NCBI GenBank assembly: GCA_026989935.1
Contig: JALSIN010000348.1
Location: forward strand, 1 to 35,928
Length of the DNA: 35,928 bases
Direction of reading: 5' to 3'
DNA from: Polyangiaceae bacterium
Lineage (GTDB): Bacteria; Myxococcota_A; Polyangia; Nannocystales; Nannocystaceae
Within the stretch, counting starts at the first letter, position 1. Each line of letters opens with the position of its first letter. A model generated the notes under the pieces. The model was not told the origin of the DNA, made no database searches, and saw only the letters and a program-made list of their open reading frames with translations. This document shows positions 1-35,928 of this stretch, piece after piece. The translations under genes and the position numbers were made by a program.

Positions 1-173
1 GTCGGCCCCTTTTCGTCCATCTCGCGCTGGATCGTCCGGAAGTGGCGCTCCGACTCGCCGTACCGCACGGTCGCCAACACCCCCATGGCGACGGCCAGGA
101 CCGCCACGGTCCCGAGCACCCACGAAAGGCGCGGGCCGGAGCGATCGTGTTCTTCCGGGGTCTGCGACGGCAC
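1..173 (-). CDS. N-terminal fragment of a membrane-anchored protein, unidentified
   Basis: Minus-strand reading frame running off the left edge of the window; about 57 codons are visible from a GTG at 173. The visible protein begins VPSQTPEEHDRSGPRLSW, then has one hydrophobic segment (roughly residues 17-36), then a charged stretch (ESERHFRTIQREMDEKG). This looks like a short cytoplasmic tail, one transmembrane helix or uncleaved signal anchor, then an extracytoplasmic or coiled-coil part. It starts 43 nt downstream of the sulfide:quinone oxidoreductase stop, so it may be co-transcribed with that gene. The Shine-Dalgarno is weak and the start is uncertain. Too little is visible to name a family. 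Confidence 0.5.
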   Translation of the reverse strand, partial: MPSQTPEEHDRSGPRLSWVLGTVAVLAVAMGVLATVRYGESERHFRTIQREMDEKGP

Positions 174-216
174 GACGTCACCGTACGCCCCGGCGCCCCG
201 CCCGGCAAGCCGGCCG

Positions 217-1413
217 TCAGGCCCGCCCGCGCAACATGCCGTACCAGTACAGCCGCGGCAGCACCTGCGTCTTGAGCACCCACATGGACCAGCGTTCCTT
301 GGCCTGGTCGAACCAGAAGGTCTCGGCGGGGCGCCCGTCGTAGTCGAACTCGGCCAGGATCACCCGCCCGTAGCGCGTGGTCAGCGGACACGACGAATAG
401 CCGTCGTAGGCAGCCACGAGCGGGCGCCCCGCCCGGTGCGCCAGGAGGTTCTCCACCAGCACCGGCGCCTGCTTGCGCACCGCCGCGCCCGTCTTGCTCG
501 TGGGCAGGGAACTGGCGTCCCCCAGCGAGAAGACGTCCGGGTACTTTCGATGTTGGAGGTTGCACTTGTCCACGTCCACCCAGCCACCCTCGTCGCCCAG
601 GTCGCTTTCGGCGATGAAGGCCGGCGGCGCCTGCGGCGGCGCCACGTGCACGAAGTCGTAACGCAGGATCCGTTCCTCGTCGCCGTGCCGGAACACCGCC
701 TCGCGGCTGCGCGGCCGCAGCGCGATCAACTCGTGCCCGAAGCGGGTGTCGATGCCGCGCGCCTGCACGAGGGCCTCGAGCGCCACGCGGTACTTCTCGA
801 CGCCGAAGATCCGCGACCCCGCCGAGGCGAAGACCACGTTCGTCCCGTCCCGGATCCCCTTGCGCCGAAACAGGTGATCGGCCAGCCACATGATCTTCTG
901 CGGGGCCCCGGCGCACTTGATCGGCCCCGCCGGGAAGGTAAACAGCGCCGTGCCCTCGGACACCGCGTCGAGCATCCCGAACGTCCGGTCCACGAAGCGC
1001 GGGTCGTAGTTCGTCGCCACACCGTCGTGGCCGAGGGCCTCTTCGGCGCCGTCGATCCGCTCCCAGGCCAGCCGGATCCCCGGGGCGACGACGAGTTGTT
1101 CGTAGCCAAGGCGGCCCCCACCTTCGAGATCCACCGTCTTTCGGACCGGATCCACCGCGGCCGCGCGGTCGCGCACCCACGTCACCCCCTTCGGGATGAA
1201 GTCGGCCTCGGCCCGCTCGGAGTCGGCGCGGCGGTACAGGCCCGCCCCGACCAGGGTCCAAAGCGGCTGGTAGAAGTGTCGCTCGCTCGGCTCGACGACC
1301 GCCACGTCGAGCGCGGGGTCGGCACGCCGCAGCCGCGCCGCGACGGTGATCCCCGCCGTCCCGCCGCCAATGATGACGATCGTGTGGTTTTCGATCGGTG
1401 CATGTTCCGACAT
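217..1413 (-). CDS. sqr: Sulfide:quinone oxidoreductase, SQOR (eukaryote-like) type
   Basis: FAD-dependent flavoprotein predicted to oxidise sulfide at the membrane and pass electrons to quinone. 398 aa. Residues 11-21 hold the N-terminal dinucleotide-binding motif (IVIIGGGTAG). Residues 159-173 (TFPAGPIKCAGAPQK) and 337-347 (DGYSSCPLTTR) match the two segments that carry the redox-active cysteines of mitochondrial SQOR; the cysteines are C167 and C342 here. The second FAD-contact region, near 290-310 (YPDVFSLGDAS.LPTSKT), and the C-terminal FDQAKERWSM...LYWYGMLRG block are also conserved with that subfamily. The C-terminal region would mediate membrane association. The ATG at 1413 is preceded by a GAGG-type site. 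It lies downstream of a terminator-like hairpin after the glycosyltransferase gene, so it probably has its own promoter. The family call is strong; the final sulfur acceptor cannot be told from sequence. Confidence 0.9.
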   Translation of the reverse strand: MSEHAPIENHTIVIIGGGTAGITVAARLRRADPALDVAVVEPSERHFYQPLWTLVGAGLYRRADSERAEADFIPKGVTWVRDRAAAVDPVRKTVDLEGGGRLGYEQLVVAPGIRLAWERIDGAEEALGHDGVATNYDPRFVDRTFGMLDAVSEGTALFTFPAGPIKCAGAPQKIMWLADHLFRRKGIRDGTNVVFASAGSRIFGVEKYRVALEALVQARGIDTRFGHELIALRPRSREAVFRHGDEERILRYDFVHVAPPQAPPAFIAESDLGDEGGWVDVDKCNLQHRKYPDVFSLGDASSLPTSKTGAAVRKQAPVLVENLLAHRAGRPLVAAYDGYSSCPLTTRYGRVILAEFDYDGRPAETFWFDQAKERWSMWVLKTQVLPRLYWYGMLRGRA

Positions 1414-1513
1414 GATGCCTCGCCAGTCTCCCTCAGGGTGGGTCCGTCCGCCCGATGCGCAAGGGTGCTTCCTCGTGGGAGGGCGCGCGGCGGTGGAAGG
1501 GTCCGGCCCCTCG

Positions 1514-1540
1514 CAAAAGAAAACCGGCCGGGCGGCCCGA
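1514..1540 (-). terminator. Terminator-like hairpin after the glycosyltransferase gene
   Basis: Read on the minus strand, just past the stop at 1542, there is a compact GC stem (CGGG-CCG-CCCG, or GGCC-GCCC-GGCC) followed by a T-rich run (TTTTCTTTT). The shape fits a Rho-independent terminator separating the flippase/glycosyltransferase pair from the sulfide:quinone oxidoreductase gene. Confidence 0.55.
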
Positions 1541-1541
1541 A

Positions 1542-2621
1542 TCAAGGGGCGAGCGCCGCGTAGACGGCCGCGAGCTGCGATCCGAGCCGCCGGGCGTCGA
1601 ACCGGGCGGCGGCGTGGGCGCGCGCGGGGGCGGCCCAGGCCGCCCACCGCCCCGAGGTGACGGCCTCGGCCACGGCCTCGACCACCTGGGCGCCCGGCGC
1701 CGCCCGGCCGATGGGGGCGGCCGCCCCCGCGAAGATCTCCGGCAGCGGGCCGGCGTCCGTGGTCACCACGCCGCGCCCGCGGGCGAGGGCTTCGAGCAGC
1801 ACGAGGGGCAGGTCCACCTTGCGGGCCACGTGGTCGGCCAGGTGGACGACGAGCCCGGCCCGGCGAAACAGAGCCTCCATGTCGGGGACTTCGGCCATCA
1901 GCTCGAACCACCCGGCCCGGCGCTCGGCCTCGAGTCGGGCCGAAAGGCGGCCCCGCACGGCCGCGTCGGACGGGCCCTTCGGGCGGGCGGCCACGATCAC
2001 CGGCGCCGTCCCGGCCAGGGCGTGCACGAGGGCCTCGATGCGCGCCCCGGCCGTCTCGTCCAGGTCCCCGGCGAACAGGACGGCCGGGCGCTCGGGGGTC
2101 GGCGGGGCCTCGGCGGGGATCGCGACCGCCGGGTGGATCCGCACGATCCGATCCGCCGGCAGGACGCCGGTGGCCTCCAGGCGGCGCTTTGTGTGGTCGG
2201 ACAGGACCACCACGCGGTCGAGGCCCCGCAGCAGCGGCGCCCGCCGCTCGATGCCGTCGGAGGACATCACCGACTGCACGAACCGGCGGTCGCGGTGCAG
2301 GCGGCGCAGGGCCGCGACGACCCGCGACGTGACCGGGTTCGGCGTGAAGAAGAAGTGCACCGAGCGCCGGCGGTGCGCGCGGTCGAGCAGGACCGAAAGC
2401 GCCCGCAGCTTGTCGCACATCGTGGGCGCGTAGCCCATGGGCGGGGCGGCCACGACCGTGTCGCCGGGCCGAAGGGGCGCGCCCGGGTCCCCGAGGTACG
2501 CCAGATCCACCTCCGCCGGGAGGCTGCGTGCGAAGGCGGCGGCCAGCACGGTCGAGCCGTCGCGAAACGGCGGGCGCAGCGGCTTGCCGACCCACAGCCA
2601 GCCGGGACCGTCAGGTGCCAC
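1542..2621 (-). CDS. GT-B fold glycosyltransferase (family 1/4-like)
   Basis: 359 aa, predicted to add a sugar from a nucleotide-sugar donor to a lipid-linked or surface glycan. The C-terminal half has a Rossmann-like donor domain: VLFAGDLDE, then a helix-rich section, then VDLPLVLLEALARGRGVVTTDAGPLPEIF. The last segment is the conserved E-x7-E-like donor-binding and switch region of GT4 enzymes. The N-terminal half (HFFFTPNPVTSR.., VVVLSDHTKRRL) resembles the acceptor domain. The GTG start at 2621 is chosen because a clear GGAGG lies about 8 nt upstream and the frame overlaps the end of the flippase gene by 11 nt, which points to translational coupling. Substrate unknown. The pairing with a flippase suggests polysaccharide or O-antigen-like assembly. 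Confidence 0.8.
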   Translation of the reverse strand: MAPDGPGWLWVGKPLRPPFRDGSTVLAAAFARSLPAEVDLAYLGDPGAPLRPGDTVVAAPPMGYAPTMCDKLRALSVLLDRAHRRRSVHFFFTPNPVTSRVVAALRRLHRDRRFVQSVMSSDGIERRAPLLRGLDRVVVLSDHTKRRLEATGVLPADRIVRIHPAVAIPAEAPPTPERPAVLFAGDLDETAGARIEALVHALAGTAPVIVAARPKGPSDAAVRGRLSARLEAERRAGWFELMAEVPDMEALFRRAGLVVHLADHVARKVDLPLVLLEALARGRGVVTTDAGPLPEIFAGAAAPIGRAAPGAQVVEAVAEAVTSGRWAAWAAPARAHAAARFDARRLGSQLAAVYAALAP

Positions 2622-4086
2622 GGCGCAGCCTCCGCAGGTCGTCGAGGGTGACCGCCCGAACGGCCGCGGCGGTCCCCGCGAACACGCCCGCGAGCAGGGC
2701 CAGGCGCCCGACGATCCGCAGCTTGCCGACAAGGCCCGCCCCCGCGACCGGGGGCAGGAAGGCAGCAACGGCCGCGACGGCCGCGGCGCACAGGGCGATC
2801 CGCAGCAGCGGGTCGAACCCCACCCGCGCGTCGAACGTACGGGCGAGCACCCACGCGGCGAGCAGGTACGCGAGCCCCCCCGTGCCCAGGACCGCGCGGG
2901 CGGCCCCGGCCGTGCCCGCCGACGGCACCACGGCCAGGGTCGCCGCCACCACGACGACCAGCGGCACCAGGACCACCACGAGCGCCGCCCGCGTGCGCCC
3001 GGTGCTGTTGAGCACCCAGGCCATCGTGATCGCGAACCCGTAGCCCGAAAAGCCCCAGACGAGAAGCGCCAGCTCCCCCGCGGCGGCCCCATAGGCCTTG
3101 GGGAACAGCAGGGCCTGGATCTCGGGGGCCGCCGCGGCGCCCACCGACGCCATGAAGACGAGAAGCAGGGTGGTCACGCGCATGGTCTCGGACAGGTAGG
3201 CCGCGATGCGGCGGCGGTCCCCGGCCCCCTCGAGGCTCGCCACGAGCGGAAAGAGCAGCAGGCTCACGGCGTTCATGAGGGACAACGGCACGAGGGCCAC
3301 CTGCTGCGCGCTCGAGTAGAATCCCACGCGGTCCGAAGCCACGTAGCGCTTGACCACGAGGACGTCGGCCGACTGCAGGAGGTTGACGCACGCGGTGAAC
3401 ACGACGAGGGCCAGGGCGAACCCGGCCATGGGGGGCGCCTTGTGCACGCTTCGGTCGGCACCCGGCGGTGCGCCGGCCACGGCCACGAGCACCACGGAAA
3501 AGCCCAGGGACAGCACGCTGGCCGCCGTAAAGCCCCCCACGGTCAGCGCCAGGGACGCACCCGTCGCAGCAGCCGAAAGGATGAGCCCCGCCTTCGCCGT
3601 CGCCATGAAGATGTCGAGCCCCGCCTGGTAGGGGAAGCGGCGCAGGGCGTTCAAGGTGCCCAGGTTGACGGCGTACAGCGCGTACACCAGCGAGATCGGG
3701 GCGACCACGGCGAGGGGGGCCGCAAGCGCCGGATCCCGCAGCAGGTCGGCCACCGGCCGCGCCGCGGCCAAGAACGCGAGGCTCGCGGCGCCGCCGAAGA
3801 TCACCGCGAGCCGCACGCCGCGCCGCCGCAGGGCGTAGTAGGCCGGCACGCCCGCCTCGAACTGCGCGGCCATGGGGCGGGAGACGGCGAACAGCATGGT
3901 GTAGACGAGCACCAGGTTCGGCACGGCCACGATCCTCGCCACCACGTAGTAGCGGCCGTAGACCGACGGCGGCACCAGGTGGGTCAGCCCCACGGTGATT
4001 GCGTAGGCCGACACGAGAAACCAAAGCTTCGCGACCCCGAGCAGGGCGCCGCTTCGGCCCAACGTGGCCTTGGAGGGCGGGGCCAT
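2611..4086 (-). CDS. Polysaccharide (Wzx/MVF-type) flippase, multi-pass membrane protein
   Basis: 491 aa, almost entirely hydrophobic, with roughly 12-14 predicted membrane helices and short charged loops. This is the pattern of oligosaccharide flippases of the MOP superfamily (RfbX/Wzx, polysaccharide biosynthesis protein). The N-terminal part (LLGVAKLWFLVSAYAITVGLTHLVPPSVYGRYYVVARIV) is typical of the first helices of this family, and SSAQQVALVPLSLMNAVSLLLFPLVA resembles its conserved middle helices. It would move a lipid-linked sugar across the inner membrane. It is first in the transcript and is followed by the glycosyltransferase with an 11-nt overlap. The ATG at 4086 has only a weak upstream Shine-Dalgarno. 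No polymerase or ligase gene is visible, so the glycan is unknown. Confidence 0.82.
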   Translation of the reverse strand: MAPPSKATLGRSGALLGVAKLWFLVSAYAITVGLTHLVPPSVYGRYYVVARIVAVPNLVLVYTMLFAVSRPMAAQFEAGVPAYYALRRRGVRLAVIFGGAASLAFLAAARPVADLLRDPALAAPLAVVAPISLVYALYAVNLGTLNALRRFPYQAGLDIFMATAKAGLILSAAATGASLALTVGGFTAASVLSLGFSVVLVAVAGAPPGADRSVHKAPPMAGFALALVVFTACVNLLQSADVLVVKRYVASDRVGFYSSAQQVALVPLSLMNAVSLLLFPLVASLEGAGDRRRIAAYLSETMRVTTLLLVFMASVGAAAAPEIQALLFPKAYGAAAGELALLVWGFSGYGFAITMAWVLNSTGRTRAALVVVLVPLVVVVAATLAVVPSAGTAGAARAVLGTGGLAYLLAAWVLARTFDARVGFDPLLRIALCAAAVAAVAAFLPPVAGAGLVGKLRIVGRLALLAGVFAGTAAAVRAVTLDDLRRLRRGT

Positions 4087-4236
4087 GGCCGGGTGCTCTA
4101 CGCGCAAGGGGGCGTCGTGGCAAGCCGCGGTGCCCGGCCTGCGCCGGCCGCGCCCACGCCCGGTGGGGCGATTCGCACGCCCCCGCTCGCCCCCGCGGGT
4201 GGAAGGGGCCTCGCCCACGCCAGCGCCGGACGCCGT

Positions 4237-4265
4237 TTGACGCCCGCGGCCCGCCCCCCTACCCT
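4237..4265 (+). promoter_or_regulatory. Sigma-70-type promoter for the CAU tRNA
   Basis: TTGACG at 4237-4242, a 17-nt spacer, then TACCCT at 4260-4265, with the tRNA beginning 15 nt later. The discriminator is G/C-rich, as is common in stable-RNA promoters. The hexamer match, ideal spacing and distance to the tRNA make this one of the two best promoters in the window. It may also drive the zinc-ribbon gene. Confidence 0.65.
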
Positions 4266-4280
4266 GCGGGTCCGACTTTC

Positions 4281-4354
<74 letters not shown>

Positions 4355-4365
4355 CCTGCTTGACC

Positions 4366-5187
4366 ATGTCCGCCCCCAACCGCAAGCGCCCCGACATCGA
4401 CCCGCAGATCGTCGCCCTGCACGACCTCCAGGTCCAGGACCGCAACCTCACGATCCTCGAGCACCGCCTCGCGGGCGTCCCCCGGCGCCTGGAGGAACTC
4501 GACCAGGATCTGGCGAAGCTGTCCGAGATGCTCGCCAGCGAGCGCGCCCGCCTCGACGAGACGCTGGCCTTCAAGCGGTCGCAGGAGGACCAGATGGCCG
4601 AGGAACAACGCATCGTGCAGGAGAGCAAGGCGAAGCTCAACCAGGTCCAGACCACGCGCGAGCTTTCGGCCCTCCAGCGCCAGATCGAGACGACCCGGCG
4701 CATGGCCGAGGCGCGGGCCCAGGAGATCGCCAAGATCGACGAGACGGTCGCAGCGGTGGAGGCGCGGATCGAAGAGATGGACGCGGCCCTTGCCGACCTT
4801 CGCGCCAAGGCGGAGGCCGAAAAGGAAAAGCTCCTCGCCTCCCAGGGCACCTTGGAGAAGAAGGTGGCCCGCCTGCGAAAGAAGCGCGAAGCGCTCGTCG
4901 CCGCCGTGGACCCGGCGCTGTTGCGCGTCTACGACCGGATCCGCAAGCGGCACGGGGGCATCGCCTTCGCGCCGGCCAGCGAGGAGCGGTGCCTGGGCTG
5001 CAAGATGCAGGTGCCCCACCTCATCTACGCGCAACTCGTCAAGGGCACGGGGATCCCGCACTGCGAGCACTGCGGCCGCCTACTGTACTGGGCCGGCCAC
5101 TTCCCCGAGGAGGCCGAACGCCGCCGGCAACGCCAGGCCCGCCGCCGCGAGGCCCTCGCGGATGCCGGCCGAAGCGAGAAAACCTGA
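4366..5187 (+). CDS. Coiled-coil protein with C-terminal C4 zinc ribbon (COG1579/CT398 family)
   Basis: 273 aa. A long charged helix-forming region (about 15-195) rich in E, K, R and Q with heptad-like spacing is followed by a zinc ribbon near 208-240: CLGCKMQVPHLIYAQL..., then CEHCGRLLYW, i.e. two CxxC pairs. This architecture defines the COG1579 zinc-ribbon family, proposed from structures to bind nucleic acid, with no settled function. A basic tail (RRRQRQARRREA) follows. The ATG at 4366 lies only 11 nt past the tRNA discriminator. A TTG at 4360 is in frame but less likely. No normal Shine-Dalgarno fits in the gap; the best candidate (AGGTGG) is inside the tRNA 3' strand. Transcription together with the tRNA is likely. 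Confidence 0.85.
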   Translation: MSAPNRKRPDIDPQIVALHDLQVQDRNLTILEHRLAGVPRRLEELDQDLAKLSEMLASERARLDETLAFKRSQEDQMAEEQRIVQESKAKLNQVQTTRELSALQRQIETTRRMAEARAQEIAKIDETVAAVEARIEEMDAALADLRAKAEAEKEKLLASQGTLEKKVARLRKKREALVAAVDPALLRVYDRIRKRHGGIAFAPASEERCLGCKMQVPHLIYAQLVKGTGIPHCEHCGRLLYWAGHFPEEAERRRQRQARRREALADAGRSEKT

Positions 5188-5292
5188 GCGCCCCCGCCCC
5201 CTCGTCCCGGGCGCCCGAGCACCGGTTTCACAGCGCTCGTTGCCCAGGGCTTGCGCCTTCCCTCGTCCGAGCGTCACCCTCGCCGGGGTTCA

Positions 5293-6453
5293 ATGCGCCC
5301 GCGCCCTCACCTCGAACAGGCCCGCCGGCTGGTCGTCAAGCTCGGCACGCACGTGGTCACACACGACGGGGTGCGGCTCGCGCTCGGACGGCTGCACGGG
5401 ATCGTCGAGGCGATCGCCGCGCTGCGCGAGGCGGGCCGGCAGGTCCTGCTGGTGTCGAGCGGCAGCATCGCCCTCGGGATGCGCGTGCTCGGACGCGACC
5501 AGCGCCCGGACGCCCTGGGGTTGCGGCAGGCCTGCGCCGCGGTGGGCCAGGGCAAGCTCATGGAGATCTACACGCGCGCCTTCGAGCAACTGGGCCTGGC
5601 CGTGGCGCAGGTGCTGCTGACCCAGGAGGACCTGGCGGACCGCGATCGGGCGCTGTGCCTGCGGACCACGCTCCTGCGCCTGCTCGATCTAGGCGTCGTA
5701 CCGATCCTGAACGAAAACGACAGCGTCTCGGTACGGGAGATCATGGACGCACGGACCGCCGGCGACCTCGAGGCGCGTGGCTTCGGCGACAACGACGGCC
5801 TGTCGGCGCGGGTCGCCGTCGCCGTGGACGCCGACGCCCTCGTGCTGCTGTCCGACGTGGACGGCCTGCGAGCCGCCGACCCCCGCGTCGATCCGGACGC
5901 GGTACGGATCCCCACCCTGGACGCCGAGACCGATCTCGCGGCCGCGGTGGGCTCCGGCGCCTCGACCTACGGGCGCGGCGGCATGGCCAGCAAGATCGAG
6001 GCCGCGCGCCTCGCCGCCCGCGCGGGCGTCTGTGCGGTCATCGCCGACGGGCGGATCCCCGGGGTGCTGGCGGCCGTCGCCGCCGGTGAGGACGTGGGCA
6101 CCGTCGTCGAACCGCGGCAGCGGCGCAGCGCCCGGCGCCGCTACATCGCCGTCGAGGCCCCGGCCCGCGGCGCCCTGATCGTCAACGAAGGCGCCCTGCG
6201 AGCCCTGGCCGAGCGCAAGGCCTCGCTGCTGGCCGTGGGGGTCGTCGCGGTCGAGGGCGCCTTCGGGCGCGGCGACGTGGTGGAGATCCGCGACGAGCAC
6301 GGGCGCGTCCACGGGCGGGGCCTTGCGAATTACCCCGCCGCCGAGTGCCGCCGGATCGCCGGCCACAACAGCGCCGACTTCGAGCGTCTGCTGGGCTACC
6401 GCGGCTACGACACCGTCGTCGGCCGCGACAACCTCGTCTGGGAGGACCTGTGA
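5293..6453 (+). CDS. proB: Glutamate 5-kinase
   Basis: Phosphorylates L-glutamate to gamma-glutamyl phosphate, the first step of proline synthesis. 386 aa, the length of the two-domain enzyme. The amino-acid-kinase domain covers about 1-260: RLVVKLGTHVV phosphate-binding start, VLLVSSGSIALG, ILNENDSVS, FGDNDGLSARVA, then STYGRGGMASKIEAA near the end of the domain. A PUA domain covers about 278-355 (ARGALIVNEGALRAL...GDVVEI). The ATG at 5293 has a GGGG upstream. proA follows with a 4-nt overlap, so the two are co-translated, and the enzymes form a channelling complex in known systems. Feedback inhibition by proline is usual for the family but not shown here. Confidence 0.96.
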   Translation: MRPRPHLEQARRLVVKLGTHVVTHDGVRLALGRLHGIVEAIAALREAGRQVLLVSSGSIALGMRVLGRDQRPDALGLRQACAAVGQGKLMEIYTRAFEQLGLAVAQVLLTQEDLADRDRALCLRTTLLRLLDLGVVPILNENDSVSVREIMDARTAGDLEARGFGDNDGLSARVAVAVDADALVLLSDVDGLRAADPRVDPDAVRIPTLDAETDLAAAVGSGASTYGRGGMASKIEAARLAARAGVCAVIADGRIPGVLAAVAAGEDVGTVVEPRQRRSARRRYIAVEAPARGALIVNEGALRALAERKASLLAVGVVAVEGAFGRGDVVEIRDEHGRVHGRGLANYPAAECRRIAGHNSADFERLLGYRGYDTVVGRDNLVWEDL

Positions 6454-7781
6454 CCGTCGAAACCACCGTCCGCGCCGCCGCCGCGGCCGCCCGGGAAGCG
6501 GGCCGAACGCTCGCCGCGGCCCCGCCGGCCGACCGCGACCGCGCGCTTGCGGCCCTCGCCGGCCGCCTGCGCGACCCGCAGGTGCGCCGCCGCCTCCTGG
6601 ACGCGAACCGCCGGGACGTCGAGGACGCCGAGCGCGAGGTCGCCGCCGGCCGGATGTCCGAAGCGCTCGTCGCCCGCCTGGCGCTGACCGAGGCGAAGCT
6701 CGACGGCCTCGCCGACGCGGTGGACACCCTGGCCGCCATGCCGGACCCCCTCGACCGCGTCGATCTTCGCCGCGAACTGGACGAAGGGCTCGTGCTCGAG
6801 CGCGCGACGGTCCCGCTGGGGGTGCTGGGGGTGGTGTTCGAGTCCCGCCCCGACGCCCTGGTCCAGATCGGCGCCCTGTGCCTGCGCAGCGGCAACGCCG
6901 TCCTGCTCAAGGGCGGGCGGGAGGCCGCCCGCAGCAACGCCGCCCTCGTAGACGAGCTGCGCGCCGCCCTCGGGCAGGCGGACCTTCCCCCGGCCGCCGT
7001 GGTGAACCTGCCGGACCGGGCCGCCTTCGCCGCCCTGCTCGACGCCTCGGACCTGGTGGACCTCGTGGTGGCGCGCGGCTCGTCCGCCTTCGTCGCCCAC
7101 GTCCGCGCCTCGACGAAGATCCCCGTGGTCGGGCACGCCGCCGGGATCTGCCACGTAGTCCTGTACGACCCGTGCCCGCCGGCCATGGCGGCGCGGATCG
7201 TCGAGGACGCCAAGTGCAGCTACCCGGCGGCGTGCAACGCGGTCGAGACCCTGCTGTGGACTCCCGGCACGCAGCCGGCCCTCGCGGCCGTGATCGAGCG
7301 CCTGACCTCGCGCGGGGTCCGTTGCCGCGGCTGCCCGAAGACCCGCGCGGTGTTCGCCGGGCTCGAGGCCGCCACGGACGCCGACTGGGACGCCGAGTAC
7401 GGCGACCTCGTCCTTTCGATCCGCGCCGTGGCCGACCTCGACGAGGCGCTGGCCCACGTCGCCCGCCACGGGTCGGGGCACACGGAGGCCATCGTGACGG
7501 ACGACGACGCCGCGGCCGAGCGCTTCTTGCGATCGGTGGACGCCGCCGGCGTGTTCCACAACGCGAGCACGCGCTTCGCGGACGGCTACCGGTACGGCCT
7601 GGGCGCCGAGATCGGGATCTCCACGGGGAAGCTCCACGCCCGCGGCCCGGTGGGGATCGAGGGGCTGTTGTCGCGCACCTGGCGGCTGCGCGGCCGCGGC
7701 CACGTGGCCTCGGACTACGGCCCCGGCAAGCGCGCGTTCACCCACTGCGACCTGCCGGCCGACGGCGACGAACGCCCGTAG
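6450..7781 (+). CDS. proA: Gamma-glutamyl phosphate reductase
   Basis: NADPH-dependent reduction of gamma-glutamyl phosphate to glutamate semialdehyde, the second step of proline synthesis. 443 aa of the aldehyde dehydrogenase fold. Diagnostic segments are PLGVLGVVFESRPDALVQI (cofactor region), LLKGGREAARSN, DAKCSYPAACNAVETLL with the catalytic-cysteine region, SGHTEAIVT, and GVFHNASTRFADGYRYGLGAEIGIST. The GTG start at 6450 overlaps the proB stop (GTGA), and GGAGGA sits just upstream inside proB. The gene ends before a strong symmetric hairpin. No proC is present in the window. Confidence 0.96.
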   Translation: MTVETTVRAAAAAAREAGRTLAAAPPADRDRALAALAGRLRDPQVRRRLLDANRRDVEDAEREVAAGRMSEALVARLALTEAKLDGLADAVDTLAAMPDPLDRVDLRRELDEGLVLERATVPLGVLGVVFESRPDALVQIGALCLRSGNAVLLKGGREAARSNAALVDELRAALGQADLPPAAVVNLPDRAAFAALLDASDLVDLVVARGSSAFVAHVRASTKIPVVGHAAGICHVVLYDPCPPAMAARIVEDAKCSYPAACNAVETLLWTPGTQPALAAVIERLTSRGVRCRGCPKTRAVFAGLEAATDADWDAEYGDLVLSIRAVADLDEALAHVARHGSGHTEAIVTDDDAAAERFLRSVDAAGVFHNASTRFADGYRYGLGAEIGISTGKLHARGPVGIEGLLSRTWRLRGRGHVASDYGPGKRAFTHCDLPADGDERP

Positions 7782-7801
7782 GGGCGCCCCCCGACGCGCA
7801 A

Positions 7802-7830
7802 GACGCCGCCCCCACGGCAGGGGCGGCGTC
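7802..7830. terminator. Bidirectional terminator hairpin between proA and hpf
   Basis: Perfect 11-bp inverted repeat, GACGCCGCCCC (7802-7812) and GGGGCGGCGTC (7820-7830), with a 7-nt loop. It lies between the convergent ends of proA and hpf. No long T run follows on either strand, so it may act with Rho or as an end-stabilising structure. Confidence 0.6.
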
Positions 7831-7861
7831 CGGAAGTTCCTCCTACGATGGAGGAGATCAA

Positions 7862-8233
7862 CTACAGCATCGCGCGACGGCCCGGCGAGACCGCACGAAA
7901 CGACCCGGTCGCGTGCCGTTTGCCCGCGTAGCTTTGGAGCTGGCGCTGCGCCGCGTTGAAGGCGTCGCGGATCGCCGTCCACAGGTCCTGGTGTTCGGGG
8001 TTCCGCTCGGGCTCGCGGTTGACGACGATGTCCTGCCCCGGAACCGACAGATCGATCCGCACGTGGTAGACCTTGCCCTTCTGGTGACGGTTGTGCGGGG
8101 CCTCGACCACCACGCGGCAACCGGTGATCTGGTCGAAGAAACGGTCGAGCTTGGCCGCTTTCGTTCGGATGCGTTCCTCCACCGCCTCGGAGCGCGGAAC
8201 GTTGCGGAACGTGATCTCGAGCGGGACTTTCAT
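7862..8233 (-). CDS. hpf: Ribosome hibernation promoting factor (HPF/RaiA family, short form)
   Basis: 123 aa. The first ~100 residues match the beta-alpha-beta HPF/YfiA fold: LEITFRNVPRSEAVEERIRTKAAKLDRFF, ITGCRVVVEAPHNRHQKGKVYHVRIDLSVPG, then DLWTAIRDAFNAAQRQLQSY. The protein binds the small-subunit decoding channel of idle ribosomes in stationary phase or stress. There is no long-form dimerisation domain, only a ~20-residue basic tail. The ATG at 8233 has a near-ideal AAGGAGGA site. In many proteobacteria hpf is next to rpoN; here it is alone and convergent with proA. The leader carries a strong hairpin with a T tract and an inverted repeat, suggesting regulated expression. Confidence 0.92.
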   Translation of the reverse strand: MKVPLEITFRNVPRSEAVEERIRTKAAKLDRFFDQITGCRVVVEAPHNRHQKGKVYHVRIDLSVPGQDIVVNREPERNPEHQDLWTAIRDAFNAAQRQLQSYAGKRHATGSFRAVSPGRRAML

Positions 8234-8250
8234 CGGGTTCCTCCTTGGGG

Positions 8251-8302
8251 CAAAAAGAACGCGCCCCGTCCGGGCCACGGGGGCCGGCGCGGACGGGGCG
8301 CG
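8251..8302 (-). promoter_or_regulatory. Terminator-like hairpin in the hpf leader (possible attenuator)
   Basis: A perfect 12-bp inverted repeat, CGCGCCCCGTCC (8260-8271) and GGACGGGGCGCG (8291-8302), encloses a 19-nt GC-rich loop. On the minus strand it is followed at once by TTCTTTTTG and then by the hpf Shine-Dalgarno (8240-8246). This is the form of an intrinsic terminator placed between promoter and coding sequence, so it could attenuate hpf or end a small upstream RNA. Confidence 0.6.
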
Positions 8303-8320
8303 GTGTTCACGGTGGAACAC
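8303..8320. promoter_or_regulatory. Inverted repeat GTGTTC-N6-GAACAC, possible operator
   Basis: Perfect 6+6 inverted repeat directly next to the leader hairpin of hpf. The size and symmetry fit a binding site for a dimeric regulator, but no family is recognised. The orientation (GTTC...GAAC) is opposite to the usual GAAC...GTTC LexA box. Confidence 0.35.
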
Positions 8321-8645
8321 GCTCCTAGTGTGACGCACGGGGCAGCCCTACCGACCCGAAAAACCGGGCCCGCCGAAACATCCCAACCCCGCATCGTTTG
8401 CATTGGAATTCTCAGTAGTTACAGATGTGCGTTTTCTCTCACAGCAGACGACCGGGCGCCCGCTCGCTCTTTCGAGCAGATGCGCATCGTGCGCAAGCAC
8501 GGTTCGGTCGGCGCGGCGCGGCGAGGTCGGGCGTACCCGACCCAAACGCACGGGGCCGCGGGGCGGTCTGCGGGCGACGGCGGCCGGCGCTCGGACGGAC
8601 GCCGGTTTTTCGCGCGCGCATTGCGCCTTGCGTACATTGCAGTCC

Positions 8646-10214
8646 ATGGCACCGCCCCCATCCAGGCGCCTGGCCCTGGCCCTCGCGGCCGCGGGGCTCA
8701 CCGTGGCGCCGCCCACCCCGGCGCGCGCGTATGGGACCGGCCCGGCCGGGGCACGGGCGGCCGACGCGGCGCCGCAAGCCCCCACCGTCGAGACGTCGGC
8801 GGACCTCGCCCGTGCCATCGACGCGGCCCTCGACGCCAAGTTCCTCGCCGACGCCCACGTCGGCGTGCACGTGGTGGACCTGGCCGACGGCCGCACGCTC
8901 TACGCCCGCAACCACCGCGCCGCCTTCAACCCGGCGAGCAACGTCAAGCTGTTTACGACCTACGCCGCCCTCGTGCTCCTCGGGCCCGCCCATCGCTACG
9001 TGACCGAGGTCTACGCGAAGGCGCCCCCCACCGCCGATGGGGTCGTCGATGGCCCCCTGTACGTGCGCGGCACCGGAGATCCCTCGCTGACCACGGCGGA
9101 CCTGTACGAACTGGCCGGCCGCCTGCGGGCCCGTGGCGTGGCGAAGGTCCGCGGTCCCATCGTCGTGGACGCCTCCTCCTTCGCGGCCGACCGTCTGCCC
9201 CCGGGCTTCGACCAGAAGGACGAGTTCGCCTCGTACCGCCCGAAGGTCGGCGCCTTCTCGGTGAACTTCAACACGTTCGTGGTCCGCGTGACCGCCGGCG
9301 ACGAACCCGGCCGGCCGGCGGCGGTCCGCATCGACCCCCCTGTGCCCTCCATCGTCGTGGACCGCGCCGACGTGCGCACGACGGAGGGCTGGAAGCGCGC
9401 CGTGTCCGTGACGCACACCCAAGACCGCGGGCGCATCCACCTCGTCGTGGACGGTACGATCGGGGTCTCCGCGCCGCCGCTTTCGTACCGCTTCCCCGTG
9501 GCCGACCCCACGCGCTACGCCGGCGAGGTGTTCGCCCTGGTGCTGCGCCAGCGTGGAGTACGCCTCGGCCGGCGCCGGATCGAGCGCGGCGAGGTCCCGC
9601 GGCGGGCCACGCGCCTGGGCGCCCACCGCTCGCGCACCGTCGCCCAGCTCGTCCGGGACGTCAACAAGCACTCGAACAACTTCATGGCCGAGCAGATCCT
9701 CTACGGCCTCGACGACGCCCGCCCCGCCACCTTCGACGGCGCGCTGGCGCGCGTGCGGGCGCTGTTCGAGGCGCGGGGGTTCGGCGAAGGCGACCTGCGC
9801 CTGGGCAACGGGTCCGGCCTGTACGACACGAACCGGACCACGCCGCGGGCCGTCGTCGAGTTGCTGGGGCGGATCCACGCGGACTTTCGTGTCGCGCCGG
9901 ACTTCGAGGCCTCGCTGCCCATCGTCGGCCTCGACGGCACGACGCGGCGGCGGCTGCGGGACACCCCGGCCGCCGGATGGATCCGCGCGAAGACGGGCAC
10001 CCTCGACGGCGTGTCGGCGCTGTCCGGTTACGCGGGAGCACCGGGGCGCCCGCCGATCGCGTTCTCGATCCTGTTCAACGACCTGGGCCGCTGGGAGACG
10101 AACGCCGCCCGCAAGGTCCAGGACCGGATCGCCGCCGCCGTGGCCGCCTACGCCGCCGCCACGGCCCGCGACCGCGGCACCCCCCGCGAGGGCGGGCCGC
10201 CGGCGGGTCAGTAA
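8646..10214 (+). CDS. dacB: D-alanyl-D-alanine carboxypeptidase/endopeptidase, PBP4 type (peptidase S13)
   Basis: 522 aa periplasmic enzyme that trims or cleaves peptidoglycan cross-links. A signal peptide is visible (RRLALALAAAGLTVAPPTPARA, cleavage near residue 28). The three penicillin-binding motifs are present in order: SNVK at S98-K101, SNN at 343-345 and KTG at 449-451. The long insert between the first two motifs is typical of the S13 family (LYVRGTGDPSLT, FSVNFNTF). The ATG at 8646 is chosen because it gives a complete signal peptide; the in-frame sequence upstream does not look coding. It converges on the PrkA-type gene, and the last 7 nt of the two genes overlap. Confidence 0.93.
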   Translation: MAPPPSRRLALALAAAGLTVAPPTPARAYGTGPAGARAADAAPQAPTVETSADLARAIDAALDAKFLADAHVGVHVVDLADGRTLYARNHRAAFNPASNVKLFTTYAALVLLGPAHRYVTEVYAKAPPTADGVVDGPLYVRGTGDPSLTTADLYELAGRLRARGVAKVRGPIVVDASSFAADRLPPGFDQKDEFASYRPKVGAFSVNFNTFVVRVTAGDEPGRPAAVRIDPPVPSIVVDRADVRTTEGWKRAVSVTHTQDRGRIHLVVDGTIGVSAPPLSYRFPVADPTRYAGEVFALVLRQRGVRLGRRRIERGEVPRRATRLGAHRSRTVAQLVRDVNKHSNNFMAEQILYGLDDARPATFDGALARVRALFEARGFGEGDLRLGNGSGLYDTNRTTPRAVVELLGRIHADFRVAPDFEASLPIVGLDGTTRRRLRDTPAAGWIRAKTGTLDGVSALSGYAGAPGRPPIAFSILFNDLGRWETNAARKVQDRIAAAVAAYAAATARDRGTPREGGPPAGQ

Positions 10215-12571
10215 CGGCTCTTGAGCAGGTCCACCAGCGTCTCCTTGAGGGTCATGCGCGTGTGCCCCCGGCCGGACGGCGGCGGCCGGTCGTCGTCGCC
10301 GAGCAGCACGCGCAAGGCGTGGCGGGCGTTGTCCTCCTCCGCGGGGGAAAGCCGGTCCGCCGGCGGCGGCTCGTCGCCGTCTTCGGTCCCAAGCAGTTCG
10401 AGCATGCGCTCGATGGCCCGGCGCACCGTCTCCTTCTGGCGCCGATAGTAGTCCTCGCGCAACTGGGCGAAATAGTCGGGAAAGATCTGCTCGTAGGCCG
10501 GCTCCTCGTCCGGGTGGCTGAGCGCCCAGGCCCCGATCCGGGCGATGACGTCCTTGCGAAACTCGTCGCGTGCGCCCACGGCCGAGGCGCCGCCGGGCAC
10601 CATGGCGTCTTCGAGCTTGCGCATGAACGCCTCATCGGGCTCGCGCAGCTCGCCGGTGACCTCGTCGTACAGGCGCTCCTTCTTCGTGGCGTGGGACGCG
10701 TGCACCACGTAGCGGCGAAACAGCTCCAGGTAGCGCTGCTCGTCCACCAGCCCCAGCGCCTCGCGGATCTCCCGGTCCGACATGTCGCGCCAGCGCTCGC
10801 GTGCGGCGGCGGTGATGCTCCCCTCGCTGCGCAGGGCGTGATAGCCGGGTCCGTCCGGTTCGAGCAGCATCCAGCGGTGGTTGCGGGCGTCTTCCAGGAA
10901 GACCTCGATCTCCCGAAAGACGGCCGGCACGGTCACGTGCCGCACGCCCGCCTCGCTCGCGGCCGCCAGCAGGATGTTCTTGAGGTCGCGCACGCTCGCC
11001 CCGAAGCTGCCCTCGTAGTCCCCCAGCCAGTGGTGCGTACCCTCGGCCTCCACCACGGTGTCGGAGAACGGTTCGTCGTACAGGGCCGGCACCTGCGCCA
11101 GCAGCTCCCGCGCCTCGTCGCTCGAAAGCCCCCGGGGCACGCGGCCGTACGAGTAGAGATCGGCCTTTTCGAGGGGCGTAAGGCGTTCGATCACCGGCCG
11201 GATGCTGCGCGGGTAGCGGTCCGCGCTCGGCCGCCGCAGCCGCGTCATCACCCCCCAAAGCGCCAGGATCGTCGTCACGTGCGGCGCCACGTGGATCCCA
11301 CGCAGTTGGTCGGCGATCTGCTCCTCGTAGATCTTCCGCTCGACCCGGTAGTCGCGCAGCAACGGCACGCGGATGAGCGTCATGCGCCCGCGGAAGCTCT
11401 GGTACTCCCCGGGCCGCCCCACACGAAACTCCGCGAGGTTCAAGTCGTTGGCGCTGCCCGTGAACACCACGTCCAGGTCGATGACCACGTGCTCGAGCGC
11501 GACCTTGCCCGTCTCCGTGGCGGTCAGGAGGTACTTGTAGTGCTCGTAGGGACGCTTGAGCATGTCGCTGTAGTCGATGACGCCGCGGTTGGCGTCCACC
11601 AGGTCGCCGCGCACGGCGTACAGCGGTTGCCCGGTCACGGCCGGCGGCAGGCGGGCGTAGGCGGCGTCCCCCGTCACGGGGAAGCTGCGTGCGTCGGTGG
11701 TCTGCTTGGGCTCGACCGTCACGAGCCCCTGCCGGTACTTGCGTGACAGCACGAGCCGCTCGACCTGCACGTGCCGCAGCACCTTGCGCACATCGCCCTG
11801 GTAGCTCGCCAGCAGGGCGTCGAAGATCCGGCGGTTGCGGTGGGACAGCTCACCGAAGCGCAGGGCGTCGCACACCACGAACGACGGGTCCTTGCGCTCG
11901 ATGGCCTCGATCACGGCCCGCCGCCGGCGCGGGGGCAGCAACAGCAGGGGATGGTCCTTGTGCTCGTCCACCACGCGTGCGTCGATGTCCTCGCTGCCGA
12001 GCCGGGCGTAGGTGGAGGCCCCGAGGGCGTCGGTCAACCGCGAGTCGGCCCCGAATCCGATCCCGCCGCCGGTCACCTGTTTGTTCGGAAAGACCCACGC
12101 AAAGCGGTACAGCGCGCCCTCCTCCGTGCGGCTGTAGGCCTCGAGCGCCCGCTGGATCGTCTCCAGGAAGGTGCTCTTGGCGCTGCCGTTGGGGCCCACG
12201 AGCAACACCAGCCGATCGACCCGCCCCATGCGGACGAAACCTTCGATCACCTCGTAGAACAGGTTTTGCGCCCGCTCCTGGCCGACGAGCCGGTGACCGC
12301 CGTCGAACTCGGTGTCGAACAGGCGAAACCGCTGCACCTCCCCGCTGGGGATCCGCGCCGGACGGCGCCCGAAGTAGTCCAGGGCGTCCTTGAGGTAGCC
12401 CGCCGCCCCCCGCGCGTGGATCCGCGGCCGTTCGAGCAAGGCGACGATCCACTCCTCGAAGCTCAGGATCTGGGCCGTCGCCTCGAACTCGTCCCGCACC
12501 TCCTCGACCAGCGCATCGAGGAGTGCCGGGGCGTCTTCGCGGTCGTCGGTCGGCTCGGAAACGGGGCCCAT
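10208..12571 (-). CDS. prkA: PrkA-type serine protein kinase / AAA+ protein
   Basis: 787 aa. The N-terminal part has SFEEWIVALLERP...ARGAAGYLKDALDYFG, as in PrkA N-termini, then LVLLVGPNGSAKSTFLETI, a variant Walker A (most PrkA have GPVGGGKS). After the AAA core follow SFGASVRDLKNILLAAA and the C-terminal kinase-like part (ELFRRYVVHAS...TGELREPDEAFMRKLEDAMV, RDEFRKDVIARIGAWAL), which aligns with the E. coli YeaG C-terminus. It is longer than typical PrkA (about 630-680 aa). Known homologues act in stress or sporulation; whether they are true kinases is debated. YeaH and SpoVR, the usual neighbours, are absent. It is last in a minus-strand run after a DsbD-alpha-like lipoprotein gene, 58 nt downstream of it. 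Confidence 0.82.
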   Translation of the reverse strand: MGPVSEPTDDREDAPALLDALVEEVRDEFEATAQILSFEEWIVALLERPRIHARGAAGYLKDALDYFGRRPARIPSGEVQRFRLFDTEFDGGHRLVGQERAQNLFYEVIEGFVRMGRVDRLVLLVGPNGSAKSTFLETIQRALEAYSRTEEGALYRFAWVFPNKQVTGGGIGFGADSRLTDALGASTYARLGSEDIDARVVDEHKDHPLLLLPPRRRRAVIEAIERKDPSFVVCDALRFGELSHRNRRIFDALLASYQGDVRKVLRHVQVERLVLSRKYRQGLVTVEPKQTTDARSFPVTGDAAYARLPPAVTGQPLYAVRGDLVDANRGVIDYSDMLKRPYEHYKYLLTATETGKVALEHVVIDLDVVFTGSANDLNLAEFRVGRPGEYQSFRGRMTLIRVPLLRDYRVERKIYEEQIADQLRGIHVAPHVTTILALWGVMTRLRRPSADRYPRSIRPVIERLTPLEKADLYSYGRVPRGLSSDEARELLAQVPALYDEPFSDTVVEAEGTHHWLGDYEGSFGASVRDLKNILLAAASEAGVRHVTVPAVFREIEVFLEDARNHRWMLLEPDGPGYHALRSEGSITAAARERWRDMSDREIREALGLVDEQRYLELFRRYVVHASHATKKERLYDEVTGELREPDEAFMRKLEDAMVPGGASAVGARDEFRKDVIARIGAWALSHPDEEPAYEQIFPDYFAQLREDYYRRQKETVRRAIERMLELLGTEDGDEPPPADRLSPAEEDNARHALRVLLGDDDRPPPSGRGHTRMTLKETLVDLLKSRY

Positions 12572-12629
12572 GCGCCCATGGTACCGCCGCTGGCCGGCCC
12601 GCGCCGCCGCCCGGCCCGCTTGCGGCCGA

Positions 12630-13175
12630 TCAGCTCTTGGGCGCCACGTCCACGTTGAACGTGATCGTCTCGGTGACGGGCGAGCAGGCCTCGTCCTGGC
12701 ACACCGCGAACTTGAAGGTACCGGTAAAGGCCTTCGTGCCGGGATCTTGGGCCAGGACCTCCACGTGAAACTCCGCGGCGTTCTCGTCGAGACGGGCGGC
12801 GTCGGCCTTCTTGAGCTTGGCCTTCGGCAGGGTCACCCCCGACGGCGGCGAAAGCTCCAGCGAGGTGGGGTAGTCGAGGTTGACGTGCCACGGCGCCTTG
12901 GGCGAAACGGCCACCTTGACCGTGGTTTTCTCGCCGACGGTCGCCTTCGCGGGCGGCTCGATGGAAAGTTCGTAGCGGTCCGCCTCGGAAGGCGGGGCGC
13001 CGTCCACCACCTTGACCTTCTTCGTTTCGGCCTGCTTGGGCGCCTCGGCCTTCACGGCGGGCGCGGGCGCCTCGGCCGGCGCGGGCGTGCCCTTCGTGGT
13101 CTTTTCGGCCCCGCAGGCCGCAAGCAGGGCGGACAGGGCGAAAACGGTGCTCGTTGCGACGGTCGTCTGGCGCAT
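12630..13175 (-). CDS. Lipoprotein with DsbD-alpha-like domain
   Basis: 181 aa. Lipoprotein signal: TVFALSALLAAC, with the lipidated cysteine at C21. A linker rich in Ala, Pro and Lys (about 25-60) leads into a beta-rich domain whose end, FKFAVCQDEACSPVTETITFNV, resembles the N-terminal DsbD domain. That domain carries two cysteines in a comparable spot before a Pro and a closing beta strand. Here they are C159 and C164 (CX4C). It could take part in periplasmic disulfide transfer or be a structural relative. The ATG at 13175 has GGAGGA upstream. It lies between the repeat protein (31 nt) and the PrkA-type gene (58 nt) on the same strand, so probably in one operon. The redox role is inferred. 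Confidence 0.7.
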   Translation of the reverse strand: MRQTTVATSTVFALSALLAACGAEKTTKGTPAPAEAPAPAVKAEAPKQAETKKVKVVDGAPPSEADRYELSIEPPAKATVGEKTTVKVAVSPKAPWHVNLDYPTSLELSPPSGVTLPKAKLKKADAARLDENAAEFHVEVLAQDPGTKAFTGTFKFAVCQDEACSPVTETITFNVDVAPKS

Positions 13176-13206
13176 GGGATCCTCCGGCGGGTGGACGCAC
13201 GCCTGC

Positions 13207-15912
13207 TTAGCGCCGCACGAGCCGCACGTCCACCCCCCGCGTGGTCCGGTCGGCCAGTACGTCGGACGCGACGCGGCCGGCGCCGAGGTCGCGCCGGCCC
13301 GGCGGGGGGCGCGCCACGATGGTGACGGGCCCTTCGGGCAGCGCCTCGAACGCGAACCGACCGCCGGGATCCGTGACGACCGACCCCAACGAACGCCCGC
13401 CGGCGCCGCGCGCCTCCACGGTCGCCCCCCCGACCACCTCGCCCAGGTCGTCGCGCACGACCCCCTCGAGCGCTCCGGCCCGGTCGAGGGCGATGCGCAG
13501 CGGCGGCCCGGCGCCGGCACCGCGGGCGGGCACCGCATGCCGGACCGGGACGAACCGCGGGGCCTGCACTTCGATCGCCTCCGGCCAGACGGACAACCCC
13601 GCAAGCCGCGCGCGGCCCCGGCCGTCCGTGACCGCCGCCCCCTCCTCGCCCGCACCCAGCGCCCGCACCCGCGCCCCCTCCACCGGACGCCCGGACACCG
13701 CGTCCGTGACGATCACGGCCACCTCGAGGGCGGGCGCCAGGGCCACCTCCACGAACGCCCCCGACGACGCGGCCTCCGCCCGTGCGCGCGCGACCGCGTA
13801 GCCCGCGGCGACCGCCTCGATCCGGTAGCGCCCCCGCACGAGCCCCTCGAACCGCGCGAGCCCCCGGTCGTCGGTCACGGCGGTGCGCGGCGGCTCGGGC
13901 CGATCCGACCGCAGCGTCAGGCGGGCCCCCGTCACGGGCCGTGCGTTGCCGTCGAGCACGCGCACCTCGAGGCGGGCGTCGGCCGGCGAGAGGGAGACCT
14001 CGATGGGCCCGTCCCGGGCCTCCGGATCGATCGTGACGGCGGCGGGGGCGTAGCCGGGCGCGACCACCCACGCCGCCAGGGGCCCACCGGCGGGCACCGT
14101 TCCGGCGAACGCACCGGCCTCGTCCGTGCGCACCTCGAACCCGCGGTCGAACAGGACCCGCGCCCGCGGGACGGGACGCAGGTTCGGGTCCACCACCCGC
14201 CCCTCGACGGGCACGCCCTCCGCCAGCACCCATTCCACCCTCGTGACGGCCCCCGCGCGCAGGCGCACATCGTAGGCTTCGGACCAAAGCGTCCCCGCAG
14301 CGTCCAGCGCCCGCCCGCGGTACCGGCCCGGCCGCAGGCCCACCCAGCGGAAGCGACCGTCCGGTCCCGTGCGGCCCCGGGCGCCGGCCCCTGCGAAGTC
14401 GGCCGGGATCGCCGGGACCGGCCCCGGGTGCGCGGGCAACCGGTCGCCCGCCGACGGCGTCGCTCGCCGGGCCACCCCGAGCGCCGTGGCCGCCGTGGCC
14501 GCCGCCCGCCCACCGGCCACCGGCGCGAGCTCCACCTCGGCGCCGGCCACGGGCCGACCGTGCGCATCCACCACCCGGCCTTCGAGGGTCGCCGGCGCGC
14601 CAAGCCGCAGGACGACCCGGACGGTCCGCCCGGCCTCCACCCGGACCGCCCTCGGTGATGCCGGCAAATACCCCTCCGCCACGGCGGCCACGTCCACGGG
14701 ACCCGGCACGATCCCGCGGAGGGTCACCCGCCCCCCCAGGTCGGTCCGGCCACGGCGCGCCAGCGCATCCACCGGCCCCCGGCGCACCGCGACGAAGGCC
14801 CCCCTCACCGCGCGGCCCGCCGGATCGGTCACGCGCACCTCGACGGCACCCGCGGGCGAAAGGCGCAGCGAGGGCGCGGCCGGTCCCTCCACTTCGACCG
14901 GCTCGGCCGCGTACCCGCCGTCCGGCCCCTCGGCGTAGGCGTCTAGCAGGAACCACGTCCCCGGCACGTCCTCGAAGACGAACGACCCGCCCGGAGCCGC
15001 CGGCACCTCCCGGGGCGGCCAGAGGGATCCACCCGCGAGGCGGACCACGACGGGGCCGGCGACGCCCGCGGGCGCCTCCACGCGGCCGGCGACCGTACCC
15101 ACCGGGTCCAGGACCAGGTCCACCGCGTCCTCGGGGGCCCACACCACGAGACTCGCCGGGGCGTGGCCGGGGGCCTCGGCGGACAGGCGAACGGGGCCGG
15201 TCGGAAGGTCCGAGAAGGCAAAGCGGCCGGCGCCGTCCGACGTCACCCGCCAGGGGATCGGCTCGCCCAGGTCGGGCACGGGCCGCGCGGTCACGCTTGC
15301 GCCGGCGATCGGATCGCCGCGGGCGTCGAGCACGTGCCCGGCGACGGCCACCGCCCGCCCCAGCGCGACGTCCCGCAGGCGGGTGCGCGCGGGGCCGACC
15401 GCCAGGGCGTCGGCGACGGGGTCGAGCACGGCGCGCAGGCGCCCCGGGACCGAGATCTCGACGGCCACGGAGGACGGCCGCCCCCCGTCGAGCACGAGTT
15501 CGAAGCCGCCCCCCGGCCCGCAGGACGCCTCGGCGCGCGGGTCGAGGGACGTCCGGTCCACGAGGCGGACGCGGCAGGCGGCGGCCGGCGCCAGCCGCTG
15601 CGGGTCGTCGTCCCCTTCGAGGAACACGCGGCCAGCCACGACGTACCGCGCAACCGGGGCGCCGGTGTCCGCACCCGTCCCGGGGACACCCGGTGGGGGC
15701 GCCGCACCGGCCCGACCGCGCGAGGCGAGCCCCGCCACGGCGACCGCGAGCAGGCACCAGCCGAGCAGCGCCAGGGCTGCGGCGATCCATGGCGACCGAT
15801 CCTCCCCGGGCGGCGAGGGCGACACGCGGCCAAGCATGGCACGAGGGGGCGGCGCGGCGCCGGCGGCCGACCGGGAGGCCGGCGCCCGGCCGGGCGACCT
15901 CGCCGCCGACAC
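13207..15912 (-). CDS. Membrane-anchored protein of repeated carboxypeptidase-regulatory-like domains
   Basis: About 901 aa from the GTG at 15912. An alternative ATG at 15837 gives 876 aa; neither has a good Shine-Dalgarno. One transmembrane segment (WIAAALALLGWCLLAVAVAGLA) lies near the N-terminus. The rest is a chain of about eight or nine beta-sandwich repeats with the recurring pattern V-x-G-x-V-x-D-x-x-G-x-P-V-x-G-A, then a glycine-rich turn, then D-x-x-G-x-F-x-F/W-x-x-L-x-x-G-x-Y/V. Examples are AVAGHVLDARGDPIAGASV, LEGRVVDAHGRPVAGAEV and LEGVVRDDLGEVVGGATV. These are CarboxypepD_reg-like folds, usually structural or adhesive. There is no catalytic domain. It starts 12 nt after the RidA stop, so it is probably co-transcribed. 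Ligand unknown. Confidence 0.78.
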   Translation of the reverse strand: MSAARSPGRAPASRSAAGAAPPPRAMLGRVSPSPPGEDRSPWIAAALALLGWCLLAVAVAGLASRGRAGAAPPPGVPGTGADTGAPVARYVVAGRVFLEGDDDPQRLAPAAACRVRLVDRTSLDPRAEASCGPGGGFELVLDGGRPSSVAVEISVPGRLRAVLDPVADALAVGPARTRLRDVALGRAVAVAGHVLDARGDPIAGASVTARPVPDLGEPIPWRVTSDGAGRFAFSDLPTGPVRLSAEAPGHAPASLVVWAPEDAVDLVLDPVGTVAGRVEAPAGVAGPVVVRLAGGSLWPPREVPAAPGGSFVFEDVPGTWFLLDAYAEGPDGGYAAEPVEVEGPAAPSLRLSPAGAVEVRVTDPAGRAVRGAFVAVRRGPVDALARRGRTDLGGRVTLRGIVPGPVDVAAVAEGYLPASPRAVRVEAGRTVRVVLRLGAPATLEGRVVDAHGRPVAGAEVELAPVAGGRAAATAATALGVARRATPSAGDRLPAHPGPVPAIPADFAGAGARGRTGPDGRFRWVGLRPGRYRGRALDAAGTLWSEAYDVRLRAGAVTRVEWVLAEGVPVEGRVVDPNLRPVPRARVLFDRGFEVRTDEAGAFAGTVPAGGPLAAWVVAPGYAPAAVTIDPEARDGPIEVSLSPADARLEVRVLDGNARPVTGARLTLRSDRPEPPRTAVTDDRGLARFEGLVRGRYRIEAVAAGYAVARARAEAASSGAFVEVALAPALEVAVIVTDAVSGRPVEGARVRALGAGEEGAAVTDGRGRARLAGLSVWPEAIEVQAPRFVPVRHAVPARGAGAGPPLRIALDRAGALEGVVRDDLGEVVGGATVEARGAGGRSLGSVVTDPGGRFAFEALPEGPVTIVARPPPGRRDLGAGRVASDVLADRTTRGVDVRLVRR

Positions 15913-15924
15913 GCCCCCGGCCGG

Positions 15925-16314
15925 TCAGTCGGCCACCGCGATGGCGTCGATCTCGACGCGCGCCCCGCGCGGAAGCCCCGCCGCCTGCACGGCCGCCCGC
16001 GCGGGCGGGTCGTGCTCGAAGAAGCCCGCGTACACCTCGTTGACCGCCGCGAAATCGGCCATGTCCGCCAGGTAGATCGTGGCCCGCACCACGTGGCGAA
16101 GCTCCATGCCCGCCGCCGCGAGCACGGCACGGAGGTTCTCGAGGCAACGCCGCGCCTGCGTGGCGGCGTCCGCCCCCACCATCGCCCCCGTGGCCGGGTC
16201 GAGGGCGATCTGGCCCGACGCGAACAGGATCCGCCCCCCTTCGACGACGACGGCCTGACTGTAGGCGCCGATGGCGGCCGGCGCGTCCTTCGTGGCGATG
16301 GTCGTGCGCTTCAC
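15925..16314 (-). CDS. ridA: RidA family enamine/imine deaminase
   Basis: 129 aa, normal size for the trimeric YjgF/YER057c/UK114 family. These proteins hydrolyse reactive enamine/imine intermediates such as 2-aminoacrylate released by PLP enzymes. Family signatures are PAAIGAYSQAVVVEGGRILFASGQIALDP, a central TQARRCLENLRAVLAAAG helix and PARAAVQAAGLPRGARVEIDAIAV. The last segment includes the arginine that binds substrate carboxylate in active members. The start is a GTG at 16314 with a run of G upstream. It is the first gene of the minus-strand run that ends in the PrkA-type gene, and it is divergent from tRNA-Val. Confidence 0.93.
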   Translation of the reverse strand: MKRTTIATKDAPAAIGAYSQAVVVEGGRILFASGQIALDPATGAMVGADAATQARRCLENLRAVLAAAGMELRHVVRATIYLADMADFAAVNEVYAGFFEHDPPARAAVQAAGLPRGARVEIDAIAVAD

Positions 16315-16343
16315 CCCCCGACGATTGCCCGGCGCGGCCGCAC

Positions 16344-16372
16344 TTGCAAGGGCCGCGGGCCCCCGGTATAAG
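16344..16372 (+). promoter_or_regulatory. Sigma-70-type promoter for tRNA-Val
   Basis: TTGCAA at 16344-16349, a 17-nt spacer, then TATAAG at 16367-16372; the tRNA begins 16 nt downstream. Spacing and hexamers are both close to consensus. Confidence 0.7.
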
Positions 16373-16388
16373 CCCGCTCCTGCCTCCT

Positions 16389-16460
16389 GGGCGCGTAACT
16401 CAGTGGTAGAGTGCCACCTTCACACGGTGGAAGTCGTAGGTTCGACCCCTGCCGCGCCCA
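16389..16460 (+). tRNA. tRNA-Val (CAC anticodon)
   Basis: Cloverleaf: acceptor GGGCGCG/CGCGCCC, D stem ACTC/GAGT with short loop AGTGGTA, anticodon stem CCACC/GGTGG with loop TTCACAC, variable AAGTC, T stem GTAGG/CCTGC (one G-U pair) with loop TTCGACC, discriminator A at 16460. CAC reads the GUG valine codon. CCA is not encoded (CCC follows the discriminator). Confidence 0.95.
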
Positions 16461-16463
16461 CCC

Positions 16464-16494
16464 GCACCCCCGCCGGGCCGCCCCGCGGGGGTGC
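16464..16494 (+). terminator. Hairpin after tRNA-Val
   Basis: Perfect 10-bp stem, GCACCCCCGC (16464-16473) and GCGGGGGTGC (16485-16494), with an 11-nt loop, starting 3 nt past the tRNA discriminator. There is no T tract, so it could be a terminator or a tRNA 3'-processing structure. Confidence 0.5.
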
Positions 16495-16540
16495 TCGCGT
16501 TCGGCCGGACGCCCGGCCGTGGTAGATCGGCGCCGACGGC

Positions 16541-17443
16541 ATGCCGAGCCCAGCGACCCGCGAGATCGCCGAACTGCGCAGCGCGCTGGCGCACCCGCTG
16601 TTCTCGATCGGCTCGATCGAGGTGTCGGTGATCTTCGTGCTGCAAGTCATCGTCTACATCGTCGCGCTCGGGATCACCGTTCGGATCCTGCGGCAACGGC
16701 TGGGCCGGTTCCTGTGCGACCGTTTCGGCGCCGACCCGGCCACGGCCTTCGCCGTCAGCCGCCTGTCCGGGTACGCCCTGTGGGCCGTGGGTCTGCTCGT
16801 GGGGCTGCCGCTGATGGGGATCAACCTGAGCACGATCGCCCTGGCCTTCGGCGCGGTCGGCGTCGGCATCGGGTTCGGCCTGCAAAACCTGACCGAGAAC
16901 CTGGTGGGCGGCCTCATCCTGCTGGTGGCGCGCCCGATCAAGGTGGGGGACCGCGTCCGGATCGAGGGAGCGGAGGGCACGGTCACCGACATCGGCCCGC
17001 GCGTGACTCAGATCCGGACAAACGACAACATCTTCCTGTTGGTCCCAAACGCCGAGTTCATCTCCCGGCGGGTCATCAACCTCACCTTCCAGGACCGACT
17101 CATCCGGTTCCGCTTCCCCGTGGGCGTGGCTTACGGCTCGGACCCCGAGCGCGTGCGCGAAGTCCTGCTGGCGGTGGCGATCGACCACCCGGACCTGGTG
17201 GAGGACCCGCCGCCCAAGGTGCTCTTCACGGGCTTCGGCGACTCCGCCCTCGAGTTTACCCTGTGGGCCGGAACCCGCACCCGCGTGGACGATCCGGACG
17301 TGCTGCGCTCCGAGGTCAACTTCCGGATCCACGAGGCGCTGGTCGAGGCCGGCATCGCGATCCCATTCCCCCAGCGCGACCTCCACCTGCGCTCGGTCGC
17401 GCCGGAAGCCGCGGCCGCCCTGTCGGGCGGCCCGCCCCGATGA
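16541..17443 (+). CDS. mscS: MscS-family small-conductance mechanosensitive channel
   Basis: 300 aa. The N-terminal part has about three membrane helices: VSVIFVLQVIVYIVALGITVRIL, then YALWAVGLLVGLPLMGI, then the pore-lining, Gly/Ala-rich helix (STIALAFGAVGVGIGFGLQNLTENLVGGLILL). After it comes the conserved MscS beta domain: RPIKVGDRVRIEGAEGTVTDIGPRVTQIRT and VPNAEFISRRVINLTF. The C-terminal alpha/beta cytoplasmic cage follows. It would release solutes during hypo-osmotic shock. It begins 80 nt after tRNA-Val and converges with the histidine kinase gene. The size is close to E. coli MscS, with no extra domains. Confidence 0.93.
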   Translation: MPSPATREIAELRSALAHPLFSIGSIEVSVIFVLQVIVYIVALGITVRILRQRLGRFLCDRFGADPATAFAVSRLSGYALWAVGLLVGLPLMGINLSTIALAFGAVGVGIGFGLQNLTENLVGGLILLVARPIKVGDRVRIEGAEGTVTDIGPRVTQIRTNDNIFLLVPNAEFISRRVINLTFQDRLIRFRFPVGVAYGSDPERVREVLLAVAIDHPDLVEDPPPKVLFTGFGDSALEFTLWAGTRTRVDDPDVLRSEVNFRIHEALVEAGIAIPFPQRDLHLRSVAPEAAAALSGGPPR

Positions 17444-17495
17444 GTGCGGTCGGCTCACGCCGCCACCGCGGTGACGAGGGGCGCCCCCCACCCGG

Positions 17496-18947
17496 CTACG
17501 CGCCCGGCTCGCCACCCCCGCCGCCCTCGGACGCCATCCGACGCCGGGCCTCCTCCCGTAGGGCGCGAAGCTGATCGGGCGGGACCACCGCGTCCCAGCT
17601 CTCCACCTCCGGGCCGCCGCGATCGCCGCGGGGTTCGAAGGGCACGAACACGAAGAACGTGCTGCCGGCCCCCACCTCCGATGCCACGGAGACCTTGCCG
17701 CCGAGCACCGCCACGAGCCGCCGCACCAGGCCGAGCCCGATCCCGAGCCCCCCGAAGGGCCGGGCGTCGGAGCCGTCGCCCTGTTCGAAGCTCTCGAAGA
17801 TCCGGCGCCGATCCTCGGGCACGATCCCCGGCCCCTCGTCGCGCACGGAGAACAGCACACCCTCGGCCGCGATTTCGACCGCCAGCGTGATCACGCCGCC
17901 CTCCGGCGAGACCTTGATCGCGTTCGACAGGAGGTTCAGCAGGACGTGATTGAGCTTCGCCCGGTCGGATCGCAGGACCGGCAGGGGCCCCTCGGGCAGC
18001 ACCACGTCGAGCCGCAGGGGCCGGGTCCCCACCATCCATCGGGCCCCGGCGACCACGTTGGGGATCCACTCGCGCAGTTCGATCGGCTCGGTCCGCAGCG
18101 GCGTGGCGCGCGCCTCCGCCTTGGCGAGCTGGAGCAGGCTGTCCACCAGGTGCAGGAGGTTCTGCGCGCTCGCCCGGATCTGGGCGACGAAGTGACGCTG
18201 CCGGTCCGAAAGCGGACCGCCGATCTTCGCCTCGAGCAGGTCGCACAGGCCCGAGATGCCGAAGATCGGCGTGCGCAGCTCGTGCGTGACGTTCGCCATG
18301 AACTCGCTTCGCTCCCGGGCCGCCTCCACGAGGGACTCGGTCTGCGCCTGAAGCTTCTCCGACTGCCGGGCGAGCCGCCGCAGGTTCTGTAACAGGAACA
18401 ACGTCACCGATCCGAGGACGACGGCGTCGAACGCCAGTTTCACGACCAGGTAGAGCGGGCGGTTCTCGGCGGGCACCTGCACCCCCGGCGGCGGAAACCC
18501 GGGCCACCAGCCCAGCGCGGTTCCGGCCACGGACACCGCATACAGCACCAGGGCCCCGGCCACCACCAGCAAGGTCACCCTCGCGTTCGTGAGCATCGCC
18601 AGCACCGCCGCCTCCACCACGTAGATCGAGAACAAGGGGCTGGCGGCGCCGCCCGTCCAGTGCACCGCGCCGGTCATCGCCACCACGTCCATGGCGACGT
18701 TGAGCGCCGAGAAGAACATCACGGCCCGCTCGGTCCGAAGCGCCCACCAGGCCGCGGTGTTCGTAAGGAGCTTCAGGCCCACCAGGGCGTACAGGGGCCC
18801 CGGTTGCGCCAGCGCCCCCACCGCATCCCCGAGCACCAGCAACACGCCGAAGATCGCGACCACCAGATACCCCGACCGCACGCCCCCCGCCAGCACCTCG
18901 CGCCGGTCGGGACGTGCCAACTCGGCGAGGAAGGCCGGCGCCCCCAT
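17496..18947 (-). CDS. Membrane-bound sensor histidine kinase
   Basis: 483 aa. The N-terminal 190 residues hold about six membrane helices (GYLVVAIFGVLLVLGDAVGAL to VVLGSVTLFLLQNL) with no large periplasmic domain, so the signal is probably sensed in the membrane. HisKA domain: FMANVTHELRTPIFGISGL, phospho-accepting H222. HATPase domain: N box NHVLLNLLSNAIK (around N342), G1 DEGPGI (370-375), F box FESFEQG, G2 GGLGIGLGL (399-407). It follows the response regulator on the same strand with 13 nt between stop and start, so they are co-transcribed. The ATG at 18947 is preceded by a GGGGC-type site. Signal unknown. Confidence 0.92.
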   Translation of the reverse strand: MGAPAFLAELARPDRREVLAGGVRSGYLVVAIFGVLLVLGDAVGALAQPGPLYALVGLKLLTNTAAWWALRTERAVMFFSALNVAMDVVAMTGAVHWTGGAASPLFSIYVVEAAVLAMLTNARVTLLVVAGALVLYAVSVAGTALGWWPGFPPPGVQVPAENRPLYLVVKLAFDAVVLGSVTLFLLQNLRRLARQSEKLQAQTESLVEAARERSEFMANVTHELRTPIFGISGLCDLLEAKIGGPLSDRQRHFVAQIRASAQNLLHLVDSLLQLAKAEARATPLRTEPIELREWIPNVVAGARWMVGTRPLRLDVVLPEGPLPVLRSDRAKLNHVLLNLLSNAIKVSPEGGVITLAVEIAAEGVLFSVRDEGPGIVPEDRRRIFESFEQGDGSDARPFGGLGIGLGLVRRLVAVLGGKVSVASEVGAGSTFFVFVPFEPRGDRGGPEVESWDAVVPPDQLRALREEARRRMASEGGGGGEPGA

Positions 18948-18960
18948 GGCCGCGCCCCGG

Positions 18961-19332
18961 TTACGCCAGGATCTCACGCACGCGCGCGAGCATGGTCTCG
19001 AGTTCGAAGGGCTTGACGAGGAAGTCCTCGGCCGCAAGTCCCTGCCGCGCGTACCGCCGGCCGCGTTCGAGGTCCGTGTAGACGGCGCTCATGAGCACCA
19101 CGGGCAGGTCGCGTCCGCCCGGCATCTTGCGTACCTCGTGGACGACCTCGAAGCCGTTGCGATACGGGAGCTGCACGTCCAGGAGCATGAGGTCCGGCGG
19201 CGCGCGGCGGAAGGCCTGCAACGCCTCCGGCCCGGTCCGCGCGGTCTCGGTCTCGTACCCGTGGGCTTCTAGGTACGTGGCGAGCACCTCCGCGGAGACA
19301 GGGTCGTCCTCCACGATGAGAATGGTGTGCAT
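18961..19332 (-). CDS. Single-domain response regulator (CheY-like receiver)
   Basis: 123 aa, a receiver domain only: acidic pair D9/D10 (IVEDDP), phospho-acceptor D52 (LMLLDVQLP), switch S82 (VVLMSAVY) and conserved K107 (FLVKPFE). There is no DNA-binding or enzymatic output domain, so it must act through protein contacts, perhaps as an intermediate in a phosphorelay. The ATG at 19332 follows GGGGGAG. It is the first gene of a two-gene unit with the histidine kinase, which is the likely phospho-donor. Confidence 0.93.
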   Translation of the reverse strand: MHTILIVEDDPVSAEVLATYLEAHGYETETARTGPEALQAFRRAPPDLMLLDVQLPYRNGFEVVHEVRKMPGGRDLPVVLMSAVYTDLERGRRYARQGLAAEDFLVKPFELETMLARVREILA

Positions 19333-19347
19333 TCGCGCTTCTCCCCC

Positions 19348-19353
19348 AGTATA
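19348..19353 (-). promoter_or_regulatory. Possible -10 element before the response regulator gene
   Basis: TATACT on the minus strand, 15 nt before the ATG, in an otherwise GC-rich 78-nt gap. No good -35 lies at 16-18 nt (a TTGCGG is 24 nt away). If used, the leader would be only about 8 nt. Confidence 0.3.
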
Positions 19354-19410
19354 GCCCCATACGGTGCGCGCGGCCGGCCGCAAGGGGTTTCGTCCAGGGC
19401 TACGGGCGCC

Positions 19411-20343
19411 CTACGGCGCCGAATCGAGGGGGAAGGCGCGGCGAAACTCCGCCATGGTGTCGGGGAGGTCCACCTCGTAGCGAAACCCCGTCGCCGCCCG
19501 GAAGCGCTTGCCGTCGGCGACCACCGGATGCTGCAGGTGCGCCACGGCCCCGCGTGGAAGGCGTGGAAACCCGAACCGGCCGAACAGGCGTGTAAGCAGC
19601 GGTTCGGGCACCGGCACGTTCGGGCGACTGGCCTCCTCCACCAGGACCGAAAGCGGGACGGGCGCGGGGCCGGTCACGTTGAACACGCCCCGCAGCCGGT
19701 GCTCGAGCGCGGTGGCCACGGCGCGCGCGGCGTCCCGCTCGTGCATGACCTGGAACAGCGGATCGTAACCGAGCACGGTGGGCACCCGGCGGGCCGACAG
19801 GTAGTTCGCCAGCGGACCGTGCCCCGACGGGCCGAGCACGTACGCCACCCGCAGGATGCACGTCGCCACCTCCGGAAACCGCCACAGCGCCGCGGCCGCG
19901 TAGAGGTCCGCCGCCACCAGGTCCGCCAGCTCCGGGTAGGTGTGGACGCCCAGCGGCGGATCCTCTTCCCGGTGGTAGAGCGGGGCGTCGGGGGCGGCCC
20001 CATAATAGGTATGCCGGCCGACGAACAACACCTGCCCCACGCCGTACCGGTGCGCGTACTCGACGACGGCCTGTGTCCCGACCAGGTTGATCTTCGACCG
20101 CGCCTCCCGCCGGTGGGTCAGGTACGTGACCGTCCCCATGTGGATCACGGCGTCCGCACCGCGGGTGCGGAAGACGTCCTCGGCCGGCCGCTTGCGGATG
20201 TCCGCGACCACCATCTCGACCCCCGGCGGCGCGTCGAGCCAAGGGCGCACGTCGATCCCCAGGACGCGGTGGCCCGCGCCGGCGAGTTGCCGGGCCACGA
20301 GCCGCCCCATCCCACCGGCGGCGCCCGTGACGATGACCTTCAC
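19411..20343 (-). CDS. NAD(P)-dependent epimerase/dehydratase-like protein (extended SDR)
   Basis: 310 aa. N-terminal VKVIVTGAAGGMGRLVARQLAGAGHRVLGIDVRP is the GxxGxxG Rossmann motif of nucleotide-sugar-epimerase-like SDR proteins. Then come ADAVIHMGTVTYLTHRREARSKINLVGTQAVVEYA (the substrate strand and helix) and FVGRHTYYG, where the usual YxxxK catalytic pattern is not clear. A C-terminal substrate domain follows (FQVMHERDAARAVATALEHRLRGVFNVTGP). The GTG start at 20343 overlaps the acyltransferase stop (GTGA), so translation is coupled. The substrate could be a sugar nucleotide or a lipid; the acyltransferase partner favours a lipid or envelope role. This is inference. Confidence 0.78.
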   Translation of the reverse strand: MKVIVTGAAGGMGRLVARQLAGAGHRVLGIDVRPWLDAPPGVEMVVADIRKRPAEDVFRTRGADAVIHMGTVTYLTHRREARSKINLVGTQAVVEYAHRYGVGQVLFVGRHTYYGAAPDAPLYHREEDPPLGVHTYPELADLVAADLYAAAALWRFPEVATCILRVAYVLGPSGHGPLANYLSARRVPTVLGYDPLFQVMHERDAARAVATALEHRLRGVFNVTGPAPVPLSVLVEEASRPNVPVPEPLLTRLFGRFGFPRLPRGAVAHLQHPVVADGKRFRAATGFRYEVDLPDTMAEFRRAFPLDSAP

Positions 20344-21191
20344 CGCGGCGCCTCCAGGGCCGACACGGAAAGCCGCCCCTTCCGGACGGCCCGCCCCTTG
20401 CGGATGAGATCGGCGATGCGCGTCTTGACCTGCGCCACGAACGCCCGGACCGTCTCGTCCGACTCGCGCCCGGTGCCGTCGAAGGTCATCGGCGGCCCGT
20501 AGACGAGCACCACGTGCACGGGCAACGGGATCGGCAGCAGATACGGTGTGATCGGGACGTAAGGCAGCCCGAAGCGCTTGCCGAGCCGATCGAGGTTCAA
20601 GATCGTCGGGATCGCCTCGCCCCCGCCGACGAACGCGAACGGGACGATGGGGGTCTTCGTCTCGAGCGCGAGCCGCACGAAGCCGGTGCCGAACCGGACC
20701 AGGGTGTCGCGCTCGAAGAAGCGCTTGGCGGTTCCACGGGCCCCCTCGGGGAAGACCATCAGCAGGCGCTCGTCTTCGAGCAGGCGCCGCGCGTTGTCGG
20801 GCAGGCCGGGGAACTGCCCCAGGCGGCTGGTGGCCTGGGCGGTAAAAGGCAGGCGTTCGAGGAACTTCTCGACCATCCCCTGCGCCAGGCGGGGCGGTTC
20901 GAGATCGAAGAACACCGACGCCAGCACCATCAGGGCGTCGAGGGCCCACCCCCCCGAGTGGTTGCCCACGAGCATCGCCCGCCCGCGCGCCGGCACGTGG
21001 CGCAGGCCGGCGGTGGTGACGCGGAAGTAGCGCTCGTAGAAGAACTCCAGCACCGAGAAGAAGTGCGCCAACTCCTCGCGGTCCACCCCGTAGGGATCGA
21101 GGCCGTAGCGATTCCAGGGGATCTCGAGCCGCTCGATCCGCGCCCGAACGCGCGCGGACACCGGGAACGGTCGCAGGAGGGAGAAGGCCAC
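20340..21191 (-). CDS. Lysophospholipid acyltransferase family protein (PlsC/LPLAT-like)
   Basis: 283 aa. The acyltransferase catalytic block starts at N77-H78 (LVGNHSGGWALDALM). The histidine is followed by the aspartate at D85, spacing H-x6-D rather than the H-x4-D of typical PlsC, as in some MGAT-like LPLAT proteins. The second block is LLMVFPEGARGTAKRF, which binds the glycerol phosphate or acceptor in known members. IVPFAFVGGGEAIP is a third conserved block. It has no clear transmembrane helix. The GTG start at 21191 has no strong Shine-Dalgarno. It leads a two-gene unit with the epimerase and is divergent from the alpha/beta hydrolase. It probably acylates a lipid or lipid-like acceptor; the exact acceptor is unknown. 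Confidence 0.82.
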   Translation of the reverse strand: MAFSLLRPFPVSARVRARIERLEIPWNRYGLDPYGVDREELAHFFSVLEFFYERYFRVTTAGLRHVPARGRAMLVGNHSGGWALDALMVLASVFFDLEPPRLAQGMVEKFLERLPFTAQATSRLGQFPGLPDNARRLLEDERLLMVFPEGARGTAKRFFERDTLVRFGTGFVRLALETKTPIVPFAFVGGGEAIPTILNLDRLGKRFGLPYVPITPYLLPIPLPVHVVLVYGPPMTFDGTGRESDETVRAFVAQVKTRIADLIRKGRAVRKGRLSVSALEAPR

Positions 21192-21247
21192 CGCCCGCGA
21201 AGCCTACCAGCCGCACGCCGGCACGGGCCCCCCGGGCCGGTGGTACG

Positions 21248-21958
21248 GTGCCCGCCGTGCCCCGCCTCCGGCGACGCCGCACCCGGCTTTGCGTCCCCCT
21301 CGGCGAGGGCGCCGTGGAGGTCACCACCGAAGCCCGCACGCCGCCCGGCGCGACCGCTCGCCTCGTGCTCGCCCACGGGGCCGGCGCGGGGATCGACCAC
21401 CCCTTCATGCAGGGCCTTTGCGACGCGCTCGCGCGCCACGGCGTCGCCACGACCGCGTTTGCGTTTCCGTACATGGAGGCCGGCCGGCGGCGCATCGACG
21501 CCCGCCCCGTCCTCTACGCCGCCTGGGCGGCGGCGATCGCCCGCGCGCGCCGAGGACGGCTGCCCTGGTTCGCGGGCGGCAAGTCCATGGGGGGGCGCGT
21601 GCTCGCCGAGGCACTCGCCGACGGCCACTGCCCCGCGCACCCGCGCGGCGTGCTGTTCTTCGGCTACCCCCTGCACCCGGCCGGCCGGCCGGACACCGCA
21701 CGGGCCCGCCCGCTCGCCCGGGTCCCGGTCCCCATGTGGTTCGGCCAGGGCACGCGGGACCGGCTCGCGGACCTCGACCTCGTGCGCGGGGTGGTCGCCG
21801 GCCTTCGCCCGCGGGCCACCCTGTACGTGGTGGAGGGGGCGGACCACGGCTTTCGGGTCCGCAAGCGCGACGGACGCACCTTCGAGGCCGTGCTCGACGC
21901 CATGGCCGGCGCGGCCGCCGCATGGATCCGTTCGCACCTTCGGGGCGACGAACCGTAG
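21248..21958 (+). CDS. Alpha/beta hydrolase (KANL3/TEX30-like, dienelactone hydrolase superfamily)
   Basis: 236 aa. LVLAHGAGAGIDHPFMQGLCDALARHGVATTAFAFPYME is the typical first strand and oxyanion region of this group. FAGGKSMGGRVLAEAL carries the nucleophile serine in GxSxG form (GKSMGG). VVEGADHGF near the C-terminus supplies the catalytic histidine, and the GQGTRDRLADL loop probably supplies the acid. This matches the small TEX30/KANL3-like subgroup found in many bacteria, with no known substrate. The GTG at 21248 is tentative; another GTG at 21257 is in frame. It is divergent from the acyltransferase gene (56 nt between) and 68 nt before the inositol phosphate synthase gene, possibly co-transcribed with it. 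Confidence 0.8.
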   Translation: MPAVPRLRRRRTRLCVPLGEGAVEVTTEARTPPGATARLVLAHGAGAGIDHPFMQGLCDALARHGVATTAFAFPYMEAGRRRIDARPVLYAAWAAAIARARRGRLPWFAGGKSMGGRVLAEALADGHCPAHPRGVLFFGYPLHPAGRPDTARARPLARVPVPMWFGQGTRDRLADLDLVRGVVAGLRPRATLYVVEGADHGFRVRKRDGRTFEAVLDAMAGAAAAWIRSHLRGDEP

Positions 21959-22026
21959 CGGGCGCCGGCCCCGGCGCGTCCTTGCGCCGCCTGCGCTCCG
22001 TGTGCTACCGACCCGCGAATCCCGCC

Positions 22027-23358
22027 ATGGACCACCCGACCCAAGATCTACGCCCCCACCGCGGCAAGCTCCTCGTCCTCACGCCGGGGATGGGCGCCGT
22101 CGCCACCACCTTCATCGCCGGCGTCGAGGCGGTCCGCCGCGATCTGGCCCGGCCGTTCGGCTCGCTGACGCAGATGCAGACGATCCGCCTGGGCCGGCGG
22201 TCGGAGGGGCGAAGCCCGCTCATCCGCGACTTCGTGGACCTGGCGCCCCTTTCCGACCTGGTCTTCGCCGGCTGGGATCCGATCCCGGACGACGCCCACG
22301 CCGCCGCCCGCCGGGCCCAGGTCCTCCGGCCCGAGCATCTCGCCCCGCTCGAGGCACCCCTTTCGCAGATCCGCCCCATGCCGGCCGCCTTCGACCGCAG
22401 CTACGTCAAGCGCCTCGACGGCCCGAACGTCAAGCAGGCGGCCAACAAGTTCGAACTGGCCGAAGCCCTGCGCGAGGACATCCGCGCGGCGAAGGCCGAG
22501 CACGGGGCCGACCGGGCCGTGATGGTCTGGTGCGGCTCGACGGAGATCCACCTGCGGCCGGCGGCGTGCCACGCGGATCCGGACGCCTTCGTCGCCGGCA
22601 TGAAGAACGACGACCCGGCCATCTCGCCGTCGCAGCTGTACGCCTACGCGGCGATCATGGAGGGCGTCCCCTACGCCAACGGCGCGCCGAACCTGTCGGC
22701 CGACACCCCCGCCCTCGAAACGCTCGCCGTCGAGCGCGGCGTTCCCATCGCGGGCAAGGACTTCAAGACCGGCCAGACCCTCATGAAGACGATCCTGGCC
22801 CCCGGCTTCAAGGCCCGGATGCTCGGGATCGCCGGGTGGTTCTCCACGAACATCCTCGGCAACCGCGACGGGGAGGTGCTCGACGACCCGGACAGCTTCC
22901 GCGCCAAGGAGGTCACGAAGTCCGGCGTCCTGGACACGATCCTCCAGCCGGAGACCTACCCAGACCTCTACGGCGAGCTGTATCACAAGGTCCGGATCAA
23001 CTATTACCCGCCCCGCGGCGACGAGAAGGAGGGGTGGGACAACATCGACATCTTCGGCTGGCTCGGTTACCCGATGCAGATCAAGGTGGACTTTCTGTGC
23101 CGGGACTCGATCCTGGCGGCGCCCATCGTCCTCGACCTGGCGCTGCTGCTCGACCTGGCCGGGCGCGCGGGCATGCGCGGGATCCAGGAGTGGCTGTCCT
23201 TCTACTTCAAGAGCCCACACGTGGCCGAGGGGCACGTCGCCGAGCACGACCTGTTCCTGCAGCACCTTCGCCTGAAGAACACCCTGCGGCTGCTCGGCGG
23301 TGAGGCGCCGCTGACCCACCTGGACGAGGCCCTCGAGACCGCGGGGGCCGCCCCGTGA
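22027..23358 (+). CDS. ino1: Myo-inositol-1-phosphate synthase (inositol-3-phosphate synthase)
   Basis: Converts D-glucose 6-phosphate to myo-inositol phosphate with bound NAD. 443 aa. The N-terminal Rossmann start is KLLVLTPGMGAVATTFIAGVEAV. The MIPS core segments are present: VMVWCGSTE, GVPYANGAPNLSADTPALETLA, AGKDFKTGQTLMKTILAPGFKAR (the loop with catalytic lysines, with the SGQTK-like form of eukaryotic INO1), FSTNILGNRDGEVL, SFRAKEVTKSGVLDTIL and DSILAAPIVLDLALLLDLA. It is the second gene in a plus-strand run and is followed by a nucleotidyltransferase with a 4-nt overlap, which points to activation of the inositol phosphate. The ATG at 22027 has a weak ribosome site. Confidence 0.93.
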   Translation: MDHPTQDLRPHRGKLLVLTPGMGAVATTFIAGVEAVRRDLARPFGSLTQMQTIRLGRRSEGRSPLIRDFVDLAPLSDLVFAGWDPIPDDAHAAARRAQVLRPEHLAPLEAPLSQIRPMPAAFDRSYVKRLDGPNVKQAANKFELAEALREDIRAAKAEHGADRAVMVWCGSTEIHLRPAACHADPDAFVAGMKNDDPAISPSQLYAYAAIMEGVPYANGAPNLSADTPALETLAVERGVPIAGKDFKTGQTLMKTILAPGFKARMLGIAGWFSTNILGNRDGEVLDDPDSFRAKEVTKSGVLDTILQPETYPDLYGELYHKVRINYYPPRGDEKEGWDNIDIFGWLGYPMQIKVDFLCRDSILAAPIVLDLALLLDLAGRAGMRGIQEWLSFYFKSPHVAEGHVAEHDLFLQHLRLKNTLRLLGGEAPLTHLDEALETAGAAP

Positions 23359-24092
23359 CCGGCGGGCGCACCGGCGTCGTCCTCGCCGCCGGCTTCGGCT
23401 CGCGGCTGCGCGAGGAGGATCCGGGGCGCCTCAAGCCCCTTACCGAGGTGGCCGGCCGCCCGCTGATGCTGCGGACCCTCGACACCCTGGCGGCCGCCGG
23501 TTGCGACCGCGCGGTGATCGTCGTCGGCTTCCAGGGCGCGCGCGTCGAGGCAGCGATCGCCTCCGCCTACGACGGGCCGCTAGCGCTGTCGTTCGTGGAG
23601 AACCCGCACTACGATCTGGCCAACGGCGTGTCCGTCCTGGCCGCGCGGCCGGCCGTGGGCGACGACCCCTTCGTGCTCACGATGGCCGACCACGTGTTCT
23701 CGGAGGCGTTTGCCCGCATCGCCGCCGCCACGACCCCGCCGGACAGTGGCGCCGCCCTGCTCGTGGATCGGAACATCGATGCGGTGTTCGACCTGGACGA
23801 CGCCACGAAGGTGCGCACCGACGGCGACCGCATCGTCGCCATCGGCAAGGCCCTCGACGCCTACGATGCCATCGACACGGGGATGTTCGTCGCCACGGCG
23901 GGCCTGTTCGACGCCCTCGAAGCGGTCCGGCGCGCCACCGGCGACGCCTCCCTGTCCGACGGCGTCGCGCGCCTTTGCGCCGAGGACCGGATGCGCGCCG
24001 TGGACGTGCACGGCGCCTTCTGGCAGGACGTGGACACCCCGCAGATGTTGGCCCACGCCGAGGCCCGGCTCGCGGCGGGGGCGGGCGGCTGA
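23355..24092 (+). CDS. Nucleotidyltransferase, probably CTP:inositol-1-phosphate cytidylyltransferase
   Basis: 245 aa GT-A-like nucleotidyltransferase. The N-terminal signature is GVVLAAGFGSRLREEDPGRLKPLTEVAGRPLMLRTLDTL, the GxGxR...K-P nucleotide-binding motif. LTMADHVFSEAF is a metal-binding D-x-H form in place of the common D-x-D. WQDVDTPQMLAHAEARL is typical of the C-terminus. The GTG start overlaps the inositol phosphate synthase stop (GTGA). That coupling, and the similarity to the IPCT part of bifunctional IPCT-DIPP synthases, suggest the product is CDP-inositol for an inositol-containing lipid or di-inositol phosphate. A MobA-like or sugar-1-phosphate nucleotidyltransferase is the alternative. 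No CDP-alcohol phosphatidyltransferase follows. Confidence 0.72.
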   Translation: MTGGRTGVVLAAGFGSRLREEDPGRLKPLTEVAGRPLMLRTLDTLAAAGCDRAVIVVGFQGARVEAAIASAYDGPLALSFVENPHYDLANGVSVLAARPAVGDDPFVLTMADHVFSEAFARIAAATTPPDSGAALLVDRNIDAVFDLDDATKVRTDGDRIVAIGKALDAYDAIDTGMFVATAGLFDALEAVRRATGDASLSDGVARLCAEDRMRAVDVHGAFWQDVDTPQMLAHAEARLAAGAGG

Positions 24093-24122
24093 CCGCCCGG
24101 CACCGACCCCCGCGCAGGTCCG

Positions 24123-24941
24123 TCACGCGGGCCGGTACCGCCCCGGTGCCACCTCGACGACCAGGCCGAGGGCCTCGGCCTCGGCCAGCGCACACACGGC
24201 CGCCGGCTCGCCCGCGAGGTCCTCGACCGCGAGCCCCCGGGGCGGTCCTTCGCGCAGCGCCCCTTCGAGGGCCGCAAGGTGCGCCGGCCACGGCGCCGCA
24301 CGGGGCGTCTTGCCGCGCAGGAAGTCCTCGAGGTCGCGCGCCGCACGATCCAGGTCGATCCGCCGGGCGCCGGCCGCCACGAGTTCTGCGCATCCGGCCG
24401 TACCGGCCATCGCAGCCGTCGGCACCTTCGCCTTCAACGAGATTCGGCCCGTCCGAACCGAACCGGAACGCCGGTCGGCCTGGACCACCAGCACCGCGTC
24501 GCACAGTGCCACGATCCAGCGGTTGCGCTCCACGAACATCCAGCGCGCCGGCGCGGTCCCCGGCGGCCGCGCGAACAACACCCCGCTGTCGCGGGCCTGC
24601 GCGATGCGCTCGAACAGGGGGCGAAGGTCCGCCGGGTAGGGGCGGTCCGGCCCGAGCGGGAGCACGGCGAGCTGCGGGACCTGGCAGGCGAGCGCCGCCT
24701 CGTGGGCGCGCTGGTCGATCCCGCGGGCCCCGCCGGACACCACGCTCCAGCCAAGGCGCCGGCACACGGCCACGAGCCCCGGAACGCGCGCGGCGCACGA
24801 CCGCAGGGCCGCACGGCTACCCACGACGGCGAGCCGCGGCCGCGGCGGCACGCACCCCGCAAGGTGCACCCGGTCGGCCGGCACCCCGAGGGGGCGTCCC
24901 TGTACGATGCGGATCTGCACGCCGTCGAAAGGGTCGTCCAC
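24123..24941 (-). CDS. dprA: DprA/Smf-like DNA-processing protein, short and divergent
   Basis: About 272 aa from a GTG at 24941; no good Shine-Dalgarno, start uncertain. Rossmann core typical of DprA: RLAVVGSRAAL, RRLGWSVVSGGARGIDQRAHEAAL (the conserved SG-x-ARGID motif), VLPLGPDRPYPADLRPLFERIA, PGTAPARWMFVERNRWIVALCDAVLVVQA (RNR motif) and SGSVRTG in place of the usual SGSL.TA. A winged-helix end (LAALEGALREGPPRGLAVEDLAG...GLVVEVAPGRY) matches the DprA C-terminal domain. It lacks an N-terminal SAM-like domain. DprA loads RecA on incoming single-stranded DNA during transformation. It is 46 nt downstream of the LysM gene, and no other competence gene is in the window. Confidence 0.83.
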   Translation of the reverse strand: MDDPFDGVQIRIVQGRPLGVPADRVHLAGCVPPRPRLAVVGSRAALRSCAARVPGLVAVCRRLGWSVVSGGARGIDQRAHEAALACQVPQLAVLPLGPDRPYPADLRPLFERIAQARDSGVLFARPPGTAPARWMFVERNRWIVALCDAVLVVQADRRSGSVRTGRISLKAKVPTAAMAGTAGCAELVAAGARRIDLDRAARDLEDFLRGKTPRAAPWPAHLAALEGALREGPPRGLAVEDLAGEPAAVCALAEAEALGLVVEVAPGRYRPA

Positions 24942-24987
24942 GCCCGGCGATCGTTGCGCCGGCGGGTGGACGCGCTTGCGAGCCCCG

Positions 24988-26475
24988 TTATTTCTTGCGC
25001 CCGAGGCTGAAGCTCGCGCGGCCCTTCGCCGAGCCGGCGCCCACGCGAGCCTCCGCCTCCGCCTTCGCCGATCGCCGCGCGGCCTCCCGCGAGGCATCGT
25101 CCTCCATCTCGGGCGTCCGCAGCTCCACGTGCTCGCCACGCTCGATCTCACGGGTGGACCAGATCACCGCCCCCAGCGCGATGTCGGGCTGGACGTCGAT
25201 CACCAGGATCCGACCGACCACCCGCCGCGGCCAGCCCTCCTCGTAGGGGATCCGAAAACGCGCGGTCTCGACGTACTCGTCGCCCTTGCGCACGGCCTCG
25301 AGGATGTTGCCCACCTTGACGCCGTCGCTTGCGCCGAGATCCACGACCACGAACTGGTTCTGCCCGGCCATCGGGTCGAGGACGCCGGTCTTGCGGCGCT
25401 TGCGGCGCTTGCGGCGGACGCCTTCGATGGCCGTCCCCGGGGACAGCACGGCCACCACGCGGCCGCTTTCGGCCTTGTCGGCGGGCCGCTCCTCGATCTC
25501 CGAAAAGCGCCGCTTGAGGGGGCCCACGCGAAAGCCCCGCTCGACCGGGTCGAAGGCGACGGCAATGGTGCCCTCCGCGGTCTTGCTCGCCACCTGCTCC
25601 ACGTCCACCTCACCGACGATCTTGACCAGATAGCCGAGCACCTTGCGCCCCTTGACGTCCGTGACCTTCTCCATCGGGGCGAAGATCGTAAGCCGCTCCC
25701 CCGGCACGGGGACGCGGGCCTTATCGTACTCCATGTACACCTTGTCGAGGGTGGCCAACATGACCTTGGCCTCGTCGCCGCCGACGATCTTCATGGCCTC
25801 GGCCAGTTCCTCCTCCGTCACGAAGGCCGTCTTCTCCAGCACGTAGGACCGACGCGCCGGCCCCTTCGCCCGGCGGGTGCGCTCGAACGAAAGACCGGCG
25901 CCCGCCGCCTGGAGCCGTTCGGCGTCCCGACCGTCCTCCCCGGTCCCACCAAAGGGGTCGCGCAGCCGGATCTGGTCGCCCGGAAAGATCCAGTGCGGGT
26001 TCGTGACGTGCTCGTTCCACGACCACAGCTTGGGCCACTGGTAGGGGTCTCCGAGGTACGTCCCGGCCAGCCCCCACAGCGTGTCTCCCTTTCGCACCAC
26101 GTGGTACTCGGGGCCCTCCGTGCCGTAGGCGTAGGTCTCGTACACGTCCGGCGCCCCCACCTGCAGGCCCTGGACCACCTGGCCGTCGGGCGTCACCGTC
26201 CGGGCCGTGGGCCCGTAGACCCGGTCGGGGGCCCGCTGCGGCGCCTGTTCCACGAAGCCGGGGTCAGCCCGTGTGGAGGGATCGTAGGTGGCACCGGGAG
26301 GCGGGCGACCGAGGGCGGCGTCGAGGGCCGGGTTGCTCGGAGGGGGCTGGGCGCCCGGCCCCGCCGGACCGGCCGACGGCGGCGAGGGCACCGGTGCGGA
26401 AGGGGCGGGCGCGGCGTCGTCGGCGGGTCCGGCGGCGGCGGCGAGGACCACGAGCAGTTCGATGGCGAGGAACAT
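24988..26475 (-). CDS. LysM-domain envelope protein
   Basis: 495 aa. An N-terminal hydrophobic stretch (MFLAIELLVVLAAAAG) acts as a signal peptide, followed by a Pro/Ala/Gly-rich linker (20-60). One LysM motif at about 123-171 (YHVVRKGDTLWGLAGTYLG, then NPHWIFPGDQIRL) should bind peptidoglycan N-acetylglucosamine. The rest (about 190-450) is a beta-rich region of unknown fold with segments such as ERLTIFAPMEKVTDVKGRKVL, interrupted by a very basic tract (RRKRRKRRK). It follows the CpoB/YbgF gene with only 4 nt between stop and start, so translation is coupled. A similar LysM-plus-TPR pairing occurs in delta-proteobacterial and myxobacterial genomes (from memory). It is a likely cell-wall organisation protein. 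Confidence 0.82.
   Translation of the reverse strand: MFLAIELLVVLAAAAGPADDAAPAPSAPVPSPPSAGPAGPGAQPPPSNPALDAALGRPPPGATYDPSTRADPGFVEQAPQRAPDRVYGPTARTVTPDGQVVQGLQVGAPDVYETYAYGTEGPEYHVVRKGDTLWGLAGTYLGDPYQWPKLWSWNEHVTNPHWIFPGDQIRLRDPFGGTGEDGRDAERLQAAGAGLSFERTRRAKGPARRSYVLEKTAFVTEEELAEAMKIVGGDEAKVMLATLDKVYMEYDKARVPVPGERLTIFAPMEKVTDVKGRKVLGYLVKIVGEVDVEQVASKTAEGTIAVAFDPVERGFRVGPLKRRFSEIEERPADKAESGRVVAVLSPGTAIEGVRRKRRKRRKTGVLDPMAGQNQFVVVDLGASDGVKVGNILEAVRKGDEYVETARFRIPYEEGWPRRVVGRILVIDVQPDIALGAVIWSTREIERGEHVELRTPEMEDDASREAARRSAKAEAEARVGAGSAKGRASFSLGRKK
25390..25416. repeat. Three tandem copies of a 9-bp unit inside the LysM gene
   Basis: CTTGCGGCG occurs three times in a row. On the coding (minus) strand it encodes the basic run RRKRRKRRK. 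Being a multiple of three, unit gain or loss keeps the frame. Confidence 0.85.
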
Positions 26476-26479
26476 GGGC

Positions 26480-27523
26480 TTACCCCCGGATCTCCACGAG
26501 CTTCAGGCGCGCCACGTCACTGGCGCGCGCACGTGGATAGGCTTCGATGAGCTCGGTCAGCAGCGCGGTCGCCTCTTCCACGCGACCGAGACGCTGGTAA
26601 CATAGCGCGATCTTGAGCAGGGCATCCGGCGCCTTGTTGCCCCCTGCGTAGCGTTCGACCACGGCCGTAAAGTCCGAAAGCGCCGCCTCGTAGTCGCCGG
26701 CGTCGTAGGCGGCCTCGCCCTTCCAGTACAGCGCGTTGTCGGCGTACGGGTGCCGCGGATGCCGGCGCGCGATCCGATCGAAGGCCCTGCGCGCCTCGGC
26801 GTGGCGACCAGCCCGAAGGTCCTCCATCGCCGCCTGGTACGCCCGAACCACCGGGTCCTTGCTCTTTGACCGGCGCGACCGGCCCGGGGCCGGACCGGCC
26901 CCCCGCTTCGCCGGCGCCTGCGTCACCTTCGGCGGCACGCGCGTAAGCTCCACGAGCTTGCGGCCCTCGATCCGAAACCTGCGGCGGCTCGCGCCCGCGT
27001 CGGCGGTGGCCCCGGGTGCGGCCGCATCCGGGTCGGGCGCACCGCCCCCACCCGCATCCGGGTCGGGCGCACCGCCCCCACCCGCCGGGGGGGCCACCGG
27101 CTCACCGGTCCCACCCGCCGGGGGGGCCATCGGCTCGAAGGATTGCGCCGGCGCCGCCGGCCGCGGCGCCGACAACGTCACCGGCGTGCGAAACAGCCCG
27201 ATGCCATCGCCGTCCCGCGCCGCCTTCGCAGCCGGGGCGCGGCGCCGGCCAGCCGGGTCCCGCGGGGCCGGCGCCGGCGTCGGGGGCGGATCGGCCAGCG
27301 AGATGGCGCCGCCGCCGGCCTCCAGCAGGTGCAGACGGTCTTCGAGCCGGCGGATCCGGTCCTCCAGCTGCCGCTGCCTCTGCGCAAGCTGCGCAACCCG
27401 TCCCGCCTCCGCGGCCTCGGGCGCCTCGGGGGTCTTCGCGTCCCGGACGGACGCCGCACACCCGCCCCCGGCAAGGAGCCCGGCGAGCGCCGCCAGGATA
27501 CAGTTGGGGCGGTGTGCGGCCAC
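26480..27523 (-). CDS. ybgF: CpoB/YbgF-like TPR lipoprotein
   Basis: About 347 aa from a GTG at 27523; a TTG at 27544 with a better purine-rich upstream site would add seven residues. Signal peptide with a possible lipid-anchored cysteine (AALAGLLAGGGC, C22), though the -3 residue is not the usual Leu. Next comes a short coiled coil (VAQLAQRQRQLEDRIRRLEDRLHLLEA) as in CpoB, then a long low-complexity linker rich in Pro, Gly and Asp. The C-terminus has TPR units: AYQAAMEDLRAGRHAEARRAFDRIARRHPRHPYADNALYWKGEAAYDAGDYEAALSDF is the CpoB/YbgF signature. In E. coli CpoB links Tol-Pal to peptidoglycan synthesis. The Tol genes and Pal are not in this window. Confidence 0.82.
   Translation of the reverse strand: MAAHRPNCILAALAGLLAGGGCAASVRDAKTPEAPEAAEAGRVAQLAQRQRQLEDRIRRLEDRLHLLEAGGGAISLADPPPTPAPAPRDPAGRRRAPAAKAARDGDGIGLFRTPVTLSAPRPAAPAQSFEPMAPPAGGTGEPVAPPAGGGGAPDPDAGGGGAPDPDAAAPGATADAGASRRRFRIEGRKLVELTRVPPKVTQAPAKRGAGPAPGRSRRSKSKDPVVRAYQAAMEDLRAGRHAEARRAFDRIARRHPRHPYADNALYWKGEAAYDAGDYEAALSDFTAVVERYAGGNKAPDALLKIALCYQRLGRVEEATALLTELIEAYPRARASDVARLKLVEIRG
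27024..27136. repeat. Two adjacent short tandem repeats in the ybgF linker
   Basis: A 30-bp unit is repeated exactly twice (27024-27053 and 27054-27083). It is followed by a 33-bp unit (27081-27113) and a near-copy of its first 23 bases (27114-27136). They encode GGGGAPDPDA-type and GEPVAPPAGG-type linker repeats. Both unit lengths keep the reading frame, so length may vary between strains. Confidence 0.85.
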
Positions 27524-27606
27524 GGTACGCCGGCAGGCTACCAACGCGCCCCGCCTCTCTCCAAAGAATCCACACTTCGCCGCCAGCGAGCCCGCCTGCA
27601 GGCAGG

Positions 27607-27635
27607 TTGCGTGCCGTGCGCCACCCGGCTTGAAT
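27607..27635 (+). promoter_or_regulatory. Candidate promoter for the small secreted protein gene
   Basis: TTGCGT at 27607-27612 and TTGAAT at 27630-27635 with a 17-nt spacer, about 98 nt before the start codon. Hexamer matches are moderate only. Confidence 0.3.
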
Positions 27636-27732
27636 CGTCCGGCCCCGTGCGCGTCCATGGAAGGGAAGGGGTCCCCGCCGGCCCGGTCGCGCGCCGCCCC
27701 ACCCCCGTCGCCTCGGTGAAAGGAGCCCCCCG

Positions 27733-28110
27733 ATGAAGATCCACACGGTTGCCACGGCCCTGCTCCTGGGCGCCCTTGCGCTGCCCGCGCCCGCCCGCGC
27801 CGACAGCACCGGCCCCACCGGCCGGGTACGCTCGCTGACGATCGCCACACCCGGTTCGGATGCCTACGCGAGCTACCGCGGCGCCGTCGAGATCGGCCAG
27901 AAGAAGCGCCCGCCGGTGATCTACTACTTTGGCCGGGCCTATTGCCCGGGCAAGGACCTGTCCGACGCGCAGGTCGCCTTGCTGGCCGAAGCCCTCGAAG
28001 ACGCCGGCAAGATCCGCATCACGCCCCGGTTCAAGAACGGCCAGGGCGGCCGCAAGTGCCTGGTGGGCTTCACCCTTCGGCGTGGCGGCGGCGGCAAGCA
28101 CGACGACTGA
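27733..28110 (+). CDS. Small secreted protein of unknown function
   Basis: 125 aa. Clear Sec signal peptide (MKIHTVATALLLGALALPAPARA, cleavage near residue 23). The mature part of about 100 aa has a central segment PVIYYFGRAYCPGKDLSDAQVALLAEALEDAGKIRITPRF and a basic C-terminus. Its two cysteines (in RAYCPG and RKCLVG) could form one disulfide in the periplasm. I do not recognise the family. The ATG at 27733 is preceded by AAAGGAG at ideal spacing, so this is a real gene. It stands alone: divergent from ybgF and convergent with icmF. The YYFGRAYCPG stretch is vaguely thioredoxin-like, but there is no CxxC, so I do not call it a thioredoxin. Confidence 0.75.
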   Translation: MKIHTVATALLLGALALPAPARADSTGPTGRVRSLTIATPGSDAYASYRGAVEIGQKKRPPVIYYFGRAYCPGKDLSDAQVALLAEALEDAGKIRITPRFKNGQGGRKCLVGFTLRRGGGGKHDD

Positions 28111-28160
28111 CCCCCCGGGCCGGGCCGACCGCCGGGGGCTGCGCCGAAGGGCACCGCGCC

Positions 28161-28188
28161 GGGCGTCCGGGCGCGACCACGGACGCTC
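28161..28188. terminator. Hairpin between the convergent small secreted gene and icmF
   Basis: GGGCGTCCG (28161-28169) and CGGACGCTC (28180-28188) form a 9-bp stem with one G-T pair and a 10-nt loop. It sits in the 97-nt gap between two converging genes. No T tract. Confidence 0.4.
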
Positions 28189-28207
28189 GGCCCCCGCGGG
28201 CCGACCC

Positions 28208-31200
28208 CTACATGGCCCGCCGGTACTCGCCGCCCACCTCGAACAGCGCCTGGGTGATCTGTCCGAGGCTGGCGTGGCGGACGGTCTCCATCAGCTCGGC
28301 GAAGATGTTCCCGCCTTCGAGCGCCACCTTCTTCAGGCGTTCGAGGGCGGGCCCGGCCGTGTCGGCGTGCGCGGCCTGGAAGGCCCGTAGCCGGTCGATC
28401 TGCGCCTGTTTCTCCTCGCGGCTCGCCCGCGTGAGCGGCAGCGTCTCCACCTCGTCGTTGGCGGACTTGTTCGGATCGAGGAAGGTGTTGACGCCCACGA
28501 TGGGCAACTCGCCCGAGTGCTTGCGGCGCTCGTACTCGAGGCTCTCGTCCTGGATCTTCGACCGCTGGTACTGGCGCTCCATCGCCCCGAACACGCCCCC
28601 GCGCGCGTCGAGCCGGCGAAACTCCGCCAGCACGGCCTCCTCCACCAGGCGGGTCAGCTCCTCGACGACGTACGAGCCCTGCAGCGGGTTCTCGTTCTTC
28701 GCCAGCCCCTGCTCCTTGCCGATGATAAGCTGGATCGCCATCGCCCGGCGCACGCTCTCCTCGGTCGGGGTCGTGATCGCCTCGTCGTAGGCGTTCGTGT
28801 GCAGGCTGTTGCAGTGGTCGTAGTAGGCGAACAGCGCCTGCAACGTCGTGCGGATGTCGTTGAAGTCGATCTCCATGGCGTGCAGGGACCGACCGCTCGT
28901 CTGGATGTGATACTTGAACTTCTGGCTGCGCTCGTTCGCCCCGTACACGTCCCGCATGGCGACGGCCCAGATCCGCCGCGCCACGCGCCCGATGACCGTG
29001 TACTCCGCGTCCATGCCGTTCGAGAAGAAGAAGCTCATGTTGCGCGCGAAGTCGTCCACCGAAAGGCCCCGCGCGCGATAGTACTCGACGTAGGTAAAGC
29101 CGTTCGCCAGGGTGAACGCAAGCTGCGTGATGGGGTTCGCGCCGGCCTCGGCAATGTGGTAGCCGCTGACCGAGACCGAGTAGTAGTTGCGCACCTTCTT
29201 CTCGACGAAGTAGGCCTGGACGTCCCCCATCATCCGCAGCGCAAACTCCGTGGAGAAGATGCAGGTGTTTTGCGCCTGATCCTCCTTGAGGATGTCCGCC
29301 TGCACGGTGCCGCGCACCACCCGGAGCGTCTCGTCCCGCACCGCCGCCCACTCCTCCTTCGTCAGCGGGCGGCCGAGTTCGCGCTCGCGCCGCTCGACCT
29401 GCTGGTCGATGGCCGTGTTCATGAAGAACGCGAGCACGATGGGCGCCGGTCCGTTGATCGTCATGCTCACGCTGGTGTTCGGCGCACACAGGTCGAAGCC
29501 GTCGTAGAGCACCTTGGCGTCGTCGAGGGTGCACACGCTCACGCCGGACTCACCGATCTTGCCGAAGATGTCGGGACGCTCGTCCGGGTCGTGGCCGTAG
29601 AGCGTGACCGAATCGAAGGCGGTGGACAGACGCTTGGCCGGCTCGTTGTCCGACAGGTAGTGGAACCGCGCGTTCGTGCGCGCAGGACCGCCCTCCCCGG
29701 CGAACATGCGCTTGGGATCCTCGCCCTCGCGCTTGAAGGGAAACACGCCCGCCGTGAACGGGAACCGCCCCGGAGGGCCTTCGAGCAGCATGTAGCGCAC
29801 GACGGCGCCGAGGTCGTCGTCCGGCGGCAGGCATACCCGCGAAAGGACCGTGCCCGACAGGGTGGTGACCGTGGTCGGGTAGGTGATCTCGCGCCCGCGG
29901 ATCGTCTCGGTGTAACGACCGGAGGCATAGGCATCCTTGCGCCGGCGGTAGTCCTCGAGGGCCGCCGTGGTCTGCGGCGAAAGCCCGGCGGCCAGCGCCT
30001 TCGCCTCGCGCTCCGCCCACGCCAACGCACCCGCGAGCGCCGGGTCCTCCCCACCGGCCTCGTCCAGCTGCCTGCGCAGCCGGGCCGCGACCCGCCGCGC
30101 CGCCTCGAGGTCCCGCACCTTCTCCACCTCCGCCTCCACGAACCGATGATAGGTTTCGACGGCGCTCGCAATCTCGCTGAGATAGTGCACCCGGGACGGC
30201 GGGATGATGTCGTGGCAGTCGGAGGCGAGGGCAACCTGCTCCGGCGCAATCCGGCTCTCCCATCGCCTCGTGTCCTTCTCGGACAGAGCGCGACACAGCG
30301 CGGCGTACAGCCCGTTGACCCCCTTGTCGTTGAACTTCGAGGCCACCGTGCCGAACACCGGAAGGGCCTCGTCGGGCCGGTCGAACCAGTGGCGGTTGCG
30401 CCGGACCTGCTTGCGGACGTCCCGCAGGGCGTCCTCGCTGCCCTTGTGCTCGAACTTGTTGATCGCGACGAAGTCGGCCAGGTCGAGCATGTCGATCTTC
30501 TCGAGCTGCGACTGCGCCCCGTACTCGGCCGTCATCACGTACAGCGACAGATCGCACAGTTCGACGATGCCGGCGTCGCCCTGCCCGATACCGCTGGTCT
30601 CGACGATGACGAGGTCGTAACCGGCCAGCTTGCACAGCGCGACGGCCTCGGTCGTGGCGCGGGAAAGCTCCGACCGCTCGGCCCGGGTCGCCAGCGATCG
30701 CATGTACGCCCGCGACGAACGCAGGCTGTTCATACGGATCCGGTCGCCCAGCAACGCCCCCCCCGTGCGGCGCCGCGTCGGATCGACCGACACGATGGCC
30801 ACGTGACGGTCGGGGTGATCGCGCAGGAAGCGGGCCACCAGTTCGTCGGTCAGCGAGCTCTTGCCGGCGCCCCCGGTGCCCGTGATCCCCAGGACCGGCA
30901 CCTTCGGCACCGTGCGCGCGGCCAGGGCGTCCCGCAGCCGCGCCCCGAGCGCATCGGGCCGCTCGGCCACGGTGATGAGCCGCGCCAGACGGCCGCGATC
31001 TCGCGGGGTCTGGCCCTCGCCGAGCCGATCCAGCTCCGCCAGCGGGTCGGCGGGCGCCGTCGAGAACGAGGCGCCCTCCAGGATGACGTCGATCATCCCG
31101 CGCAGGCCGAGGCGGCGGCCGTCCTCCGGGCTGAAGATCCGCCGCACCCCGTAGGCCTGCAGGGCCTCGATCTCGCGCGGCACGATGACGCCCCCGCCGC

Positions 31201-31546
31201 CGCCCCAGACCGTCACGTGCCCCGCCCCGCGCTCGCGCAGCAGGTCCACCATGTAGGTGAAGTACTCCATGTGCCCGCCCTGGTAGGACGACACCGCGAT
31301 GGCCTGGGCGTCCTCCTCGATGGCGGCGTCCACCACCTCGGCGGCCGCCCGGTTGTGGCCCAGGTGGATGACCTCGGCGCCCGCCTCCTGCAGCACCCTC
31401 CGCATCACGTTGATCGCCGCGTCGTGTCCGTCGAACAGCGCGGCCGCGGTGACCACCCGCACCTTGACCGGAGCGGGCTCGGCCGCGGCCCCGGGGCCGG
31501 CAGGCTTCGGCTGTTCGGACGCGGGAGAGGCGACGGATTTCGACAT
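28208..31546 (-). CDS. icmF: Fused isobutyryl-CoA mutase, IcmF
   Basis: 1112 aa, the IcmF three-part order. (1) The N-terminal cobalamin-binding domain (about 28-160) has FDGHDAAINVMRRVLQEAG, where H41 is the base-off axial ligand. (2) A MeaB-like G-protein chaperone (about 215-480) has a P-loop GITGTGGAGKSSL (G223-S230) and ETSGIGQGD. (3) The mutase catalytic barrel (about 560-1110) has GVFPFKREGEDPKRMFAGEG, YYSVSVSGYHIAEAGANP and KYHIQTSGRSLHAMEIDFNDIRTTLQAL. The G-domain lying between the two mutase parts excludes ordinary methylmalonyl-CoA mutase, and the FPFKR segment fits IcmF. It rearranges isobutyryl-CoA to butyryl-CoA using adenosylcobalamin. The ATG at 31546 has a weak ribosome site. 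It is monocistronic here. Confidence 0.95.
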   Translation of the reverse strand: MSKSVASPASEQPKPAGPGAAAEPAPVKVRVVTAAALFDGHDAAINVMRRVLQEAGAEVIHLGHNRAAAEVVDAAIEEDAQAIAVSSYQGGHMEYFTYMVDLLRERGAGHVTVWGGGGGVIVPREIEALQAYGVRRIFSPEDGRRLGLRGMIDVILEGASFSTAPADPLAELDRLGEGQTPRDRGRLARLITVAERPDALGARLRDALAARTVPKVPVLGITGTGGAGKSSLTDELVARFLRDHPDRHVAIVSVDPTRRRTGGALLGDRIRMNSLRSSRAYMRSLATRAERSELSRATTEAVALCKLAGYDLVIVETSGIGQGDAGIVELCDLSLYVMTAEYGAQSQLEKIDMLDLADFVAINKFEHKGSEDALRDVRKQVRRNRHWFDRPDEALPVFGTVASKFNDKGVNGLYAALCRALSEKDTRRWESRIAPEQVALASDCHDIIPPSRVHYLSEIASAVETYHRFVEAEVEKVRDLEAARRVAARLRRQLDEAGGEDPALAGALAWAEREAKALAAGLSPQTTAALEDYRRRKDAYASGRYTETIRGREITYPTTVTTLSGTVLSRVCLPPDDDLGAVVRYMLLEGPPGRFPFTAGVFPFKREGEDPKRMFAGEGGPARTNARFHYLSDNEPAKRLSTAFDSVTLYGHDPDERPDIFGKIGESGVSVCTLDDAKVLYDGFDLCAPNTSVSMTINGPAPIVLAFFMNTAIDQQVERRERELGRPLTKEEWAAVRDETLRVVRGTVQADILKEDQAQNTCIFSTEFALRMMGDVQAYFVEKKVRNYYSVSVSGYHIAEAGANPITQLAFTLANGFTYVEYYRARGLSVDDFARNMSFFFSNGMDAEYTVIGRVARRIWAVAMRDVYGANERSQKFKYHIQTSGRSLHAMEIDFNDIRTTLQALFAYYDHCNSLHTNAYDEAITTPTEESVRRAMAIQLIIGKEQGLAKNENPLQGSYVVEELTRLVEEAVLAEFRRLDARGGVFGAMERQYQRSKIQDESLEYERRKHSGELPIVGVNTFLDPNKSANDEVETLPLTRASREEKQAQIDRLRAFQAAHADTAGPALERLKKVALEGGNIFAELMETVRHASLGQITQALFEVGGEYRRAM

Positions 31547-31628
31547 GCGTACCCGCGCCACGATAAGCGGCGGGGGGGGCGCGGGCAACCGGCGCGCGTG
31601 CGACCGAACGGCCCGGCACGCTCGCCAA

Positions 31629-31642
31629 ACCGAATATTTGGT
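31629..31642. promoter_or_regulatory. AT-rich imperfect palindrome between icmF and the extensin-like gene
   Basis: ACCGAATATTTGGT is an imperfect inverted repeat in a 115-nt divergent gap and is one of the most AT-rich spots in the window. It could be part of a promoter or an operator shared by both genes; no regulator family is recognised. Confidence 0.3.
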
Positions 31643-31661
31643 CGGCGGCCCACGTCCGGGG

Positions 31662-32882
31662 ATGCTGGGCGTCGTGCGCCCCTCGCCCCGCTGCGCTCGA
31701 AACGGTGTTCCGTACCGCCGCGCGCCGGCCCTTGCCACGCTGGTCGTGGGGCTTTGCGGGTGCGCGGTCCTGCCGGCCTCCCCCGCGGGCGTTCCGGCGG
31801 GCCCGGCCGACGACTGGCGACTGGCCGACACCCCCGGATGCGCCGGCCCGGGCGCGGGGGGGTGGAATGCGGCCAGCCACGTACTGGCGGCGCGCTCGCA
31901 GGTCCGCTGCCTGGACGCGAGCGAGGTCGCCGTGGCATCGACCGGCACGCCGGCGGCGCCACGCCCTCCGGCGGACTGCACCGGGCCGTCCCCGTGTGCC
32001 CCCGGGGCGGCCATCCCCACGTCCCACGAGACGGCACGGCACGCCCGCGCTCGGGCCCCCGCCTCGCCGGCCGAGGCGTCCACCGAAGGCCGGGGCGGGT
32101 GGCCCGCCGGACCGGCGCCGCGCGCGGCGCGAAACCACGGGCGACCACGGGCGGAGCGGGCGAATCCGCCGGCCCCCGGGGCCGAATCCCACCGGCGCAC
32201 CGCCGGCCCCGGCCGTGGAGCGAGCGCGCGGTTCCTCGCCCCCGACGAGGCACTGACCCTCTCCTTCGACGCGTGCCTGCGCACCCTCGACCGCGCCGGC
32301 GTGGCGGTCGAACGGGCGGCCGACGCCCCATCCGCCGTGGCGCAGCCCGTGCGGATCGCCGGGCCGGTCGAAGGCGTGGCGATCCGGCTGGCCTGGTCGA
32401 AGGACCCCGCCCACGACATCCACGCCATCTTCGACTGCCGCCTGGTCGTCGCCCTGCGCCCGGTGGCCGCCCTGGTGGCCGCCGCCGGCTACGACACCCT
32501 CGAGTACGTCTCCGCCACCCGCCGCGGCGGACGCCCCAAGAGCCTGCACCGCAAGGGGCTGGCCGTGGACCTGGTCGCGGTCCGCCGCGGTGGTCTGCGG
32601 GCGAACGTGGCCGCCACCTACCACCGCGGAACCGTCCCGCGCTGCCGCCGCGGCCGCCGCCCGCGGGACGTGTTCGGCGCCGTGGTCTGCCGGGCCTGGC
32701 GCGGCCGGTGGTTCCACACGATCCTCGGACCCGACCACGACCGGGCCCACCGCGACCACCTCCACCTGGACCTCGCGCCCCACCGAACGCCGCCGCGCAC
32801 GCCCTACGTGGGGCTCGCGGGCGCTTCGGCGGGGGATCTCCCCAGCCCCCCACTCTCCGGCCGCCCCCGCCGGGGCCGCTGA
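31662..32882 (+). CDS. Extensin-like C-terminal domain lipoprotein (putative M15-like zinc peptidase)
   Basis: 406 aa. A lipoprotein-like signal (LATLVVGLCGCAVLPAS) is followed by a long low-complexity Ala/Pro/Arg linker (about 45-195) and then the extensin-like_C domain. Its hallmark segments are SLHRKGLAVDLVAV (H296 and D303) and HTILGPDHDRAHRDHLHLDLAPH (H366 and H368), the zinc-ligand pattern shared with M15/LAS peptidoglycan peptidases. ALRPVAALVAAAGYDTLEYVSATRR is the preceding domain start. The ATG at 31662 is preceded by CCGGGG; a GTG at 31674 is also in frame. The linker still has high GC at third positions, so it is probably translated. The likely substrate is the peptide part of peptidoglycan. 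Confidence 0.78.
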   Translation: MLGVVRPSPRCARNGVPYRRAPALATLVVGLCGCAVLPASPAGVPAGPADDWRLADTPGCAGPGAGGWNAASHVLAARSQVRCLDASEVAVASTGTPAAPRPPADCTGPSPCAPGAAIPTSHETARHARARAPASPAEASTEGRGGWPAGPAPRAARNHGRPRAERANPPAPGAESHRRTAGPGRGASARFLAPDEALTLSFDACLRTLDRAGVAVERAADAPSAVAQPVRIAGPVEGVAIRLAWSKDPAHDIHAIFDCRLVVALRPVAALVAAAGYDTLEYVSATRRGGRPKSLHRKGLAVDLVAVRRGGLRANVAATYHRGTVPRCRRGRRPRDVFGAVVCRAWRGRWFHTILGPDHDRAHRDHLHLDLAPHRTPPRTPYVGLAGASAGDLPSPPLSGRPRRGR

Positions 32883-33038
32883 ACCGTCCGGCCGACCGCC
32901 GAGTGTGCGAGCAAGGCTCCTCGCCGTCCCGCTTCGGGGCGCCTTGCGCCCGGCACCCGTTGTGCCTCCGAAGCGTCGGCGCGGGGCACCAGGCCGTGCA
33001 GGAAACGGTGCAGTTTTCCTCCCTGCCCCGTTTGAGCC

Positions 33039-33044
33039 TATACT
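33039..33044 (+). promoter_or_regulatory. Possible -10 element for the Ser/Thr kinase gene
   Basis: TATACT in a locally AT-richer stretch, 45 nt before the kinase ATG. At 16-18 nt spacing the -35 would be TTCCTC-like, which is poor, so an activator or a different sigma factor may be needed. Confidence 0.35.
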
Positions 33045-33089
33045 TGGGGCGGACCCCTCCGTGCCCGAACATAAACGGCGTTTCCTTTC

Positions 33090-34535
<1,446 letters not shown>

Positions 34536-34590
34536 CACCGCCGGGCCGCGTGCTTGATCCCCCCGACCGCCGTGCCATGCTGCGCGGACC

Positions 34591-35880
34591 ATGGCCGACC
34601 GCGACGAAGATTTCGCCGCCATGCTCGAGGCGTCGCTCGCCGAGCAAGCCCCTGCGCGCCGCCTGCGGCGGGGCCAGAAGGTGCACGGTACGGTGGTCGC
34701 GATCACCGACGGCGAGGTGTTCCTGGACATCGGCGCCAAGGCGGAAGGCCGCGTGCCCCGCAGCGAGTTCACCGATCCGTCCGGGGCGGTGACCGTGCAA
34801 GTCGGCGACCGGGTGTCGGCGGTCGTGGTGGACCCGCACGCCCCCGAAGGTCCACGGCTCGCGGTGCGTCTCGGAGGCGCCGGTGGCCCCGCGGCCCTGT
34901 CGCTCGCGCGCAGCTCCGGCTTGCCGGTCCGCGGGCGCGTGGCCGGTACGAACCGCGGCGGGCTCGAGGTGGATCTGGGCGGGCGTGCCACGGGCTTTTG
35001 CCCGGCGAGCCAGGTGGAGCTCGGTCGTGCGGCGGATCTCCAGGCGTACGTGGGCAAGACGCTCGACTTCGTGGTCACCGAGGTCCGGGACCGCGGGCGT
35101 TCGGTCGTGCTCTCGCGCCGACCGATCCTGGAGAAGGAGGCGGCGGCCCGGGCCGAACAGCGCCTGGCCGAGCTCGAGCCGGGCCTGGAGCTGGAGGGCA
35201 CGGTCGATGCCCTCGAACCCTACGGTGCCTTCGTGGACCTCGGAGGCGTGCGGGGGCTCTTGCACGCAAAGACCCTCGAACGCGACGTCGGCGCCACCCG
35301 CCCGGCCGACCTGTTCCGCGTGGGCGAGACGATCCGCGTCCGGGTCGAGCACATCACCCCGGACTCCAAGGGCGGGTCCGCGCGCGTCGATCTTCGGTTC
35401 ATCGCCGCCCTCGAAGCGGTGGCCCCCCCGCCCATCGTCGCGGGCACGGTCGAGCGGGTCGAAAGCGGCGGTCTGTGGGTGACCACGGACGACGGTGAGG
35501 TCTTCGTGCCGGCCCGCGAGCTGGACCTGCCGCCGGGTGCGGATCCGCGGCGCGTCCATCGACCGGGGACGAGCGTCGAGGTCGTCCTGCTCGGCAAGGA
35601 CCGCCGCGGCCGAACCCGGGGATCGGTGCGCCGCGTGGACGACGCCCGCGCGCGGGTGGACTTTCGCGACTTCCAGCGCACGCGCACCGAGCCCACCGGT
35701 TCCCTTGGGCGCCTGGGGGACCTGCTGGCCGGCGTCCAGTTGCCGTCGGTGGCCCGGGCCCCGTCGAGCGCGAAGGAACCGACGCCGCCCCCGCGGGCAA
35801 AGAAGAAGGCCCCGGCCGACTCGGACGATCGCCCGAAAGGACGCCGGCGGCGGGCTGGCAAGCGCCACAACCCGAGCTGA
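34591..35880 (+). CDS. S1-domain RNA-binding protein (ribosomal protein S1-like)
   Basis: 429 aa with about four OB-fold S1 repeats: near 29-97 (GQKVHGTVVAITDGEVFLDIGAKAEGRVPRSEF), 110-175 (VRGRVAGTNRGGLEVDLGGRATGFCPASQVE), 193-270 (LEGTVDALEPYGAFVDLGGVRGLLHAKTLE, the clearest) and a weaker one near 280-345. The C-terminus (about 385-429) is a disordered basic tail (RAKKKAPAD, RRRRAGKRHNPS). Ribosomal S1 usually has six repeats, so this is likely a paralogue. It may bind mRNA or ribosomes. The ATG at 34591 lies 55 nt after the kinase stop, so the two may be co-transcribed. Confidence 0.85.
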   Translation: MADRDEDFAAMLEASLAEQAPARRLRRGQKVHGTVVAITDGEVFLDIGAKAEGRVPRSEFTDPSGAVTVQVGDRVSAVVVDPHAPEGPRLAVRLGGAGGPAALSLARSSGLPVRGRVAGTNRGGLEVDLGGRATGFCPASQVELGRAADLQAYVGKTLDFVVTEVRDRGRSVVLSRRPILEKEAAARAEQRLAELEPGLELEGTVDALEPYGAFVDLGGVRGLLHAKTLERDVGATRPADLFRVGETIRVRVEHITPDSKGGSARVDLRFIAALEAVAPPPIVAGTVERVESGGLWVTTDDGEVFVPARELDLPPGADPRRVHRPGTSVEVVLLGKDRRGRTRGSVRRVDDARARVDFRDFQRTRTEPTGSLGRLGDLLAGVQLPSVARAPSSAKEPTPPPRAKKKAPADSDDRPKGRRRRAGKRHNPS

Positions 35881-35889
35881 CCCCCCTCC

Positions 35890-35928
35890 ATGCCGCGCCT
35901 GTTCTTCGGATTGCCGATCCCTCCGGCG
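35890..35928 (+). CDS. thpR: Start of a ThpR/LigT-like 2H phosphoesterase, cut by the window edge
   Basis: Only 13 codons are visible, MPRLFFGLPIPPA. This is the typical opening of RNA 2',3'-cyclic phosphodiesterase ThpR (2H family, consensus like RLFVALPIP). It begins 9 nt after the S1-domain gene stop, so it is probably in the same transcript and would fit an RNA-processing role. The call rests on the N-terminal motif only. Confidence 0.5.
   Translation, partial: MPRLFFGLPIPPA

Follow-up and report, generated by a model that had tools for sequence, protein, structure and literature searches.

Transcripts of hpf, the gene for a short ribosome hibernation promoting factor, are probably made only when RNA polymerase reads through a terminator-like hairpin in the leader, and on balance we favour a model in which they must cross this genus-specific terminator and its efficiency sets hpf output. 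The gene lies in a stretch of 35 928 nt that was analysed as a whole (the window) and that belongs to an uncultured deltaproteobacterial lineage in which RNA regulation is little known. Our results show the sequence, the predicted fold, conservation in one congener (G004) and rarity in the genome, whereas start site, termination and regulation are inferred. If the model is true, a read-through terminator would couple hibernation directly to polymerase behaviour; the scope is small, at one genus and two genomes. The control described so far for HPF genes acts mostly through promoters (CodY, SigB and the stringent response) and, in cyanobacteria, through leader-dependent stability.

Positions 8332 to 8231 of the minus strand read CACACT AGGAGC GTGTTC-CACCGT-GAACAC CGCGCCCCGTCCG-N17-CGGACGGGGCGCG TTCTTTTTG CCCC AAGGAGG AACCCG ATG, and the following features were assigned.

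8351 to 8356, minus strand: putative -35-like hexamer GGTCGG, identical in G004; the -10-like hexamer follows after 18 nt.
8327 to 8332, minus strand: -10-like hexamer CACACT, aligned as CANNNT in the family leaders.
8303 to 8320, minus strand: P1, a 6-bp hairpin (GTGTTC 8320-8315, loop CACCGT 8314-8309, GAACAC 8308-8303) at or near the predicted RNA 5' end.
8260 to 8302, minus strand: P2, the terminator-like hairpin, with arms CGCGCCCCGTCCG (8302-8290) and CGGACGGGGCGCG (8272-8260).
8252 to 8259, minus strand: U tract TTCTTTTT, abutting P2; the G004 equivalent is TTTTT.
8240 to 8246, minus strand: Shine-Dalgarno AAGGAGG, absent from any RNA ending at the U tract.
7865 to 8233, minus strand: hpf, short ribosome hibernation promoting factor (Ribosomal_S30AE, PF02482, E 9e-17), 123 codons, ATG at 8233-8231.

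The P2 stem consists of 13 consecutive Watson-Crick pairs followed, across a 1x1 internal loop, by an inner 4-bp helix, and folded alone it gives -36.9 kcal/mol. A terminator-like hairpin with a T tract directly before the Shine-Dalgarno had been proposed in an earlier, sequence-only reading; this arrangement is confirmed by the sequence (5 nt separate the end of the U tract from the Shine-Dalgarno) and is kept in the congener, and the stem, described there as a perfect 12-bp GC hairpin, is indeed perfect but 13 pairs long. The leader fold had a z-score of -5.1 against dinucleotide shuffles (-2.7 for a longer segment). When the 412-nt dacB-hpf intergenic region was shuffled 2000 times with dinucleotides preserved, no shuffle placed a stem of 13 bp against a tract holding at least 6 T in 9 nt (0/2000), and one placed a stem of at least 10 bp there (1/2000); Watson-Crick hairpins of all kinds reached at most 12 bp in 500 shuffles. 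A search of both strands over 237 kb of the window's genome gave 188 terminator-like candidates, of which the P2 site had the lowest energy. The genomic background comprised 446 kb of contigs from the two congeners, with crude ORF calls, and contained one site besides the hpf leader with a stem of at least 10 bp and at least 6 T of 9. Genome GC is 73%, and the 36-kb window holds three runs of five T on both strands, the P2 U tract being one of them. The anatomy of an intrinsic terminator, a GC-rich stem-loop with a U-rich tract immediately after it, is present at P2 and TTCTTTTT, and the pair likely act as an intrinsic (Rho-independent) terminator. An Rfam 15 scan of the leader gave no family match at the gathering threshold, and no raiA family came up there or among the matches at E up to 5; malK-III and Scr3920 were discarded as candidate families, their matches lying far below threshold.

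Other hairpins and T runs were seen nearby. A GC-rich hairpin (GACGCCGCCCC...GGGGCGGCGTC, 7801-7830) sits between proA and hpf, whose ends converge there, with a good T tract on neither strand. At the S13 peptidase gene, a small GC hairpin (CCGGCG-N10-CGCCGG, 8585-8611, plus strand) is directly followed by TTTTT, approximately 35 nt before the start; near the corresponding start in G004 there is a T6 run, for which no clear matching stem was found.

Conservation was assessed in G004, the only sequenced congener (record RFGU01000191.1, Deltaproteobacteria bacterium isolate J032), which is known from a metagenome-assembled genome and whose leader reads TCACACTAGGAACGTGTTC-TTCGG-GAACAC TC CCGCCCCATCGCG...CGCGTGGGGCG TTTTT CGTATCCACCC AAGGAGG AACCC ATG. 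P1 is kept there with a loop of 5 nt, one base shorter than the 6 of the window, and P2 is rebuilt: its stem has 11 bp interrupted by a single bulge (-23.9 kcal/mol) and shows one G-C to A-U exchange. The base of the stem is shifted by two pairs, and the T tract nevertheless abuts it; loops and indels vary between the two leaders while P1, P2 and the T tract persist. Because only two species carry the element, covariation support amounts to that single exchange (two sequences give no covariation power, and the MAFFT alignment misplaced P1). Loss of the stem in relatives had been named beforehand as an observation that would speak against the element; at genus level, the stem is kept. A further block, GTAAC...CAATGCAA (8397-8422, minus strand, approximately 170-190 nt before hpf), is common to both species amid diverged sequence and could be a regulator site.

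In both the window's species and G004, the leader is open in the hpf frame over 36 codons, and an N-terminal extension of HPF was considered and rejected. The conserved blocks GAACAC and AAGGAGGAACCC, the latter identical in sequence in the two species, fall in different reading frames in the window and in G004, and the identities are even over the codon positions (22, 23 and 22 of 36); the region is therefore a leader. Orthologues of hpf across the family have the same ATG as start, each with its own Shine-Dalgarno.

The spread of the element was followed in 74 hpf leaders, from the two species of the genus (g1), 12 members of other genera of the family and 60 members of the class, the class-wide check relying on approximate start codons with the matches as anchors. 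A hairpin with an abutting T tract before the Shine-Dalgarno was present in 2/74 leaders, both from g1; no comparable element was found in the 12 other family leaders or the 60 class leaders, although in three class members a site of much lower strength lies no more than 60 nt from the hpf start. A scan of genome contigs returned, beyond the same congener, only distant loci. The leader terminator thus appears genus-specific on present sampling, and its absence from the other genera of the family means that it is not a general hpf attenuator. In three leaders of the sister genera g7 and g10 (L006, L007 and L008), the region approximately 95 to 20 nt ahead of the hpf ATG could adopt an H-type pseudoknot, in which a 5' strand resembling GTTGCTC would pair with loop bases of a strong stem (GGCGCCGAG with CTTGGCGCC, GGCACCGACC with GGTCGGTGCC; the sequences differ between the three species but match within each). 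As a separate observation, an hpf match at E 0.001 was missing from about half of the family genomes (G003, G007, G008, G012-G019, G022-G024), including near-complete ones of 10-13 Mb in genus g9.

For the promoter, CANNNT was found 93-103 nt before the ATG in 9/11 aligned family leaders, with TGGCAC, TGGCAG or TAGCAG located 18 nt upstream of the -10-like hexamer in five leaders of other genera. With models trained on other genera only, four leaders had the site in first place among 364 positions and the rest had it in second to fifth place; for the window itself, where CACACT is without the first T, the call is weak (rank 2 of 364, score 3.95). The case for this promoter-like pair being the hpf promoter is moderate and not decisive. 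If it is right, transcription of hpf would begin at approximately 8323-8320, where P1 has its foot, and termination at the U tract would yield an RNA of approximately 70 nt; as the predicted start is just 5' of P1, both P1 and P2 should be transcribed. The interval from P2 and its T tract to the Shine-Dalgarno offers no promoter-like (A-N3-T) hexamer, which means that hpf transcripts have to cross P2. A start in that interval was the other observation named in advance as contrary to the proposal; computationally, the promoter-like hexamer shared across the family lies upstream of P1.

Elements that might relieve or sense termination were sought in the leader and in the two genomes. Forbidding P2 costs 32 kcal/mol in the window and 21 kcal/mol in G004, and with P2 forbidden no alternative pairing of its arms was found in either; a mutually exclusive antiterminator fold, the mark of an RNA-switch attenuator, was not found in the leader. 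Given this cost and the lack of a competing fold, a classical RNA switch is unlikely. A candidate antiterminator, a 12-pair match of GGAGCGTGTTCC at the 5' end to the P2 3' arm in the window, was dropped since it is missing among the G004 stems, as was a 26-codon GTG upstream ORF with an ATGA overlap with hpf, which occurs in the window only; comparison of the window with G004 thus yielded no conserved short upstream ORF of the kind expected of a leader-peptide attenuator. Each genome (94-95% complete) gave one PF02357 match, with no second NusG that could be a NusG paralogue. No CAT_RBD protein of the BglG/LicT type was found in the genome, and control genomes gave matches; the search for ANTAR proteins gave 0 matches, the positive control likewise giving none. 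ANTAR antitermination RNAs consist of two hexaloop hairpins with A1 and G4, and the P1 loop, CACCGU, is without A1 and G4. A possible contact between the P1 and P2 loops (CCAC with GUGG) involves four pairs only.

The simplest model holds that the leader terminator is leaky and possibly regulated through the polymerase. Transcription of hpf would start from a promoter approximately 95 nt upstream of the start codon, and the nascent RNA would fold P1 and then P2, the latter serving as an intrinsic terminator. A fraction of polymerases would halt at the U tract and free an RNA of approximately 70 nt that carries no ribosome site; hpf mRNA would come only from those that read through, and termination efficiency would set hpf output. 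The stability of P2 is far beyond what a competing fold within the transcript could overcome, so any control would have to target the polymerase, through its speed and NTP or ppGpp state, NusA or a factor binding P1. Attenuation control of hpf, as the sequence-only reading had suggested, therefore stands in part: hairpin and T tract, their conservation in the congener and the upstream promoter-like element agree with it, but no antiterminator or sensing element was found, and attenuation, taken to mean regulated termination, is plausible. The fuller version, in which read-through is regulated, P1 is the dock of an antitermination factor or a sensor of polymerase state, and slowing growth directly switches on hibernation, is speculative and, taken whole, unlikely.

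The 13-pair G-C-rich stem could serve only as mRNA structure. P2 would then belong to the mature hpf mRNA and, as a structural element, control its translation or decay, with the U tract incidental or pairing with the Shine-Dalgarno. In the window's leader, GTTCTTTTT and AGGAGGAAC can form a helix in which most of the Shine-Dalgarno is paired, but this helix depends on G-U pairs, and its G004 counterpart is weaker and of a different form. In several other genera, strong hairpins (or the possible pseudoknot) precede the Shine-Dalgarno with no U tract, and the leader of lrtA stabilizes the transcript and hampers translation (PMC4956104); against this, in both congeners the T tract directly follows the stem despite the 2-bp shift of its base, and T runs are very rare in the genome. 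We regard this explanation as unlikely.

Two further explanations accept termination and give it another purpose; each is improbable. Under one, the hairpin insulates hpf or terminates upstream transcription. In G004, an AurF-like gene (L023 1618-2736) lies between the S13 peptidase gene and hpf, is codirectional with hpf and ends 264 nt before it, and P2 might stop its transcripts; no such gene was found in the window's genome, where P2 would be a leftover or a stop for stray transcripts. In the window, however, the S13 D-Ala-D-Ala carboxypeptidase gene upstream of hpf is divergent, leaving no upstream gene that needs termination; P1, the -10-like block and the Shine-Dalgarno are conserved together around P2, and hpf transcripts themselves have to cross P2, there being no promoter-like hexamer beyond it. 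Under the other, P1, P2 and the U tract form a stand-alone small RNA of approximately 70 nt with a function of its own, and expression of hpf depends on read-through, a scheme that has been proposed for isoforms of the raiA-motif RNA. A promoter-like element leading to a U tract is small-RNA anatomy, and raiA-motif RNAs, which often adjoin raiA, may carry terminators (PMC11706538); yet nearly the whole RNA is taken up by the two hairpins, with no unstructured conserved seed, and it has no Rfam match and was not found outside the genus.

Least probable is that P1, which the sequence-only reading had called an operator-like repeat, has nothing to do with P2 and serves at the DNA level as the operator of a repressor acting at the start site: the inverted repeat is perfect and closely follows the -10-like hexamer, but its half-sites are 6 nt apart in the window and 5 nt apart in G004, and no regulon emerged, since the five further GTGTTC-N4-8-GAACAC sites in the window's genome are apparently all coding (crude ORF calls) and G004 has the repeat at hpf only. 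Because the spacing differs between congeners, P1 is better read as an RNA hairpin. With five further sites in the genome, P1 alone is not improbable there. We return to the leaky leader terminator for comparison with known systems.

No described leader terminator of hpf was found in the open-licence literature; in S. aureus, a terminator of hpf has been described in the 3' UTR (PMC11347170). Cyanobacterial lrtA, of the HPF family, shares leader-dependent post-transcriptional control; there, a 312-nt leader controls transcript stability and translation, and no description of a terminator was found (PMC4956104). The raiA-motif RNA (RF03072, ModT), which sits beside raiA in many species and may end in a terminator (PMC11706538), and the raiA-hairpin motif, listed among Streptomyces cis-acting elements (PMC8388888), are likewise structured RNAs beside an HPF/RaiA gene, but the hpf leader matches no Rfam 15 family and the phyla differ. 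With leader attenuators based on intrinsic terminators it has in common a promoter, a short leader, a GC-rich hairpin with a U tract and then the Shine-Dalgarno, and it differs from them in that no antiterminator fold, upstream ORF or known ligand domain was found and that termination is here predicted. The nearest architectural parallel is provided by the LoaP leaders of the dfn and mln operons, in which a small RNA hairpin precedes an intrinsic terminator and recruits a NusG paralogue that antagonizes NusA there (PMC12691694). The window's genome and G004, in contrast, each show one NusG-domain protein, and the P1 loop of the window is CACCGU whereas the dfn hairpin has a UNCG tetraloop (PMC12691694); the P1 loop of G004, like it, contains UUCG.
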